The translations under genes were made by a program, and so were the position numbers. This document shows, in pieces, positions 1-64,000 of a stretch of 64,000 nt of DNA. Where the stretch lies: positions 1 through 64,000 of the forward strand of contig CAMAUE010000005.1 in the NCBI GenBank assembly GCA_945861245.1, read 5' to 3'. The stretch is from Singulisphaera sp. GP187 (GTDB taxonomy: Bacteria; Planctomycetota; Planctomycetia; Gemmatales; Gemmataceae). The notes under the pieces were generated by a model. That model was not told the origin of the DNA and did no database searches. It worked only from the letters and a program-made list of their open reading frames with translations. Numbering within the stretch: the stretch's first letter is position 1; the number at the start of each line of letters is the position of its first letter.

Positions 1-70
1 CATGCAGCACCTTCAGTCGATCACGTTCTTGCTGGCTCATCTCGATCCGGTCCTTTTGTTGCACGCTCAT
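1..70 (-). CDS. ISNCY-type transposase, N-terminal fragment (runs off window)
   Basis: Only the first 23 codons lie in the window. Reading leftwards from an ATG at 70-68 the protein begins MSVQQKDRIEMSQQERDRLK, and the segment MSQQERDRLKVL resembles the start of ISNCY/IS1202-group integrase-like transposases, which continue into a helix-turn-helix region. A strong Shine-Dalgarno (AAGGAGG, about 7 nt upstream) fixes the start. The family call rests on a short segment and on the repeats just upstream that look like an IS end, so it is an inference. Whether the rest of the element is intact cannot be seen. Confidence 0.55.
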   Translation of the reverse strand, partial: MSVQQKDRIEMSQQERDRLKVLH

Positions 71-136
71 AGCTGTCCTCCTTGCCCAAGGGCGAAAGAG
101 GACATTTCTATTGCGTTATGACCGGACATTTCTATT
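1..136 (-). mobile_element. Probable end of an insertion sequence
   Basis: Upstream of the transposase start the 13-mer GGACATTTCTATT occurs twice in direct orientation, at 100-112 and 124-136, 24 bp apart, followed by TTAGTTCAA. Short direct repeats next to the first codon of a transposase are what an IS terminus with transposase-binding sites looks like. The outer boundary and target-site duplication cannot be determined because the other end is outside the window. Confidence 0.45.
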
Positions 137-858
137 TTAGTTCAACAGAAGTCGATTTCGTAATGTGAGTAGTTCGTTGGTCGCGAGATAGAAATTGGAC
201 GTAAAAAAACCGCCCTTTCCGCGCGGCCTGGGGCCGATCACGGCGGAGAGTGCGGTAGGACCCGAAAGTTCCCAGCTTGCGGGTCACGGTCGGCAAGGCG
301 CGGTTCTCCGAGCGAATCATCTTGCTTCCGGAATCCGGAAGGCGACTGCTCCCACGCTGTGCCGACCTTGCCAAGGCCAAGTCCTTGCGAAAAAACCGAG
401 CCTTATACAGGCTCTGTCGAGGGAACGCCTCCAGCGCCCCAGTCCCGCGACTTTGGTTTCGTCTGACACCGAACCGCGGCAACAATCGCCCAATCCTAGG
501 GCAGATTCGCTACCGCCCGAAGTTCCACGGAACCTCGATCTTGGTATCCCTAATTATGGTGGGCGGAGCGAAACCCGCCACTGTTCAAACTGCTACAGCG
601 AAAATCCACCTAAGCGTGCCGATAAAACAGAAATTGCGGCATCTTCATGGGGGATACGGCTTTCCGAAAATTGGGCTACGTGAGGAATCAGTGATTTCCC
701 CGATCTGCTTTTCGGTTATTTTTTTTGGATTATTGAAATTGAGGACGGGTCATCGAACAGCTGAAGATCGACCTGCTCGTAATTCACAACTAGCCCGCCT
801 TTTATGGCGGGGCCTCTTGATAAATCGCGTTATTAATGCAGGGTAATGTACAGACCGG
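137..858. other. Gap without a convincing gene beside the IS
   Basis: About 720 bp. Two overlapping plus-strand ORFs and one minus-strand ORF (132-485) are open, but they have arginine/serine-rich shadow-like composition, no good ribosome-binding site and no recognisable motif. The minus ORF terminates inside the presumed IS end (GTTGAACTAAAATAG read on the minus strand), so it could be a remnant truncated by the insertion. At 791-812 there is a single arm of the palindrome family 3 (TAGCCCGCCTTTTATGGCGG). Confidence 0.4.
791..812. repeat. Single arm of palindrome family 3
   Basis: TAGCCCGCCTTTTATGGCGG is itself palindromic (CCCGCC, spacer, GGCGGG). It resembles the arms at 25928-25997 and 61903-61959. 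The second arm of the element is not present here, so this is a half copy. Confidence 0.5.
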
Positions 859-1353
859 TCACTTCGGTTGCTGTTGTTCTTGCAGTTTCGCGGCTTGGTC
901 GTTTTGGTGTGCTGCCTCGGAAAGGGGACCGATGATACTGAGCAGGTGGCTGAGTTGCCCGACGCGCATTCCGTAGCGGTCGATGAATTCCTGAAGGGCG
1001 AATTCACTGTCCAGCGTGTCGTCGCCGTTCTGCGCAAGATCGTCCACCATGGAGGCCAATAGGCGGACGTAAACTTTCTCGATGATTGGATAAGCGGATT
1101 TGCAGTTGGCTGCGAAATCGGGTTGTTCCTCGTCGAAACGCCCGAGGATATTCCGCCAGCGGGAAACCGAATCGGCCACCTTGGCCTGGGCGAACTTCAG
1201 TTGCTCGCGTTGCACGGCCAACATTTGCGAGAAACCATCGCGCTGCAGTTCCAACATTTGGTAGAGAACCTGAGTGACGGCATCGCTGCCGGTCAGTGGT
1301 TGCGTCGGTGAAGCCGGCCTGACGGTTGAACCAATATCGAATTGAAACTGCAT
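859..1353 (-). CDS. Hypothetical protein, 164 aa, helical
   Basis: The protein is soluble, with no signal peptide or membrane segment. Residues 25-75 are rich in Q, L and E with regular hydrophobic spacing (for example LQRDGFSQMLAVQREQLKFA), suggesting a coiled coil. The C-terminus is a polar tail ending EQQQPK. The start ATG at 1353 is preceded by AAAGGG. No domain is recognised and no function is assigned. It stands alone: the kinase gene is 260 bp upstream with an intervening hairpin, and the IS side lies downstream. Its clear start, Shine-Dalgarno and ordinary amino-acid composition make it a likely real gene. Confidence 0.65.
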   Translation of the reverse strand: MQFQFDIGSTVRPASPTQPLTGSDAVTQVLYQMLELQRDGFSQMLAVQREQLKFAQAKVADSVSRWRNILGRFDEEQPDFAANCKSAYPIIEKVYVRLLASMVDDLAQNGDDTLDSEFALQEFIDRYGMRVGQLSHLLSIIGPLSEAAHQNDQAAKLQEQQQPK

Positions 1354-1525
1354 GGTAGCCCTTTCGCGACAACGACCGTGGCCCGCAACGCCCGTGCCAC
1401 TGCCGCTGCTTTTTGTTATACGCGAAGTTCGCCGAAATCAGTAGTTGCGAGGGATCGAGTTGCAAGTTCTCTTATTTAACCCGTTGCAAACGCAACGAAG
1501 TGACTGAATTTTCAGAGCCGGTAGC

Positions 1526-1557
1526 GTTAACGACGGTTGAAAGCCACCGTCGTTAAC
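1526..1557. repeat. Perfect 11-bp hairpin in the 1354-1613 gap
   Basis: GTTAACGACGG (1526-1536) pairs with CCGTCGTTAAC (1547-1557) around a 10-nt loop, with CCGG a few bases outside each arm. It lies 56 bp past the kinase stop codon (minus strand) and upstream of the 859-1353 gene, so it could end kinase transcription, though there is no clear T run. Confidence 0.5.
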
Positions 1558-1613
1558 ACTTCCGGCAGTCGCGGGATGATCCGATCGCAACGCCGCAAGC
1601 GAAAATCAGGCCC

Positions 1614-2930
1614 CTACTGATTCCACAGCAACAACGCCGCGAGACCCACTGTCAGCGTGATTCCCAAGAGCACGCCGACGCTGCCGATGACCAGCGAACG
1701 GACCCAACGACGGCGTTGTTGTCCCTGTTCATCGACCCAATCGAGGAGCGATTGTTCATTCGTAACCTGCGTCGGCGCCTGGGCTTTTGGCTCGGTGTCG
1801 AATGCCTGATCGACGAGTGCTGGGTAATCATCCGTTCCCGCGTCGTTGGTCGTTCGCGGCGCTACCATCGGCCAATCCATAACACTCGGGGCGGCATGCG
1901 GCGCGAGCGCCTCCATTAACTCGTCAGGCGTTTGGTACCGATGGGCGGGATTCTTCGCCATCAGCCTGCGCACAATCTTGACGATGCTGCGATGAAGATC
2001 GGAACGCAACTCGTCAATCGGCATCGGCTCTGAGTTGTTGTGATGCCTGACCTTGTCGATGGTCGATCCACCCGGGAACGGCACTCGGCCCGTCAACAGA
2101 AAATAGAACGTGCAGCCGAGACTATAGAGGTCAGCACGAATGTCGAGATCGTGCAAGCTGCGTGATTGTTCCGGCGAGAGGAAGTCGGGCGTGCCCATCA
2201 CGGTATTTTGCTTGGTGAGGATCGTGTCTTCTGTCGCGCCATCGGCGATATTGAGCCGAGCAAGGCCAAAATCGAGTATCTTTACCTGAACTGTCACTGA
2301 ATTATTTTCTTGCTGCAGAAGGAGATTGGCCGGCTTGATGTCACGATGGACCATGCCCTTTTCAAAAGCGTGTTGCAGTCCGTTGGCGACCTGAAACACG
2401 ATCTCGCAGGCAAGACCTGGATGAAGCGGGCCGTGTTTCTTCACGTATTGGTCGAGGTTTGGGCCGTCGACGTATTCCATCGCAAGATAATGTCGGCCGC
2501 TGACTTCGTTGGCGTCGAAGGCCATGACGATGTTTGGATGGGCCAGCTGGGCGGTCGCCTGGGCCTCGCGTAGAAATAATTCTTTGGCGCGTTCCGAATT
2601 AACAACCTGGGCCGACAGCACTTTGAGCGCAACAACGCGATTCATTGTCTGATGGACGGCCTTGTAGACTCGCCCCATGCCGCCTTGGCCGAGCAACTCC
2701 ATGATGCGGTACGGTCCAATAAAGAATCCACTGCTCTTGCCCTGAAGCAACATCTTGGCATGAAATTTGGTTAGAAAATTCCAGGACACCAGAGCCTTGG
2801 CGATCTCGCGCGGTTCTTCCACGTCGCTGAGTTTGTCAATCACCACGCGAAACTGCTGGCTGGTGAGCAACTTGCTCATTCGCAAGTTGCGCAAAAATAC
2901 GTCGCGATCGACAATAATCGGATCGGCCAT
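1614..2930 (-). CDS. Membrane-anchored Ser/Thr protein kinase
   Basis: A 438-aa Hanks-type kinase. Residues 1-70 form a short N-terminal domain; the kinase domain runs about 74-345 with glycine loop GQGGMG (81-86), ATP lysine K103 in ALKVL, catalytic loop HRDIKPANLLL (H195-D197), DFG at 220-222 and activation-segment end GTPDFLSPEQ. A linker leads to one hydrophobic span (about 409-435) at the extreme C-terminus, so the kinase is cytoplasmic and anchored by its tail, with almost nothing outside. The start at 2930 (MADPII) is preferred over an in-frame one 54 bp upstream because GAGGATGAGAGA precedes it and the extra residues look non-coding. The target is unknown. It is divergent from the DUF1549 gene. 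Confidence 0.9.
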   Translation of the reverse strand: MADPIIVDRDVFLRNLRMSKLLTSQQFRVVIDKLSDVEEPREIAKALVSWNFLTKFHAKMLLQGKSSGFFIGPYRIMELLGQGGMGRVYKAVHQTMNRVVALKVLSAQVVNSERAKELFLREAQATAQLAHPNIVMAFDANEVSGRHYLAMEYVDGPNLDQYVKKHGPLHPGLACEIVFQVANGLQHAFEKGMVHRDIKPANLLLQQENNSVTVQVKILDFGLARLNIADGATEDTILTKQNTVMGTPDFLSPEQSRSLHDLDIRADLYSLGCTFYFLLTGRVPFPGGSTIDKVRHHNNSEPMPIDELRSDLHRSIVKIVRRLMAKNPAHRYQTPDELMEALAPHAAPSVMDWPMVAPRTTNDAGTDDYPALVDQAFDTEPKAQAPTQVTNEQSLLDWVDEQGQQRRRWVRSLVIGSVGVLLGITLTVGLAALLLWNQ

Positions 2931-3066
2931 GGGAACACATCTCTCATCCTCGCTATGTTGGGCCATTCGATGCGCCAACGCCAATCTATCATTGTATACA
3001 CGTCAGACGCTCAAAAGAAAAAAACGTTCATTAAACTTTTGTGAAGCAAGCATGACAGTCCCTAAT

Positions 3067-3089
3067 TTCCGCTTGCGGCTTAGCGCTCG
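3067..3089. repeat. Half copy of palindrome family 1
   Basis: The left arm core GCTTGCGGCTTAGCGCTC is intact, but the complementary arm is missing; the sequence after it (GGGACATCCCAAGCGACC) no longer pairs. It is probably a decayed or truncated element. Confidence 0.65.
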
Positions 3090-3218
3090 GGACATCCCAA
3101 GCGACCTCTCTTGAGCGAGGTTATTGGGCGAACACGCATGCAGATGGCAAATCATCGTAGCCTGCGCGTCCCGGTAACGACCGCCGGCCAAGAAAAAAAA
3201 GTCGTTTTTCCTGTCGCA

Positions 3219-3248
3219 TTGACGGGCAAAAGTCGGTAAACTGACAAT
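3219..3248 (+). promoter_or_regulatory. Possible sigma70-type promoter
   Basis: TTGACG (3219-3224), an 18-bp spacer and GACAAT (3243-3248) lie about 165 bp upstream of the DUF1549/DUF1553 start. The match at -35 is good and at -10 only moderate, and there is no other support. Confidence 0.3.
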
Positions 3249-3411
3249 AAGAAAATCCTGCCGAGTGATTGTCCTACCTGCGACACGAGCGCATTTTGCC
3301 CATTGAACGCTGATTTTTCCAGGACAATTCGGGTCCGCCATTGTGGGATTATCCATTAACGAGAAACCCAAAGAAGCACGAAATTGCTCCAACCGAGGAG
3401 GTTTGAATCCA

Positions 3412-5913
3412 ATGACGTTGCGATCCCTTTCCATCCGATCGTGTTTGTTGACGGCGCTGCTCGCAAGCTGGACTGGCGCTGCCTTCGCTGATCTGCCGAC
3501 CGACCCCGTGGCCCGCGCGAAGGTCGTTGGCACACCGAAGTCACTGACCGTAAGCCCGGCAACGCTGGTGCTCACGGGAGCCCGGGCCACAGCGCAGCCC
3601 GTCGTCACCGGCATTTACGCCGACGGCACGGTGCGCGACCTGACGCACTTCGCCGACATCAAAGCCGATGGCGATATCGTCGCTGTCGATGCCGACCGCT
3701 TCGTCACCGCACGTAAGAACGGCGCCTCGACGCTGGCCATCACCGCCGGCGGACAAAGCGTGAAAGTGCCTGTCGAAGTCAAGGGAATGGACCAGCAGAT
3801 CCCCGTCAGCTTCCGCAACGACGTGATCGCCGCCCTCAACGTCGGCGGTTGCAACAGCGGCGCCTGCCACGGTACGCCAACGGGCAAGAACGGGTTCAAG
3901 CTCAGCCTTCGTGGCTATGAGCCAAGCTCCGACTTCCTTCAGCTGACACGCGACGTGCTCGGCCGCCGTGTCGATCGCTTGAATCCGCATGCCAGTTTGG
4001 TGATGCTCAAAGGTCTGGGCCAGGTCGCTCATGAAGGCGGCTCACGCTTCCCGTCCACCAGCATCCCCGCCAAGACGCTTGTCTCCTGGATGAGTGAGGG
4101 CCTCGCTGATGACGCACCAGGACTTCCCGCCGTCAAAAAGGTCGATGTCCTTCCCGGTAGCCGTGTGCTTAACGAACCGAGCAAGTATCAACAGCTCTCC
4201 GTACTCGCGACCTTTACCGATGGCTCGATGCGCGACGTGACCCGGCTCACCGTGTTTTCGTCCAGCGATCCCGCGATCGCCAACGTCAACGCCAATGGCC
4301 TGGTCGAATTCGCCCAGTCGGGCGAAGTCGCCATCCTGTGCCGATACCTCGAAGAACTCGTGCCGGTCCGCCTGACCTATCTCGAACCAAAGCTCGGCTT
4401 CAAGTGGACGAATCCGACCGAGAACAACTACGTTGACAAGCACGTATTCTCGAAGCTGAAGATGCTCAATATCCTGCCGTCCGATCTTTGCACCGATCAA
4501 GAGTTCATCCGCCGAGCGTATCTCGACCTGTGCGGCGTTCTGCCGACGCCGGTCGAGGTGTCGCGCTTCATGGGCAGCAAGGAAGCCAACAAACGGGCGA
4601 AGCTGATCGACGAATTGCTCGAACGGCCGGAGTATGCCGACTTCTTCACGCTGAAATGGTCAGACGTGTTCCGCTCGACCCGCAAGACGATCCAGGTCAA
4701 GGGCACGCATGTGTTCCAGAAATGGATGCGCAACCACGTCACCCAGAATACGGGTTTTGACAAAGTCGTATACGAGGTCATCACCTCGGGTGGTAGCACG
4801 TTCTCAAGCCCGGCGGCGAATTACTACCGCATCTCTCGTGACCCGACAACGCTTGCCGAAACGACCGCCCAGCTGTTCTTTGGCATCCGCATGCAATGTG
4901 CGAAATGCCACAACCACCCGTTTGAACGCTGGACGCAGGACGACTACTACAGCATGGCCGCGTTCTTCAGCCGCGTGAAATATCGCACCGATCCCGTCGA
5001 TGGCGGCGATCCGAAGAAGAAGGACGGCGCCGAGTATGTCTACGTCGAACGCGCTGGCGAAGTAATCCAGCCTCGCACGAGCAAGATCGCCCCGCCGAAG
5101 TTCATGGGTGGAGCGATCCCTGAAATCGCGCCAGGCCGTGATCGCCGCGAATCGCTCGGCAAGTGGATGTCGTCGCCGACGAATCCGTTCGTGCCGAAAT
5201 CGATCGTCAATCGGGTTTGGTTCCATGTCATGGGCCGAGGCATTGTCGATCCGGTCGATGATTTCCGCGATTCCAATCCGTCGGCGAACGACGCTTTGCT
5301 CGATGATTTGGCAAAGGATTTCGTCGCCAAGGGGTGGGATGTCAAGCACCTGATTCGCACGATCATGGTGTCGCGCACCTATCAATTGAGCGCGATGACG
5401 AACGACTTCAACAAGGACGACAACAAGTATTTCTCGCACGCCGTCACGAAACTGCTGACCGCCGAGCAACTGTTCGACGCGCTCTGCCAGGTGACGGAAG
5501 TCCCCGAAAAATTCGCCGGCATGCCGATGGGCACGCGAGCCGTTCAACTGCCCGATGGTGAAGTGAACCATCCGTTCCTCAAGACGTTCGGCCAGCCCGC
5601 CCGTGAATTGGCCTGCGAGTGCGAACGCGAAAGCGACTCGAACCTCGCGCAAGCGTTGCAGCTCATCAACGGCCCCGCCGTCAACGACCGTCTGCGCAAT
5701 GTGAACAACCGCATTGGCAAACTTGTCGCTGCCAAGAAGACTGACAAGGAAATCCTGGGCGACCTCTTCCTGACGACACTGTCGCGCACGCCCACGGAAA
5801 CCGAAGAAAGCGCGATGCTCGGCCACGTCTCCAGCGCAATGGACCGCCGTCGTGCCTGGGAAGATGTGCACTGGGCGTTGATCAACTCGAAGGAGTTTTT
5901 GTTTAGGCATTAA
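3412..5913 (+). CDS. Secreted DUF1549/DUF1553 protein with Ig-like domains
   Basis: An 833-aa exported protein. A signal peptide (about 1-26, ending GAAFA) is followed by an Ig-like/BIG2 domain (about 42-124), a cysteine motif GGCNSGACHG (C147, C152, H153) of the planctomycete cytochrome-like type, a second Ig-like domain (about 255-345), the DUF1549 region containing a c-heme-like CAKCHNHPFERW motif, and DUF1553 in the C-terminal third. The start is the ATG at 3412, with GAGGAGG about 8 nt upstream; an in-frame codon 69 bp earlier would bury the signal peptide. Such proteins are typical of Planctomycetota and are usually followed by a DUF1501 gene; here the next gene is an amidinotransferase-like one, so the usual partner is absent. 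The biochemical role is unestablished. Confidence 0.9.
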   Translation: MTLRSLSIRSCLLTALLASWTGAAFADLPTDPVARAKVVGTPKSLTVSPATLVLTGARATAQPVVTGIYADGTVRDLTHFADIKADGDIVAVDADRFVTARKNGASTLAITAGGQSVKVPVEVKGMDQQIPVSFRNDVIAALNVGGCNSGACHGTPTGKNGFKLSLRGYEPSSDFLQLTRDVLGRRVDRLNPHASLVMLKGLGQVAHEGGSRFPSTSIPAKTLVSWMSEGLADDAPGLPAVKKVDVLPGSRVLNEPSKYQQLSVLATFTDGSMRDVTRLTVFSSSDPAIANVNANGLVEFAQSGEVAILCRYLEELVPVRLTYLEPKLGFKWTNPTENNYVDKHVFSKLKMLNILPSDLCTDQEFIRRAYLDLCGVLPTPVEVSRFMGSKEANKRAKLIDELLERPEYADFFTLKWSDVFRSTRKTIQVKGTHVFQKWMRNHVTQNTGFDKVVYEVITSGGSTFSSPAANYYRISRDPTTLAETTAQLFFGIRMQCAKCHNHPFERWTQDDYYSMAAFFSRVKYRTDPVDGGDPKKKDGAEYVYVERAGEVIQPRTSKIAPPKFMGGAIPEIAPGRDRRESLGKWMSSPTNPFVPKSIVNRVWFHVMGRGIVDPVDDFRDSNPSANDALLDDLAKDFVAKGWDVKHLIRTIMVSRTYQLSAMTNDFNKDDNKYFSHAVTKLLTAEQLFDALCQVTEVPEKFAGMPMGTRAVQLPDGEVNHPFLKTFGQPARELACECERESDSNLAQALQLINGPAVNDRLRNVNNRIGKLVAAKKTDKEILGDLFLTTLSRTPTETEESAMLGHVSSAMDRRRAWEDVHWALINSKEFLFRH

Positions 5914-5934
5914 CATTTGGATGTTGAATAGCGA

Positions 5935-5963
5935 CGCCCACCGCCGAAATGCGGTGGGCGTTT
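5935..5963 (+). terminator. Rho-independent terminator after the DUF1549/1553 gene
   Basis: A perfect 10-bp GC-rich stem, CGCCCACCGC (5935-5944) with GCGGTGGGCG (5951-5960), 6-nt loop, then TTT. It begins 22 bp after the stop codon. Confidence 0.75.
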
Positions 5964-6032
5964 GCGATTCTGGAAGGTTCATTTCTCGCGCCATTTGCCA
6001 GAATCGATGCAAAGATACTTGCCGCTTTTTTG

Positions 6033-6103
6033 GGCGAGCCTAGCCGCGTAAGCGGTAGGTTGAACGTACGCGTCAACCTGCCGCTTACGCAGCTAGGCTC
6101 GCC
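6033..6103. repeat. 31-bp-arm inverted repeat
   Basis: The left arm (6033-6063) starts GGCGAGCCTAGC and the right arm (6073-6103) ends GCTAGGCTCGCC; 29 of 31 positions match, one of the two differences being a G-T pair. The loop is 9 nt and contains ACGTACG. It lies between the terminator and the next gene, so it is not needed for termination. It belongs to the same class of long intergenic palindromes but to none of the four main families. Confidence 0.8.
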
Positions 6104-6143
6104 TAAGTTTCATTATTGACCGCATGAAAAGCAACAGTGAGCC

Positions 6144-6971
6144 ATGACCACCCCACGCATCCTCATGTGTCCGCCGGACCATTACGGCATCGAATATGAG
6201 ATCAATCCGTGGATGTCACGAGCTCGCGGTACCTCACCCGATCGTGCCCGCGAGCAATGGCGCAATCTGCACGATACGCTCGTCCAACTTGGCGTGCAGA
6301 TCGAACTGATGACGCCGCAACCAGGGTTGCCCGATCTCGTGTTCACCGCGAACGCCGGGCTGGTGTTTGGCAATCGCTTCTTTAGTTCGCAGTTCGCCCA
6401 TCCCGAACGCCAACGCGAAACGCCCCACTTCGATGCTTGGTTCGCGGGCCACGGTTTCACAGTCGAATATCTTCCCGAAGGCGTTTACTTCGAAGGCGCC
6501 GGCGACGCACTCTTCTGTGGTTCCACGCTCTACGCCGGCTATCGCATCCGCAGCCATGCCGCGGGCCACATCCATCTCGGCAATGTGCTACAACGCATGG
6601 TGTTGCCGTTGGAACTCGTCGACAAGCGGTTCTATCATCTCGATACCTGCTTCTGCCCGTTAGCGCCAGGCCAGGCGATCTACTTTCCCGGCGCGTTCGA
6701 CAACTATGGCCGCACGGTGTTGGAGAAACATATCCTACAGCTGATTCCCGTGATCGAAAGCGAGGCCGAGCGCTTCGCCTGCAATGCTGTTGTGGTTGGC
6801 AAGAAAGTCGTCATCAACGCCGGCAGCGACCGTCTGGCGGCCGATCTGAACGCCGCCGGATATGAATGTCATTTCGTGGAACTCGACGAGTTCATCAAGG
6901 CCGGCGGCAGCGCGAAATGCCTGACCCTGCGACTCGACGGAGAAGACGCAGCGGTTTGGGGTAATGCCTGA
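6144..6971 (+). CDS. Dimethylarginine dimethylaminohydrolase / amidinotransferase-like enzyme
   Basis: A 275-aa soluble enzyme of the pentein (guanidine-modifying) superfamily. Visible family motifs are LPDLVFTANAGLV near residue 65, FEGAGDAL (substrate-binding Glu and Asp), FYHLDTCF carrying the catalytic His, and GGSAKCLTLRL near the C-terminus carrying the nucleophilic Cys. These enzymes hydrolyse or transfer the guanidino group of arginine derivatives; the ANAG and HLDTCF signatures fit the DDAH/ornithine-producing branch, but the exact substrate cannot be read from sequence. The ATG at 6144 has GTGAG just upstream. The stop codon lies inside a 14-bp hairpin that probably terminates the transcript. 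It is a single-gene unit. Confidence 0.8.
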   Translation: MTTPRILMCPPDHYGIEYEINPWMSRARGTSPDRAREQWRNLHDTLVQLGVQIELMTPQPGLPDLVFTANAGLVFGNRFFSSQFAHPERQRETPHFDAWFAGHGFTVEYLPEGVYFEGAGDALFCGSTLYAGYRIRSHAAGHIHLGNVLQRMVLPLELVDKRFYHLDTCFCPLAPGQAIYFPGAFDNYGRTVLEKHILQLIPVIESEAERFACNAVVVGKKVVINAGSDRLAADLNAAGYECHFVELDEFIKAGGSAKCLTLRLDGEDAAVWGNA

Positions 6972-7008
6972 TCGTAGACATCACGCTCCGCGTTATGTCT
7001 ACGATCAG
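6968..7008 (+). terminator. Hairpin overlapping the stop codon
   Basis: A perfect 14-bp stem, CTGATCGTAGACAT (6968-6981) with ATGTCTACGATCAG (6995-7008). The TGA stop of the preceding gene (6969-6971) is inside the left arm. No T run follows, so it is either a weak terminator or an inserted palindrome that supplies the stop codon, as at pyrG. Confidence 0.55.
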
Positions 7009-7113
7009 AAGGATCGAATTGCCCATCTCGTTCGTCTTTTCTATGTGTAAATGGGAGGGGATCCGACAACAATTCGGTTCCCTCTCATATTTCAGGCACG
7101 AAACGGATGAACC

Positions 7114-9528
7114 ATGAAACGCACCCTGTTGCTTGCTGCCGCTGTATTGGCCCTTGTGGTAACTCCACTCGCCGCTCAGCCTGACGAGTCGCTGCCGACG
7201 CGGGCGTTTCAAAAAATCGGCACCACGAAGTTTCGGCACGGCGCGCGCATCCTCAGCCTTGCCTATTCACCCGACGGAGAGACGTTGATCGCGGGCGGGG
7301 GCAACGATCCCGTGCGCTTCTGGAACGCCAAGACAGGCCAAGTCATTCGTGAAATCAACGAACCGTGGGTCAATTCATTCGCATTCAGCCCGAGCGGCGA
7401 GACGCTCGTCATGGGCGGGTATCAGAAAATCGTCCGCATGTGGAGCCTGAAGCTCAACAAGGAGATCGGCCGACTCGACGGCCACAAGGCGCCGATCAAG
7501 GCTGTCGCTGTTGCGCCTGATACCTCAACGATCGCATCGGCAAGTCAAGACGGCCAAATTTATCTGTGGGACTGGAACACGAAAAGCAAAGTCACCGAAC
7601 TCAAAGGCCACACCGACGAAGTGACGGCGATCGCGTTCTCGCCCGCTCGCGACAGCAGCTATTTCGCCTCGGCCGGCAGTGACCGCACGATCGTACTTTG
7701 GGATTTGCTGGATAACAAAGTCAAGCGAAAACTCGACGCGGGTTGCAGCGTGCTCGCCATCGATTTCGCCGCCGATGGCAAGACGCTGTTCTCCGCAGGT
7801 GATGACCACTTGATTCGCCGGTGGGATGTCGCGACGGGCAAACTCGTCGACACGCTTCAGGGCCATTTGAACACCATCGTCTCGCTCGTCGTGGCAGGTG
7901 ATAGCGTCGTCACGGGATCGCTCGACAATACCATTCGCGTCTGGGACGCCAAGACGGGCAACGGCCTCAGGACGATTCCCCGCAGCATTGGCGACGCCGA
8001 GGCGCTCGCCGTCAGCAAGTCGGGCGATACCATCGCAACTGCGGGAATGAGCGCAACGATCCGCCAATTCGATACCAAGACGGGAGCCGAGGTATCCGCG
8101 CCAACGGGATCTGCCGCCAGCCTGCAGTCGCTCTTCTTGACGCGCGACAACAAACGCCTCGTCGGCGTTTCCTTCGATGGGCAAGCGTTCGTCTGGGAAG
8201 CCGCGGGCGGCAAGCTCGTTCGGCAATGGGATACGAAATTATCGGGCGACACGATCTGCACCTTGGCGAGCGACGGCAAATCGCTCGCGGTTGCCGGGAC
8301 CGGCTTACGGGTCTGGAATGCCGACACGGGCGTCGAAATAGTGAACATTCATCCCAAGCCTGGTGACCCCGTTGTGGCAATGACCTGGTCGCCGGATAGC
8401 ACAACGATTGCTGTCGGTTTGCGAAGCGGGCAGATCAAACTCGCGAATCTGAATGTGGAGAAGGCCGGTCACATCTTCAAATACCCTGGTCTATTGCAAG
8501 CCCTGGCCTGGTCGCCCGATGGCAAGAAACTCGTCGCTGGCGGCGGTCAGAAGATCTACGTCTGGAATCCCGTATCAGGCGATCTGACGCGCTCGTTCGA
8601 CATCAAGGACGGCCCCGCGCCGAACCACCCAATCGTTGCGTCGCTCGCCTTCGCATCGGACAGCAAGACGCTCGCAGCTGGATTGTTCGACGCTTCCATC
8701 CGGGTGTTCAGCATCGAGGCTCGCATCCCCGCCGATCCGCTGTTCCATCGCTCCTGCGAAGGGCATGCAAGTGTCGCCTATGCCCTGGCGTTTACTCCCG
8801 ACGGCCGCACGCTGATTTCAGGCGGTTTCGATAGGTCGGTTCGACTTTTCGAGGCGTTCAGCGGCAAGACGATCGCGACGTTCAAAGGCCACGGCAGCCC
8901 CGTCGTCGGCGTCGCGTTTGCAGCCGATGGCCGCGCCGCCTTCTCCGGTAGCGCCGACACCGTCGTCTATCAATGGGACGTGCCTGGCTTGACAGGCAAA
9001 GGCACGCTGCCCGACCTCACGCTCACTCCGCAGGAAGTCGCCGATACCTGGACACAGCTTATCATCGAGGATACAGCGAAAGGCCACGAGACCCTGTGGC
9101 GAGCGATCGCGTCGCCCAAGCAGGTCGTGTCGAGTCTCGCGAAAAAGATATATCTGGTCGAACCGGAGAACGTGCGAAAGTTATTCAAGGAACTCGATTC
9201 GGGCAACTTCGCGATTCGCAATGCTGCGACGGTCAAGCTCATCGATTATGGCCGCTGGATGGAAGGCCGCTACGACGAAGCGTTAATCGACCCGCCGTCA
9301 CTGGAGTACAAGCGTCGCGTGGAGATATTGAAGGACAAGCTGAACCAGACCAATTCGCCATCACTCGTGCAAGAACGATTGCGCCTACGCCGATTCATGC
9401 TCATCTGCGAACAGGTGGGCAGCGCTGAAGCGATCGAAGCATTGCAACTGATCGCGGCACGAGGCCCCGAGGAGGATCTGCGCGATGAAGCCAAGGGATC
9501 GGTTGAAAGGTTGAAGAAGCGAAAATAG
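7114..9528 (+). CDS. Exported WD40-repeat protein with C-terminal helical domain
   Basis: An 804-aa protein. A signal peptide (about 1-21, ending LAAQ) is followed by roughly a dozen WD40 blades covering residues 45-635, each with recognisable ends such as RFWNAKTG, YLWDWNTK, RRWDVATG, RVWDAKTG and YQWDVPG, enough for two seven-bladed propellers. The last 165 residues (from about LTPQEVADTWTQL) form a charged alpha-helical domain seen with WD40 repeats in planctomycete proteins. WD40 propellers act as interaction platforms; the partner here is unknown. The ATG at 7114 opens directly into the signal sequence; the Shine-Dalgarno is weak (GGAT). Confidence 0.85.
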   Translation: MKRTLLLAAAVLALVVTPLAAQPDESLPTRAFQKIGTTKFRHGARILSLAYSPDGETLIAGGGNDPVRFWNAKTGQVIREINEPWVNSFAFSPSGETLVMGGYQKIVRMWSLKLNKEIGRLDGHKAPIKAVAVAPDTSTIASASQDGQIYLWDWNTKSKVTELKGHTDEVTAIAFSPARDSSYFASAGSDRTIVLWDLLDNKVKRKLDAGCSVLAIDFAADGKTLFSAGDDHLIRRWDVATGKLVDTLQGHLNTIVSLVVAGDSVVTGSLDNTIRVWDAKTGNGLRTIPRSIGDAEALAVSKSGDTIATAGMSATIRQFDTKTGAEVSAPTGSAASLQSLFLTRDNKRLVGVSFDGQAFVWEAAGGKLVRQWDTKLSGDTICTLASDGKSLAVAGTGLRVWNADTGVEIVNIHPKPGDPVVAMTWSPDSTTIAVGLRSGQIKLANLNVEKAGHIFKYPGLLQALAWSPDGKKLVAGGGQKIYVWNPVSGDLTRSFDIKDGPAPNHPIVASLAFASDSKTLAAGLFDASIRVFSIEARIPADPLFHRSCEGHASVAYALAFTPDGRTLISGGFDRSVRLFEAFSGKTIATFKGHGSPVVGVAFAADGRAAFSGSADTVVYQWDVPGLTGKGTLPDLTLTPQEVADTWTQLIIEDTAKGHETLWRAIASPKQVVSSLAKKIYLVEPENVRKLFKELDSGNFAIRNAATVKLIDYGRWMEGRYDEALIDPPSLEYKRRVEILKDKLNQTNSPSLVQERLRLRRFMLICEQVGSAEAIEALQLIAARGPEEDLRDEAKGSVERLKKRK

Positions 9529-9579
9529 CTTCGCGGATAGTGCAACTTTGCTCCAAAGTACCTTAAGGAGGTGCAATCA

Positions 9580-10647
9580 ATGATCACATTCTTGGCCGTT
9601 GTCTGTGGGTTGATCGCCTGGTTTTTAATTCGGTACGTAATTACCGGGTTCTATGTCATCGATCAAAACGAGCGTGCCGTGCTGACGAGTTTTGGCCGCG
9701 CGCAAAGGCTGGGTAGTTCGACAACGCTCGATATGCCCATCTCAGAAACTCTTGATGACGAAGAGAAACAGCGTTACGCCTGGCCACAGGTTCTGGTCAT
9801 TCAACCGGGGTTTCATTGGAAACTCCCGTGGCAAGAAGTGCATCGAATCTCGATTGCCACCGAGACCATGAACATGGCGTACGATCCTGAATCTCCCAAG
9901 GCCAATAAGCAAGGCACCGTCTTGGACGCCGTCACGAAGGACCAGCTTAACATTGGACTTGACGGTCAGATTCGTTTCCGCGTCTCCGAAACCAATCTCT
10001 ATGCCTACATCTTCGGCGTGAAACACCCGATGGCTCACGTCATGGGCTATTTCGTGTCTGTCCTTCGTGAAAGAATCGCCAATTTTGAATCGCCGCCGCT
10101 GGCGTTGATTCCAGCCGCAAGCGGAACGAAACCGGACGACGTTGCCGAAGAAAAATTCGGGGCATCGTTCCGCGCCGATGATCGTGTTGCAACCGATACG
10201 CAGGCGACCGAAGCCGCCGTATCTTTTGGTGTCTCCATCAACGATCTGCGGAAGAACCTACGGGACTTGAATGAGCACATGGACCGCGAGTGCCGTTCCT
10301 CGGCTGCGAGGTATGGCATGATCCTCGACGCATCGTTAATTACCGGCATCGACCCGCCGCCGGAAGTGGAATCGGCCCTGGCGGCCATCAACACCGCGCA
10401 TAATCAGATTTCGTCCGACATCAGTTTGGCCCAGGCGGCGGCCGATCAAAAACTCGTCCAGTCCAAACGCGCCGTCGAGATCGAAACGTTGAAGGCCCAG
10501 GCCGAGATCGAACCGCTGGAACGCATGGCGACCCAGCTGGAGCAACTCAAGCGAAGCGGTCCGGGGATTCTCGAAGCATATGTTCGCAACGTCAAGATGT
10601 CATTGTTCACCCGATCCGAGCGGGCCTTTGTGGAGGTGCAATCATGA
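9580..10647 (+). CDS. SPFH/band 7 protein, HflK-like
   Basis: A 355-aa protein with an N-terminal membrane anchor (about 2-22), an SPFH domain (about 24-270) beginning VIDQNERAVLTSFGRAQ, a helical coiled-coil segment rich in A/E/Q (about 270-325) and a short tail. SPFH proteins assemble into large membrane rings; HflK and HflC encircle the FtsH protease. The ATG at 9580 is chosen over the GTG nine bases earlier because AAGGAGG (9565-9571) is correctly spaced from it. It overlaps the next gene by 4 nt (ATGA), and that gene is a second SPFH protein, so the two very likely form a hetero-oligomer. HflK-like is by analogy with paired organisation; no FtsH gene is nearby. Confidence 0.8.
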   Translation: MITFLAVVCGLIAWFLIRYVITGFYVIDQNERAVLTSFGRAQRLGSSTTLDMPISETLDDEEKQRYAWPQVLVIQPGFHWKLPWQEVHRISIATETMNMAYDPESPKANKQGTVLDAVTKDQLNIGLDGQIRFRVSETNLYAYIFGVKHPMAHVMGYFVSVLRERIANFESPPLALIPAASGTKPDDVAEEKFGASFRADDRVATDTQATEAAVSFGVSINDLRKNLRDLNEHMDRECRSSAARYGMILDASLITGIDPPPEVESALAAINTAHNQISSDISLAQAAADQKLVQSKRAVEIETLKAQAEIEPLERMATQLEQLKRSGPGILEAYVRNVKMSLFTRSERAFVEVQS

Positions 10648-11543
10648 ATTTCCTCACGGTATTTCTCGGCACGTTTCTGGTCGCTCTCGTCGTGGTTCCC
10701 ACGCTGTTTTCGATGGCAAAACTGTTGGGCGTCTACGCGATTGTTCCCGAACGTCGTTGCCACGTCTACGTGCTATTCGGACAGGTGGAGGCCAAAATCG
10801 ATGAGCCTGGCCTTTGGTTTTTGTGGCCAATCATCGGCTGGAAAGCGTTGATCGTGAATTGGTTGGGAACCTGTTACGTTCTCGACATGCGCCTGGACCA
10901 GGTTTACATTAGAAGTGCGCCCGTCAACTCGGAGGAAGGCGCGCCGATGGGAATCGGGATCTGGTACGAGATGTACATCAGCGACCCGGTTGCCTACCTG
11001 TTCAAAAACACCGATCCACGCGGTTCGCTGGGGGCCAACGTCGGTAATTCCACGGTCCGGTGTCTCAGCAACTTGCCGTTGGCCAACATGATGGTAAATC
11101 GGCATGGCATGAGCCGAACCGTTCGCGACGAAGTCTCGCCCAAGTCCCATGAATGGGGTTATCGGCTCGGTTCCGTCTACATTCGCAAGGTTCATTTTCG
11201 CGATCACGAAATGATTCGGCAAATCGAAAGCAAAGTCGTCAACCGCCTACGCCAGGTCACATCGGCGATCAAGCAGGATGGAACCAACCAGGTGAACATC
11301 ATAACCAGTACCGCCGACCGCAAGGCGGCAATCGAATTCGCCAAAGCCGCCGCGATTCGGCCTCAACTGGTTGGCGAGGCGCTGCAGAAAATCTGCCAGG
11401 ATTCCGAGACCTCTGAAGCGTTGTTCACCATTCTGGAAACGCAGAAGCTGCTCGATGGGAAATCCAGATTGACGTTGGTTCCACAACAAAGCGGATTGCT
11501 AACGGAGTTGCTTGCTTCGAGAGATTCGCCGACATCGACGTGA
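10644..11543 (+). CDS. SPFH/band 7 protein, HflC-like
   Basis: A 299-aa partner of the preceding gene, starting at the ATGA overlap with GGAGGTG upstream, indicating translational coupling. An N-terminal transmembrane segment (about 2-23, FLTVFLGTFLVALVVVPTLF) is followed by an SPFH domain starting IVPERRCHVYVLFGQVEAK. The C-terminal helical region contains AIEFAKAAAIRPQLVGEAL, where other SPFH proteins have their coiled coil. Membrane-bound scaffold proteins of this type organise proteases or other membrane enzymes. The pair stands alone and is followed by a family 1 palindrome that separates it from convergent pgi. Confidence 0.78.
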   Translation: MNFLTVFLGTFLVALVVVPTLFSMAKLLGVYAIVPERRCHVYVLFGQVEAKIDEPGLWFLWPIIGWKALIVNWLGTCYVLDMRLDQVYIRSAPVNSEEGAPMGIGIWYEMYISDPVAYLFKNTDPRGSLGANVGNSTVRCLSNLPLANMMVNRHGMSRTVRDEVSPKSHEWGYRLGSVYIRKVHFRDHEMIRQIESKVVNRLRQVTSAIKQDGTNQVNIITSTADRKAAIEFAKAAAIRPQLVGEALQKICQDSETSEALFTILETQKLLDGKSRLTLVPQQSGLLTELLASRDSPTST

Positions 11544-11557
11544 CGGCGACGATGTCT

Positions 11558-11611
11558 CCGCTTGCGGCTTAGCGCTCACAAGGCGTATAGTGAGCGCTAA
11601 GCCGCAAGCGG
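11558..11611. repeat. Palindrome family 1, full copy (21-bp perfect stem)
   Basis: Arms 11558-11578 and 11591-11611, core GCTTGCGGCTTAGCGCTC, 12-nt loop. It sits between the convergent ends of the HflC-like gene (14 nt away) and pgi (9 nt away), where it could act as a bidirectional terminator. Confidence 0.85.
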
Positions 11612-11620
11612 CAATTCAGT

Positions 11621-13090
11621 CTACTGCCCCGTCGGCGTCTTCAGCAACGCCTGCATGTTCTTCTTGTACATTTCAACTCCCGGCTGGCCGTAGGGGTTCA
11701 CACCCATCAGCCGGCCTTCGACGACCGTGGCGAGCATTAGCATCTGCATCAGCTGGCCCATTGTGTGCTCGCTGATCGTCGGCATGACGATGTCGGCGGT
11801 CGGGCGTGCCACATCCGCGTAGGCCTTATTCGTGCCCTGGAATGCCGCGTGCATTACATCTGGCAAGCCCTTGCGATTGAACTGGTTCAGGTCGTCCTCA
11901 TTGCGATCCGCCATGCCGACCATGATCGGCGGTTGCGAGACTGCCTTTACGACAAGATTGTTGATGACCTTGTCGCGTGCCCCTTCTTGATGTTGCTGAC
12001 CGCGTGAGTGCAGGTCACGGGTTTGCACGGCAGTGATCGGCGTCGGCCCCTGGCCTTGCTTGCCTAGGCTCTCTGCGAGGAGCTGATCGTACCAAAGGCC
12101 CAGCGCTTCGAGCTTTTTCGACCAGATTGACATCACGCGGATCGGTTTCTGATACTGCGTGTTCATCAGATAATTAACAGTCGCATATTGCAAAACGGGA
12201 TTGGTCTCGAACCGCTCTTCGAGAAATCGCTTCGTCATCGCCGCCGCGCCGAGCAGCAAGGCGCGAACGTCCAGGCCCATGACAGCGGTGGGCAGCAGGC
12301 CGACCGGCGTGAAGATCGAAAACCGCCCGCCGACGTCGTCGGGAATCGTCAACACATCTTCCTCAGCGAAGCCGTCGGCCTTGCATAGGTTGCGGAGTTT
12401 GCCCGTCGCGCCGGTGATTGGTGCGATGAGCTTTTTCGTCATCGGTGAATGCAGGCCGTAGTATTCCGCCATCTCGCGGCGAATCGCGCGGTAAGCGACG
12501 GCGGTTTCCAACGTGCCGCCCGATTTGCTGATGACGGTCACGCCCCATCGTTCATCGCGTTTGTCGGGATCGACGCAGGTGATCGACAACATTTCAAAAA
12601 GCTCGTGCAGGGCGTCGCTGTCGGCGTTGTTGCCTTCGAAATAGATTCGTGGCGTGCCGGCACGGTCCCTTGATGGAAGTTCGTTGTGATAGGAGCTACG
12701 AAGCGCGTCGAATAGTGCCCGCGCGCCCATGTACGAGCCGCCGATGCCAAGAATCACAAAGCGATCCACCGATTCGCGCATGCGCTGAGCGATGCGCATC
12801 ACCTGGCCGAGTGTGCTGGCGTCGGGCGATTTTCGGCTTTGGTCGAGAAGGTATTGCGGCAGGTCAATGAAGCCGGAATCGAGCGGTTGCATATCGAGCG
12901 GGACCTGGCGCAGTTCGCGTTCGGTCGCCACCTGGCTGCGAACCTGGAGCACGCGCTGTGTGAGATCACGCAGTTTTCCCGGCGACAGAAAATGCTGCTG
13001 GTGCATTTCCGCCGCGGGCGTCCAGTCCTCGATGGCCGGTGCAAGCAGATTGCGATAGTCGTACGAAATGGCTTCATCGGGTAGCTGCAT
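11621..13090 (-). CDS. pgi: Glucose-6-phosphate isomerase
   Basis: A 489-aa cytoplasmic enzyme that interconverts glucose 6-phosphate and fructose 6-phosphate in glycolysis and gluconeogenesis. Diagnostic segments are the sugar-phosphate-binding region VILGIGGSYMGARALFDAL, VISKSGGTLETAVAYRAIR (phosphate loop SKSGGT), the region around YFEGNNADSDALHELF, and DDVGGRFSIFTPVGLLP. Length fits the shorter bacterial form. AGGA lies about 9 nt before the ATG at 13090. It is divergent from the phosphoglycerate mutase apgM across a 152-bp shared promoter region, so two glycolytic genes may be co-regulated. Confidence 0.93.
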   Translation of the reverse strand: MQLPDEAISYDYRNLLAPAIEDWTPAAEMHQQHFLSPGKLRDLTQRVLQVRSQVATERELRQVPLDMQPLDSGFIDLPQYLLDQSRKSPDASTLGQVMRIAQRMRESVDRFVILGIGGSYMGARALFDALRSSYHNELPSRDRAGTPRIYFEGNNADSDALHELFEMLSITCVDPDKRDERWGVTVISKSGGTLETAVAYRAIRREMAEYYGLHSPMTKKLIAPITGATGKLRNLCKADGFAEEDVLTIPDDVGGRFSIFTPVGLLPTAVMGLDVRALLLGAAAMTKRFLEERFETNPVLQYATVNYLMNTQYQKPIRVMSIWSKKLEALGLWYDQLLAESLGKQGQGPTPITAVQTRDLHSRGQQHQEGARDKVINNLVVKAVSQPPIMVGMADRNEDDLNQFNRKGLPDVMHAAFQGTNKAYADVARPTADIVMPTISEHTMGQLMQMLMLATVVEGRLMGVNPYGQPGVEMYKKNMQALLKTPTGQ

Positions 13091-13242
13091 GGCGTCGGTC
13101 CTGGTTGTTTCGCGCGATTCCTTGTTTAGCTGGTTAAATGCCTCGCTAGCGTGACATTGCGCGGGCGCTAAACGAGATCAATCCGGTTTTTATATCATAT
13201 CCCATAACTGTACTCTTTTTCCACCGAACGGTAAATTCCACC

Positions 13243-14448
13243 ATGAATCTTCATCAATTGATGCGCGATCTTCGTGAGAACAACGGCAGCAAAATCGTTT
13301 TCCTGGTTGCAGACGGACTCGGCGGCCTGCCCTTGGAAGTGGGCGGCAAAACCGAACTCGAAACCGCTCGCACCGCCAACCTCGACGGCATGGTCCGCGC
13401 AGCCGTTTGCGGCCTCTCTATTCCCGTCCTCCCAGGTATCGCGCCGGGCAGCGGACCGGGCCATCTCGGCCTATTCGGTTACGATCCGCTCGAATACCAG
13501 ATCGGCCGCGGCATCCTCGAAGCGCTGGGCATCAACTTCCAAGTCGGCCCTCGCGATGTCGCCGTCCGTGGCAACTTCTGCACTGTCAACGACAAGGGCC
13601 TCATCACCGATCGCCGCGCTGGCAGGCCGGCCACGGAACGCTGCATTGAGATGTGTAAGAAAATGCAGGCGATCAAGATTCCCGGCATTGAAATCTTCGT
13701 CGAGCCGGTGCGTGAGCATCGCTTCGTCGTCGTTTTCCGCGGCGACAATCTCGGCGACGCCGTCAACGACACCGATCCGCAGGCCCTCAATGTCGCGCCG
13801 CTGCATGCCGTCGGTGAGGACGCAAATTCGCAGAATACGGCGAAAGCCGTCAATACGTTCATCGCCGAGGCTAGCAAGTTGTTGAAGAACGACGCCCCGA
13901 CGAACATGGTCACGCTGCGTGGGTTTGCGCGGTACCCCAAGATCGCAACGATGCAGGACATCTACGGTTTGCGTTGCGCCTGCATCGCCGTCTATCCGAT
14001 GTACAAAGGCTTGGCGCGACTCGTCGGCATGGACATCCTCGACGCCGGCGCGACGCTCAACGATCAAATCGAAACCCTGAAGAAGGTGTGGAACGACTAC
14101 GACTTTTTCTTCATGCACTACAAGTACACCGACAGCACCGGCGAAGATGGCAACTTCGCAGGGAAGGTCGAGAAGATCGAGCAACTCGACGCCGAGATCC
14201 CACGCATCCGCGCCCTTAATCCCGATGTGTTCATCGTCACAGGCGACCACAGCACGCCGAGCAAAATGCTGAGCCACAGTTGGCATCCGGTACCGACCGT
14301 GCTCTGGGCGAAAACGGTGCGTCCCGACGGCGTCGTCGAGTTCGGTGAATCATTCTGCCTTCGCGGCGGGCTTGGCCAATTCGAGGCCAAATACCTGATG
14401 TCGCTAGCAATGGCTCACGCGGGACGGCTGGCGAAGTATGGAGCTTGA
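13243..14448 (+). CDS. apgM: 2,3-bisphosphoglycerate-independent phosphoglycerate mutase, ApgM type
   Basis: A 401-aa member of the archaeal-type (ApgM) cofactor-independent mutase family in the alkaline phosphatase superfamily; it converts 3- to 2-phosphoglycerate. The N-terminus KIVFLVADGLGGLP carries the first metal-binding Asp; TANLDGM and GIAPGSGPGHLGLFGYDP contain the phosphate-accepting Ser region; metal-binding histidines appear in FFFMHYKYTDSTGEDG and in VTGDHSTPSKMLSHSWHPVP. It is transcribed divergently from pgi, which supports a glycolytic role. No clear Shine-Dalgarno precedes the ATG, but the reading frame begins naturally here. Heptamer repeats GCAGATT follow 8 nt after its stop. 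Confidence 0.92.
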   Translation: MNLHQLMRDLRENNGSKIVFLVADGLGGLPLEVGGKTELETARTANLDGMVRAAVCGLSIPVLPGIAPGSGPGHLGLFGYDPLEYQIGRGILEALGINFQVGPRDVAVRGNFCTVNDKGLITDRRAGRPATERCIEMCKKMQAIKIPGIEIFVEPVREHRFVVVFRGDNLGDAVNDTDPQALNVAPLHAVGEDANSQNTAKAVNTFIAEASKLLKNDAPTNMVTLRGFARYPKIATMQDIYGLRCACIAVYPMYKGLARLVGMDILDAGATLNDQIETLKKVWNDYDFFFMHYKYTDSTGEDGNFAGKVEKIEQLDAEIPRIRALNPDVFIVTGDHSTPSKMLSHSWHPVPTVLWAKTVRPDGVVEFGESFCLRGGLGQFEAKYLMSLAMAHAGRLAKYGA

Positions 14449-14455
14449 AAGAATT

Positions 14456-14476
14456 GCAGATTGCAGATTGCAGATT
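14456..14476. repeat. Heptanucleotide tandem repeat (GCAGATT x3)
   Basis: Three perfect head-to-tail GCAGATT units immediately after apgM. The same heptamer recurs inverted between tRNA-Gly and tRNA-Thr at 46741-46812. No inverted partner is seen at this site. Confidence 0.8.
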
Positions 14477-14609
14477 TGCGGATCGTTTGACATCGCGCCG
14501 GCAGGATTGTGGATTTCGGCGCGAAAATTACCACGCAGACCATTGGGGCTTTCGGCTTCATCCTGATTCGTTCTCGATCCTAGCAATTGACCAAATTGGA
14601 GGTTCAGCA

Positions 14610-15226
14610 ATGCGGCTATTTCTTTCAACCTTTGTTGGCGTTCCTGCTTGCATTCCTCGGTCTGTTCGCCGAAGAGGTTCAAGCACAGAAAAAAACGCTC
14701 GACAAAGATAAGCCTGGAAAAATAAAAACTCTCCAGGCTGAACGTGACAAGCTCCTGAAACGATTGGCGCAGGTTGACGCGGAATTGGCAGACCTCACTC
14801 GGCCTGAGTGGACATTGGACCTGGCCAAGACGAAGGTTCCCGACGCCCCCGTTGTCGGAAGTATCCTGGGCGAAAATTTCAAACCCGAAAAAGTGAACCT
14901 CTCGCCCATCGGGACATTGGAATTTGAGCACGGCCGGAGTCGATTGATCATTTTCCTTCCCATCAAAGCCGGGCAAGCCATTGTAAGGAAAGTCATTTGA
15001 ATTCGGTCCCGACGACAAACAGATTGGGAAAAAGCCGTCGATCCATGTATCTATCCTAACCGAAAAGCTGTCCAGGCCGAAGATGCAGGCGTTTTCGTCC
15101 GATTATTCGCTACGACTGGAATTCGGGAAGCAACAGAACGACGCAGTTGTCGGGCGGATTTACCTTTGTCTGAACGACGGGGGCAGAAGCGTAATCGCCG
15201 GCACGTTCACTCTTGATCTGAAATAA
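14610..15226 (+). pseudogene. Small exported protein gene broken by two frameshifts
   Basis: A strong Shine-Dalgarno (GGAGG, 14598-14602) precedes an ATG at 14610 that begins MRLFLSTFVG, but within 30 nt the coding frame moves by one: the hydrophobic signal-peptide core LLAFLLAFLGLFAEEVQAQ and the following coiled-coil region (LQAERDKLLKRLAQVDAELA) lie in another frame. That frame stops at 14998-15000, yet 15001-15226 continues convincingly in the next frame (EFGPDDKQIGKKPSIHVSI to GTFTLDLK). Joined, the three pieces give an exported protein of about 205 aa with a short coiled coil and a beta-rich C-terminal domain. It is either a decaying gene or carries two single-base sequence errors. Function is not recognised. 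Confidence 0.65.
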
Positions 15227-15250
15227 GCAAGATTGTCCTTGTTGAACGGC

Positions 15251-15694
15251 TCACCTCGCTGCCAGCTTTTCCGCCACGCCGGTCCAGCCGTCTTCGATGA
15301 CGCGTTGGGCGGCACCGCGGATCAGGCCGGCGGGGACCATTTTTAGCAACCCGCCGAGATTTTTGATCTCCGAACGCCACACCACCTTGGTCCCGGTTTC
15401 GTAAGCGGTAAGCGTCAGGGACGTTTCGACTTGGCTGCTGCTGCCGATGCCTTTGCTGAGCTGTGAATAGCGCAGAGTGGTCGGTTCGTCGCCGCCGAGC
15501 ACTTCGATGGTCACATCCAGGCTACCGCGCATGAAAGTGAATCCCGGCCGCACCGTACAACCGGCACGATCGCGGGTGGCACCATCGTGGGGCGACCCAT
15601 CGGGCATACAGGTCGCCAGAAAAGCGGCATCGCGCAGCTTGGGCCAAAGCTGTGCGGGCGGCAGTGGGAATATCCGTTCGCCTTCAAAGTGCAT
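15251..15694 (-). CDS. SRPBCC / CoxG-like protein
   Basis: A 147-aa soluble protein of the START/SRPBCC fold, similar to carbon monoxide dehydrogenase subunit G (CoxG): it opens MHFEGERIFPLPPAQLWPKL and contains FLATCMPDG where the family has a conserved cysteine-proline, then alternating beta strands and a long C-terminal helix (LIRGAAQRVIEDGWTGVAEKL). The fold binds hydrophobic ligands. The start at 15694 (GGAGA just upstream) is preferred to a GTG at 15718 overlapping the upstream stop. It follows the transglutaminase gene by only 20 nt on the same strand, so they are probably co-transcribed. No CO dehydrogenase genes are nearby; that role is unlikely here. Confidence 0.75.
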   Translation of the reverse strand: MHFEGERIFPLPPAQLWPKLRDAAFLATCMPDGSPHDGATRDRAGCTVRPGFTFMRGSLDVTIEVLGGDEPTTLRYSQLSKGIGSSSQVETSLTLTAYETGTKVVWRSEIKNLGGLLKMVPAGLIRGAAQRVIEDGWTGVAEKLAAR

Positions 15695-15714
15695 GACACA
15701 TTCTCCGATTGCGT

Positions 15715-17178
15715 TCACGGCGCCGTTTTCGATTCGATCACGCGAAATGAGATCTTTCCCAGCGACTGCAATACGCTGGTGGACGCAATGCGTTTCTCGC
15801 CCTGCGAGATATGACCGGCGTCCACTTCAGTTTGATTGAGCGACGCATCGACCGGAACCCAGACGCCGCCCAACACGACTTCGTTCCAGGCGTGACCGCC
15901 GAACGCTTGCACGTCGTCGCCCATGTAGACGAGGCCGGCAACTTCGCGTGACGGCACACCGGCGGCGCGGCACAATGTCGTCGTCAGCAGAGCGTAGCAT
16001 TTGCAATCGCCGACTTTCTTCTCCAAAAGGTCAGGCAGGGTCGGCAGACTGGCGACCATCTTCGGGCGGATGAAGCCGTGCACGAACGCAACGATGTTCT
16101 TGACCTTCTCTTCCGGCGTTTTGGCGTCGCCGACGGCTTGCTTGGCCAGTGCGATCACCTTCGGATCATTGAGGAGATAGTCGGCTGATTCCGCAAGGTT
16201 TTCCTTGGCTTCCTTGGCATCGACTTTCTGCGGATGGCCGAATTTTGCGCCGACCTTGATAACGTGTGTACCACTCGCTTTCACAGCGACGGACTGCCGC
16301 GGGCCGTTCGAGAACACGACGCCTTCTTTGGCATCGACCTCGACGATCAATTCGCGAAGCGTCGTGGCGTGGCCAAGTTTTTTGTCCGCCTTGGCCATGC
16401 CGAGAACGAACAGATCGCGGCTGAACTCGGTGTTCTTCGCCTCCGCCTCGGTCTCACGGCGTAGCTCGAAGATGGCGATCTGAGTGGAGATAAGCTTCCC
16501 GTCGGCGCCGATGCGTTGGAGATATTTAAGCGTTGTGCGTTTGCTATAGCTTTCGACTTCGGTGAACTTCACCTCGACGCCGTTGACAAGGCTGGTTTTG
16601 ATCGCCTTCACGACGTGAGAGGTCGTATCAACTTTCCAATCTTTGGCGTCAATCGTGCGTGTCTCCAATTTGCTGCCGATTGCCGGTTTGGAATGCACCC
16701 AAACATCAAGCCCAAGGCTGTCGGCGAGCGTGAGATGGACATCCTCGACGGTGGTGGCGCGTAGCTGCTTGCCGATGGTAATGCGGTGATCGAACCCTTT
16801 CTCCGTGCGTTGTATGCGAACTCGCGTGACTGACGCGCCGGCCTCCTCCTCCGAGGTGACATCCATCAGGCGGTAAGGCGATTTGCCCTCGAATGACAGT
16901 GTTTGGCTCATCTTCAGCTCGATTTTTTGCATGAAGGAGGCGAGCTTCAGGCTCATCGTCATCGTTTCTTCGACGCGGTCCCCAACGCGGACCAAGAATT
17001 GATGAGCGAAGCCGATCTTCTTGCCTTGCAGGTAGACGCCGTACCAATCGGAGCCGAGGTTGGCGTCGATTTCCTTCGCGGAGATCGCCGGAAGTTTCGG
17101 CTGATCCTGAGCCGCGATGTGGCCCGTGGAAAGGAATAGAACGCTGGTGAAGAGTAGGGAAGCAATGATTCGCGACAT
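15715..17178 (-). CDS. Exported transglutaminase-like protein
   Basis: A 487-aa protein with a signal peptide (about 1-23), an N-terminal beta-rich region (about 35-330) and a transglutaminase-like domain near the C-terminus. The catalytic triad is visible: Cys392 in VGDCKCYALL, His429 in GGHAWNEV and Asp444 in VPVDAS. Such domains may act as cysteine proteases or cross-linking enzymes; the substrate is unknown. The ATG at 17178 is chosen because GAAGGAG precedes it and it begins the signal peptide; the frame is open 204 bp further upstream through repeat DNA, which is not protein-coding. It is probably co-transcribed with the SRPBCC gene. Confidence 0.85.
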   Translation of the reverse strand: MSRIIASLLFTSVLFLSTGHIAAQDQPKLPAISAKEIDANLGSDWYGVYLQGKKIGFAHQFLVRVGDRVEETMTMSLKLASFMQKIELKMSQTLSFEGKSPYRLMDVTSEEEAGASVTRVRIQRTEKGFDHRITIGKQLRATTVEDVHLTLADSLGLDVWVHSKPAIGSKLETRTIDAKDWKVDTTSHVVKAIKTSLVNGVEVKFTEVESYSKRTTLKYLQRIGADGKLISTQIAIFELRRETEAEAKNTEFSRDLFVLGMAKADKKLGHATTLRELIVEVDAKEGVVFSNGPRQSVAVKASGTHVIKVGAKFGHPQKVDAKEAKENLAESADYLLNDPKVIALAKQAVGDAKTPEEKVKNIVAFVHGFIRPKMVASLPTLPDLLEKKVGDCKCYALLTTTLCRAAGVPSREVAGLVYMGDDVQAFGGHAWNEVVLGGVWVPVDASLNQTEVDAGHISQGEKRIASTSVLQSLGKISFRVIESKTAP

Positions 17179-17288
17179 GGAGACTCCTTCAGGTCGGTTA
17201 TGGGACGTGGTCGTTGTTAGTGCTGTTTTACCGGAAAATCGCGATCGTGCCATAAGCGTATGAAGACACAGTAGGCCAATACAGAATT

Positions 17289-17584
17289 CACCACAGAGAC
17301 ACAGAGGCACAGAGAGGAGAGAAATAGGCAAATTGAATTGTACTTCGCACGGTAGAAAATGTCGCTTTTCCGAACCGATCAAAATATTTCCGAGCCGCGA
17401 CCGTAAGGGAGCGGCCGACGGGATGCCGTGCGGATAATGTCGGTCGCTCCCTTACGGTCGCGGCTCGGAAAAGCGTCAAACTCACCCGTCAAAGGATTAT
17501 ACACACTGTCAAGTGAACGGGGAGTCACCATGCCACGTCATCCCTGTTGGCTTTCTCTGTGCCTTCGTGCCTCTGTGGTGAATG
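17289..17584. repeat. Inverted pair of CACAGAG-type heptamer repeats
   Basis: 17289-17317 reads CACCACAGAGACACAGAGGC and onwards in about 7-nt periods; 17552-17584 is its near-perfect inverted counterpart (ending GCCTCTGTGGTGAATG). The two arms are about 235 bp apart and enclose a family 4 element. Heptamer repeats of this kind are dispersed in several bacterial phyla. Confidence 0.75.
17355..17489. repeat. Palindrome family 4, copy 1 (135 bp)
   Basis: Long stem with arms 17387-17419 and 17439-17471 (core GAGCCGCGACCGTAAGGGAG), plus conserved flanks GTCGCTTTTCCGAACCGATC and CTCACCCGT. The copy at 33734-33868 is similar over its whole length. On the minus strand both encode the same frame (FRAATVRERPT here, FRATTVRERPT there). 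It is more likely a dispersed repeat than a gene. Confidence 0.8.
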
Positions 17585-17660
17585 ATCTTCTTTTTCGTTT
17601 TTGATCCGTGGCTAATTCTGGGAACTTTAGATTGGCATCGCGCCTGCTTGGCCATATCTC

Positions 17661-18419
17661 ATGGGGATGGAATACATCTGGCTATGTCTGGCCGCGGTGG
17701 CTGCCGGCGCGGTGAATGCAATCGCTGGCGGGGGAACGCTGTTGACGTTCCCGGCGTTGGAGACCGTTCTGCCCGCCCATTTGGCCAATGGCACGAGCAC
17801 TGTCGCGCTGTTCCCCGGTTCGTTCGCGAGCATGATCGGCTACCGCGATCGGCTTGCCGGGTGCAATCGCTGGATTCTTTGGCTCACGCCGCCGAGTGTT
17901 CTGGGCGGAGGTCTCGGCGTGCTCCTGATCGAGGAGAATAGCTTTCGCGCTTTGGTTCCGTTTCTCATCCTCACCGCGGTGATTTTGTTTCTGCTTCAAC
18001 CCACCATCGCACGCTGGGTGAAGCAACCCGTCACGCCACAAGAACCAACGGGAAAGACATTGGCGATCGTCGTTGCCATCCAATTCGTCATCGGCATCTA
18101 TGGCGGCTATTTCGGCGCCGGCATCGGCATTCTGATGCTCAGTTCACTTTCGTTTCTCGGCCTGAAAGACGTGCATCAAACGAACGCGCTCAAAACACTG
18201 CTCGCGTTTGGCATCAACATGTCCGGGGCGATGATGATTATCCTCCGCGGCTTTGTACGCTGGGACTACGCTCTCGCCATGATGGGTGCCGCGATTATCG
18301 GAGGCTATCTCGGCGCGCGGTTGTCGCTCAAGCTCAAGCCAGTGGTCGTTCGCACTATCATCATCGTGATCGGCTTCGGGCTATCGGCGTACTATTTTGG
18401 TAAAGGGTTTCTGCCGTGA
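17661..18419 (+). CDS. TSUP family membrane permease (TauE/SafE type)
   Basis: A 252-aa integral membrane protein with about eight hydrophobic spans. The family pattern is clear: the first half has AVAAGAVNAIAGGGTLLTFP and the second half repeats the motif around GIYGGYFGAGIGILMLSSL, the glycine-rich internal repeat typical of TSUP (DUF81) transporters. These export or import sulfite, organosulfonates or other small anions across the inner membrane; the substrate cannot be told. No good Shine-Dalgarno precedes the ATG at 17661; the ATG two codons later is an alternative. It is a single-gene unit that ends in a family 1 palindrome shared with convergent xerD. Confidence 0.88.
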   Translation: MGMEYIWLCLAAVAAGAVNAIAGGGTLLTFPALETVLPAHLANGTSTVALFPGSFASMIGYRDRLAGCNRWILWLTPPSVLGGGLGVLLIEENSFRALVPFLILTAVILFLLQPTIARWVKQPVTPQEPTGKTLAIVVAIQFVIGIYGGYFGAGIGILMLSSLSFLGLKDVHQTNALKTLLAFGINMSGAMMIILRGFVRWDYALAMMGAAIIGGYLGARLSLKLKPVVVRTIIIVIGFGLSAYYFGKGFLP

Positions 18420-18429
18420 TGTGTTTGTT

Positions 18430-18487
18430 TTCCGCTTGCGGCTTAGCGCTCGCTCGGCGTGTCGTGAGCGCTAAGCCGCAAGCGGAA
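18430..18487. repeat. Palindrome family 1, full copy (22-bp perfect stem)
   Basis: Arms 18430-18451 and 18466-18487, 14-nt loop, core GCTTGCGGCTTAGCGCTC. It lies between the convergent TSUP (10 nt after its stop) and xerD (13 nt after its stop) genes. Confidence 0.85.
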
Positions 18488-18500
18488 TACGTCGAATATC

Positions 18501-19421
18501 CTATCCCCGCGGATGAAACTGCCGATGGACCGATTGCAAGCGGGTGCGGTCGACGTGCGTGTAGTGCTGGGTTGTACGGATGTTGGCATGGCCTAGCAGT
18601 TCTTGCACGGTGCGAAGGTCCGCGCCGCCGGCGAGCAGGTGCGTCGCGAAGCTATGCCGAAGCGTGTGCGGGCTGACCTTGGCGTTCAGGCCCGCTCGGC
18701 GAACATATTTCTTCACCAGAATCCACAACATCTCGCGCGTCAGCTGGCGGCCGCCTTTGCTGACGAAGACCCAGGGATTCTCGGTGCTGCCTTGCGTCAG
18801 CAACGGGCGCAAATCGTGCAAATAGATTCGCAACGCGGAGATCGCCGGCACCCCCAGCGGGATGATGCGCTGCTTGTTGCCTTTGCCTGTGCATTTGCAA
18901 AACGAGGAGTCGAGATGGACATCGGCAAGTTGCAACGTCACGACCTCCGTAGCTCGGCTGCCCGTGGCGTAGAGCGTTTCTAATATCGCGCGATCACGCA
19001 GATAGAAGCGATCCTCGTTGCGTGGCGCTAGCAACAATTTCTCGACGCTCTCCGGGCTTAGCACCTGCGGGATGCGCTCCCACAGGCGAGGCGAACTTAG
19101 CAACTCGACGGTATTTTGCTGGACGCGCTCTTCGAGGCGAAGGAAGCGGTAGAACATTTTCGTCGCGATCAAGTTCCTGGCTATCGAAGCAGCGGCGAGT
19201 CCGGCTTCCTTGAGATATCCGATATAATTCGTCAACTCGCGCACGCTCGGCGCGAGGTAGTTCGGCAGCGTGCCCGTGGTGACCCATTCGCGAAACTTCG
19301 TCAGGTCGCGTTGGTAGGCGAGCACGGTGTTCTTGGCCATGCCTCGCTCAGCGGCCAAATAATCGTGATACGCGCTCAGGTCGGCGTTCAGCGCGGACAA
19401 TCGTGCGTTGGGATTGGCCAT
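18501..19421 (-). CDS. xerD: Tyrosine recombinase XerD
   Basis: A 306-aa site-specific recombinase. The N-terminal SAM-like core-binding domain (about 12-100, including YHDYLAAERGMAKNTVLAYQ) is followed by the catalytic domain with Arg in YATGSRATEVV, Lys in CTGKGNKQRIIP, His-x-x-Arg in SPHTLRHSFATHLLAGGADL, second His in LLGHANIRTTQ and the nucleophilic Tyr in HYTHVD. Length and motifs match Xer proteins, which resolve chromosome dimers at dif during division. A second Xer gene at 36709-37656 has the XerC pattern, so the pair is split by 17 kb. Assignment of D versus C rests on overall resemblance. The gene could also belong to a mobile element, but there is no sign of one. Confidence 0.85.
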   Translation of the reverse strand: MANPNARLSALNADLSAYHDYLAAERGMAKNTVLAYQRDLTKFREWVTTGTLPNYLAPSVRELTNYIGYLKEAGLAAASIARNLIATKMFYRFLRLEERVQQNTVELLSSPRLWERIPQVLSPESVEKLLLAPRNEDRFYLRDRAILETLYATGSRATEVVTLQLADVHLDSSFCKCTGKGNKQRIIPLGVPAISALRIYLHDLRPLLTQGSTENPWVFVSKGGRQLTREMLWILVKKYVRRAGLNAKVSPHTLRHSFATHLLAGGADLRTVQELLGHANIRTTQHYTHVDRTRLQSVHRQFHPRG

Positions 19422-19584
19422 AGTGTTCTCCGATACGAAAACGAGGTGTCGTATCGGAGAGTATCGGCACGGAGCAAGTCATCGATTTCAGGATAATCGC
19501 ATCGAGATAGGAATTCGTGGGGTGCCAGCGCGGTGTTGTCGGCATTTTCGTTTTGCCGCTCGCCTTTGGCAAGCGTAGACTCGT

Positions 19585-19956
19585 TTACGCACCGGAGTTC
19601 AGCGCTTGCACCGCCGACTGTTGATCGGGATAGAAGCGGAAGTATTTTTCGATGCCGGCGATACGGAACATGTCGCGTGTTGTTTCGGAAAGATCGGACA
19701 ACGCCAACGCTCCTCCGGCGCTGTTCAAACGGCGCTGGAGATTGATGAGTTTTGCAAGAAAGACACTGACGAGAAAGTCCGGATCGCCAGGGCCGAGTTG
19801 CAGGACCATCTTCTTGCAGTTTTCTTCATCGAGCAGGCGTGCTAACTCGGCGCTGAAGTCACCCATGTGATGATCTTCGATCTGGGTCTTTATCAGGTTG
19901 ACGCGAAATATTTCGCCGACGCGATCGAATGCGATGTAGTCATACGAACGTTGCAT
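19585..19956 (-). CDS. STAS-domain protein (anti-sigma factor antagonist-like)
   Basis: A 123-aa single-domain protein. The STAS fold is suggested by YIAFDRVGEIFRVNLIKTQI (first strands), the helix AELARLLDEENCKKMVLQL and the segment GGALALSDLSETTRDMFRIA leading to the last helix. In classical members a Ser after the third strand is phosphorylated by an anti-sigma kinase; here LQLGPGDPDFLVSVFLAKL is at that place and the phospho-Ser is not obvious, so regulation may differ. The start at 19956 (GGAG upstream) is chosen because the longer open frame contains repeat-derived sequence (SAKPQ). The neighbouring kinases are distant; partner unknown. Confidence 0.7.
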   Translation of the reverse strand: MQRSYDYIAFDRVGEIFRVNLIKTQIEDHHMGDFSAELARLLDEENCKKMVLQLGPGDPDFLVSVFLAKLINLQRRLNSAGGALALSDLSETTRDMFRIAGIEKYFRFYPDQQSAVQALNSGA

Positions 19957-19986
19957 GCGCGTGAATCTCCGAGAGTTCCACTGGGT

Positions 19987-20030
19987 TTCCGTTTGCGGCT
20001 TAGCGCTCGTGTGGGATATTCCGAGCGCCT
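19987..20030. repeat. Half copy of palindrome family 1
   Basis: The left arm 19987-20009 (core TTTGCGGCTTAGCGCTCG) is intact, while only CGAGCGC (20022-20028) of the right arm remains. It lies between mtaB and the STAS gene on the minus strand. Confidence 0.65.
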
Positions 20031-20048
20031 CAACAGTTTTACGACATT

Positions 20049-21368
20049 TTACGCCAACGGCAGGCGGGGCCAATACGATTCCGCATTCGGTGCACCGATC
20101 AGGACGCCGTCGTCGATCGATTTGACAACAATCGGCACAATCTTGCGCATCAACACTGGCGCGTGTCCGGGGAACGCCACGGGCAGGTAACGGCACGAGG
20201 TTCCCATCGCGAAGCCCTCGCGATTTGGGGCCGCCCCTTCGACGAGCACGTCAAGCGTGCGGCCAATTATTCGCCGTTGGTACTGCGCTGTCAGCTCGCG
20301 TTCCAGGTCAAACAATCGCTGGCGGCGTTCCTGAATTATTTGCGGTGCGACGACATCGCGCATCTCGGCGGCCGGCGTTCCGGCGCGGGCGCTGTACGAG
20401 AAAACGTGTATCTTGGCAAAGCCGACCTCGCGGACCACATTGCAGGTTTCCGTAAAATCGGCGTCCGTCTCGCCTGGGAAGCCAACAATCACGTCGGTCG
20501 TGAACGCTGGCGTGTCGAGCTCGTGTTTGATGCGATCCACCCTTCGAAGAAAGCCCGCGGCGGAATAACGCCGCTTCATCGCCATGAGAATGCGATCGGA
20601 CCCACTTTGCAGGCAAAGATGCAGGTGCGGTACGACACGCTTCAAATTCGCCATTGCACGCACAAGATCGTCCCGCGCTTCCGCAGCCTCCAGGCTGCTA
20701 AGGCGAACGCGAAAATTGCCCGGCATCTCATCCAAGGCCTCCAACAGATGCCAAAGCCGGCGCCATTGCGATTTCGGTCGGCCTTTGCTCAGGTCGATCC
20801 CGTAGTGCCCCAAATGCACGCCCGTCAGCACAACTTCGTGGTACCCGTTCGCAATAATATCGGCAACTTCACCCGTGATCGCATCGACCTCGCGGCTGCG
20901 GACAACGGGCCTGACGCTGGGAATGATGCAATAGGAGCAATTGAGGAGACAGCCATCCTGCACTTTCACGAACGCGCGTTGGTGATCGTCGAAGCGTGTG
21001 ATACCCGCCGGCATCTCGGTGACGCCAAAGTCACGCAGCTCATCGGCGAGTTTGGCTTTGTCGGTGACAATGCGCGTCACGCCGGGCAGCTTCGCGATCG
21101 CCGCCGGATCGCGGGTGGCGTAGCATCCCATGACAACGATCTGTGCCGACGGGTTGCGTTGATGGAGGCGACGGATTGCGGTTCGGCTTTTCGCGTCGCC
21201 TTCGCCGGTCACGGTGCAGGTATTGACAACGCACAGGTCTGCGGATTCGCCGTCATTGGCTTCGCGGTAGCCGTTGATTTCGAGCGTTTCTTTGACGTAC
21301 TGCGTTTCATATTGATTTACCTTGCAGCCTAGCGTCACAAGCGTGCAGGTGCGTTCTGCTATTGGCAT
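20049..21368 (-). CDS. mtaB: tRNA (t6A37) methylthiotransferase MtaB
   Basis: A 439-aa radical-SAM enzyme that adds a methylthio group to N6-threonylcarbamoyladenosine at position 37 of ANN-decoding tRNAs. The N-terminal MTTase domain opens LVTLGCKVNQYETQ and has further cluster cysteines in VVNTCTVTGEGD and VMGCYATRDP. The radical-SAM CxxxCxxC is seen in QDGCLLNCSYCIIPSVR, and a TRAM-like C-terminal domain starts near QYQRRIIGRTLDVLVEG. The GCKVNQYE signature separates MtaB from MiaB and RimO. AGGAAAA lies upstream of the ATG at 21368. It is monocistronic, bounded by family 1 palindromes on both sides. Confidence 0.92.
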   Translation of the reverse strand: MPIAERTCTLVTLGCKVNQYETQYVKETLEINGYREANDGESADLCVVNTCTVTGEGDAKSRTAIRRLHQRNPSAQIVVMGCYATRDPAAIAKLPGVTRIVTDKAKLADELRDFGVTEMPAGITRFDDHQRAFVKVQDGCLLNCSYCIIPSVRPVVRSREVDAITGEVADIIANGYHEVVLTGVHLGHYGIDLSKGRPKSQWRRLWHLLEALDEMPGNFRVRLSSLEAAEARDDLVRAMANLKRVVPHLHLCLQSGSDRILMAMKRRYSAAGFLRRVDRIKHELDTPAFTTDVIVGFPGETDADFTETCNVVREVGFAKIHVFSYSARAGTPAAEMRDVVAPQIIQERRQRLFDLERELTAQYQRRIIGRTLDVLVEGAAPNREGFAMGTSCRYLPVAFPGHAPVLMRKIVPIVVKSIDDGVLIGAPNAESYWPRLPLA

Positions 21369-21390
21369 GTTGCGATAATTTTCCTGTATG

Positions 21391-21443
21391 CCGTTTACGG
21401 CTTAGCGCTCGAAAAAACACATGAGAGCGCTAAGCCGCAATCG
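21391..21443. repeat. Palindrome family 1, full but imperfect copy
   Basis: Left arm CCGTTTACGGCTTAGCGCTC (21391-21410), right arm GAGCGCTAAGCCGCAATCG (21424 on); about 17 of 20 positions pair, so the outer stem has begun to diverge. It lies between the end of the 21456-23900 gene and the mtaB start. Confidence 0.75.
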
Positions 21444-21455
21444 AAAATCGTGGCC

Positions 21456-23900
21456 TCAAAGCTTAATATCAATCTTAGCGATATACAACCGCTGGCGGTC
21501 CCCGGTGTGAAAGAGTTCCTCGAGCATCGTGTCCAGGTTAGGCTCGATTCGGCGTGGCTGGCCGACGAATTGGCCGTTGACGACGATGCGGAGTTCGTGG
21601 TTTTCCTTGATGAGTCCCGGCGTGATCCAGAAGCTGACGTTCTTTAGGCCGTTGACGCGGAGGTTGAGTTGCGTCCAGATTTCCGGTTTGCCGTTGGCGC
21701 CTTTCTTGTTGCCCGGCGTGATGTTGCCCTGAAATGTCGCGGGTTTGTATCCACCTGCCCACATGATGTCGGTATGGCTGTGCTGCGCGCGAAGTAGTAT
21801 TTCGTCTGTCCGCAGCCAATAGAACTGGGTATCGGTGTGACGCGATGAGCGAAACTCTTGGCCCAGCCCGGGCAGAGGGTCAGTGCGTCCAAGATCTTTC
21901 ATCGGCTCGGCTCGGCGTTTTCGGTTCATCCAGTCGAGCATTTTTGGAACCTCGACTGCATAGAAATCAACGCCTCGGCCGTGATATTCGACATAGAGCG
22001 CCTGGTACGGATCGCGCGTCCATTTCTTGAAGAGATCGCGGATGCGGTCGGGGTTTTTGGCATAACGGTCGCCATCGACGATGTAGAACGGCAGGTATTG
22101 GGCGTTCGGCCAATAGAACTGGCGGGCAAAATTGGCGTACACGCCATTCATGATGGCGACGCCGGCAAAGAGATCGGGATGCCCGAGTGCTACATCATAC
22201 GCCATCGTGCCGCCGGCTTCCCAGCCGAACAGAAAGACGCGATTGGAGTCCACCTGAAATCGCCGGCGCACGTCGCGCAGAGTATCGAGTGCCACGGTCT
22301 GTTCCTTGTCACGGAAATTGTAGCGTATTGGGAGGCCTGCGTTGCCCGCCCACAGCGGCGCGACCAATATCATGCCTTGGGTGGCGGCTTCGTCACTGAA
22401 TCGTTTGAGCGTGTCCTCGGCTTTTTCGCGCGTACTTTGAAGCACCATTAACACGGGATACGAGCGCAGCGGGTGATAGTCCGGCGGGAGCTGCACCAGA
22501 TACGACCCTTCGCCGCCGTCGGGCACTTTGATCGTCATCGTCCGCACGTTCGTATCGCACGTCGCCGGGTCGTGTCCCGGCGGCGGCATCATCGTGAGCA
22601 TCCGCGCGATCACGTCGATCGGCATCGCGTTGTCACGCCGAAACGCGCTGAGCAAATTGGTGCGTTTGAGGTTGTTGTCGCATTGGAAGAATCCGTGCAG
22701 AAATTCGCGCGTGAGAAGCAACCGCTGGGCTGACTTGACATCGTTCTCCGCCGATTGCTTGCCTTGTAGCCAGCCCGAAACGGCAATGGCGAGCAGTTCA
22801 TCGGCAGACACGCTCGGCTTGCGTTTTTGCATGCGGTCGGCCTGAAACTGCTCGCCGAAGGTGAGGAATCGATCGAGCCGATCGACGGTGTCGTAATTGA
22901 GTTCGCTGTCGATGAATTCCGCCGCCTTGGCCCAAATTGCGCCATTTCTTGCCAAGGGGACCGCATCCTTGAGGTAGAAGCGGACCTTGTCCAGGTCGGA
23001 TTTGCTTTTTTCGTATTTCGATTTGTAATCGACGATGTTCAGCCGTGCGTCATCGGAAACGATCTTGTCCTGCCCGGAGTTGATGAACGCATCGATGCGA
23101 TCCTGGGCGACGCCATGTTGACCGACGGCAACGGCCTTCAGGATCGCCTCGGCCCGCACATCGGCCCAATCTTTGCGAAGCCTTGTCAACGCTTCCTCGG
23201 CAGCCTTACGCTCGGCGGGAAAATTCTCGGCGACACTTTTCAACTCAATCTCGGCTTCCTTGAAGAAACCCGCTTCCTTCAAAAACTGCCCTATCAGAAT
23301 AAACTTCTCGCCGTCTTTCTTAATTTTCAGGTCTTTCTTTTCGTTGAAAACGTGCATGATTATTTTCCGCAGGTTGGTCGGCTCGAACTCCTGCGTGTAG
23401 TAGGCCAAGTCCCACTGATATTTTTCCGAACGTGCGAAGATTTGTTGCGACGTAAGCACGGCAATTTTCTGGTTGACCGCTTTAGGCCCCGAACGCGTTG
23501 TTGCGTTAATGACGCGTTCGCCCTTATCGTCCCAAACTCCTGTGGTTGGAAAGACCCAATCGGGGTAGATCGGATAGAGTTGCGAGATATTCGTGAACCG
23601 CGTGATGCGGATCGGTTCCTTGATTTGACCTGCCTGAATCGGGATCACTTTCTGGACTTGTCCTGAGCTGAACATTACGCTCGATGCATGGTCCTCGAGA
23701 AAAAAATCGCCCGAAAGAATCGGAAACGCCCGCCCACTCTTGGAGTCGAACAGCACCTCGCGGACCTTCTCGTTGACCATGCCCTTGATGGTGTAGCCGT
23801 CTTTGAAAATCACATGGGCATTGCGTCCCGCCTGGCCGGCGGCGATGGCGGTGCTGAAAACGAACAGACCGGCAATCATCAAACCACGGCGTAGGAACAT
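21456..23900 (-). CDS. Exported alpha/beta-hydrolase-like protein lacking the Ser nucleophile
   Basis: An 814-aa secreted protein. A signal peptide (about 1-23, ending AIAAGQA) is followed by a small beta domain (NAHVIFKDGYTIKGMV), a long helical, TPR-like stretch (about 190-400), a prolyl-oligopeptidase/esterase-like alpha/beta-hydrolase domain (about 470-690, with YPVLMVLQSTREKAE and MILVAPLWAGNAG) and a C-terminal beta region. The nucleophile elbow, normally GxSxG, reads GWEAGG (559-564): the catalytic serine is replaced by Glu561. The domain may therefore bind rather than hydrolyse. The ATG at 23900 (GAGG upstream, begins the signal peptide) is preferred over the 33-bp longer form. It is divergent from the zinc-ribbon gene at 24046. 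Confidence 0.75.
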   Translation of the reverse strand: MFLRRGLMIAGLFVFSTAIAAGQAGRNAHVIFKDGYTIKGMVNEKVREVLFDSKSGRAFPILSGDFFLEDHASSVMFSSGQVQKVIPIQAGQIKEPIRITRFTNISQLYPIYPDWVFPTTGVWDDKGERVINATTRSGPKAVNQKIAVLTSQQIFARSEKYQWDLAYYTQEFEPTNLRKIIMHVFNEKKDLKIKKDGEKFILIGQFLKEAGFFKEAEIELKSVAENFPAERKAAEEALTRLRKDWADVRAEAILKAVAVGQHGVAQDRIDAFINSGQDKIVSDDARLNIVDYKSKYEKSKSDLDKVRFYLKDAVPLARNGAIWAKAAEFIDSELNYDTVDRLDRFLTFGEQFQADRMQKRKPSVSADELLAIAVSGWLQGKQSAENDVKSAQRLLLTREFLHGFFQCDNNLKRTNLLSAFRRDNAMPIDVIARMLTMMPPPGHDPATCDTNVRTMTIKVPDGGEGSYLVQLPPDYHPLRSYPVLMVLQSTREKAEDTLKRFSDEAATQGMILVAPLWAGNAGLPIRYNFRDKEQTVALDTLRDVRRRFQVDSNRVFLFGWEAGGTMAYDVALGHPDLFAGVAIMNGVYANFARQFYWPNAQYLPFYIVDGDRYAKNPDRIRDLFKKWTRDPYQALYVEYHGRGVDFYAVEVPKMLDWMNRKRRAEPMKDLGRTDPLPGLGQEFRSSRHTDTQFYWLRTDEILLRAQHSHTDIMWAGGYKPATFQGNITPGNKKGANGKPEIWTQLNLRVNGLKNVSFWITPGLIKENHELRIVVNGQFVGQPRRIEPNLDTMLEELFHTGDRQRLYIAKIDIKL

Positions 23901-24045
23901 GGAAACCTCACAGATCGAGCGTTCGGCATGCAAACCTGATCCCGCCGCCGTATAACATTGGGTGGAGAGAAACTCTCTTGATTGATTCTCGCCGATTGGT
24001 CATTCTGATGCAAGGATGGTTTGAGAAAAAAAGAGAAATTTGGTC

Positions 24046-24438
24046 ATGCCGATTCGATTTCGCTGTGCATACTGCAACCAGTTGATGGGCATCGCAGTCC
24101 GCAAGGCCGGGACGGTGGTGCGGTGTCCGAAATGCGCGGGCGATATTATCGTGCCGACGCTGGAACCCGGAGTGGTGCCGGAACCGGATGATGCCGACGA
24201 TAAATTCGAGGATTCGGATTTCGAGCGTAAGCTGCAAGACATCGACGCAAAGACGACAAAGGAACTGCCGGGGTCGCCGACGAAACGAGTCGTACCCACG
24301 CCGGCGTCGGTCCCGCCTCGGCGCGGCGTATTTTTATCGATCGCCATGTTGTTCTTGTCGATCAGCGTAATCGTCGTGCTGCTCGTGCTCGTCTTCCTCC
24401 TCGGCGTCGTCGTTGGCCGAAATACCGCGGGGCCGTGA
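24046..24438 (+). CDS. Zinc-ribbon protein with one transmembrane segment
   Basis: A 130-aa protein. The N-terminus has a zinc ribbon, FRCAYCNQLMGIAVRKAGT then VRCPKCAGDI (two CxxC knuckles), followed by a disordered acidic and proline-rich linker and a single hydrophobic helix (about 98-122) ending GVVVGRN. This type of small tail-anchored zinc-ribbon protein is common in planctomycetes; function unknown. The ATG at 24046 is favoured over a TTG two codons earlier. The first base after its TGA stop is the first base of a family 1 palindrome. The protein at 26019 has a similar plan, with two ribbons and two membrane segments. Confidence 0.75.
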   Translation: MPIRFRCAYCNQLMGIAVRKAGTVVRCPKCAGDIIVPTLEPGVVPEPDDADDKFEDSDFERKLQDIDAKTTKELPGSPTKRVVPTPASVPPRRGVFLSIAMLFLSISVIVVLLVLVFLLGVVVGRNTAGP

Positions 24439-24496
24439 TTCCGCTTGCGGCTTAGCGTTCGGAAAATCCCACATGAGCGCTAAGCCGCAAGCGGAA
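24439..24496. repeat. Palindrome family 1, full copy, directly abutting a stop codon
   Basis: Arms 24439-24460 and 24475-24496 (22 bp with one T-G pair at 24458/24477), 14-nt loop. It starts at the nucleotide after the stop codon of the upstream gene and ends 4 nt from the stop codon of the convergent glycosyltransferase gene. Confidence 0.85.
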
Positions 24497-24500
24497 ATTA

Positions 24501-25772
24501 CTACACCGTCGAGTGTGTCGCGTCTTTCTGTTGCGCGTTGGTCGGCTCGTACGGCTCGTATTTTTCCATCACAATATCGCCAGGCCCATTGATCGTATAG
24601 TTGATCCCACGCCAGGCAACACGACGGAGCACGTTCGCCTTCACCAGCAAGTACATGCAGATCACTTGGGTGAAAAAGAAGCCAGGCACCATCCGCCAGG
24701 TCCAGACGATAGGCGGCGGCACCAATCCACGAATCCGCCAGTTACGCCGCACGATGACCTCCGCCATCGTTAGCCCACCATACATTGCACCCGCGAATAG
24801 CCCGACGAAGCCAACAGACAGCGCCAGCCAATCCCAACGTTCCAGCCAGCTCGCGGCCCCGGCGATGCCCAACAACGACGCGATGGCGACGACATTCGCC
24901 ATGTTGCAGCTGAGCAACGTCGGCCAATCGACATGGTCCAGCCGAACACACAACAACTGCCGTTGAATGAAGCGCACTGACGCAGAAAACGTAATGGTCT
25001 CGTGGTTAATGTTCGTCGCCGCCGGGGCGAACACCAGTTTGTAACCCAATTCACGCAATGGGCCGGTGACCGCGCTGTCTTCGCACAGCGCTCGATTCCA
25101 GCGTTCTTTGATGCTCGACCTGCGGAATACGTCCATGCGGATTGCCGTCGAACCGCCCCAGGCATGGTCAAACGCGAACATTTGCGGATACGACCCGCTG
25201 TTGAAAATATGCCGCATGATCGATCCCCACCCGCAATCGATCGGCGCGAACCAGCGCATGCCGGTCGTCGCACCGATTGTCGGATCGGCAAACGGCTCGA
25301 CCATCGCGCGCAGCCAATCGGGAGCGGGAATCGAATCGGCGTCGATCAGAACGACGACATCCATCTCCGGCCCGAGACGCGATACGGTTTGGAGCTGGGC
25401 GCAGCACTTGAGGCTGCACTTCGCGCATGGTTTCTCTAGCACGCTGACTTCGACGTTCACCCGGTCGGGATAGCCGCGTGCAAGGATCTCATGCACCTTC
25501 GCCCAGGCCGAGTCGTCGCGGTTGTCCACGACGATGCGAATCTGATAACGAGGGAAGTCTTGATTGAGCAAACCCTGAAGACAGGCGTCCAATGACGGAT
25601 CGGCGCCGCGCAGACACAGGAGCACCGCGACATTCGGATAGGTCTCGCCCACCGGCGGCGTCGCTCGGCTTCGCTTGGTGTAGGCGATGATCATGCACCA
25701 TGCCCAATAAGCCGGCAACTGCGCGACAAGACCCAGTGCGATTATCACCGCGTACATCACGAGATCAGACAT
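24501..25772 (-). CDS. Membrane glycosyltransferase, family 2
   Basis: A 423-aa processive-type GT-A glycosyltransferase. One N-terminal membrane helix (about 5-30) precedes the catalytic domain (about 45-280) and three to four C-terminal membrane helices (about 285-385). Catalytic residues are the metal-binding DAD (144-146, in VLIDADSIPAPDW), the ED pair (231-232, in LCEDSAVTGPL) and Q270 in FIQRQLLCVRL, in the place of the usual QxxRW. The layout resembles ceramide glucosyltransferase (GT21) and related lipid glycosyltransferases, which put sugars on lipids at the cytoplasmic face; the acceptor here is not known. It stands alone. Confidence 0.82.
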   Translation of the reverse strand: MSDLVMYAVIIALGLVAQLPAYWAWCMIIAYTKRSRATPPVGETYPNVAVLLCLRGADPSLDACLQGLLNQDFPRYQIRIVVDNRDDSAWAKVHEILARGYPDRVNVEVSVLEKPCAKCSLKCCAQLQTVSRLGPEMDVVVLIDADSIPAPDWLRAMVEPFADPTIGATTGMRWFAPIDCGWGSIMRHIFNSGSYPQMFAFDHAWGGSTAIRMDVFRRSSIKERWNRALCEDSAVTGPLRELGYKLVFAPAATNINHETITFSASVRFIQRQLLCVRLDHVDWPTLLSCNMANVVAIASLLGIAGAASWLERWDWLALSVGFVGLFAGAMYGGLTMAEVIVRRNWRIRGLVPPPIVWTWRMVPGFFFTQVICMYLLVKANVLRRVAWRGINYTINGPGDIVMEKYEPYEPTNAQQKDATHSTV

Positions 25773-25927
25773 GACGAAGTAAGTTCCTGCAGGTTTGTGA
25801 GAATCGCGATGGCAGAATTGCTTATCTTACAGACATTCAACGCGATTTTCATGCCACGTTGACGCGCCGGGGATCGACTGCAATGATAAACTAAATTGCA
25901 TGCGACAGGAAATGACCCATTTCGTTT

Positions 25928-25997
25928 CCCGCATATAGCTCGCCTTTTATGGCGGGTTCCGCACTTACTCGCCATAAATGACGAGCCGTATGCGGGA
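25928..25997. repeat. Palindrome family 3, full copy
   Basis: Outer arms CCCGCAT and ATGCGGG; inside, CTCGCCTTTTATGGCG on the left pairs imperfectly with CGCCATAAATGACGAG on the right. Each inner arm is itself nearly palindromic. It lies immediately upstream of the start of the zinc-ribbon gene at 26019. Confidence 0.7.
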
Positions 25998-26018
25998 CGA
26001 AAACAGACGAGAGAAATC

Positions 26019-26690
26019 ATGGCCGATATTGCTGCCGTCACTTGTCCGGAATGCGACAAAAAATTCAAGCCGAAAGCAGACGTGCGCGGCAAGAAGATCA
26101 AGTGCCCGTTTTGCAAGGAACCGTTAACCGTGCCTGCCGAGAAAAAAAGCAAAGCGGGGGCCGCGAAACCCAAGAAGCAAAAAGAGGATGAACCCATAAG
26201 CCTGGTAGACGACGTGAAGCCGCCGGAACCGCCCGAGCCTGCGAAGCCGGAGAGAGACACGCAATTCGATAACGATCCAGACCCCTATGGCGTGAAGTCA
26301 CAGGATTTGACGCCACGCTGTCCCGATTGTGCAGGCGAATTGGAGAGCGCCACCTCCATCATCTGCCTGTACTGCGGCTACAATTCATTGACCCGCGAGC
26401 GAGGGCAGACGAAGAAGGTAAAAAGCATCACCGCGAGCAAACAGCTCGCTTATCTTGGGCCCGCCATCGGGGCGGCGGCGTTCGTGTTTTCCGGCATCGT
26501 GTTCCTCATCTACTTCGCGGTAGTCAGTCCGTACCACGTCGATGGCGTCCCCATCCTCAACTACACCGATCACGAATCGATTCGCATGTGGTTCACGGTA
26601 ATTTCTCTCGGCATCCTTTGGGGCGCCGGCGTGTTCTGTTTCAAGAAATTCATCGAAAAGCCGAACCCCGATGAAGAGAAGCTGGATTAA
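26019..26690 (+). CDS. Double zinc-ribbon membrane protein
   Basis: A 223-aa protein. The first ribbon has CPECDKKFKPKADVRGKK then CPFCKEPL; a charged Lys/Pro/Glu linker follows; the second ribbon has CPDCAGELESATSIICLYCG. Two hydrophobic helices (about 147-170 and 190-210) anchor the C-terminus. This architecture of cytoplasmic zinc ribbons plus two membrane spans is frequent in planctomycetes and of unknown function. The start at 26019 has GAGAGAAATC upstream; the frame is open further upstream through a family 3 palindrome, which should not be counted as protein. It is convergent with the CDGSH gene. Confidence 0.78.
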   Translation: MADIAAVTCPECDKKFKPKADVRGKKIKCPFCKEPLTVPAEKKSKAGAAKPKKQKEDEPISLVDDVKPPEPPEPAKPERDTQFDNDPDPYGVKSQDLTPRCPDCAGELESATSIICLYCGYNSLTRERGQTKKVKSITASKQLAYLGPAIGAAAFVFSGIVFLIYFAVVSPYHVDGVPILNYTDHESIRMWFTVISLGILWGAGVFCFKKFIEKPNPDEEKLD

Positions 26691-26738
26691 TCTCACATCA
26701 TCATGCAGCGATTCGTATTCGCGTTGTCGACGCCTAAT

Positions 26739-26800
26739 GTCAGAGCCGCGCACGCAGTAAGCGGATATTCGAAATTGTTTACTGCGTGCGCGGCTCTGAC
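26739..26800. terminator. 22-bp perfect palindrome between convergent genes
   Basis: Arms 26739-26760 and 26779-26800 (core CAGAGCCGCGCACGCAGTAA), 18-nt loop. It is placed between the ends of the zinc-ribbon gene (+) and the CDGSH gene (-), so it may terminate both. No T run follows. The sequence matches no other palindrome in the window. Confidence 0.6.
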
Positions 26801-26805
26801 AGACA

Positions 26806-27039
26806 TCACACAATCGGAGCTGGCACCGGCGCCGTCTCTGCAGCCTGGAAGCCGCACGCCTTGTGCGAGCCGTCGCAGAACGGCTTGTTCTTCGACGCCC
26901 CGCATCGGCATAGAGCAATGTTCTCCTTCCCCGCAGGCAACGGGAAGGCATTCCCCAAATGATCCACAAGCAGAAACTTCGCCGGCAGAACGAACGGCCC
27001 ATGCTCCCGACAGCGAATTGTCAATTTTTCGTCGGACAT
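26806..27039 (-). CDS. CDGSH-type iron-sulfur protein
   Basis: A 77-aa protein with a complete CDGSH zinc-finger-like motif: C44-x-C46-x2-S-x3-P-x-C55-D-G-S-H59, the three-Cys, one-His ligand set of a redox-active 2Fe-2S cluster. The first 35 residues form a short beta segment seen in bacterial single-CDGSH proteins. A good Shine-Dalgarno (AAAGGAG) precedes the ATG at 27039. It likely works in redox or iron-sulfur handling in the cytoplasm. It has no co-transcribed partner; a family 1 variant palindrome lies immediately upstream. Confidence 0.88.
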   Translation of the reverse strand: MSDEKLTIRCREHGPFVLPAKFLLVDHLGNAFPLPAGKENIALCRCGASKNKPFCDGSHKACGFQAAETAPVPAPIV

Positions 27040-27056
27040 ATTCCAATCTCCTTTTT

Positions 27057-27111
27057 TCGCTTGTCGTTTTGCGCTCGGAATAACCCATGCGAGCGCTAAA
27101 CGACAAGCCGA
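27057..27111. repeat. Palindrome family 1, variant copy
   Basis: Left arm has CTTGTCGTTTTGCGCTCG and right arm CGAGCGCTAAACGACAAG, so the usual GCGGCTTAG core has become GTCGTTTAG on both sides: the arms changed together. One mismatch and one bulge remain. It lies between the CocE-like gene's end and the CDGSH gene's start. Confidence 0.75.
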
Positions 27112-27121
27112 AGGTAATGAT

Positions 27122-28990
27122 CTACTTCCCCAACACTCCTACCGTGATTCGGCTCGCGCGATCCGCCGAGCGATACACCCGATGCGTCGCCGTGATGAAG
27201 TCGGCATCGTCGGCTAAGAAGATATTCGGTACGAACTTTTGCGGATTCCGGTCGGTCATGGGGAACCAACTGCTGTGTACCTGCACCATCACGCGATGGC
27301 CCTTCTTGAACGTGTGCAACACATCCTGCAACGTCAGCTTGATCATCGCGGGTTCGTTGGGCACGAACGCTTCCGGCTTCTCGAAGCTATTGCGGAACCG
27401 GCCACGGATCACCTCGCTGCGGACGTGCATCTGATAGCCTCGCATGTCCTTGCTGGATTTCGCGTCGGCAGACTTCCCCTGATAATTGTCTGGAAAAACG
27501 TCAATGACTTTGACAATCCAATCAGCATCGGTCCCGGTGGTTGCAACATGCAACTCCGTCTGGATCGGGCCGGCCAGCGTCAGGTCTTTGGTGAGGACAT
27601 CCGTCTCGAACGTCAGCACGTCGGGCCGCATCGATGCATAACGCATATCGTCCGTCATGTACGACGGATGCATGCCCCAGGTAATGCGCTCGGTGAATGG
27701 CACCGGTTTCTTCGGATCGCTGACGAAGCTATCGAAAGCATCGTTGTCCTTCGGTGCGACGGTTTGCAGCTTGCCCTTCGCGCCGAAATAGAACGTCTTC
27801 GCCTGCGTATCCCTCGGCGGCCAATGCTCGAACTTGTGCCACTTGTTCGCGCCGGTCTCGAACACGTAGGCTTCGGGCAGGCCGTGCTTGCCTTTGTCCT
27901 TGAGGAAATGGTTGAAGAACGGCAACTCGATGTTCTTCTGATAGAACTCCGCCGTGTTCGAGCCGAAGCCGATATGACCGAGGCTCGTAGCGTTTTCGTT
28001 CGACCATTGCCCATGCGCCCACGGGCCGACGACGAGCACGTTGAAGATGCCTGGGTTTTGTTTTTCGATTGCGTCATACGTGCGGAAGGTTCCGTAAAGA
28101 TCCTCGGCATCGAACCATCCGCCGACGGTCATGACGGCCGGCGCTACCTTCTTCAAGTGAGGCAAAAGGTTGCGATCCTGCCAAAATTTGTCGTAGTTCG
28201 GATGGGCCATCATCGTATCCCAGAACGTGATTTTGTTCTTGTAATAGCGTGCGTTCACGTTCTTGAGCGGGCCAATGTCGAGGAAGAAGCGATAGCCATC
28301 CTCCGTGCCGTACTTCGGCGGTGTTTTGCGCTGTGTCGTCAACTCCGGGCGTGGATCGCCGAAGCGATCGAAGAAGCCGAAAGCGTGTGGTAGAAAGAAC
28401 GCGCCATGGTGGAAGAAATCGTCGAAGAACCAGTCCGCAATCGGCGCTTGCGGCGACGACGCCTTGAGGGCGGGATGGGCGTTAATCATGCCTGCGGACG
28501 TGTAGAAGCCGGGATACGAGATGCCGAACTGGCCGACTTTGCCATTGTGGTTCGGCACGTTCTTGATGAGGTATTCGATGGTGTCATAAGTATCCGTGCT
28601 TTCGTCGATGTCGTTCTTGCCGCCTGGCTTCTGCAATTGCGGTCTCATGTTATCGAATAGGCCCTCGGACATATATCGGCCACGCACGTCCTGATAGGCG
28701 AAGATGTAACCTTCCTTGGCGAAATATTTGTTTGGCCCGAGCGAGAAACGATGGAGGTTCTCCTCATACGGATGAATGCCGTACGGCGTGCGCATCATCA
28801 GGATGGGATAAGCCGTGGTGGCATCCTTCGGCGAGTAGACAATCGTGTGCAGATGCTTACCATCGCGCATCGGAATTTTATAAGTCTTGCGCGTATAGTT
28901 TTCACGAACGTAAGCGCCCGTGCCCGCTTCCTGGGCCTGGACGATCAACGGAAAAAGCAGCAACAAGATGGCAGTGGCAGCGAGTCGCAT
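27122..28990 (-). CDS. Exported CocE/NonD-family hydrolase
   Basis: A 622-aa secreted protein of the X-Pro dipeptidyl-peptidase (S15)/CocE family, which hydrolyses acyl esters, amides or alpha-amino-acid esters. A signal peptide (about 1-20, LLLLFPLIVQAQ) is followed by the alpha/beta-hydrolase core with RTPYG, QDVRGRYMSEG (oxyanion region) and the nucleophile Ser158 in QFGISYPGF. The region around GGWFDAEDLYGTF holds the catalytic Asp and VVGPWAHGQWS the His. The C-terminal jelly-roll domain of the family starts near PDVLTFETDVLTKDL. The ATG at 28990 (GGAG upstream, begins the signal peptide) is preferred over the longer frame. It is probably followed by no other gene in its unit. Confidence 0.88.
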   Translation of the reverse strand: MRLAATAILLLLFPLIVQAQEAGTGAYVRENYTRKTYKIPMRDGKHLHTIVYSPKDATTAYPILMMRTPYGIHPYEENLHRFSLGPNKYFAKEGYIFAYQDVRGRYMSEGLFDNMRPQLQKPGGKNDIDESTDTYDTIEYLIKNVPNHNGKVGQFGISYPGFYTSAGMINAHPALKASSPQAPIADWFFDDFFHHGAFFLPHAFGFFDRFGDPRPELTTQRKTPPKYGTEDGYRFFLDIGPLKNVNARYYKNKITFWDTMMAHPNYDKFWQDRNLLPHLKKVAPAVMTVGGWFDAEDLYGTFRTYDAIEKQNPGIFNVLVVGPWAHGQWSNENATSLGHIGFGSNTAEFYQKNIELPFFNHFLKDKGKHGLPEAYVFETGANKWHKFEHWPPRDTQAKTFYFGAKGKLQTVAPKDNDAFDSFVSDPKKPVPFTERITWGMHPSYMTDDMRYASMRPDVLTFETDVLTKDLTLAGPIQTELHVATTGTDADWIVKVIDVFPDNYQGKSADAKSSKDMRGYQMHVRSEVIRGRFRNSFEKPEAFVPNEPAMIKLTLQDVLHTFKKGHRVMVQVHSSWFPMTDRNPQKFVPNIFLADDADFITATHRVYRSADRASRITVGVLGK

Positions 28991-29045
28991 GCGGCGCTCC
29001 GGCGTGAGAAAGGATGATGGATAACGACGCCGGTTAGTATATGGC

Positions 29046-29441
29046 TCATGGCTGAGTGCGTGGCGGAATCGTGCAGACGCCGTGCTCGCAGGGGATGATC
29101 TTGAAACGGTTACGTGCGACCCACATATAGATTTTTTGGCCAAGCCAGGTCATGCCCGGCAGATAGAGAAACGGCGCGATCAGCCAGATCGCCGGCAATC
29201 GCCACGCCAGGAAACGTAACGCAGAGAAACCGCCCAGGATTCGACTGCTATCGCTAGGCAAGACGTGCATTTGTTCGAGCAACGGCGATTTCGCGATCAG
29301 CGGCTCGCTGAGAATCGATTGTGACGTATCGCGCACATTGACATATTCCACCTTGCTCAGCCAATCGAGGCGGGTCAGCAGCGCAATTGACTTGCGGCAG
29401 AACGCACAATCGCCATCGTACAACACGCGGATTTTTGTCAT
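29046..29441 (-). CDS. DCC-family thiol-disulfide oxidoreductase-like protein
   Basis: A 131-aa protein of the DUF393/DCC family. It starts MTKIRVLYDGDCAFCRKS, with the defining D-G-D-C-x-F-C motif (D9 to C15). A hydrophobic stretch in the second half (WLIAPFLYLPGMTWLGQKIY) may lie against the membrane. The proposed redox function of the family rests on the CxxC pair. The next gene downstream on the same strand (CocE-like) starts 55 nt away, so the two may be co-transcribed; a family 2 palindrome sits just upstream of the start. Confidence 0.82.
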   Translation of the reverse strand: MTKIRVLYDGDCAFCRKSIALLTRLDWLSKVEYVNVRDTSQSILSEPLIAKSPLLEQMHVLPSDSSRILGGFSALRFLAWRLPAIWLIAPFLYLPGMTWLGQKIYMWVARNRFKIIPCEHGVCTIPPRTQP

Positions 29442-29454
29442 GATATCACTCGCC

Positions 29455-29535
29455 GTTTAGCCGCTCGCCTTCGGCGAGCGCGACCTGCATATCTTGCTAC
29501 ACCTGTTCGCACTCGCCGAAAGCGAGCGGCTAAAC
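29455..29535. repeat. Palindrome family 2, full copy
   Basis: Arms 29455-29478 and 29512-29535, 23 of 24 pairs. Each arm is itself a palindrome (CTCGCC, TTC, GGCGAG), so the element can form one long hairpin or two short ones. It ends 3 nt from the stop codon of the esterase gene at 29539 and lies 13 nt upstream of the DCC gene start. Confidence 0.85.
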
Positions 29536-29538
29536 ATT

Positions 29539-30717
29539 TCACTTCTTCTTCAACCGCAGACGCTGGATATTTTCAACCGCCTTTTGCCCGATGGTTGTGC
29601 CTTCGTAGTTGGCCGCGAGTAGTTCCCAGGTCGTGATGGCCTTCTGGAAATCGCCGAATCGTTCCAACGCTTTAGCTTGCGAGGCGAGCGAATTGACCTC
29701 GTCAGCGGCGCCTTGCTTCTCCACGAGTTGCAGGATCGCGTTGTCCTCGGTGACTTTTTTCAGCACGGCTCGCGCTTGATTGGCGGCATCGGACTTGGGC
29801 CAACGTTGGGTCACGCCTTGGAGAAGTGTGATGCCTCGCCAGGTCCGCTCGGGATCGCTGAGATTTTCGAGGCTCGCTGCAAATTGTCGCTTGGCCTGAT
29901 CTGTAGGGTTTGGCGTATCGCTCGCGCCGACCGCGAGCTTCGCATTCGCTTTCACGTGTTCCCGGCGGCGCTTCAAATCCTCAGTCAGCCAGGTGTACAC
30001 CTCAGCGACTACTGAAGCTGACGGCACGGCATGCCCCAATCCCGGCACGACCCACAGCTTCGAGCGGATGCCCAACTCGGCAAACCACGGAGCCATGTAG
30101 GCTTCGTTCTCCTTGCGGTTGAAGTCTTTCTCACCAGTGACGAACGCGACCGAGAGCCGATCCTCGATGCGATGCCGCAGATAGGTTGGCCCGCTGATCG
30201 GGTTCGTGCCGCACAGTGGGATGACGCCGCCGAAATACTCGGGCAAGGCGAAGGCGATGGCACAGGCCATGCGTCCGCCGCCGGAGAAGCCCGTGAGGTA
30301 GGTCTGATCGGGGTCGATGGCGTATTGCTGACGGATGTCGTCGAGCGTATCGAGTATGATGCGTGTGCGCGGCCCCGCTGGCGTGTTGTTGCCCGCGCCA
30401 AATGGCGAAGCGAAGAGTAGCCCGTGTTTCTCGCAGACTGCCTGCCAGGCCTTGACGCTGCTCGGCCCGTCGGCGGGTGAGATGAACAGAATGAGGCCCG
30501 CCGGTTTGTCCTTGGCGACGCCCTTCGGCACGAAGAGTTGGTATTTCTGCTTGGTCGAATCGTATCCCGCCGGGAGCTTCGCCGCCCCCTTGCCGAACCC
30601 GCCACACGCAAATTCCCAGTCGAGGCGCGTCGGGCTAGCGACCTTGCGTTCGGTTTGCGCGTTGGCAGTTGTTGCGACTAAGAAGAAAGAAAGCAAAAGG
30701 AGACGGTTTGATTTCAT
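29539..30717 (-). CDS. Exported esterase of the PHB-depolymerase type with helical tail
   Basis: A 392-aa secreted protein. A signal peptide (about 1-20, ending TANAQ) is followed by an alpha/beta-hydrolase domain (about 30-245) of the feruloyl-esterase/PHB-depolymerase kind: nucleophile in LTGFSGGGRMACAIA, acid near VTGEKDFNRKENE and His in VPGLGHAVPSAS. A TPR-like helical region (about 270-390) follows. It most likely cleaves ester bonds in polymers outside the cytoplasm. Start: MKSNRL at 30717; an ATG four codons earlier is also possible. Unlike the hydrolase at 21456, the catalytic Ser is present. Confidence 0.8.
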   Translation of the reverse strand: MKSNRLLLLSFFLVATTANAQTERKVASPTRLDWEFACGGFGKGAAKLPAGYDSTKQKYQLFVPKGVAKDKPAGLILFISPADGPSSVKAWQAVCEKHGLLFASPFGAGNNTPAGPRTRIILDTLDDIRQQYAIDPDQTYLTGFSGGGRMACAIAFALPEYFGGVIPLCGTNPISGPTYLRHRIEDRLSVAFVTGEKDFNRKENEAYMAPWFAELGIRSKLWVVPGLGHAVPSASVVAEVYTWLTEDLKRRREHVKANAKLAVGASDTPNPTDQAKRQFAASLENLSDPERTWRGITLLQGVTQRWPKSDAANQARAVLKKVTEDNAILQLVEKQGAADEVNSLASQAKALERFGDFQKAITTWELLAANYEGTTIGQKAVENIQRLRLKKK

Positions 30718-30781
30718 GGTGCTTCTCATGGCGGGTGCGGAATGCGAGCGTCGATGTGATTGTATGCGATTTGCCATCAGC

Positions 30782-30800
30782 GACGCTTCAATGAAGCGTC
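30782..30800. repeat. Short perfect palindrome
   Basis: GACGCTTCA-A-TGAAGCGTC, a 9-bp perfect palindrome with a single central base, in the 209-bp gap between two minus-strand hydrolase genes. Confidence 0.5.
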
Positions 30801-30926
30801 GTTACCGCTTAACGAATTCATTGCGCCAGCGTTTCGGCACCGTTGCAAAGGCGTGCTCATACGTCGCTTCGAGCGGCAGTTCAACGCAGCCGTCCGGTTC
30901 GAGGAACACACGGATTCACCACGGCG

Positions 30927-31970
30927 TCACTTCGCCTCGGCACGCGGCCCATGCGAATTCTCGCGCACAAATTGCATGATCGTCTGCAGCACCTGGTCGT
31001 CCCTGCTGAAAGCTTGGAATAAGATCGTGTTATGGTTGCGGCGATCCACTTTCATGAACTGCGATCGGCATTGATGCTCCATCAGCTTGCGGTGCATCTG
31101 CTCGGCCATTTCGGGAAGCAGCGGCAGGTCGTTCTCGGCGACCATCAGCAGAAACGGCGGCAGGCCGGCGCGCACGTGCGTCACCGGCGAAGCAGCGCGG
31201 CGGACCTCGACGCTGTCGCCAAACGCGGGGCCGAAGATGTTCAGGCTGATCGGCAAGCCCGGCCCATCAAACACCCGTTTGCGTGGCGGATTGCTTTCAC
31301 CACGCAACGGCGTCATGGATGCCAATCGCAGCGAGTCCGGCGACGAGCCGAACAAGTGCACGTCGGTCTTGCCCGGCGGGATCGCATAGACGCCGCTCAG
31401 GCCAACGACGCCCCGGATATCGTTGATGCTTCGCCCCTCGGCTTTGAGATATTGCTCATCGGTCGAAAGCAGCGCGACGAGATGTCCGCCGGCGGAATGT
31501 CCGACCAGGAAGAGCTGATTCGGATCGCCGCCATGTTTGGAGATGTTAGCGTGCGTCCAGGCGAAGGCGCGAGCGATGTCGCGAATATGCTCCGGGTGCT
31601 TGATCGTCGGCGAAAGGCGATAGTTCGGCATGACGACGCCGACGCCCTGGCTGGCCAAGCATTCGCCGACGCTCGAATACAGCCCGCAGCAACGGTTGTC
31701 GCCCAACAACCACGCGCCGCCGTGAACAAGCATAACGACGGGAAAGTCGGTACGACCCTTGGGCAAGTAGAGGTCAAGCTTATGCCGTGTTCGATCGAGG
31801 TGAGGCCCGTCATAATAGGCGACATCGCGGAGAGGCTCGACTTCGCAGTCGCTCGTGCCTTGCTTGGTCAAAGGCCGCCAAAGCATCATGTCGGTAACGC
31901 GACAGGCCGACAGCGAAGCCAACATGCCAGCGCATATTGCCGAGACTACCAATGAGGTTCGAAATACCAT
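30927..31970 (-). CDS. Lipoprotein alpha/beta hydrolase (esterase/lipase)
   Basis: A 347-aa hydrolase of the hormone-sensitive-lipase/carboxylesterase type. A signal sequence ends in a lipobox-like LASLSAC, suggesting lipid attachment. Oxyanion motif VMLVHGGAWLLGD, nucleophile in LVGHSAGGHLVAL, acid near VAENDLPLLPE and His in DRRNHNTILF are visible. The ATG at 31970 has an excellent Shine-Dalgarno (AGGGAGGAAAG) and is preferred over a start 21 bp upstream. It acts on small esters at the periphery of the cell, by family. It is followed at 209 bp by another esterase on the same strand. Confidence 0.85.
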   Translation of the reverse strand: MVFRTSLVVSAICAGMLASLSACRVTDMMLWRPLTKQGTSDCEVEPLRDVAYYDGPHLDRTRHKLDLYLPKGRTDFPVVMLVHGGAWLLGDNRCCGLYSSVGECLASQGVGVVMPNYRLSPTIKHPEHIRDIARAFAWTHANISKHGGDPNQLFLVGHSAGGHLVALLSTDEQYLKAEGRSINDIRGVVGLSGVYAIPPGKTDVHLFGSSPDSLRLASMTPLRGESNPPRKRVFDGPGLPISLNIFGPAFGDSVEVRRAASPVTHVRAGLPPFLLMVAENDLPLLPEMAEQMHRKLMEHQCRSQFMKVDRRNHNTILFQAFSRDDQVLQTIMQFVRENSHGPRAEAK

Positions 31971-32044
31971 CGCGCTTTCCTCCCTGATCAACCGAGCGGT
32001 ATCGGCGAGACGTGGGAGAAAGTCAAGTCGAATTGGATTTGCCT

Positions 32045-32066
32045 GCCGCTTGCGGCTTAGCGCTCA
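32045..32066. repeat. Half copy of palindrome family 1
   Basis: The left arm (core GCTTGCGGCTTAGCGCTCA) is intact; the right arm is lost (the sequence continues CAGGACGCCATGCGACC). It lies between the SET-domain gene's end and the lipoprotein hydrolase start. Confidence 0.65.
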
Positions 32067-32112
32067 CAGGACGCCATGCGACCGTAAGAACCCGATGCAA
32101 TCAGCAAAGCGT

Positions 32113-32574
32113 TCAACCCTCGCGCAAAAACGCCAGCGCGATGGGCCGCAAACGATCACGATCGAATTCCGACAGCTCCAGCCAAGGCCGAATCATGCCA
32201 CGGCAAGTCGCCGATCCGCACAGGCAGCGCAGTTGCCAGCCCGCCTCGGCGATGGATGTCGAATAATCCCACGCGATTTGGTCGCCCGCGGCGATATCAC
32301 GCAGCGCGAACAGGGCCGGTTCGCCGGTCACGAAGCCGGCGTTCGGGTCGCAGGAGTGATTGATGTAATCGTCGAGATTCCCGCCAGCCGAGCACAGCCA
32401 TTCGTCAGGGCCGACTTGCATCGCATGCCAATCGTCGTCCAGTTTATCGCTTGGCGCGATCCAGCCCTGGCATACGACCAGGCATGTCCCGCGGGCGATT
32501 GCTTCTGTAGCATAGACGCCACGACCCATGTTGGGCGTATCGCGGATTGCAAGAGGTGGCGTCGCTGCGGACAT
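32113..32574 (-). CDS. SET-domain protein (putative lysine methyltransferase)
   Basis: A 153-aa protein that is little more than a SET domain. It contains GRGVYATEAI (SAM-binding strand), the core NHSCDPNAG (72-80), the catalytic region AGDQIAWDYST with Tyr104, and a post-SET cysteine cluster CLCGSATCRG (C117, C119, C124) that, with C75, can hold a zinc ion. All key residues of an active methyltransferase are present. SET enzymes methylate lysines and are mostly eukaryotic; bacterial copies occur in scattered lineages including planctomycetes. The target is unknown. It is a single-gene unit with a half family 2 palindrome upstream of its start. Confidence 0.85.
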   Translation of the reverse strand: MSAATPPLAIRDTPNMGRGVYATEAIARGTCLVVCQGWIAPSDKLDDDWHAMQVGPDEWLCSAGGNLDDYINHSCDPNAGFVTGEPALFALRDIAAGDQIAWDYSTSIAEAGWQLRCLCGSATCRGMIRPWLELSEFDRDRLRPIALAFLREG

Positions 32575-32587
32575 ATGTGGGATACCA

Positions 32588-32670
32588 TTTAGTTTAGCCG
32601 CTCGCCTTTGGCGAGCGCGTGCTGGTTGTTTGCTGTTATTTGCGGAATATCGCCATGTCCGCGCTTAAAC
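32588..32670. repeat. Half copy of palindrome family 2
   Basis: A complete left arm GTTTAGCCGCTCGCCTTTGG (from 32590) with its internal palindrome CTCGCCTTTGGCGAG; of the right arm only CGCGCTTAAAC remains near 32660. It lies between divergent SET and protease genes. Confidence 0.65.
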
Positions 32671-32693
32671 AATTATGATACGGAAATACTCTT

Positions 32694-33674
32694 ATGCGAA
32701 CATTCCTGCTGAACATTGTTCTTGCGACTCTATTCGTCTTACCGACGGTCCACGCTCAAACAACCAGCGAATTCCTGCGCACGAATCCCAAATTTCTCGC
32801 CGCGTTCTCCGAGGTCACTGCCAAATTCGCTCCATCGACGGTTCGCGTACAAGCAGACGGCAAGGACACCTACCTCGGCGTCATCATCACTTCCGACGGC
32901 TGGATTCTTACCAAGGCTCACGAGCTTCGCGGCAAAATCACCTGCGTCTTGCACGATGGCCAAAAACTCGACGCGAAACTCATCGGTGTTCACGAACTGA
33001 ATGACCTCGCCATGCTCAAAGTCACGGCGAGATCGCTCTCGCCAATAACTTTCACGTCGAGCAATGTCATCAAGCCGGGCGCCTGGGTCGCCTCGGTTGG
33101 CCAAGCGAAGGAACCCGTCGCAGTTGGCGTGGTCGGCACGGCGGCACGGAAGGTGTACGAGGCCTACCTCGGCGTGCTTGTCGAGACCACGCCGCGCGGG
33201 TTGACCGTGCTCAACATTGCGCCGAAGTCCGCTGCCTTCAAAGCAGGGCTGACGCCGAAGGATATTTTGCTGCAGATCGACAAACGAAAACTCGCCAACC
33301 CCGACGAATTGATGGACCTTCTCGGTGATTACCGCCCGGGCGACACTCTTACCTTGAAGCTCCGTCGCGGCGACAAAGACCTGGAACTGAAGCTCATGTT
33401 GCAAAGTCGAGAAGATGTCGGCGACTTTCGCACCGAGTTTCAGAATCGCCTTGGCAGCGACCTCAGCACACGCCGAACCGGGTACGGTGTCATCCTGCAG
33501 CACGATTCGGTCGTCAAGCCCGGCGATTGCGGCAGTCCGATCGTTGACTTGAAAGGCCGCGTGCTGGGCATCAACATCAGTCGCGCGGGCCGCGTCGAAA
33601 CCTGGGCGATCCCATCGGAAGTGATCCAGCCGCTGATCGGCGAGTTGAAGTCGGGAGGGTTGGCCCCGAAGTAA
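32694..33674 (+). CDS. Exported trypsin-like serine protease with an internal PDZ domain
   Basis: A 326-aa secreted protein. Signal peptide about 1-21. The chymotrypsin fold is recognisable from the His region ILTKAHEL (H76; HtrA proteases have AxH here), Asp104 in ELNDLAMLKV and Ser281 in KPGDCGSPIVDLKGRVLGI (HtrA has GNSGGP). A PDZ domain (about 158-237: NIAPKSAAFKAGLTPKDILL) lies between the Asp and Ser segments, whereas in HtrA/DegP it follows the whole protease domain. The protein is thus a periplasmic protease with an inserted regulatory PDZ, or an inactive relative. It stands alone; no Shine-Dalgarno is obvious before the ATG at 32694. Confidence 0.75.
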   Translation: MRTFLLNIVLATLFVLPTVHAQTTSEFLRTNPKFLAAFSEVTAKFAPSTVRVQADGKDTYLGVIITSDGWILTKAHELRGKITCVLHDGQKLDAKLIGVHELNDLAMLKVTARSLSPITFTSSNVIKPGAWVASVGQAKEPVAVGVVGTAARKVYEAYLGVLVETTPRGLTVLNIAPKSAAFKAGLTPKDILLQIDKRKLANPDELMDLLGDYRPGDTLTLKLRRGDKDLELKLMLQSREDVGDFRTEFQNRLGSDLSTRRTGYGVILQHDSVVKPGDCGSPIVDLKGRVLGINISRAGRVETWAIPSEVIQPLIGELKSGGLAPK

Positions 33675-33733
33675 CGTAGGCCATTGGATTCCGAATTCCC
33701 GGATGGAAGCCTGGAAATAATCCTTGCCCCGTC

Positions 33734-33868
33734 TGAAATGTAACGTCTCCGAACAGGTCGAAATGATTCCGGGCCACGACCGTCAGAGAGTGGCCGACAA
33801 TATGCGCACGGCATGCAGTCGGCCGCTCCCTGACGGTCGTGGCTCGGAAAAAGTTAAAACTCACCCGT
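33734..33868. repeat. Palindrome family 4, copy 2 (135 bp)
   Basis: Arms 33767-33798 and 33818-33849 (core GGGCCACGACCGTCAGAGAG). It parallels copy 1 at 17355-17489 from the flank GTCTCCGAACAGGTCGAAAT to CTCACCCGT. It is 12 nt from the stop of the MlrC-like gene and about 60 nt from the protease stop, i.e. between convergent genes. Confidence 0.8.
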
Positions 33869-33879
33869 GTAAGGCGTTC

Positions 33880-35367
33880 CTAGCGAGCAAACACCTTCAC
33901 CTCCGGCACGAACTCCACATTCTCATCCAGCGGAAACAGCGGGCGGCGGCATTGCGTATGGCCAAGACTGCGCACGTTGGCGCTCGTCGCTCCTGGGGCG
34001 TCCACGTTGATCAATCGGCCACACCAGTCGGCGAACATGTGCGGCTGGCAGTGCGGCGACTTCACCACCACGAGATCGAAGTGCCGGGGGTTCTGTCCGT
34101 GCGCGTAGAACAGCGAGCGGTCGTACAGATGCACCGGTCGGCTCGTGACCACCAATGTAATGTTGTCCGCCTGCAGCACGACAGTTTGACCAGAATACCA
34201 CTCTTGCTGAAACGACTCGCTGCGGAAGCGACCATCGGAAAGCATCCGCACCTGAGCCGTGATCTCGATCGGCGTGAATCGTTTGTCCAGCGTGCCGCCA
34301 AGTCGCACGGTCACACGAGCGCCGATGCCGACGGCAAACGCGGCCTCGACCGCCGGTGCATCGACGATCGGAATCAACGCCTTGCCGCGATAGTTCTTTT
34401 CGAGCAGCTTGTTCAGGATCGCGTTGCTATCGCCTGGCGCACCGGAACTGGTGGCGTCAGCGGCGTCAACCAGAATCGCTGTACCTTCGGTATGCGCTGC
34501 CTGGCGCACGCTTTCATCCAGGCTCGTCAACTTCGGTTGCATCTCGGTTCGATGATCCCAAAAAACCTCAGCCAGCCTGCGTGCGTGTTGCTCAGCCGCC
34601 GGCGCATCGTTGTCCGTGACGACGATGCTGTAGCAGGCGAGGTCGGGCACGTCGGTAAACGGGTTGCCTATGAACATACCCGCTGCGAGTACGCTGGGGC
34701 TTTCCTCGTAAATCTTCGCCCGATGGATAATTTGGCCAAACACTCCAGTGGCGGTGATTAATTCATTGCCGCGAACAAGAGCGGGGATGCGAACTTTCGC
34801 GGTAACCGGCTTGCATCCGCCCGCCATGATGCGCAGTAGCAGACGAGCTCCGCGTTGACCTGTTTGAAAGAAATCGATGTGCGGATAGGTGTGATAGATC
34901 ACAATCGCGTCGGCGTGTTGCAGCATCCGATCGGTGAGGATACCGTGGAGGTCGAACGAAGCGACGATCGGCACTTTTTCGCCGACGATCTTGCGTGTTT
35001 GCTCAAGCAGATAGCCTTCAGGATCGCATTCATTAGTCGCCGCCATCGCACCATGCAGCGCGAAGTAGATACCGTCGGCGGGTGGCGCGTTGCGGATCGA
35101 ATCAAGAAATTCGTCGGCGAGTCGAGAGAAATCCCCCGCGACGATGGTGCCGCCCGACGTGATGCCGCGAGCGCTATAGAGCGGGACGACTTCCAGATCG
35201 GGTCGTTCGGAGAAGACCTGCAACGCCCCGCCGACCTCGCTGCCGACGCCGGTGTGATAGGCGAGCAGCTTCGGGCCGACGTTGATGAAGAAATCGTCGT
35301 ACCGCGTCGGCACGGGGTTGAACGAGCAAATCTCGTGGATACATTCCGCAATCAGGATGCGTGGCAT
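33880..35367 (-). CDS. M81-family metallopeptidase (MlrC-like)
   Basis: A 495-aa protein of the MlrC family, named after the microcystin-degradation protein C. The N-terminal DUF1485 domain (about 1-290) contains ILIAECIHEICSFNP, YFALHGAMAATNECDPEG and VASFDLHGILTDRML, with conserved Glu, His and Asp that bind zinc; the C-terminal MlrC domain begins near AILVDAADATSSGAPGDSN. The family is metallo-dependent and hydrolyses peptide or amide bonds; here the physiological substrate is unknown. There is no signal peptide, so it acts in the cytoplasm. Other microcystin-degradation genes are not present. Confidence 0.88.
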   Translation of the reverse strand: MPRILIAECIHEICSFNPVPTRYDDFFINVGPKLLAYHTGVGSEVGGALQVFSERPDLEVVPLYSARGITSGGTIVAGDFSRLADEFLDSIRNAPPADGIYFALHGAMAATNECDPEGYLLEQTRKIVGEKVPIVASFDLHGILTDRMLQHADAIVIYHTYPHIDFFQTGQRGARLLLRIMAGGCKPVTAKVRIPALVRGNELITATGVFGQIIHRAKIYEESPSVLAAGMFIGNPFTDVPDLACYSIVVTDNDAPAAEQHARRLAEVFWDHRTEMQPKLTSLDESVRQAAHTEGTAILVDAADATSSGAPGDSNAILNKLLEKNYRGKALIPIVDAPAVEAAFAVGIGARVTVRLGGTLDKRFTPIEITAQVRMLSDGRFRSESFQQEWYSGQTVVLQADNITLVVTSRPVHLYDRSLFYAHGQNPRHFDLVVVKSPHCQPHMFADWCGRLINVDAPGATSANVRSLGHTQCRRPLFPLDENVEFVPEVKVFAR

Positions 35368-35389
35368 GGTGTTGGTTGTGCCCTTAGTT

Positions 35390-35447
35390 TTCCGCTTGCG
35401 GCTTAGCGCTCGCGCGGGATTATCCGAACGCTAAGCCGCAAGCGGAA
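35390..35447. repeat. Palindrome family 1, full copy
   Basis: Left arm from 35390 and right arm to 35447, core GCTTGCGGCTTAGCG, one mismatch (CTC/GAA) near the loop. It lies between the end of the thioredoxin-fold gene (9 nt) and the start of the MlrC-like gene. Confidence 0.82.
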
Positions 35448-35456
35448 TACGGAGCA

Positions 35457-36671
35457 CTACTGCCCCGCACGCAGCTCCTTTGTTTTCGGATTGATCGACT
35501 CGATCTGGTTGAGCCGTAGTTGCGCCGATTCGGCGACGCGGGTTCCCGGGAAGGCCTGGATGACGCGGTTGAGGTTGAACTGAGCGCGAGAAACCTCGGC
35601 AGATTTCAGATGGCTTTCGGCCAGCGTGAGCCACATACCGCCCAAACGGTCCGCCATCACATCGGCCGCATTTTGCAGCCATTCGCGATTGTTCTTGATT
35701 TCGGTCGCTAGAATGAACGCCGATTGCCCCTCAGCAAGATCACCGAAGTTCGCGAGGATGATCTCGATGCGATCCAGGCATGGGATGTAGTCTTTGGTCT
35801 TGTGGAACCCTTGGGCCTGCGTCAACAGGTCCCGAGCACGCTTGGAGCGAAAATCGGCTTTGAGCTGAGCATTCGCCTGGGTGATCTGTGTAATCGAGTC
35901 GCTGGCGTCGCGGGCAGCTTGCGTGCCGAGAAATTGCTTTTGAAGCTGCGCGAGGCTCTCTAGGGCCTCACCCGACTGCCCCTTGGAGTGCAGTTCACGC
36001 GCCTCGGCCAACCGCGAGGCGGCGATTTTCTCGATCTTGGCGATCAGGCCTTGAGCGTCTTGGCGCAGGGCCGGCGTCTTGGCTTCGTCCATTACGGTGC
36101 GGGCCAAGCTGACGGCTCGTTCAAAGTCGCCCGTGGATTCGCTGCGGACGGCCAACTCCAAGTTCTTCTGCATCAAATCGATGGACGGCGTGAGCGGCAC
36201 GGGCGTCAGCGGCAACATCGGAGCCAGCGCCGGTGCAAGCGGCCCTGCCAGCTTCACCATGTACTCGTTCATCACATCGGCTTCCTGGTACCCGATGAGC
36301 GACTGCATGATCTGCCCATTCGAATTGGCGAGAACGATGGTCGGGTACAGATTGATGTTTAGCGTGGCAGCTAATTGCACCTCCACGGTTCCGTCGATCT
36401 TGAGCGGCACAAATCGATCGTTGAGCATTGCCGCCACGCGCGGATCGCGGAACGTGATCTGCTCCATCCTGGCGCAAGGGGCGCAATTCGGGCGCACGAA
36501 ATCGATCAGAAGCGGGAGCTTGCGTTCCGCTGCCTCTTTCCGGGCCGCGTTGTAGTCGGTTCGCCATTTGACGTTGGGGCCGTCTTGTGCGCGGAAATTC
36601 GGCACGAGGATAGTCGCGGCGCCGAGGGCGACGACGCAGAGCAGAATCCAAGGAAGCTTTCGTTTCAGCAT
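35457..36671 (-). CDS. Membrane-anchored thioredoxin-fold protein with TPR-like repeats
   Basis: A 404-aa protein. An N-terminal membrane anchor or signal peptide (about 6-28) precedes a thioredoxin-like domain (about 35-145) with active-site motif PNCAPCARM (CxxC) and the cis-Pro region INLYPTIVLAN. The C-terminal half (about 170-400) is helical with TPR-like spacing (for example EARELHSKGQSGEALESLAQLQ). It resembles DsbD-gamma/thioredoxin-7-type domains that move electrons to periplasmic substrates, here combined with a protein-interaction module. GTGAGG precedes the ATG. It begins 37 nt after xerC on the same strand, so xerC and this gene probably share a transcript. Confidence 0.82.
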   Translation of the reverse strand: MLKRKLPWILLCVVALGAATILVPNFRAQDGPNVKWRTDYNAARKEAAERKLPLLIDFVRPNCAPCARMEQITFRDPRVAAMLNDRFVPLKIDGTVEVQLAATLNINLYPTIVLANSNGQIMQSLIGYQEADVMNEYMVKLAGPLAPALAPMLPLTPVPLTPSIDLMQKNLELAVRSESTGDFERAVSLARTVMDEAKTPALRQDAQGLIAKIEKIAASRLAEARELHSKGQSGEALESLAQLQKQFLGTQAARDASDSITQITQANAQLKADFRSKRARDLLTQAQGFHKTKDYIPCLDRIEIILANFGDLAEGQSAFILATEIKNNREWLQNAADVMADRLGGMWLTLAESHLKSAEVSRAQFNLNRVIQAFPGTRVAESAQLRLNQIESINPKTKELRAGQ

Positions 36672-36708
36672 GGTGTATGCCTCACTTTCATCGCTGTGAT
36701 TCCTCGGT

Positions 36709-37656
36709 TCACTTACGGTCCGTCGATTTCGCCCGGGGATGCGCCTTGTCGTAACTGTCCTTCAGTCGTTGAGTCGTCACATGGGTGTATATCTGTGTCG
36801 TCGCCAGGCTGCTATGGCCTAGCAATTCCTGCACGCTGCGAATGTCCGCGCCATGATCGAGTAGGTGCGTCGCGAAACTATGCCGCAGCGTATGCGGACT
36901 CGTGCGAGGATCCAAGCCTGCCTGGGCGAGGTATTTCTCGAGCATCCGTCCGACGCTTCGGCTCGTAAGCCGCGTGCCGTTCTTGTTGAGAAAGACGGCA
37001 TCGGTCCGTCGTGGGGCGTTTCCCAACTTCTCCGTCAACAGTTCCTCACGAGCGTGCAACCAAATCTTCAGGGTGCTTAGCGAAGCGGTGCCGAAAAACG
37101 CCAGTCTCTCTTTTTTACCCTTACCGCGAATCGTTGCCACGCCGGCGTCGAGATCGATGTCGCCGAGATTCGACCCGGTCAATTCGCTAACACGTAGCCC
37201 GGCGGAATACAGCATCTCGAGAATCGCCCGGTCGCGTTTGCCCAGTGGGTCCTCGGCCAGCGGTGCTTGCAGCAACTTGTCGAGCGTATCTTCGCCAAGA
37301 AAGTGCGGCAGCTTTTTATCTTGCCGCGGCGCTCGCAAACCTTCCGCCGGGTTCGCTGTCACGGTTCCCTGGCGACACAGAAACTTGAACCAGGTTCGCA
37401 CGGCTGCGACACGCCGAGCAATCGTTGCCTTGGCATATTCCTGCTCGTGTAGCCAAACGGTAAACGCTCGCAGGTGTCGGCTTGTGATCTGACCGGGCGT
37501 CAGGTTTTGGCCTTCGTACTTCACGCGGAAGAATTCGAGAGCTTGCGTCAAATCCTCGCGATACGATTTTACCGTGTGTTCCGATGCGTTCTTTTCGAGT
37601 GCTAACGATCGCAGGAACTCCGCCAATGCTGCTTCCATTTTGATATCGCCCACCAT
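36709..37656 (-). CDS. xerC: Tyrosine recombinase XerC
   Basis: A 315-aa recombinase. The N-terminal core-binding domain includes EFLRSLALEKNASEHTVKSY; the catalytic domain shows Arg in YSAGLRVSELTG, Lys in IRGKGKKERLAFF, TSPHTLRHSFATHLLDHGAD (His-x-x-Arg), LLGHSSLATTQIYTHV (His and nucleophilic Tyr). LYSAGLRVSEL is the usual XerC/D signature. It acts with XerD at dif to resolve chromosome dimers. The ATG at 37656 lies inside a sequence resembling a family 3 palindrome arm; the ATG at 37638 is a possible alternative. It is 17 nt after the small gene at 37674-37913 and 37 nt before the thioredoxin-fold gene, so the three form an operon. Confidence 0.87.
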   Translation of the reverse strand: MVGDIKMEAALAEFLRSLALEKNASEHTVKSYREDLTQALEFFRVKYEGQNLTPGQITSRHLRAFTVWLHEQEYAKATIARRVAAVRTWFKFLCRQGTVTANPAEGLRAPRQDKKLPHFLGEDTLDKLLQAPLAEDPLGKRDRAILEMLYSAGLRVSELTGSNLGDIDLDAGVATIRGKGKKERLAFFGTASLSTLKIWLHAREELLTEKLGNAPRRTDAVFLNKNGTRLTSRSVGRMLEKYLAQAGLDPRTSPHTLRHSFATHLLDHGADIRSVQELLGHSSLATTQIYTHVTTQRLKDSYDKAHPRAKSTDRK

Positions 37657-37667
37657 TCATGGCGGGT
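37647..37667. repeat. Palindrome family 3-like arm overlapping the xerC start
   Basis: CGCCCACCATTCATGGCGGG is a near palindrome (CCC-CC-ATGG-GGG with one mismatch) similar to family 3 arms. It contains the proposed xerC start codon, so the translational start could be sequestered in a hairpin. Confidence 0.4.
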
Positions 37668-37673
37668 TCCTAT

Positions 37674-37913
37674 TCAGAATCGCGCCGCTGGAAATGTCAC
37701 CTCTGGCGCGGGCATGGGTGTCGATTCCATCAGCGCTTGTTCGCGGGCCTTCGTTGTCAGCACCGTCGCATCGAACCACGAAAGGTTCACCGCCGGGTCG
37801 GCAGCGAGATCGCGAAAGTTGTCGATGAGGTTGGGCCGACTCTGATCGTCATAGATGAAGATGTAATGTTCTGTTCCTTTGATCAGTGCCAACACGTTCA
37901 GTTCGTTCGCCAA
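37674..37913 (-). CDS. Small conserved-type hypothetical protein, 79 aa
   Basis: It starts at a TTG (37913) with AGAGGTG at good spacing, giving MANELNVLALIKGTEHYIFI and continuing YDDQSRPNLIDNFRDLAADP. The composition is that of a compact alpha/beta domain with no membrane segment. No named domain is recognised. It lies 17 nt upstream of xerC on the same strand and so probably heads the operon with xerC and the thioredoxin-fold gene. Function unknown. Confidence 0.65.
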   Translation of the reverse strand: MANELNVLALIKGTEHYIFIYDDQSRPNLIDNFRDLAADPAVNLSWFDATVLTTKAREQALMESTPMPAPEVTFPAARF

Positions 37914-38070
37914 GCTGCACCTCTTTCGACGGGGCGTGGTTCCGTCCTCATCCTTATCGTCAAAAAAATGAAGGGACTTGGAGATTGGCGGGCAAAGTTG
38001 AGATGCGATGTTTCGACAGCTTGCGTATATTCAGATAAATCGACCCAGATTCCACGCGATTCCCTGATTT

Positions 38071-38772
38071 TCAGCAAAATTGGCACAAATCCTTAACGCC
38101 GATCTCCTCACGCGACAGGAACGGTTCGCCGTAGGTTACGCCGATCAGCCAACCGTAATATCTTGCCCGCGCATCAATATCGTCAAAGATTGTCGGCGGT
38201 GATTGCGAACGTCCCGCGATAAACTGAGAGTGATAGCACGCCAGCGCTTGCATCTTCCGCTCGTGATACAACGTGACATCCAGCACAATCGCCGGCTTCA
38301 CGTGCAGCCGAAGGTGCATGCTGGGAAAATAAAGAATTCGCGCCGGAAAGTGCGGTTCGCCCGGCATATCGGACTTCGACAGCTTCGCCCAGAATCGAGC
38401 AGCATCGACGAGCGCACTGGCGGCGACGTGATCGGGATGCGCGTCCTCCCAATAATGCGTAATCAGGACGCGCGGCTTCGTCTGACGAATGACACTCGCA
38501 ACCTTCCTTCGCGCGTCCAGGTCGGCGACCAGCGAACGGTTCGGCAGGTCCAGCTGCCCGCGCCAATCGAGGCCAAGGATCGTCGTGGCGGCGGCGCATT
38601 CCTGTGCTCGTATTTCGAGCGACCCATGCGGCGTCGGCTCGCCATTGGTCAGGTCGAGCACGCCAACCTTCGCGCCACGGGCCTTGAGCGAGAGAATCGC
38701 CCCGCCAGCGCCGATCTCCGCGTCATCGGGATGGCAAGCGATGATGAGATAGTCAAGTTGAGGCAGCGTCAT
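38071..38772 (-). CDS. PIG-L family deacetylase, BshB1-like
   Basis: A 233-aa zinc-dependent N-acetylglucosaminyl deacetylase-like enzyme. The metal site is seen in IIACHPDDAEIGAGGA (H14, D16, D17) and in YWEDAHPDHVAAS. The stretch VGVLDLTNGEPTPHGSLEIR followed by QECAAATTILGLDWRGQLDLPNR is close to BshB1, which deacetylates GlcNAc-malate in bacillithiol synthesis; a role in bacillithiol is therefore possible, but no bshA or bshC gene is nearby. The ATG at 38772 overlaps the stop of the upstream DUF4058 gene (ATGA), indicating translational coupling. Confidence 0.82.
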   Translation of the reverse strand: MTLPQLDYLIIACHPDDAEIGAGGAILSLKARGAKVGVLDLTNGEPTPHGSLEIRAQECAAATTILGLDWRGQLDLPNRSLVADLDARRKVASVIRQTKPRVLITHYWEDAHPDHVAASALVDAARFWAKLSKSDMPGEPHFPARILYFPSMHLRLHVKPAIVLDVTLYHERKMQALACYHSQFIAGRSQSPPTIFDDIDARARYYGWLIGVTYGEPFLSREEIGVKDLCQFC

Positions 38773-39563
38773 TTGCGTTTCCCCGCAGCCCGCAGCAGCG
38801 CATCGGCCCATTCCGCGTCATGGCCTTCCAGCGGCGGGTCGGGGGGAGGTTGGTAGTCGATTATCACATCATACCGTCCTTTGACGTAGCTCTGCTCAAC
38901 GATCGCCTGCAAATATAAGGTTACATCGCTGTCGGTTTCTCTGAGCGGAATGCGGAACACGCGCAAGCGCTGGCGCAACGGCAGCGGATAGATTTCGGCT
39001 TTGCCCCAATTCCAGCCGCGGCGGACGATTATGTGATATGGAGCGCGAATATGGGCGGGAACTTCGTGCGGCGCGATACTCAGCCCGCAGCCGCCTTTGC
39101 GTAAAAGATCGACCTCCACCAGACGGACCCCCGCATTCTGTAGGTTGCGCAACTTCTCGGAATAGAGTCTACGTCCTTCACCCGGCGTCTTGTTGGTGGA
39201 ACTCAAAAATTCAATGGTCGTGATGACACGATTGCCCGTATCCGCCTCGCGAATCTCGATGAAGATTTCGGTTACGGGTTCAACGTCAACTGTGAGTAAA
39301 TAAGGCTCCGCAATTTCAACTTCATCCAAGACGGCAACTCCACCATGTTCCCGATTGGGCAACTCGACAACGCGCACATCCGGATTAATTGAACGCTCCG
39401 GTATGCCATCGCTCTCGACGTAGATACGTTCTTCGACATGAGCGAACAAGTCGGGCGGCAAACGGGTCTGAATTTCGTCGCACGAATATAGGGCGAGTCG
39501 AGTGTGCACATCACGCCATTTTCGCCCAAGGTAGGGATCCATGCCGGGGAACGGGCTTTTCAT
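38769..39563 (-). CDS. DUF4058 family protein
   Basis: A 264-aa protein with the DUF4058 opening MKSPFPGMDPYLGRKWRDVH and the later core ITTIEFLSSTNKTPGEGR and LRNLQNAGVRLVEVDLLRKG. The domain contains an acidic/Lys pattern (E...D..K-like in TTIEFLS..NK) that is reminiscent of PD-(D/E)xK nuclease folds, but this is only a resemblance. These proteins are abundant in cyanobacteria and planctomycetes, with no established role. GGAG lies 7 nt before the chosen start (39563). It is coupled by a 4-nt overlap with the PIG-L deacetylase. Confidence 0.83.
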   Translation of the reverse strand: MKSPFPGMDPYLGRKWRDVHTRLALYSCDEIQTRLPPDLFAHVEERIYVESDGIPERSINPDVRVVELPNREHGGVAVLDEVEIAEPYLLTVDVEPVTEIFIEIREADTGNRVITTIEFLSSTNKTPGEGRRLYSEKLRNLQNAGVRLVEVDLLRKGGCGLSIAPHEVPAHIRAPYHIIVRRGWNWGKAEIYPLPLRQRLRVFRIPLRETDSDVTLYLQAIVEQSYVKGRYDVIIDYQPPPDPPLEGHDAEWADALLRAAGKRK

Positions 39564-39600
39564 GTTTTGCTCCAATTATCACGGTCAGGCAAGCGCCGTT

Positions 39601-39660
39601 CTTCGTTTAGCGTTTGCGGGATTCCTCATCAGCACAGCATCGCGCGAACCCTAAACGAAG
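39601..39660. repeat. Intergenic inverted repeat
   Basis: CTTCGTTTAGCGTTTGCG (39601-39618) pairs with the segment ending CCCTAAACGAAG (39660); the outer 10 bp are perfect and the inner part imperfect. It is related in composition (CGTTTAGCG) to family 1. It lies upstream of both the DUF4058 gene and kdsB. Confidence 0.65.
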
Positions 39661-39707
39661 GCAATCCGCCTTCGCTGCTCATCCCAACAGTATATCGCAG
39701 GTCGCTC

Positions 39708-39736
39708 TTGTATTGAATCGCGAAATTGAGTGTAAT
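39708..39736 (+). promoter_or_regulatory. Possible promoter of kdsB
   Basis: TTGTAT (39708-39713), a 17-bp spacer and TGTAAT (39731-39736), about 30 bp upstream of the kdsB ATG. Moderate match to the sigma70 consensus. Confidence 0.35.
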
Positions 39737-39765
39737 ATCGCAATTCCACGACACGGAGGTTCCTT

Positions 39766-40509
39766 ATGAAAACCGCGATCATCATGCCCGCTCGCTATGC
39801 ATCCAGCCGACTGCCGGCCAAGCCGTTGTTGCGCGAAACGGGCAAGTATCTGATCCAGCACGTCTATGAACGCGCTTGCCAGAGCAAATCTGACATCACC
39901 GTCGTCGCCACCGATGATCGCCGCATTTTCGACGCCGTCAATAGTTTCGGCGGGCAGGTGATGATGACGCGCGACGACCATCCCACCGGTACCGATCGCG
40001 TTGCCGAGGTGGCGGCGCAACTCGACGCCGACATCATCGTCAACCTGCAAGGCGATGAGCCGATGATCGAACCGGAAACGCTCGATTTAGTTGTTCAGTT
40101 GCTGGCCAATGATCCTGAAGCAATGATGGCGACCCTGGCGACGCCGATTCGCTCGCTGGACGTTTGGCGCGATCCCAATTGCGTCAAAGTCGTGTGCGAT
40201 GCGCGGGGCCGAGCGATCTATTTCAGCCGATCGCCGATACCGTATGTGCGCGACAGCGAACCCGATTTCGCATCGGGCCAATTCTTGCAACACCTCGGGT
40301 TGTACGCCTATCGCCGCGATTTTCTGCTGAAATTAGCGACGCTGCCACCCGAACCGATCGAGATGGCGGAGAAGCTCGAGCAATTGCGCGTACTCGCACT
40401 TGGCTACCGCATCCAGGTCGGCGTCATCCCGCACGCCCATCGCGGCGTCGACACACCAGCGGACTATCAGCGGTTTGTCGAGAACTATAGGAAAAAAGCG
40501 GCGGCGTAA
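39766..40509 (+). CDS. kdsB: 3-deoxy-manno-octulosonate cytidylyltransferase (CMP-KDO synthetase)
   Basis: A 247-aa cytoplasmic enzyme that activates KDO with CTP for lipopolysaccharide core synthesis. Characteristic parts are IIMPARYASSRLPAKPLL (nucleotide-binding P-loop-like start), DDRRIFDAV, HPTGTDRVAEVA, VNLQGDEPMIEP and YFSRSPIPYVRD, with HLGLYAYRRDFL and PPEPIEMAEKLEQLR later. Length matches the family. The Shine-Dalgarno CGGAGG precedes the ATG. It is followed by pyrG, whose product supplies CTP; kdsB-pyrG adjacency is known in other bacteria. Presence of KDO activation implies a Gram-negative type outer membrane with LPS. Confidence 0.93.
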   Translation: MKTAIIMPARYASSRLPAKPLLRETGKYLIQHVYERACQSKSDITVVATDDRRIFDAVNSFGGQVMMTRDDHPTGTDRVAEVAAQLDADIIVNLQGDEPMIEPETLDLVVQLLANDPEAMMATLATPIRSLDVWRDPNCVKVVCDARGRAIYFSRSPIPYVRDSEPDFASGQFLQHLGLYAYRRDFLLKLATLPPEPIEMAEKLEQLRVLALGYRIQVGVIPHAHRGVDTPADYQRFVENYRKKAAA

Positions 40510-40512
40510 GTA

Positions 40513-40570
40513 TTCCGCTGGCGGCTTAGCGCTCGGATCATCTCGCGCGAGCGCTAAGCCGCCAGCGGAA
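40513..40570. repeat. Palindrome family 1, full copy with compensated change
   Basis: A 23-bp perfect stem, arms 40513-40535 and 40548-40570, 12-nt loop. Relative to other copies GCTTGCGG is GCTGGCGG, and the opposite arm has the matching CCGCCAGC, so pairing is preserved. It starts 3 nt after the kdsB stop codon and lies 84 nt before pyrG. Confidence 0.88.
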
Positions 40571-40654
40571 CGCATTTCGACGGAGTGCACACCTGCCGCC
40601 GTCCATCCATATCATGAACGATGAAGCTTGCGTTTTTTTCTTGGAGTTTTCATC

Positions 40655-42271
40655 GTGGCTAAGCATATTTTCGTCACCGGCGGCGTCGTTAGCTCGCTCG
40701 GCAAAGGGTTGACCAGCGCCTCCGTCGGCATGCTCCTCGAACGCCGGGGATTTCGTGTTCGCCTGCAAAAGTTCGACCCGTACATCAACGTCGATCCCGG
40801 CACGATGTCGCCTTATCAGCACGGCGAAGTCTATGTCCTCGACGATGGCGCCGAGACCGACCTCGATCTCGGCCACTACGAACGCTTCACCAATGCCCCC
40901 CTCACCCGCGATTGCAACTACACCACGGGCAAAATATATCTAACCGTCATCCAAAAAGAACGCAAAGGCGACTATCTCGGCAAGACCGTTCAAGTCATCC
41001 CACATGTAACCGACGAAATCAAGGCGGGCATCAAAAAGCTCGTCAATGATGACGTCGATGTCGTCATCACCGAGATCGGTGGCACCGTCGGCGATATCGA
41101 AGGCCTGCCGTTCCTCGAAGCCATCCGCCAATTCGCACTCGACATCGGCAAGGCGAATGTTCTCTATATCCACCTCACGCTGATCCCCTATCTCAAAGCC
41201 GCCGGCGAAATGAAAACCAAGCCGACGCAGCATTCCGTTGAGCGATTGAGGCAAATCGGTATCCAGCCCGATATTCTCATTTGCCGAACGGAACGCGAAA
41301 TATCGCAGCAGGACATCGACAAGATCGCGCTGTTCTGCAACGTCGAAGCCCGCGCGGTCATCGAGGAACGCGACAAGGATTTTAGCATCTACGAGGTGCC
41401 CGTCAGTCTCGTCGATCACGGTCTCGATCAGCTGATTGTTGACAAGCTACAGCTGAAGTGCAAGCCGCTCGATATCAGCGATTGGCGCGATATGCTCGTT
41501 CGTATGCGCAATCCGGCTCACGAGGTACAGGTGGCAGTCGTCGGCAAGTACATCAAGCACAACGATGCGTACAAGTCCATCTACGAATCGCTCGAACACG
41601 CCGGCATCGCGGAGAATACGCGCGTTGTCATTCGCAAAATCGAGGCGGAAGAAATCGAACGCGAAGGCACCGAGCGCGTTCTGAGCGGACTCGATGGCAT
41701 TCTCGTTCCTGGCGGTTTCGACTATCGCGGTTCGAACGGCAAGATCGACGCCATCCGTTATGCTCGCGAACGCAGCGTGCCGTTCTTTGGCATCTGCCTC
41801 GGTCTGCAATGCGCCGTCATCGAATTCGCGCGTAACGTCTGCCATCACGCCGACGCGAACAGCACCGAGTTCGATCACAACACGTCGCATCCCGTTGTCG
41901 TCATGCTCGACGAGCAATTCCGTATCACCGACAAAGGCGGCACGATGCGGTTGGGATCCTACGATTGCGTCCTCACGCCAGGCAGCCAGGCGCACAAGGC
42001 CTATGGCACGGTAGACGTTAAGGAACGACATCGGCATCGCTTTGAAGTCAACAATCAGTACCGCGGCCAATTCGAGGCGAACGGCCTCGTCGTGACTGGC
42101 ACTAGCCCGAACGGCAAGCTCGTCGAGGTCGTCGAATTACGCGATCACCCATGGTTCCTGGCCGTGCAGTGCCATCCTGAATTCAAATCGAAACCGACGA
42201 AGGCGCATCCGTTATTTCAGAGCTTCATACATGCCTGTGTGCAACGACGCGAGGTAAAAAAGGCAGTTTAG
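40655..42271 (+). CDS. pyrG: CTP synthase
   Basis: A 538-aa enzyme that makes CTP from UTP, ATP and glutamine. The N-terminal synthetase domain opens [20 protein letters not shown] (GTG start at 40655 with GGAG about 9 nt upstream; the earlier in-frame ATG is not used in the family). [17 protein letters not shown], the UTP/CTP-binding segments and the C-terminal glutamine amidotransferase domain with nucleophile [17 protein letters not shown] and its His/Glu pair in [16 protein letters not shown] are present. The C-terminus ends VKKAV, and its TAG stop is inside the left arm of a family 2 palindrome, so the element has shaped the protein's end. Confidence 0.95.
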
Positions 42272-42359
42272 CCCCTCGCCTCTGGCGAGCGCGGGAGTTT
42301 GCGCTTCACGATGATTGGAAAACGCCGCGCCCGCGCTCGCCGAAGGCGAGCGGCAAAAC
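42266..42359. repeat. Palindrome family 2, full copy, containing the pyrG stop codon
   Basis: Left arm from 42266 (GTTTAGCCCCTCGCCTCTGG) and right arm to 42359 (ending GAGCGGCAAAAC), long loop of about 35 nt. The TAG in GTTTAG is the stop codon of pyrG (42269-42271). Each arm has an inner palindrome CTCGCC/GGCGAG. Confidence 0.8.
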
Positions 42360-42436
42360 CGGAAATAGCGAACGCCGTCCGCGCCATGTTTGGCATCGAA
42401 CGGCGTTCAGCGGGGGGGAAATCGGCTTGGGCGTGA

Positions 42437-42994
42437 CTACTTCACGATCTTTGTAACGTCGGCGACGACCTTGGTGATGCTGGCGTCATTCAGTTCACCC
42501 TTGCGAAAGGCATGGTTCGCCTTGACAGTGAAGTCGAGGTAGAGCAGCACGGTCACGTCAGCGTCCTTGGCGATCTGGTAATCCTTCGGGCCAGCGGGAT
42601 TGTCGATCGACAGGATAAGCTTTTTCAGCTTTTGCTCGCCTGCCAATTTGGTCAGCGCTTTGTCGAGCCCATCCTTATCGCTGCAGAACACGGCATAGCT
42701 GCCCATCTCGGCTTTGCCATTCTTGACGGTCGCATCGTCGAGTTGTTTGAGCAGCTTGGCGACGGCGGGGGTCGCTTCACGAGCGAAGACGACGGCAACA
42801 GGATTGCCACCATTGGAGCAGTACAGGCACGCCTTCTTGCCGGCTTGCTCACCCGTCACGTTAAGCGGATGGAACGGTCCCGGAACTTCGGTACCGGCTT
42901 GCGGACCGGACTTCAAAACGCCGCCTGCTTGCACGCCGGCCGACACCAATGCCACACCGACAACCAACGCTGCGAAAATGCGGTAACTCAACAT
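42437..42994 (-). CDS. Secreted hypothetical protein, 185 aa
   Basis: A signal peptide (about 1-22, ending SAGVQAG) is followed by a mature domain with a CLYCSNGGNPVAVVFARE motif (CxxC), resembling a degenerate thioredoxin-like or redox domain: strands and helices follow in KLILSIDNPAGPKDYQIAKD and VTVLLYLDFTVKANHAF. No family name is assigned. GGAGG lies close upstream of the ATG at 42994. It appears to be a planctomycete-type extracytoplasmic protein; the function is not known. The next gene on the same strand starts 54 nt upstream of it and may be co-transcribed. Confidence 0.72.
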   Translation of the reverse strand: MLSYRIFAALVVGVALVSAGVQAGGVLKSGPQAGTEVPGPFHPLNVTGEQAGKKACLYCSNGGNPVAVVFAREATPAVAKLLKQLDDATVKNGKAEMGSYAVFCSDKDGLDKALTKLAGEQKLKKLILSIDNPAGPKDYQIAKDADVTVLLYLDFTVKANHAFRKGELNDASITKVVADVTKIVK

Positions 42995-43048
42995 CAAACT
43001 TCCTCCAGTTGGAAAACAGAGACCCCGCCCAACCTCGGCGAGGCGAAA

Positions 43049-43252
43049 TCACTCGGGCTCAACTTCATCTTTCGTTTTGCGGGCGAGACTTTGCTTGAGA
43101 ATATTGTTTCGCGTGGCATTTGAGCAGCATTCGCCATCCGGGCAATCGCGGGGGATCGACTTCGCATCGGGCGATGGCGACGCTATCTCCGGTTGCGACG
43201 AACAACCGATATTCAGTATAAACATCAACAATCCCACAAGGATGGGACGCAT
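43049..43252 (-). CDS. Small secreted Cys-containing protein (possible lipoprotein), 67 aa
   Basis: It has a very good Shine-Dalgarno (GGAGG, 6 nt from ATG at 43252). The N-terminus ILVGLLMFILNIGCSS is a short signal sequence ending in a lipobox-like NIGC, where Asn replaces the usual Leu at -3. The mature part is polar and contains CPDGECCS. It could be a small lipoprotein. It lies 54 nt before the 185-aa secreted protein on the same strand, likely in one transcript. No function is recognised. Confidence 0.6.
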   Translation of the reverse strand: MRPILVGLLMFILNIGCSSQPEIASPSPDAKSIPRDCPDGECCSNATRNNILKQSLARKTKDEVEPE

Positions 43253-43295
43253 AGGAGGCCTCCGGACCCGTTTACTGCCGCTTTTGGGGCGGTGA

Positions 43296-43415
43296 ATATT
43301 GACGCGACCGACAAAAGCCGATTTCCCTTCCGAAGCTGAAGCGTAAGCGAGGCATTCTGGCCGCCTCGCTTACGCTTCAGCCTCGGAAATACACTTTTGT
43401 CGGTGGCGTCAATAT
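43296..43415. repeat. Compound palindrome (two nested inverted repeats)
   Basis: An outer pair (about 43296-43317 and 43394-43415: ATTGACGC..ACCGACAAAAG with CTTTTGTCGGT..GCGTCAAT) encloses an inner pair (43328-43353 and 43363-43388: core GAAGCGTAAGCGAGGC with GCCTCGCTTACGCTTC). It lies between the divergent small secreted protein and the 78-aa protein gene. Confidence 0.8.
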
Positions 43416-43494
43416 CAGGGCTATTCGTAGATTACCTCCGTATATTTTATGACGTAACGTAGTCGTCGGGTATTCATTCTCAAAGGAGTGTGCA

Positions 43495-43731
43495 ATGGCT
43501 GTGAAAACCACCTGTTCCGTTTCAAGAAAGCAATTCAAGGAAAACGCCAAGGCCATCGAAGTCCTCATTAACGGCGTGCCGATGATGGCGGAGGTCAAGG
43601 AATTTGCGACCGGCTCGCTCGGCTGGTACCTCAACGGAAAGATGAGCGTCAAAATCGGCGACTCTCCAGTTTCCGTGCAAATCGGGATGAACCTGACCAT
43701 CGTCGGTTCCAAAGAAGCAGCGGCGGAGTAA
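43495..43731 (+). CDS. Small hypothetical protein, 78 aa
   Basis: MAVKTTCSVSRKQFKENAKA, then a basic and beta-rich chain (VLINGVPMMAEVKEFATGS, YLNGKMSVKIGDSPVSVQIG) ending KEAAAE. It has no signal peptide and no known domain. A strong Shine-Dalgarno (AAAGGAG) and normal composition make it a genuine gene. The last 5 residues border on GC-rich tandem repeats that start 13 nt after the stop codon. The product may be a small DNA- or RNA-binding protein given its basic N-terminus, but that is a guess. Confidence 0.68.
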   Translation: MAVKTTCSVSRKQFKENAKAIEVLINGVPMMAEVKEFATGSLGWYLNGKMSVKIGDSPVSVQIGMNLTIVGSKEAAAE

Positions 43732-44065
43732 TTGCAGCAGTAGGCAGTGGCAGTGGCAGTGGCAGTGGCAGCAAAATCCTGATTCCTGCGAGGGAAAAAC
43801 TCGGATCAATTGCCGCTGCCGCTGCCGACTGCCGCTGCCGACTGCCGCTGCCGGCTGCCGACTGCCGCTGCCGACTGCCGCTGCCGACTGCCGCTGCCGA
43901 CTGCCGCTGCCGCTGCCGCCTGCCGCTGCCGATTGCCGCTGCCGACTGCCCTTATTGCCCAAACACATCTCCCAGCGGATCGGCATAGCAAATCGGCAAC
44001 TCGCAGTTCGAATTATCGCGATGTCGACGAATTATTTTTCATTCTGAAACGGCTGCAACAAATTG
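43732..44065. other. Intergenic gap filled by tandem repeats
   Basis: A 334-bp gap between a plus-strand and a minus-strand gene (convergent). It is dominated by the GGCAGT / TGCCGCTGCCGAC array (43742-43951) followed by about 110 bp of AT-richer sequence without a gene. Confidence 0.7.
43742..43951. repeat. Tandem repeat array with inverted arms
   Basis: The left part (43742-43771) is GGCAGT in five tandem units; after a 39-nt spacer the right part (43811-43951) is about ten imperfect units of the 13-mer TGCCGCTGCCGAC (a hexamer plus a heptamer), complementary to the left. On the minus strand it reads as low-complexity GSGSRQRQSAAAV, which should not be called a protein. The length and unit imperfections suggest slippage. 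Confidence 0.85.
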
Positions 44066-45877
44066 TTAGCGGACGACAATGACGAAATCGGTTGGAGCAT
44101 TTTGCGAAAGTTTGGCCCAATTACCGCCAGGCGCGACATGGACGGTCGCCGTGCGTCCACCGGTACGTTTGGCGGCCCGCTGCGGGATGCCGAAACCCAG
44201 ATCGATATGCCCGCTGCCCGCGAGCACGACCATGCGGCGAATGTTTCTCGCGGTTTGGAAATTGGCGGCGCTGGCAGCCATGTAGTCGTCCCATACTGTC
44301 ATTACTTGATACGATCGTTCCTTCTGATCTTCGGTTACTTTGATATTGCCGTGCATCTTCGCCAATGTCTCATACCAGTGATCGCGATGCGCCTTCATGT
44401 GGAAATCGATCGGGCCTAGTATCTTTTTGTCATCATCGCTCAGCTGAGCAAAGCCGCCCTTGGATATTTTTCGCGCCATTTCTTGCGTGGCGTTGAGCGC
44501 CGCCATTGGCACGGAGTTACGTCGGCAGAAGTCGGCAATCGGTTGATAAAGCGACCAGTGATAGCCCCAGCGCGTGCGATATTCCGTCGCCTTGAGCATC
44601 TCCTCTTCTGAAGTCGCACCTTGGATGAAACGATCGAGATGTTCTTGATACGGACGCTGAAACATCTCCATGCCAACCGCGAGGCGAGAATCATTGGCAT
44701 GCAAGGCCTTAATGATTTGCAGCTGGATACGATGGCAAATTTCGTTGTCATGGCTTTCACCCACGCAGACAATTTCGGATTCCAACAAGCGATCAACGAG
44801 TTCGCCGAAGGTAATCGCACGACGTTCCTTGGCGCTCCATATCTCCATATTGGGCGTGCCTTCGAGTCGATCGACGGCGGTACGCAGGGCGGCCTCGTTC
44901 GGTGCCTCCACCAGGCTGATGCGTGTGTCGCGTGTAAGCAGACGGAGCATGGTGCCGTCTGCCGTCCGCCAGCTGTTCGTGGTGCCGGTCGATTTGTATT
45001 CGGGTTGTTTCGCGCTAACAAATGCCGCATGCGCCTCAGCAAAGCGCGTCGCGTGTTGCGGCGTATCGAAGGCGGCCTGCCAGACATTGGCGGTGCTACC
45101 ATCGGATACAACACGATCGCCTATCAGCCCCTGCGCGGCAGAGAGGATTAGCGGCTTGGCTTCGGGGACCTCGGCATATTTTTGGATGAGAGCGAACGCA
45201 CCCATCGCTCTGCCGGGGCCGAGATCGACCGTGTTCAATCCTGGCGCGAGAATCGCCGCCGTGGAGCGTGGCGGAAATCTGTAGCGAGCGTTGACCGCTA
45301 TCCAACCGCCTTTGTCTTTGATCCCTTTCACGTACCGCGCGCCGATGCCATAAAGAAACGCGTTGCGAAGGTTCTTGGCTTTTTCGAGGGTCGTATCCAG
45401 CATGGTTGTGACTTTCGGCTGATCCTTTTTCAGAATCTCGATCATCGTTAAAGTCGCATCGCCTTCGATGAGAGCCGCGAGCGCCAATTCGCCGTCGCTG
45501 CCGAACTCGGCCTGATGCAACTTCGCCAAGCCGAAATGTTGGTCCTGAAGGGCGTGGACCATTTCGTGGATAAGGACGCCGCGTTCGTAGGCGCCTGCCA
45601 GGTCGTCGTAGAGATAAAGAGTTTTGTCTTTGGTGCTGTAAAAGCCTTGGACGCCTTTGGTCGCATCTTTGGTACGCGGAATTATTTTTGCAGCGACGGG
45701 CGTTTTGAACGTCAACCCGCGAACCTCGGCGATTTCTTTTTCCAACTGGCGAAGCATCGCCTCGGGTATCGCGTTTTTGCTTGCGGGTTGTGAATGAACG
45801 GGCAGCAATCGGGCGACGGGCGTGCCTGACACCAGGAAAAAAACCGAAACGACAAACAAGAGGAACGGCTGTCTCAT
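44066..45877 (-). CDS. HExxH metallopeptidase-like domain fused to a ChaN domain, exported
   Basis: A 603-aa protein with a signal peptide (about 1-30). The N-terminal half contains VLIHEMVHALQDQHFGL (HEMVH, 104-108) and, 31 residues later, ALIEGDATLTM (E138), the gluzincin-like HExxH...EG arrangement of zinc peptidases. The C-terminal half (about 355-600) is a ChaN/DUF399 domain with VCVGESHDNEICHRIQ (372-387), EMFQRPYQ, and VLAGSGHIDLGFGIPQR; ChaN proteins bind haem or iron. The fusion of these two domains is unusual. The ATG at 45877 with GGAG upstream begins the signal peptide; the longer frame includes palindrome-derived sequence. The role in metal or haem handling is inferred from the second domain only. 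Confidence 0.8.
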   Translation of the reverse strand: MRQPFLLFVVSVFFLVSGTPVARLLPVHSQPASKNAIPEAMLRQLEKEIAEVRGLTFKTPVAAKIIPRTKDATKGVQGFYSTKDKTLYLYDDLAGAYERGVLIHEMVHALQDQHFGLAKLHQAEFGSDGELALAALIEGDATLTMIEILKKDQPKVTTMLDTTLEKAKNLRNAFLYGIGARYVKGIKDKGGWIAVNARYRFPPRSTAAILAPGLNTVDLGPGRAMGAFALIQKYAEVPEAKPLILSAAQGLIGDRVVSDGSTANVWQAAFDTPQHATRFAEAHAAFVSAKQPEYKSTGTTNSWRTADGTMLRLLTRDTRISLVEAPNEAALRTAVDRLEGTPNMEIWSAKERRAITFGELVDRLLESEIVCVGESHDNEICHRIQLQIIKALHANDSRLAVGMEMFQRPYQEHLDRFIQGATSEEEMLKATEYRTRWGYHWSLYQPIADFCRRNSVPMAALNATQEMARKISKGGFAQLSDDDKKILGPIDFHMKAHRDHWYETLAKMHGNIKVTEDQKERSYQVMTVWDDYMAASAANFQTARNIRRMVVLAGSGHIDLGFGIPQRAAKRTGGRTATVHVAPGGNWAKLSQNAPTDFVIVVR

Positions 45878-46040
45878 CAGGACTCCACGACAAACGAATA
45901 AAGTCGGAAAAATCGGAAAAATCAATTTTATTGTAACACGAGTGGATAATAAAATCCAATCTTTCCAAGGTGATTTCAAGGGGAAACTGAAATAATCGTA
46001 AAGATGGCAGCGCCGACAAAAGTCGGCTTGTGTTCGATTT

Positions 46041-46096
46041 GCCGCTTGCGGCTTAGCGCTCGCACGGCGCCTTGCGAGCGCTAAGCCGCAAGCGGC
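46041..46096. repeat. Palindrome family 1, full copy (24-bp perfect stem)
   Basis: Arms 46041-46064 and 46073-46096 with an 8-nt loop. The longest perfect stem of this family in the window. It lies between the divergent ChaN-fusion gene and the tRNA operon. Confidence 0.87.
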
Positions 46097-46187
46097 GGAA
46101 TCGGGAAGTTGTTGTTTCGGTTTTCCTAAACGGGGCGAAACCATTTTGAGGGGCACGTCAATTTGCCCTTGGAATTTCTCGACAGGT

Positions 46188-46273
46188 TCCTACAAAAACT
46201 CACCGCACGCCGAAGGTGCGGACCGGAAGTCAGGTGTGAACCTGCCTTCGCGGGTTCTTGTCGTTTTGTAGGA
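46188..46273. repeat. Compound hairpin upstream of the tRNA operon
   Basis: Outer arms TCCTACAAAA (46188-46197) and TTTTGTAGGA (46264-46273) enclose a smaller hairpin CCGCAC/GTGCGG (46203-46221). It resembles a composite mobile palindrome more than a promoter element. Confidence 0.6.
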
Positions 46274-46322
46274 TAGCGGTAGTCGAAGAAGTGATTTACG
46301 TGGGTCGGGCGGCAAAATCTAC

Positions 46323-46351
46323 TTGCACGCTCATCTTGGATTTTCTATACT
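46323..46351 (+). promoter_or_regulatory. Sigma70-type promoter of the tRNA-tuf operon
   Basis: TTGCAC (46323-46328), exactly 17 bp, TATACT (46346-46351). Predicted transcription start is around 46358, about 11 bp before the first tRNA. This is the best promoter match noticed in the window and fits the need for strong expression of tRNA and EF-Tu. Confidence 0.75.
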
Positions 46352-46368
46352 CACTCTTTGAATTGCGC

Positions 46369-46440
46369 GCTGGCGTAGCTCAACGGTAGAGCACCGGTTT
46401 TGTAAACCGGATGTTGAGGGTTCAAGTCCCTCCGCTAGCT
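46369..46440 (+). tRNA. tRNA-Thr (UGU)
   Basis: A complete cloverleaf of 72 nt. Acceptor GCTGGCG pairs with CGCTAGC (one G-T), anticodon stem CCGGT/ACCGG encloses loop TTTGTAA with anticodon TGT, T-arm GAGGG TTCAAGT CCCTC. CCA is not encoded. First gene of the tRNA-tuf operon, in the position of E. coli thrU. Confidence 0.95.
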
Positions 46441-46478
46441 TTAGGGCAGCGGCTGGACGAATTACGATTGAATCAAGC

Positions 46479-46562
46479 GGGCAGGTGGCCGAGCGGCCAA
46501 TGGCATCAGACTGTAAATCTGACGGACTACGTCCTACGGGGGTTCAAATCCCTCCCTGCCCA
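46479..46562 (+). tRNA. tRNA-Tyr (GUA)
   Basis: A class II tRNA of 84 nt with acceptor GGGCAGG/CCTGCCC, anticodon stem TCAGA/TCTGA around loop CTGTAAA (anticodon GTA), a long variable arm and T-arm GGGGG TTCAAAT CCCTC-type. Same position as E. coli tyrU. Confidence 0.95.
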
Positions 46563-46571
46563 ATGACAATT

Positions 46572-46655
46572 CGGGCGTCAGGGACCAGGAGTCTGGAATC
46601 AGGAAGCATGCGGATGGTTTTCCTGGCTCCTGCCTCCCGGTTCCTGCCTCCTGGT
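46572..46655. repeat. Heptamer-type inverted repeat between tRNA-Tyr and tRNA-Gly
   Basis: The left side reads in 7-nt periods GGGACCA GGAGTCT then GGAATCA GGAAGCA; the right side is the complement type (TGGCTCC TGCCTCC then CGGTTCC TGCCTCC). It can form an imperfect hairpin covering the whole gap between the two tRNAs. Confidence 0.75.
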
Positions 46656-46657
46656 AT

Positions 46658-46728
46658 GCGGGTGTAGCTCAATGGTAGAGCCCCTGCCTTCCAAGCAGGC
46701 CACGTGGGTTCGATTCCCATCACCCGCT
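46658..46728 (+). tRNA. tRNA-Gly (UCC)
   Basis: 71 nt, acceptor GCGGGTG/CACCCGC, anticodon stem CCTGC/GCAGG with loop CTTCCAA (anticodon TCC), T-arm GTGGG TTCGATT CCCAT. Position of E. coli glyT. Confidence 0.95.
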
Positions 46729-46740
46729 TGCGGAATTTTC

Positions 46741-46812
46741 GATTGCAGGTTGCAAATTGCAGATTGGGAGACCAAGGATTTCGATCTGAAATCTGCAATC
46801 TAAAATCTGCAA
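46741..46812. repeat. Heptamer-type inverted repeat between tRNA-Gly and tRNA-Thr
   Basis: Left TTGCAGG TTGCAAA then TTGCAGA; right, inverted, GAAATCTGCAATCTAAAATC followed by TGCAAT. The unit TTGCAGA equals the GCAGATT heptamer found after apgM (14456-14476). Confidence 0.78.
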
Positions 46813-46822
46813 TGGGTGATCT

Positions 46823-46895
<73 letters not shown>

Positions 46896-46926
46896 CTCGT
46901 TGCAACGTAGTATCACAACCTGGGTT

Positions 46927-46951
46927 CCGGCCTGCCGTGCCGGCGTTTTTT
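46927..46951 (+). terminator. Terminator-like hairpin between tRNA-Thr and tuf
   Basis: CCGGC (46927-46931) pairs with GCCGG (46939-46943), followed by CG and six T residues. The stem is short, so it could be a partial attenuator that separates tRNA from tuf mRNA levels. Confidence 0.45.
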
Positions 46952-46971
46952 GTATTATTTTCGGAGAAACG

Positions 46972-48198
46972 ATGGCTAAGGAACTTTTTCAACGGAACAA
47001 ACCGCACGTCAACGTCGGCACGATCGGCCACATTGATCACGGGAAAACCACGCTCACCGCAGCGATTTTGGTTCGGCAGGCCTTTCGGAACAAGCTCACC
47101 AAAGTCAAGAGCTACGCCGACATCGCCAAGGGCGGTATCGTCCGCGATGAAAACAAAACGGTGACCATCGCGGTCGCCCACGTCGAGTACGAAACCGCTG
47201 CCCGGCACTACGCTCACATCGACTGCCCGGGCCATGCGGATTACATCAAGAACATGATCACTGGCGCTGCTCAGATGGACGGCGCAATTCTTGTCGTCGC
47301 CGCCAACGACGGCCCGATGCCCCAGACAAGAGAGCACATCCTGCTCGCACGCCAAGTCGGCGTGCCGTCTATCGTCGTCTTCATGAACAAGGTCGATACT
47401 GTCGATGATCCCGAGCTACTCGACCTCGTCGAACTCGAACTTCGCGAGTTGCTCACCAAGTATGATTTCCCTGGCGATGAAATTCCGATCATCCGTGGCT
47501 CGTCCAAGCCCGCGCTCGACACCAACGGCAAAGATGACGCCGCTGGCAAGTGCATCGACGATCTGATGAACGCTCTCGATACCTATATCCCGACACCGAA
47601 ACGTGAAGAAGACAAGCCGTTCCTCATGAGCGTCGAAGACGTTTTCTCCATCGAAGGTCGTGGCACTGTCGCGACAGGTCGTATCGAACGCGGCGTCTGC
47701 AAAGTCGGCGACGAAGTCGAAATCATCGGCCTCATGAAGGCGCCGAAGAAGACGACTATCACCGGCGTGGAAATGTTCAACAAAACCCTCGATAAAGGCA
47801 TCGCTGGTGATAACGTCGGCGTGCTCGTTCGCGGTCTGAAACGCGAAGAAATCGAACGCGGACAGGTGTTGGCGAAAGCTGGCTCGATCACGCCACACAC
47901 CAAGTTTGAAGCAAATGTCTACGTGTTGTCCAAGGAAGAAGGCGGTCGTCATACGCCGTTCTTCGCCGGCTATCGGCCTCAGTTCTATTTCCGCACAACC
48001 GACGTCACGGGATCGGTTATGACCCTGACCGGTACTGACGGCAACACGGCTGAAATGTGCATGCCGGGCGATCACATCAAGGTGACTGTCGAGTTGCTGC
48101 CCGAAAGCCCCATCGCCATGGATGAAGGCCTCCGCTTCGCCATTCGCGAAGGCGGCCGTACCGTTGGTTCAGGCGTCGTGACGAAAATCACGCAGTAA
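46972..48198 (+). CDS. tuf: Elongation factor Tu
   Basis: A 408-aa GTPase that brings aminoacyl-tRNA to the ribosome. Motifs: P-loop GHIDHGKT (19-26), DCPGH (84-88), NKVD; domains 2 and 3 are complete ([40 protein letters not shown]). The switch I region is unusual: instead of the nearly invariant RGIT, the sequence is [18 protein letters not shown], keeping the Mg-coordinating Thr (T65) but losing the Arg-Gly-Ile; the preceding switch I loop is also shortened ([13 protein letters not shown]). I recall similar sequences in other planctomycete EF-Tus. ATG at 46972 with CGGAG upstream. It lies in the thrU-tyrU-glyT-thrT-tufB arrangement. Confidence 0.96.
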
Positions 48199-48206
48199 TT
48201 TCTGGC

Positions 48207-48274
48207 TCCCAGGGCGAATTGTTACGTCCTGGGATATTCGATAACCCAACCCAGGGGATTAGATTTCCTCTGGG
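48207..48274 (+). terminator. Two hairpins between tuf and rpmG
   Basis: TCCCAGG (48207-48213) with CCTGGGA (48228-48234), then CCCAGGGGA (48250-48258) with TCCTCTGGG (48266-48274, one mismatch), followed by CTTTGATATTTT. The pair may attenuate transcription after tuf; the CCCAGG element is shared by both hairpins, so alternative pairing is possible. Confidence 0.5.
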
Positions 48275-48298
48275 CTTTGATATTTTGCAGGTATCACA

Positions 48299-48451
48299 AT
48301 GCGCGAACATGTTTGGCTCGAATGTACAGTTTGTAGCGCTCGCAATTACCGTACGCAGAAAGAAACACGCGGCGCCGATCGGCTTGAACTGAAGAAGTTC
48401 TGTCGCAAGGAACGCAAGCACACGCCGCACAAGGAAACGCGAAAGAAGTAG
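48299..48451 (+). CDS. rpmG: Ribosomal protein L33
   Basis: A 50-aa protein, MREHVWLECTVCSARNYRTQ then KETRGADRLELKKFC and KHTPHKETRKK, matching bL33. The first zinc knuckle C9-x2-C12 is intact; the second retains C34 followed by RKE, as in CPRD-type forms. It lies in the classical place between tuf and tRNA-Trp/secE. The ATG at 48299 has only a weak GCAGG upstream. Confidence 0.95.
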   Translation: MREHVWLECTVCSARNYRTQKETRGADRLELKKFCRKERKHTPHKETRKK

Positions 48452-48452
48452 G

Positions 48453-48525
48453 AGTCGCGAGTTAGGAGTCAAGAGTCAGATGCGATATTCGTCCTGATTC
48501 CTGGCCCTTGACTCCTGACCCCTGA
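48453..48525. repeat. Heptamer-type inverted repeat between rpmG and tRNA-Trp
   Basis: Left GAGTCGC GAGTTAG GAGTCA then AGAGTCA; right, inverted, TGATTCC TGGCCCT then TGACTCC TGACCCC TGATT. It begins right after the rpmG stop and ends 5 nt before the tRNA. The same AGTC-type heptamer occurs near tRNA-Tyr. Confidence 0.78.
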
Positions 48526-48529
48526 TTGA

Positions 48530-48602
48530 AGGGGCGTAGCTCAATTGGCAGAGCAGCCGTCTCCAAAGCGGCAGGTTGAGCGTTCGACTCGCTCCGCCCC
48601 TG
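48530..48602 (+). tRNA. tRNA-Trp (CCA)
   Basis: 73 nt, acceptor AGGGGCG/CGCCCCT, anticodon stem GCCGT/GCGGC with loop CTCCAAA (anticodon CCA), T-arm GAGCG TTCGACT CGCTC. It precedes secE, the common bacterial arrangement. Confidence 0.95.
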
Positions 48603-48730
48603 TTGATTTGAAGCAAAGGCTTGTCGGGTACCCGAAAGACCAGAACGAGGTGATTTCGTAAGATCCAGGCTTTCCCCGTCTGGAGGCTCGTTCTCGAATA
48701 TTCAACAACTCCGCAAGGTAAGGATTGGCC

Positions 48731-49771
48731 ATGTCGGTCGCTGAAAATTCCCCGGTGCCGTCCGTAGCCGTGAAAAATCCGCAACAACAAGTTGCGATCC
48801 GTAGCTTTATCGGCGCGGTCGTGATATTGGCAGCTCTCGGTCTCGTGTTTGGTGCCATTCCCTATTTATGGTGGCAGGGCTGGGAGTCCTCGTTCGCAGG
48901 CAACGAGACTTTGAAAAACAACGTTTTTCTTTCCGAGGCTCTGTTGATTCTGCTCGAACTTGCCGTCATCGCCGGTTTGGGTTTCGGAGCGTATAGAGCT
49001 TCGCAGCAATTGGTTGAGCCTGGCGTTCGTTCGGGCATCGCACTCGTCGCCGTCGTCATTTTCATCGCATTGAATGTGTGTGTAATGCTTGGCGACACAA
49101 TGGAACAACAATATGGCCAGAACATCGCCCTCGGGTGGGCCGTGGTGTGCCTCGTCTTCGCAGCGATCATCGCCGGCGTTGGTTATTTGCTCTGGGCATC
49201 CCCAGCCGTCTTTCATCTGCTGGTTTCCGTTCAGGATCAAAATTGGTTTCACTTAAATTCCTACAAAGGAAATCAAGGCGTTCGCGTTCGTCGCGGCACG
49301 ATTGCAGGGGCAATCGCCGTGCTTGGGTGCGGAGTGGCCACCATGAATTTTCGAGGATTGTTCGGATCGACGGCTCAGGATGCCGCCAATGATTGGATAT
49401 GGCGCGTACCCTTCACCGCCGACGCGAACTACCACGGCGACTTCATTCCTGTGCTCTACAAAGTCCATATTATGCTGCCTTTGCTGCTATCGGTTGGCCT
49501 AATTTGGCTAGCGTGGCGTATTGTGAATGTCCCGGGCTTCGCGGATTTCTTGATTGCCACGGAAGCCGAAATGAACAAGGTATCATGGACGAGTCGCCGC
49601 CGCCTAATCCAAGACACGATCGTGGTGTTGGTTACCGTCGTCCTTTTCACTGGGTTTCTCTTCGTTGTTGACATTATTTGGATTCGAGTTTTGAGCGCGC
49701 CGGGCATCCGCGTGTTGCTAATTGACCCCAAAGAAGAGCAGCAAAAGCAGCAAGAAAAAGCGCAGTGGTAG
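48731..49771 (+). CDS. secE: SecE translocase subunit with large multi-pass N-terminal extension
   Basis: A 346-aa protein whose last ~75 residues are SecE: FLIATEAEMNKVSWTSRRRL (amphipathic helix), then the membrane helix TIVVLVTVVLFTGFLFVVDI. SecE is normally 60-130 aa. Here an N-terminal region of about 270 aa adds six predicted membrane helices (about 27-47, 66-88, 100-122, 136-166, 190-212, 245-268). The gene's place, between tRNA-Trp and nusG, supports the SecE call. The ATG at 48731 (AAGGA upstream) is chosen over a TTG two codons earlier. The N-terminal region may be a partner domain for the SecYEG channel; its role is not known. Confidence 0.88.
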   Translation: MSVAENSPVPSVAVKNPQQQVAIRSFIGAVVILAALGLVFGAIPYLWWQGWESSFAGNETLKNNVFLSEALLILLELAVIAGLGFGAYRASQQLVEPGVRSGIALVAVVIFIALNVCVMLGDTMEQQYGQNIALGWAVVCLVFAAIIAGVGYLLWASPAVFHLLVSVQDQNWFHLNSYKGNQGVRVRRGTIAGAIAVLGCGVATMNFRGLFGSTAQDAANDWIWRVPFTADANYHGDFIPVLYKVHIMLPLLLSVGLIWLAWRIVNVPGFADFLIATEAEMNKVSWTSRRRLIQDTIVVLVTVVLFTGFLFVVDIIWIRVLSAPGIRVLLIDPKEEQQKQQEKAQW

Positions 49772-49794
49772 TCGTCTCCAATCGGCATTCGGGA

Positions 49795-50460
49795 ATGTCT
49801 GCTATGACCATCGAAAACACAACGCCTGAGCTACCCGGATCGTCTGCTGTGGCAATCGAAGCGCCGCCGCCCTCGGATCCACCTGCTGAGCCTGGTCCGG
49901 AAAAACCAAAGATCAGCCTGCATTGGTATGTAGTAAAGGTCCAAAGTGGCCGCGAGGAAACGATCAAAGAGTCCATAGAACGACGAGTCAAGATCGAAGG
50001 TCTGCAGGACTACTTCGGACAGATCGTCATTCCGACTGAAAAAGTCAGCGAAATGCGCAACGGTAAACGCATAGTGCGCGAACGCAAGTTGCTTCATGGC
50101 TACATTCTCACAAACGTCGAATTCAACGAGCATATGCTCTATCTTTTTCGCGAAACATCGGGAGTCGGTGATTTTGTCGGCACCGGCATTAATAAAAAGC
50201 CGATTCCGATGGGCGAGAACGAGATCAAGAAGTGGATCGGCAAAGGTGCCGCTGAAGACGGGCGCTCCCAGCCAGCTGATGTTTCGATTTCGCCATTCAA
50301 CGAGGGCGATCGCGTCAAGGTGAAGGACGGAATGTTCTCCGGCATGGACGGTTTTGTCAAGCAATTGATCGAAGCGAAAGGCTCAGTTGTCATCGAGCTT
50401 ACTATTTTCGGTCGCCCCGTTCCGGTCGAATTGGAATATTGGCAAGTGGAATTTGCGTAA
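49795..50460 (+). CDS. nusG: Transcription termination/antitermination factor NusG
   Basis: A 221-aa protein. A Pro/Glu/Ala-rich N-terminal extension of about 45 aa precedes the NGN domain (LHWYVVKVQSGREETIKESI to the RERKLLHGYILTNVE region) that binds RNA polymerase; the KOW domain is at the C-terminus (ISPFNEGDRVKVKDGMFSGM). Insert VGTGINKKPIPMGENEIKKW is in the standard place between domains. The ATG at 49795 lies 23 nt after the secE stop; an ATG at 49804 is an equally good start. Same order as in most bacteria: secE-nusG-rplK. Confidence 0.93.
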   Translation: MSAMTIENTTPELPGSSAVAIEAPPPSDPPAEPGPEKPKISLHWYVVKVQSGREETIKESIERRVKIEGLQDYFGQIVIPTEKVSEMRNGKRIVRERKLLHGYILTNVEFNEHMLYLFRETSGVGDFVGTGINKKPIPMGENEIKKWIGKGAAEDGRSQPADVSISPFNEGDRVKVKDGMFSGMDGFVKQLIEAKGSVVIELTIFGRPVPVELEYWQVEFA

Positions 50461-50553
50461 AAAATTACGGCGTTCGGGATGCCGATGCCCGCGAAGTTCA
50501 TATAATTGCATTTCCCTTTGTTGGGTTGTTCGACGGAAACTTAAGGCGAAGTC

Positions 50554-51018
50554 ATGGCAAAACAAGTTACGGCGCAAGTGAAACTGCAATGCCCAGGTGG
50601 CCAGGCAACCCCAGCGCCGCCGGTTGGCCCCGCACTCGGTCAGCACGGCGTAAATATCGGTCAGTTCGTATCACAGTTCAACGAGAGAACGAAAGACCAA
50701 CGCGGCATGATGATCCCCGTGGTCATCTCCGTGTTTAACGACCGCAGCTTTACCTTTGAAATCAAGAGTCCACCGGCTGCCGTTCTGCTTAAGCAGGCGG
50801 CTGGCATCCCGATTGAAAAGAAAAAGGGGTCGGAGGTTCTGCCGGCTGAGGAAAAGGAAAAGGGAACTGGGAAGTACAAAGGCTTCAAGGTGACCAAAGC
50901 GCAGGTGAAGGAGATCGCCAAGCGTAAGTTCGTTGATCTCAACGCTCGCGACGAAGAACACGCAGGCCGTATTATTGAAGGCACCGCTCGCAGCATGGGG
51001 CTTACAGTGGAAAGCTGA
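50554..51018 (+). CDS. rplK: Ribosomal protein L11
   Basis: A 154-aa protein, [20 protein letters not shown], with [16 protein letters not shown], the N-terminal motif that binds thiostrepton and the GTPase-associated centre. Typical L11 is about 141 aa; the excess lies in an insertion [17 protein letters not shown] (about 90-106) between the two domains. It forms the base of the L7/L12 stalk on 23S rRNA. The ATG follows TTAAGGCG. Order nusG-rplK-rplA is canonical. Confidence 0.96.
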
Positions 51019-51134
51019 TTTTCGAGTAACCGGCACCGCAAAACGAAAGACGCGGACTCTCATTCTGCATAGGAAAGTAGAAAGAGCAGTGCTTCTGTTT
51101 TGTCGATGCGTTTTTGTATTTTTGGATAGTCATT

Positions 51135-52046
51135 ATGGCGAAGAAACCAACAGACGCAAGCGCGGAACTAAGCGCAAGCGAGACTCCGGCTCGGGAAGTG
51201 ACGGCGAAGAAGGCGAAGGCTCCGAGGCCGGTGCCTGCCGAATCGCCAGCTGCGAGCGATGTCGCCGCACCGCTATCTGGAGCCAAGCCTGCTGAAAAGC
51301 CGAAACTCGAAAGCGAGTCGGCCCGGGTGAAAAAGAAGCCTGGAATCTCGCCACGGCGCGGGAAGAAGCTCCGCAATCAGCTGAAGAATATGAACCAGCG
51401 TATCGAGAAAGAAGGCGCCGTTTCGCTGAAAAAAGCGGTCGGAATCCTCAAGCAGGCGAAGCGTTCCAAATTCGACGAGACTGTCGAGATCCATATGTCG
51501 CTCGGTGTGGATACCACTCAAAGCGATCAGCTGGTCCGCGGTACGGTTCCGTTACCGCACGGCGTCGGCAAGAAGGTGCGTGTGGTTGTCTTCTGTCAGG
51601 GCGACAATATTACGAAGGCGAAGGAAGCCGGAGCGGATTTCGCGGGCTCGGACGATCTGATCGAAAAGATCACCAAGCAAAACTGGCTCGATTTTGATGT
51701 TGCACTAGCGACGCAAGATTTGATGGGCAAGGTCAGTCGGCTTGGTAAGACTCTTGGTCCGCGCGGATTGATGCCGACTCCGAAAGCGGGCACGGTTATC
51801 ACGGGAGATGTCGCTCAGGCAGTGCTCGATTTCAAGGCCGGCAAAGTCGAATACCGCACCGACAAAGGTGGAAATGTCCACGCGGGCGTGGGTAAAGTGA
51901 GCTTCGATGACGACAAAATTGCGGACAATGTCGTCGCATTCGTCGATGCCATTCGCGGCGCCAAGCCGTCGGGTATTCGGGGTAACTACATTAATTCAAT
52001 TACGCTCTCTTCGACGATGGGACCTGGCGTGCCGCTAGTAATGTAA
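51135..52046 (+). CDS. rplA: Ribosomal protein L1 with N-terminal extension
   Basis: A 303-aa protein; the canonical L1 (about 230 aa) starts near residue 75 (RGKKLRNQLKNMNQRIEKEG) and contains FDETVEIHMSLGVDTTQSDQ and TLGPRGLMPTPKAGTVI. The first 70 or so residues are a low-complexity Ala/Pro/Lys/Glu-rich extension. The start is the ATG at 51135; none of the later ones has a better Shine-Dalgarno. L1 binds 23S rRNA at the E site and, in many bacteria, represses translation of its own operon mRNA. Confidence 0.95.
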   Translation: MAKKPTDASAELSASETPAREVTAKKAKAPRPVPAESPAASDVAAPLSGAKPAEKPKLESESARVKKKPGISPRRGKKLRNQLKNMNQRIEKEGAVSLKKAVGILKQAKRSKFDETVEIHMSLGVDTTQSDQLVRGTVPLPHGVGKKVRVVVFCQGDNITKAKEAGADFAGSDDLIEKITKQNWLDFDVALATQDLMGKVSRLGKTLGPRGLMPTPKAGTVITGDVAQAVLDFKAGKVEYRTDKGGNVHAGVGKVSFDDDKIADNVVAFVDAIRGAKPSGIRGNYINSITLSSTMGPGVPLVM

Positions 52047-52108
52047 ATGGTTTGGGGTTGGGGTTCTGAGCGGAAATATCGCGTACCTTCTTTGTCTGGA
52101 AAATATCG

Positions 52109-52639
52109 ATGAGCAAGGCAATCAAGCAGATGCAAATGAATGCGTTGAAGAAGGACTTCGACGGCGTTCGTGAGATGGTGCTTCTCAATATCGTCGGCTT
52201 GGGCGCGATCCCTGAAAATCAAATGCGACTGTCGTTGCGTAAAAAGGGTATTCGCCTGCAGATGGTCAAGAATAGCCTGGCGCAGCGCGTCTTCGCAGAT
52301 TTCGGTTTGAAGGTGACGACTGGCTGGGCCGGCCCAACGACCATCGCCTTCGGCGGCACCAGCGCTGCCGAACTGGCGAAGGAAGTCGAAGCGATTGTCA
52401 AGAAGAATGACAAGAAGATGAAGGTCAAGATCGGCGTTGCCGACGGCCTGGAAGTCGCCTTCGACATCATGCTCAAGATGCCTACGAGGGCTGAGGCGCT
52501 CAGCCGTGTGGCCAGCTTGATACTCTCGCCGGCGAGTCGTTTGTCGGCTCAGATCACTGGGCCTGCTGCTCAGGTCTGTGGCCAGATCAAAGGCATCAAA
52601 GACGCCAAGAAGGAGGAGGCGGTACCGCCTCCTGCCTGA
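52109..52639 (+). CDS. rplJ: Ribosomal protein L10
   Basis: A 176-aa protein with the L10 pattern: MSKAIKQMQMNALKKDF, then IPENQMRLSLRKKGIRLQMV and KNSLAQRVFADFGLK. L10 anchors the L7/L12 dimers to the ribosome. The C-terminal helical part that binds L7/L12 ends KKEEAVPPPA. ATG at 52109 with GGAAAA upstream; 62 nt after rplA. rplJ-rplL are together, as usual. Confidence 0.95.
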   Translation: MSKAIKQMQMNALKKDFDGVREMVLLNIVGLGAIPENQMRLSLRKKGIRLQMVKNSLAQRVFADFGLKVTTGWAGPTTIAFGGTSAAELAKEVEAIVKKNDKKMKVKIGVADGLEVAFDIMLKMPTRAEALSRVASLILSPASRLSAQITGPAAQVCGQIKGIKDAKKEEAVPPPA

Positions 52640-52729
52640 TCCAATGTTTTTTGCTATTACGCATGCCGCCAAGCTTCAGGCGGCACATCAAAATAGACGT
52701 GATCTTACCTGTTCGAAAGGAAACTTTCA

Positions 52730-53131
52730 ATGTCTCGTGAATGGTCCCCTGAAATTAAATCCATCGGCGACAGCATCGCCGCTCTAACGGTTGCCAAGGC
52801 AGTCGAACTCGGCGATTATCTCGAGGAAGTCCACAAGATCAAGCCGGCGGCGGGTGGCGGTGGCGGTGGCCCTGCTCCGGTGGCAGTGGTCGTGGAGAAG
52901 AAGGAAGAGCCGACCGAGTTCCGCGTTATTCTCGAAAGCTTCGACGCGGCCAAGAAAATCAACGTCATCAAGGTGGTTCGCGAAATCACCGGCCTCGGTT
53001 TGAAAGAAGCCAAGGATCTCGTCGAAGGTTCGCCCAAGCCTGTCAAGGAAGCCTTGAGCAAAGACGACGCAGCCAAGGTTGCCAAGCAGATCGACGATGG
53101 CGGCGGCAAGTCATCGATCAAGCCGATGTAG
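52730..53131 (+). CDS. rplL: Ribosomal protein L7/L12
   Basis: A 133-aa protein. N-terminal dimerisation domain (about 5-40), a flexible hinge rich in Gly and Ala (PAAGGGGGGPAPVAVV) and the C-terminal factor-binding domain EFRVILESFDAAKKINVIKV then VREITGLGLKEAKDLVEGSP. The last ten residues GGGKSSIKPM extend slightly beyond the usual end. The Shine-Dalgarno AAAGGAAA precedes the ATG. It interacts with translational GTPases such as EF-Tu and EF-G. Confidence 0.96.
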   Translation: MSREWSPEIKSIGDSIAALTVAKAVELGDYLEEVHKIKPAAGGGGGGPAPVAVVVEKKEEPTEFRVILESFDAAKKINVIKVVREITGLGLKEAKDLVEGSPKPVKEALSKDDAAKVAKQIDDGGGKSSIKPM

Positions 53132-53560
53132 TTTTGTACTTCCTTTAGCGCCCACAGCCGGCAATCTATGTTCTGATTGCCGGTTGCGAGCGCTAGACGC
53201 GGGAATTGTTGGGTTCGCCCGATTGCAACTCAAGCATTGCGGAACGAAGTCGGGGCTGCGGCAGTAATAAGGTTCTGGGCAGCGGATGCCTGTGCCAAGT
53301 CAACTGCGACTGTCACGTTGTCTTGCGGTGGAAACAGCGTGAACTGCATTCCTATCCAATTTTCAATGACCGGAAGGCTCTCCAAGAGGAGGGTCTGTTC
53401 CGGGGTCTTTGTTTTTGTCGCCGTAAATTCTCGCGATCACGTGCTTGCCCCAAGCCGTAGTTGCGGTCGATTTCGTACCTGTAACGATCCTTTTCGCCAA
53501 AGCGCAATCGGTGCTGCCGGTTGCGCGGGCGATTCTTTTTTTCGGGGAGGAGCCTGAGCC
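53132..53560. other. 429-bp rplL-rpoB intergenic region
   Basis: A long hairpin lies near its start (53147-53194). The rest shows no credible gene, promoter consensus or repeat. A plus-strand ORF (53177-53557) has no family resemblance. In many bacteria transcription attenuation occurs in this interval, and the hairpin is a candidate. Confidence 0.55.
53147..53194 (+). promoter_or_regulatory. Hairpin, possible attenuator before rpoB
   Basis: Pairing of AGCCGGCAATC (53155-53165) with GATTGCCGGTT (53175-53185), loop TATGTTCTG-like, and outer TAGCGC with GCGCTA. No T run follows, so if it acts, it may be a partial terminator or RNase III site of the kind described between E. coli rplL and rpoB. 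Confidence 0.5.
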
Positions 53561-56500
53561 ATGCCCATCCCGGCCATTCGTATTATTAAGCCGACGCAAG
53601 AGCGCAACTTCGGTCGCTTTGGCGACGCCGTCGAGGTTCCGAGCCTGACCGACGTGCAAACGAAGTCGTACGATCGGTTTCTCCAGCTGGATTTAGACCC
53701 CATGAAGCGCGAGCAGTTGGGGCTGGAGGGCGTACTTCGCGAAATTTTCCCAATTGAGAGCTACGACAAAACTCTTAGCCTCCAATACGTCAAATACGAG
53801 CTGGGCAAGCCTCGCTATTCGCCAGAAGAATGCCGGCAACTGCGATTGACGTACGGCAGACCGTTCAAGGTCTGGCTCCGCCTCAACAAAGAACAACCTG
53901 TTGAAGAGGAAGTCTACCTAGGCGACATGCCGATTATGATCGGCGGCGGCGAGTTCATCATCAACGGTGCCGAGCGCGTCGTTGTGTCTCAGCTGCACCG
54001 CTCGCCCGGTGTCGATTACGTCATCGAATCCGACGGCGATCGCAAGCTCCACAGCTGTCGAATCATCCCCGAGCGCGGCAGCTGGATCGAAGTCAACGTC
54101 ACAAAAAAAGAAACCCTTGGCGTTCGCATCGATCAATCGGGAAAATTCTCGGCAATGACTTTGCTTCGAGCGATGGACCCGGCCTACAGCAGCGACGAAG
54201 CCATCCTACGCGTCTTCCATGACGATTCCCAGGAACTTAAAGTCACCGAAGCGAATCGCGATGCGATTACGGACAATTACTCGGTCGGCGACATCATCGA
54301 CCCCGAAACGGGCGAAGTCTATGTCGATTCCAACAAAGTCATCACCAAAGAGCATTTCGACAGGATCATGGCCAGCGGCCTAAAGACTGTTACGGTGTTG
54401 ATCTCGAAAGACGAGACTGGCAAGCCGATCGACCCGCTCGTCATCAACTCGCTGGAAGAGGATCCGACCAACACACACGAAGAGGCGCTCTTGCGCATCT
54501 ATCAGCGTCTGCGTCCAGGCAATCCTCCGCAGCTCGAAAAAGCCCGTGAGCTCTTCAAGGAAAAATTCCAGGATCCAAACCGCTATCGGCTGGGCAAGGT
54601 CGGTCGCTTCCGCATCAACCGCAAATTTAACCAGGACATTCCGGAATCGGAAATGACCCTGCGAGCGATCGATTTCCTCAATGCAGTCCGCTACATCCTT
54701 GTGCTCCGCAAAGGCACGGGCATTGTTGACGATATCGACCACTTGGGCAACCGGCGTCTACGCACGATCGATGAACTTGCTGCCGATGAGTTGCGCAAGG
54801 GATTTCTTAAGCTTCGCCGTACCGTGCAAGAACGCATGTCGATCCGCGAGCAGCAAGACATGACGCCTCGCTCGCTGATCAATCCGAAGAGCATCTCGGC
54901 GGCGATCGAGTATTTCTTCGGTCGCGGTGAACTGTCGCAGGTCGTAGATCAAACGAACCCGCTTGCGCAACTTACGCACGAGCGCCGACTTTCGGCCCTT
55001 GGACCTGGCGGTTTGAACCGTAAACGCGCAGGCTTTGAAGTTCGCGATGTGCACATTTCGCACTATGGCCGCATCTGCCCGATCGAAACGCCCGAAGGCA
55101 CGAACATCGGTTTGATCTCCAGCCTCAGCATCTATGCGAGAATCGACGAGTACGGCTTCTTGATCACGCCCTACCGCAAAGTAAACAAGGGCAAACTGAC
55201 AAGCGATATCGTTTGGCTGCGTGCCGACGAGGAATCGCAGGCCCACCTTGCGCCGGCAGACACGCCCGTTGAAAAGGACAGGGTTTCGGAGGAGCGCGTG
55301 ACGGCCCGATTCGGTGGCGACTTCAAGATGACACCATCGGACCAGGTGCAGTACATCGACATCTCGCCCAAACAGATGGTCGGCGTATCCGCGGGTCTCA
55401 TTCCGTTCCTTGAGCATGACGATGCCAATCGCGCACTCATGGGATCGAACATGCAGCGCCAGGCGGTACCGTTGCTCATCACCGAACCTGCTCTCGTCGC
55501 TACTGGACTCGAGAAGGAGGTCGCAAAGCACTCGGGCATGGTCGTGAAGGCGGCACAGGATGGCTATGTGACCTACGTCGACGCCGAGCGCGTCGTCATC
55601 GGGCCGGAAAAACTGCCCGAGGCGGCTGCGGAAACCATCGACGGCGAGAACAAGGTGCTCATCGAACGTGCTCGCGCTCAGCTCGGATCACGCGAATATG
55701 TCATGCGAAAGTTCACCGGTTTGAACGAACGCACCTGCCTGAACCAGCGTCCTCTCATTAAAATGGGGCAACGGATCAAGAAGGGGCAGACGATCAGCGA
55801 CAGCGCCGCCACGCATCATGGCGAACTGGCGCTGGGTCGCAATGTGTTAGTCGCGTTCATGTCGTGGGACGGTTATAACTTTGAAGACGCGATCATCATC
55901 AGCGAGCGCCTGGTGAAGAACGATACTTATACCTCGATTCATATCGAGGAATTCGACATCGAAATTCGCGAAACAAAGCTGGGTCGCGAGGAGTTCACTC
56001 GTGATATTCCGAATGTGTCCCCCAAAGCATTGTCGAACCTCGATGAGGATGGCATCATCCGTATCGGCACGTTTGTTGAGCCGGGCGACATCCTGGTCGG
56101 TAAGGTTTCGCCGAAGTCCAAAAGCGAACTGACGCCGGAAGAAAAACTGTTGCACGCGATCTTCGGCCGAGCCGGCGAAGATGTGAAAAACGATAGCCTT
56201 GAAGTGCCGTCGGGCATCGAAGGCGTCGTCATTGCGGCCCATAAATTCAGCCGTCGGGCGGCGATGTCCGAGGACGAGAAGAAGGCCTACGACAAGGCAT
56301 CGAAAAAGGTCGAAGAGACAAGCAACCGCCTGATTGGCGATCAATATCGGCTGCTCGTCGTCGAACTCGGCGAAATTCTCGACAAAAAGGAACTTAAGCA
56401 GTTCGGTGGCGACAAGGAAGACAAGGCCATCGCCGAATTGGCGGCGACGATTACCTTCGACAAGCTCGATCTTCGCTCACCGGATAAGGCCAAGCAGGTC

Positions 56501-57340
56501 AAGGCGATCTTCACCAAGCATATGGAGCGTATCCACTTCTTGCTCGACGAGAAGGAACGCAAAACCAACTCGCTCAAGCGAGGCGACGAGCTTCCCTCCG
56601 GCGTGCAGCAAATGGTCAAGGTCTATGTCGCTACCAAGCGCGTGATTTCGGTCGGCGACAAGATGGCCGGTCGTCACGGCAACAAGGGCGTTATCTCGAA
56701 AGTTCTGCCTGAAGAGGATATGCCGTTCCTCGTGGACGGCACACCGGTGGATATCCTGCTCAACCCGCTCGGCGTGCCGAGCCGTATGAACGTCGGCCAG
56801 ATTCTGGAAACGCACCTGGGTTACGCGGCGGCCCGTCTTGGCTTCAAGGCGATCACGCCCGTATTCGATGGCGCGACCGAGGACGAAATTCGCGCCACGC
56901 TGAAGGAAGCCGGCATTCCCGAAAGCGGCAAGTCGTACCTATACGACGGTCGCACGGGCGATCGCTTCGAGCAACCGGTGACGGTCGGCTATATCTACAT
57001 GCTCAAGCTGCACCACTTGGTTGACGACAAGGTGCATGCTCGCGCCACGGGGCCGTACTCGCTTATCACCCAACAGCCGTTGGGCGGAAAGGCACGCTTC
57101 GGCGGTCAACGCTTCGGCGAAATGGAAGTCTGGGCGCTCGAAGCCTATGGCGCAGCCTATGTGCTTCAAGAACTGCTCACCGTGAAATCCGATGACGTCG
57201 AAGGCCGAACGAAGATCTACGAATCGATGGTCAAAGGCGAAAACACGCTCGAGGCCGGCACGCCTGCCAGCTTCGATGTGTTGACGAATGAGATTCGCGG
57301 GCTGGCGCTGAACATGCAGTTGGAGAAGAAGCGACTGTAA
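53561..57340 (+). CDS. rpoB: RNA polymerase beta subunit
   Basis: A 1259-aa subunit. Recognisable conserved regions include [20 protein letters not shown], the rifampicin-pocket stretch [20 protein letters not shown] then [31 protein letters not shown], and near the C-terminus [20 protein letters not shown] and [20 protein letters not shown]. The ATG at 53561 is preceded by GGGGAGGAG. The Asp/His/Ser residues of the rifampicin pocket (DQTNP, H, S) read as the susceptible type. The gene is separated from rpoC by 170 bp with a family 2 palindrome. Confidence 0.98.
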
Positions 57341-57363
57341 TGCTTCAGAAATCAAACAATCCC

Positions 57364-57452
57364 CGTTTACCCGCTCGCCTTTGGCGAGCGCGTGCGGGAT
57401 TTGCAATCTTGTGGAAACTATCCCCGCGTTCGCAAAAGGCGAGCGGGTAAAC
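57364..57452. repeat. Palindrome family 2, full copy between rpoB and rpoC
   Basis: Left arm from 57364 (CGTTTACCCGCTCGCCTTTG) and right arm to 57452 (GCGAGCGGGTAAACG). Compared with other copies, GTTTAGCC became GTTTACCC and the opposite GGCTAAAC became GGGTAAAC, so the change is compensated. The inner palindrome CTCGCC/GGCGAG is present in the left arm. Confidence 0.83.
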
Positions 57453-57510
57453 GAGACGCCTCCGCCCAAATGCGATCACTTGCATTCCGCAATCTGATAG
57501 GAGTATACCT

Positions 57511-60500
57511 ATGTCCGTCGCTGAAGCCAACTATGATCGTATCAATGACTATGGCTCCGTACGCATCAGCCTGGCGAGCCCGCACGACATTCGCTCCTGG
57601 TCGTTCGGCGAAGTCAAAAAACCCGAAACGATCAACTACCGCACCTACCGCCCCGAAAAAGACGGCCTGTTTTGCGAACGCATCTTCGGCCCCGAAAAGG
57701 ATTGGGAATGCTCCTGCGGCAAATATCGCGGCATGAAGTACAAGGGCATGATCTGCGACCGCTGTGGCGTCAAAGTCACGCATAGCCGCGTGCGCCGCAA
57801 ACGCATGGGCCACATCGAGATGGCGGCGCCGGTCGTTCACATCTGGTTTTTCAAGGCGATGCCGAGCCGGTTGGGCACGCTTCTCGAAATGAAAACGAGC
57901 AGTCTCGAAAAGATCATCTACTTCCAGGACTATGTCGTAACTGATTCGGGCACGACGCCGCTCAAAGAAAAGCAGCTTCTCACGGAAGACGAGTATCGCC
58001 GTTCGCGCGACCAATATGGCGAAGCGTTCAAGGCCGGCATGGGTGCCGAGGCGATCAAGGCGCTCCTCGAAAAGTTGAACCTCGTCGAACTCTCTCGCGA
58101 TTTGCGTGAGAAGCTGGCGACCGAGACGGCCAAGGACAAGTCGTCAAAGCAAAAGCTGCGTGATTTCGTCAAGCGTCTCAAAGTCGTCGAATCGTTGCGC
58201 GACAGTGGTTTAGGCGGCCCGGCCAACAAGGCCGAGTGGATGGTGCTTGAGTGCGTCCCCGTCATACCGCCCGATCTGCGTCCACTCGTGTTGCTCGATT
58301 CGGGTAACTTTGCGACAAGCGATCTCAACGATCTTTATCGCCGTATTATCAACCGCAACAACCGCTTGAAAAAGCTCGTCGATCTCAACGCGCCGGAAGT
58401 CATCATCCGCAACGAAAAGCGCATGCTTCAGCAGTCCGTTGACGCGCTCTTCGATAACAACCGTTGCAAGCGGCCGGTGCTCGGTTCGTCGAATCGTCCG
58501 CTCAAGTCGCTGACCGACATGATCAAGGGCAAGCAGGGCCGGTTCCGCGAAAACCTGCTCGGCAAACGCGTTGATTACTCTGCGCGTTCCGTCATTGTCG
58601 TCGGCCCGGATCTAAAGCTGCACCAGTGCGGCTTGCCAAAGAAGATCGCTCTTGAATTGTTCCAGCCGTTCATCATCCGCCGATTGAAAGAGCTTGGCCA
58701 CGCTGACACAATCAAGTCGGCGAAGAAGATGCTTGAGCGCAAGGCCGACGAGGTCTGGGACATTCTGGAAGAAGTCATCAAAAATCACCCGGTGCTGCTC
58801 AATCGCGCTCCGACGTTGCATCGCATGGGTATCCAGGCGTTCGAGCCCGTGCTAATCGAAGGCAATGCAATCCGTATCCACCCGCTAGTCTGCAAAGGCT
58901 TCAACGCCGATTTCGACGGCGATCAAATGGCAGTCCACTTGCCGCTCTCGATTGAAGCCCAGGTCGAGGCGACAGTGCTGATGATGTCGACCAATAACAT
59001 CTTCAGCCCGGCGAACGGGAACCCGATCATCACTCCCAGCCAAGACATCGTCATGGGGTGCTACTACCTGACCGCCGATCCGTTGGCGTCATTCATGTCG
59101 CCCGGCGGTATGATCGACGATCGCATCAAGGACTATCGCAAAAACCTGCCGATCAACCTCAAAGGCGAAGGCATGCGGTTCTCCAGCCCGGCCGAGGTGT
59201 TCCTGGCCTTTTCGCTGAAAAAAGTTGGCGTGCATGCCCGCGTCAAAGTGCGCTTGCCGATTGAGAAAAAAGTCATCAGCGAGGTCTTCGTTGACAAAGA
59301 CAAGACTCGCGTAGAGGAGATTGCCCGCAGCGAAACGAAGAATCTTCTCGTCGCTACGACGGTGGGACGCGTAATCTTCAACGATATCCTCGACACACGG
59401 ATGCCGTTCTATGACTTGGCCCTGTCGGGCAAGCATCTGAGCCGAATCATCGCTGATTGCTATCAGATTCTCGGCCGGCGTGCGACGATCGAATTGCTGG
59501 ATCGCATGAAAGAGGCCGGCTTCCGTGAATCGACGCGGAGCGGCTTGTCGTTCTCGACGGATGACCTGAAGACGCCTCCGACGAAGGAAGCCATCATCAG
59601 CAAGACGGACAAGGACGTTAGCGACGTACAGAAGTCGTACTTCCGCGGTTTCATCACGGAACTGGAACGTAACAACAAAGTCATCGAGTTGTGGACCGGC
59701 GCTCGCGATCAGATCACCAAGCTGATGATGCAAGACCTTAAGCACGACGTTCGTAATGGTCAGCCCTACCTGAATCCGATCTACCTGATGGCCCATTCCG
59801 GGGCACGCGGCGGCGTTGAACAGATTCGGCAATTGGCGGGCATGCGTGGCCTTATGGCGAAGCCGTCCGGGCAGATCATCGAAACGCCGATCAAGGCGAA
59901 CTTCCGCGAAGGCCTGAGCGTACTCGAATATTTCAGCTCGACGCACGGAGCTCGCAAAGGCTTGGCCGACACCGCCCTCAAAACCGCCGATTCGGGCTAC
60001 CTCACCCGTAAGCTTGCCGATGTGGCGCAGAACGTCGTTATCACGATGCATGACTGCGGCTCCACGCAGGGCATCACGAAGCGTGCGACGTTTAAGGGCG
60101 AAGAACTCGATCGCTCGCTCAGCGAAACGATCCGTGGCCGCGTCAGCCGACACACCCTCACAACGCGCGTGGACGATGAGGATGAAGTTATCGTCGGCGA
60201 AAGCGAGATGATTACCTGGGAGCAGGCTCGCTACATCGAAAAGCTCGGCATCGATAACGTCGTCGTCCGCAGCCCGATGACCTGCGAAACGCCGCTCGGC
60301 ATCTGCCGCCTGTGCTACGGCATGGACCTGTCGACGGGATCACTTGTCGAAGAAGGCATGGCCGTCGGAATCATCGCCGCCCAGTCGATCGGCGAGCCAG
60401 GCACGCAGCTCACGATGCGCACGTTCCACATCGGCGGCGTGAGCAACGTCGCCATCGTTGACAAGGAACACAAGACCAAGAAGGCCGGCGTCGTCAAGTT

Positions 60501-61899
60501 TTTGAAGATCAAAGCCGTCACCAACGAGAAGAACGAACTCATTGCCTTGACTCGCAACGGGCATATCCAAATTCACGGTGCCAAGGGCATCGTCGACGAG
60601 TTCGCCGTGCCGAACGGTACCACGTTGCTAGTCACCGAAGGCCAGACCGTGAAGCCAGGCGACCGACTCTGCGAATGGGATCCGCATCGTACGCCGATCT
60701 TGGCCGAGACCGGTGGCCGCGTCCGCTTCGAGGACATCCAAGAAGGCGACACGCTCCGCAAGGAACGTGACGCGTCAGGTGCCGAGCGCTTCGTCATCAT
60801 GGAACATAAAGGTGATTTGCACCCGCAGATCGTCATCGAAGACGAGCGAGGTCAAAGCCTTGAAGTCCACTATATCCCCGAAAAGGCGTACCTCGAAGTC
60901 CGCGCCGGTCAGCCGGTAACGTCGGGAACAGTTCTTGCGAAGACGCCTCGTGAAGTGGCCGGTACGCAAGACATCACCGGCGGTTTGCCTCGCGTCACGG
61001 AAATTTTCGAGGCACGCAAGCCACGCGATCCTGCGGTCATGGCCGAACTCTCCGGTCGCATTCGCATCGGCGAAACGAAGAAGGGGAAACGGTCGATCAT
61101 CGTCGAATCGGTCGATGACGACGGCAAAGCGACGGGCACGGAACACGAGCATCTTTTGCCACGAGCGAAACAGCCGCGTGTTCATGCAGGCGATTACGTG
61201 AAAGCAGGCGACGCGCTCGTTGATGGGCCGCTGGTACCACACGATATTCTCCGCATTAGCGGGTTGGAAGCCGTTCAGAATTATCTCGTTCGCGAAGTAC
61301 AAAACGTCTACCGCGCCCAGCGCGTCGATATCGACGACAAGCATATCGAGATCATCGTCTCGCAGATGCTTCGCAAGGTCAAGATCGAGATGATGGGCGA
61401 CACCGGATTGCTGCCTGGTTCCGTCATCGATCGGTTCGCATTCCGCGAAGTGAACAATCGCCTCAAGGATTGCGTGAAGATCAAAGACCCGCGCGATTCG
61501 AAATTTGAGATCGGTAAGGTCGTGTCGAGGGATGCATATAAGGAAGTGAAGGAAGCGTTCGACGCCGAGGACAAACGTCCACCCAGCCAAGAACCCGCAG
61601 TCCCAGCAACGTGCTCAACGCAGCTTCTGGGTATCACCAAGGCGGCAGTGCAGTCCGACAGCTTTATCTCGGCGGCTAGCTTCCAGGAAACGACCAAGGT
61701 CCTCACCGAAGCAGCTATGGCGGGCAAAGTCGATTACCTCGTCGGACTCAAGGAGAACGTCATCCTCGGCCACTTGATCCCCGCCGGCACAGGATTCCAA
61801 ACCCACCAAGAGGCGGAAGTCCGAATTACGCCGACCGCACTCGAAGCCTTTGCAGCCGCCGTGACTGCCCAAGTAGAAGCGGCGGCGGCGAAGGGATAG
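57511..61899 (+). CDS. rpoC: RNA polymerase beta' subunit
   Basis: A 1462-aa catalytic subunit. N-terminal zinc site [20 protein letters not shown]; active-site triad in [17 protein letters not shown]; conserved [18 protein letters not shown] and [20 protein letters not shown]; second zinc cluster [13 protein letters not shown]; bridge and trigger-helix region [14 protein letters not shown] and KILTEAA-like end ([20 protein letters not shown]). ATG at 57511 with AGGAG upstream. Length is close to other bacterial beta' subunits. Confidence 0.98.
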
Positions 61900-61902
61900 G
61901 CA

Positions 61903-61959
61903 TATAGCCCGGCATTAATGCCGGGTAGACGTTAGACCCGCCATTAATGCCGGGCTATA
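61903..61959. repeat. Palindrome family 3, full copy between rpoC and rpsL
   Basis: Left arm TATAGCCCGGCATTAATGCC (61903 on) and right arm to 61959 (GCATTAATGCCGGGCTATA-like), 22 of 23 pairs; each arm is itself palindromic (CCCGGCATTAATGCCGGG). It starts 3 nt after the rpoC stop codon. Confidence 0.82.
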
Positions 61960-62076
61960 TAAACCGTTTTTTCGCTTCGCCCTTGACCGCGTGAGCAGCT
62001 GCGAATAAGGTAAATCTTTCGTGTCAATTCAAGGAAATGAGGCCAGCCAAGGTTCTTTTCCATTGGAGAGTCTGGA

Positions 62077-62451
62077 ATGCCGACAATCAATCAACTCGTG
62101 AAAAAAGCGAGAGTCCCGCAGACCCGCCGACCGCGCCATCCCGCCATGCTGGGTTGCCCGCAACGTCGTGGCGTTTGCCTGCAGGTCAAGATCATGACAC
62201 CGAAAAAGCCCAACTCGGCACTTCGGAAAGTAGCGCGTGTTCGCTTGTCGAACGGCATCGAAGTGACAGCTTACATTCCGGGCGAAGGCCACAACCTGCA
62301 AGAGCACTCGATCGTGCTCGTCCGCGGTGGTCGTGTTCGCGATTTGCCGGGCGTGCGTTATCACATCATTCGTGGTGTGCTCGATTCGCAAGGCGTCGCC
62401 GACCGCAAGCAAGCTCGCTCGAAGTATGGCGCCAAAAAAGAAGGCTCTTAG
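62077..62451 (+). CDS. rpsL: Ribosomal protein S12
   Basis: A 124-aa protein, [20 protein letters not shown], with the streptomycin-related segment [17 protein letters not shown] and the conserved [20 protein letters not shown]. The lysine associated with streptomycin resistance mutations is the susceptible-type KK in PKKPNS. The Shine-Dalgarno GGAGAGT precedes the ATG at 62077. It lies at the decoding centre. It is separated from rpsG by an unusual extra gene. Confidence 0.97.
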
Positions 62452-62553
62452 TCCATCGGTTGACTCTCCCTCGCCAACGGGCTGGATGTGGGTTCGTTCT
62501 CTTCGCCGGGAGCGAAGCAAGTGGTATCCCTGGTCGACGAGGATGATGGTTGC

Positions 62554-62787
62554 ATGTTAAGTCTCCTTATTTGCCTTAATTTCGACTGCACCGGTTGTTC
62601 GGGAGCAGTCGAAACGACTCTTCACTGCGATGGGCATGGGGTCGATGAAAACGCCGGGGCGATGGTGAAAATCGCCTACCCTTGGTGCGCAATTAATAAC
62701 GAGGTTGTCTTTACGCCGGACGGAACCATCCATGGCGTAAACCGCGCAAGAACTTACAAACGGATTCCAGAACCAAGCCATAACTGA
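62554..62787 (+). CDS. Small Cys-rich hypothetical protein between rpsL and rpsG
   Basis: A 77-aa protein from ATG 62554 (GAGG upstream, spacing loose), with FDCTGCSGAVETTLHCDGHG and MVKIAYPWCAINNEVVFTPD and a final GTIHGVNR. The CxxC then single Cys (YPWC instead of CPWC) suggests a degenerate zinc ribbon; its beta-strand pattern EVVFTPDGTIHGV looks like a real domain. The gene sits inside the normally uninterrupted rpsL-rpsG-fusA cluster, likely co-transcribed with it. Not recognised; an RNA- or zinc-binding role is speculative. Confidence 0.6.
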   Translation: MLSLLICLNFDCTGCSGAVETTLHCDGHGVDENAGAMVKIAYPWCAINNEVVFTPDGTIHGVNRARTYKRIPEPSHN

Positions 62788-62840
62788 TCGCAATAGTCCG
62801 AATCGCTCAGACGGCGATCGGAATCTAGGGACAATTACCA

Positions 62841-63311
62841 ATGGGAAGACGTACCGCAAGTGCCACGACATTGAAGCCGGATGCCGTTTATCATTCTAAA
62901 CTGGCGTCCAAGTTTATCAATTGCATGATGTGGCAGGGAAAAAAAGCGACTGCCGAGCGCATCTTCTACAACGCGATGGACCAGATCAAGAAGCGCATGC
63001 CCGATCTGAACCCAATTGACGTATTCACCCAGGCTGTTGAGAATGTCAAGCCGCCGATCGAAGTGCGTTCCAAACGCGTCGGCGGTGCGACCTACCAGGT
63101 TCCAATGCCAGTGAATCGCGTTCGCCAGCAAAGCTTGTCGATCCGATGGCTGCTCGGCGCGGTCCGCGGCAAGGCTGGCCGCCCCATGTTCCTGCGACTC
63201 TCGGACGAACTCATTGCCGCCTTTCGCAAGGAAGGTGAAGCGATGACAAAGCGCGATAACACGATCAAGATGGCCGACTCCAACAAGGCGTTCGCTCACT
63301 TTGCGTGGTAA
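62841..63311 (+). CDS. rpsG: Ribosomal protein S7
   Basis: A 156-aa protein, with [59 protein letters not shown] and [20 protein letters not shown], all characteristic of S7, the organiser of the 30S head. AGGGAC precedes the ATG at 62841. It is followed after 162 bp by fusA, with a terminator-like heptamer repeat in between. Confidence 0.96.
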
Positions 63312-63327
63312 CTAGGCTTTTGTCCGT

Positions 63328-63469
63328 AGTCCGTAGTCCGTGGTCCGTGGTTAAATACATTAACCACGAACCACGGATTTTTTTTTAGTCACTACAGCTA
63401 CCGAGTGCTTCAGTCTGCGTGCGATACTTTGTTGTATCGTCATTTGCAACGGACCACGGACTACGGACT
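63328..63469 (+). promoter_or_regulatory. Three-part heptamer repeat: terminator/antiterminator-like arrangement before fusA
   Basis: Segment A (63328-63354, units GTCCGTA/GTCCGTG) can pair with B (63360-63376) to form a terminator, or with C (63449-63469, ACGGACCACGGACTACGGAC), over 21 perfect bp. C ends 4 nt before the fusA ATG. The two structures exclude each other. Whether it regulates anything is unknown. Confidence 0.5.
63338..63386 (+). terminator. Rho-independent terminator between rpsG and fusA
   Basis: Stem CCGTGGTCCGTGGTTAA (63338-63354) with TTAACCACGAACCACGG (63360-63376), one mismatch, 5-nt loop, followed by A and nine T residues. It is built from heptamer repeats. Strong fit to a factor-independent terminator. 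Confidence 0.8.
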
Positions 63470-63473
63470 CCTC

Positions 63474-64000
63474 ATGGCATCCCTCGACCTCACCAAAATT
63501 CGCAACATCGGCGTCATCGCCCATATCGATGCGGGCAAGACGACGACGACTGACCATATTCTCTATTACTCCGGCGCCAAGCACAAACTGGGCACAGTAG
63601 ATTCCGGTACCACCGAAACCGACTACGATCCCGAGGAACAAGAGCGTGGCATCACTATTTACAGCGCCTGCGTACCGTTCCAGTGGCGCGACTGTACGGT
63701 GAATCTCATCGATACCCCTGGCCACGTCGATTTCACGGCTGAGGTCGAGCGAAGCCTGCGCGTGCTCGACGGCGCAGTCGTCGTCTTTGATGCGCAGAAG
63801 GGCGTCGAGGCGCAGTCCGAGACGGTTTGGCGACAAGCGGACAAGTATCTCGTGCCTCGCATCATTTTCATCAACAAGATGGATGTCGTCGGCGCGAACT
63901 ACGAAAACGCCCTGAGCGAAGCCAAGGATCGTCTTGAATGCACGCCGGCGCCGCTCGTTATTCCTATCGGCAGCGGTTCCGTCAAAGACTCGTCCAAGCC
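63474..64000 (+). CDS. fusA: Elongation factor G, 5' part (runs off the window)
   Basis: 175 codons are visible and the frame is open to the end. It starts [20 protein letters not shown] with P-loop [12 protein letters not shown], switch I EERGITI-type ([10 protein letters not shown]), DTPGH and FINKMD. It matches EF-G, the GTPase that drives translocation. Unlike the tuf gene upstream, the RGIT motif is intact. The ATG at 63474 has no clear Shine-Dalgarno because the upstream region is occupied by a heptamer repeat arm (GACTCCTC before ATG). The subgroup of EF-G (fusA or fusA2-like) cannot be settled from the fragment. Confidence 0.93.

Follow-up and report, generated by a model that had tools for sequence, protein, structure and literature searches.

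Few membrane proteins are shared by all domains of life; SecE is one of them, and it normally has one to three helices. The window analysed here (the whole stretch of 64,000 nucleotides, from Singulisphaera sp. GP187) carries a secE gene for a protein of 346 aa with seven helices, outside the usual range of the family (60-180 aa, one or three transmembrane (TM) helices; a usual range, not a defining one). The question raised by this locus is what the additional helices are. A preliminary description had taken only the final 75 residues as SecE, preceded by six added helices that might be a permanently fused SecYEG partner.

The secE gene and its ordinary part

The open reading frame of the preliminary description was confirmed from its ATG onwards, with a Shine-Dalgarno sequence kept before the start (Table 1). 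The gene is present in single copy in the secE-nusG-rplK region, and its surroundings are standard (tufA, rpmG, tRNA-Trp, secE, nusG, rplK, rplA, rplJ, rplL, rpoB), the neighbours being named from their sequence and order. The rplA-like frame of this region (ribosomal protein L1, window 51114-52046) has an N-terminal extension of its own, about 65-70 residues long and rich in Lys, Ala, Pro and Glu. Since an open frame alone is weak evidence, the reading of the long SecE as an artefact (a wrongly called start, a frame read through from an ORF upstream, or a local fusion confined to a single assembly) was tested, and no support for it was found. The same N terminus, Shine-Dalgarno sequence and intact frame are present in dozens of independent assemblies, three of them from isolates (Zavarzinella formosa, Gemmata sp. 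IIL30 and Limnoglobus roseus). The relatives share their N-terminal residues (M-[SA]-x-A), and an AAGGA(T/C)-like Shine-Dalgarno motif is located just 5' of the ATG across relatives while the flanking DNA diverges. Between two close relatives, dN/dS was 0.27 for the extension and 0.09 for the SecE part, rough values given the few changes; judged from these ratios both parts are constrained, and this purifying selection also argues against an artefact, which we consider extremely improbable.

By its core the protein belongs to the SecE family. The Pfam domain PF00584 was matched at residues 273-321 (E 1.1e-11, 44.9 bits for a cut-off of 22.7) and TIGR00964 with a score of 42.5 (cut-off 27.55). 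Residues 1-269 matched no Pfam or NCBIfam family, and the extension is without a known family. By hydropathy, hydrophobic segments begin at seven places (residues 25, 65, 102, 132, 189, 247 and 297), and all of these segments are helical and of TM length in the AlphaFold2 model, which is a confident one (mean pLDDT 89.5).

A profile of ten SecEs from the class's other orders, which have 3 TM helices and about 145-180 aa, was aligned to residues 167-328 (hhalign 100%, E 5.7e-44); TM5 and TM6 therefore correspond to the usual TM1 and TM2, and four helices are added. Most SecE open frames in the phylum have 130-200 aa, show three hydrophobic segments (at times only two are detected) and begin near '[YH]K..QG...R', and the other planctomycete SecEs open with an amphipathic helix and 'YK..QG...R'. 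On the basis of these alignments, the ordinary 3-TM SecE comprises residues ~160-346 and the addition residues 1 to ~157. SecE is thus not restricted to the final 75 residues, and the additional helices are four and not the six of the preliminary description, a count that came from the Pfam domain covering only the last part of SecE. In the extension, the cytosolic loops are net positive and the periplasmic loops net negative, which indicates a cytosolic N terminus and places the added helices in line with the known SecE topology. The mean identity is 31% in the extension versus 48% in the SecE part, and P44, W47, G98, R100, G102, E168 and G171-W172-F173 are conserved positions.

Table 1. Features of the secE locus (window positions, forward strand; residues are those of SecE)
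Feature	Position	Strand	Basis or remark
tRNA-Trp(CCA)	48530..48602	+	habitual upstream neighbour of secE
Shine-Dalgarno-like AAGGA ahead of the secE ATG	48720..48724	+	sequence; kept in relatives (12 compared)
secE	48731..49771	+	ATG ORF of 346 aa with seven TM helices predicted; the genome has no other SecE
Added hairpin 1 (two helices, residues 17-54 and 65-93)	48779..49009	+	AlphaFold2; unlike SecE or anything else in profile tests
Added hairpin 2 (two helices, residues 99-128 and 132-156, and the amphipathic helix 158-169)	49025..49237	+	AlphaFold2, profile comparisons
YKGNQGVRVRRGT (residues 178-190), conserved cytosolic motif opening the ordinary planctomycete SecE	49262..49300	+	alignments
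TM5 and TM6 (residues 184-207 and 245-266), equal to TM1 and TM2 of 3-TM SecE	49280..49528	+	alignments, AlphaFold2
Periplasmic loop TM5-TM6 (residues 208-244)	49352..49462	+	hydropathy, charge pattern; site of 100-330 aa inserts in some relatives
Conserved SecE domain PF00584, amphipathic helix and last TM helix	49547..49693	+	Pfam
C-terminal tail with terminal Trp	49694..49771	+	comparison with relatives
nusG	49795..50460	+	habitual downstream neighbour; named from sequence and conserved gene order

Distribution in Gemmatales

With residues 1-269 as the query, 60 of 99 relatives matched, all belonging to the family of the window or to a single sister family within the order, and no match was found in any other family of the class among these relatives. 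The profile of the extension alone was matched over its full length in 74 of the 84 Gemmatales genomes, always within a frame long enough to hold SecE; the ten others comprise seven without a detectable secE, one cut at a contig end (G345) and two (G320 and G323) with divergent long SecEs that have hydrophobic N-terminal segments. The same profile gave only three weak partial matches in the 214 other genomes of the class and only seven in the phylum sample (294 genomes), and these partial matches lie within larger unrelated frames, except in G495 where the frame is its own SecE. The homologue search suggested earlier for the N-terminal ~270 aa thus yielded relatives within the order but no stand-alone homologue, and no stand-alone copy of the bundle was found in the 298 genomes of the class and the 294 of the phylum. 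In a set of 80 named loci, 3-5 hydrophobic segments precede the YK motif in 69 and none in the 10 that come from other orders, and the remaining locus is truncated; the named records include those of the three isolates cited above and of Gemmatales bacterium KatS3mg105.

No loss of the extension was seen in any complete Gemmatales secE, and the simplest history is a single gain at the base of Gemmatales without loss. The long protein is a genuine order-wide SecE variant. The preliminary description had considered that short SecEs in most relatives would point to a local fusion or a miscalled start: short forms do prevail in the phylum, but not in the order, where every complete SecE is extended, and both explanations are ruled out by an extension fixed in the clade and a conserved start. 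The extension is not a trait of Planctomycetota as a whole, as had been envisaged, being confined to Gemmatales with short SecEs elsewhere in the phylum. A search of open-access full texts gave no paper that describes a long planctomycete SecE, and the variant is previously undescribed as far as this search shows. Two SecE matches each were found in four planctomycete genomes (G128, G160, G253 and G282), which may have second SecE copies. Several public MAGs titled Bacteroidales, Candidatus Kuenenia, Isosphaera or Singulisphaera (L078, L126, L138, L104, L106 and L120) carry a Gemmatales-type SecE, and their titles are probably wrong.

Two other traits were observed at the C-terminal end and in the periplasmic loop. 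A C-terminal Trp follows a variable tail in 66 of 70 Gemmatales SecEs and in none of the 10 outgroups; by open-frame length, three of the four exceptions belong to sister-family genomes, a family link that we infer. According to SecE topology the tail would be periplasmic, and a terminal Trp on an otherwise variable tail is reminiscent of a recognition motif at the C terminus. In several Gemmatales lineages (L047, L050, L051, L053, L109, L111, L114-L116, L118-L127, L129, L131 and L139), the TM5-TM6 loop has 100-330 extra residues, giving proteins of ~420-613 aa; these large inserts have no Pfam match and are probably lineage-specific periplasmic domains. In another planctomycete family, a 383-aa SecE (L023, 517-1668 of the reverse complement) has ~260 residues between TM1 and TM2, an insertion in the same place that is apparently independent.

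Given its lower conservation relative to the SecE part, the extension may be a non-adaptive addition, in which helices gained once would have been kept, neutrally or as a mild compensation, when their loss turned harmful (constructive neutral evolution), with no specific new partner. The higher dN/dS of the extension and the further accretion of lineage-specific loop inserts of no Pfam family are consistent with such a history; however, the absence of loss in any complete Gemmatales secE, the conserved positions given above and the near-invariant C-terminal Trp argue for defined contacts, and we hold this explanation to be rather unlikely.

Origin of the added helices

The preliminary idea of a permanently fused partner is correct in that the extension is lasting and fixed in the clade, but the absorption of a SecYEG partner is unsupported, these partners being encoded separately. 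An altered SecY was rejected, SecY being a single-copy separate gene of ordinary length, and so was a fusion to SecG, YajC, SecDF or YidC, all of which have genes of their own, in this genome as in the rest of the order. Because SecY, SecG, YajC, SecDF and YidC are all found as separate genes, no known Sec partner is absorbed into SecE. The SecDF frames of the window's genus (G000:C35:14677-16731) and of some relatives have ~1350-1470 aa, compared with ~950-1100 in many genomes elsewhere in the class, and this protein may be enlarged as well.

The added helices could also descend from an unrelated membrane protein, formerly a separate translocon partner, that was fused to SecE in the Gemmatales ancestor. 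The extension folds into a compact, confidently predicted four-helix bundle even when modelled alone (pLDDT 90.9), and hairpin 1 has no similarity to SecE, two points in favour of this origin. Against it, no stand-alone homologue exists in the class and phylum genomes searched, every known partner has its own gene, the upstream neighbour of secE is a tRNA gene, and hairpin 2 resembles SecE. Searches for relatives were equally negative: the extension (residues 1-174) has no relative among PDB sequences, Pfam searches with 53 extension members over the same residues gave scattered weak matches only and no Sec subunit, and Foldseek gave no match with E<=0.001 among PDB structures or viral models. 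A fusion of this kind appears doubtful to us.

The resemblance of hairpin 2 to SecE was hinted at by an early profile comparison between the end of the extension and the SecE hairpin (15%). A profile of hairpin 2 (residues 92-174) was run on 41 non-Gemmatales planctomycete SecE hairpins and gave a median of 9.4 bits versus 0.9 for the controls, which were 295 unrelated membrane hairpins from two genomes, not selected for the TM-Pro-amphipathic-helix shape. The 95th percentile of these controls was 6.8 bits, with a maximum of 18.1, and 26 of the 41 SecE hairpins were above this percentile. In the alignments, TM4 and 'SP....W...LEE' are paired with SecE TM2 and 'P..ADFLI.TE'. By hhalign, hairpin 2 matched the 41 SecE hairpins at 90% (E 1.5e-6) over ~36 columns, that is one TM and the amphipathic helix; none of 200 shuffles within eight-column blocks scored as high, reversed profiles gave nothing, and the match was still 81% with SecEs from outside the class only. 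When single hairpin-2 sequences were scored, 39 of 53 exceeded the control 95th percentile and 24 of 53 the control maximum. One of the three weak matches of the extension profile in the rest of the class (G495:C3:258102-258293) overlaps the secE of that genome. The match of hairpin 2 to the Gemmatales' own SecE hairpin was weak (19%), and hairpin 1 gave no signal of SecE duplication in the same profile tests.

Taken together, these profile comparisons indicate that the second helix of hairpin 2 and its amphipathic helix are likely, though not proven, to be a partial duplicate of the SecE TM2-amphipathic unit. The score may be raised by the shape that both have in common (TM, Pro break, amphipathic helix), and convergence is possible since the signal is short, the own-hairpin match is weak and the controls were not selected for this shape.

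Proposed role and comparison with known forms

In known translocons, SecY is braced at its back by the final helix of SecE and shielded by SecE from FtsH, and the two N-terminal helices of 3-TM forms are believed to stabilise an early state of insertion (PMC8082313). A SecE can consist of the core alone, single-helix forms being enough in many bacteria (PMC3087755). We consider it fairly probable that the Gemmatales protein is an enlarged SecE whose bundle was gained once in the ancestor of the order, partly by self-duplication; from these known roles, the sufficiency of a single helix and the covalent position of the bundle next to the N-terminal hairpin, it would most likely form an arm packed outside SecY as a scaffold. 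Several steps could be proposed: (i) residues ~160-346 would act as a complete 3-TM SecE, its last helix bracing the back of SecY and its amphipathic helix lying on the cytosolic surface, both by homology; (ii) the four-helix bundle of residues 1 to ~157 would have been added once and kept vertically, arising at least partly by duplication of the TM2-amphipathic-helix unit; (iii) being on the same chain as TM5-TM6, it may form an extra wall at the SecY periphery beside the N-terminal SecE hairpin; and (iv) it could be a scaffold stabilising SecYEG or docking another factor. Candidate contact points are the periplasmic tail with its terminal Trp and, on the cytosolic side, the conserved 'EEQGWF...YK..QG.RVRR' stretch near residues 168-190. 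The partial duplication has statistical support, and the packing against SecY and the scaffold role are proposals.

A bolder version of the enlarged SecE, to which we give little weight, is that the secretion channel of Gemmatales has been remodelled: with one hairpin unit duplicated and a second gained, a seven-helix collar would surround SecY, with a cytosolic docking face and a Trp tail read by a partner, possibly in relation to the invaginated membranes for which Gemmatales are known (PMC8567305). The link to the unusual membranes of planctomycetes suggested at the outset stands as a correlation only, and for a trait of Gemmatales, the order of Gemmata and Tuwongella, rather than of the phylum. 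An order-wide seven-helix SecE with signs of self-duplication, a Trp tail and periplasmic domains in sublineages shows that even the core export channel can be remodelled, and it offers a defined target for asking whether the Gemmatales translocon is specialised.

Among known systems, SecG, YajC, SecDF and YidC are membrane proteins associated with SecYEG, as the bundle might be, but they are separate genes, and no likeness in sequence or fold to the bundle was found. The single-TM SecE/Sec61-gamma proteins (59 aa in B. subtilis, and also in S. coelicolor, archaea and eukaryotes) share only the PF00584 core with the Gemmatales SecE, all six helices that precede this core being absent from them. 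The 3-TM form, of which the E. coli SecE (127 aa) is an example, corresponds to residues ~160-346: in both, an amphipathic segment at the N terminus is followed by the TM hairpin, the conserved amphipathic helix (..E.xKVxW..R..) and the last TM, and the gene has the same locus between tRNA-Trp and nusG. In contrast to this form, the Gemmatales SecE has four more TM helices in front and a longer, Trp-ended tail, to which some relatives add large periplasmic inserts.
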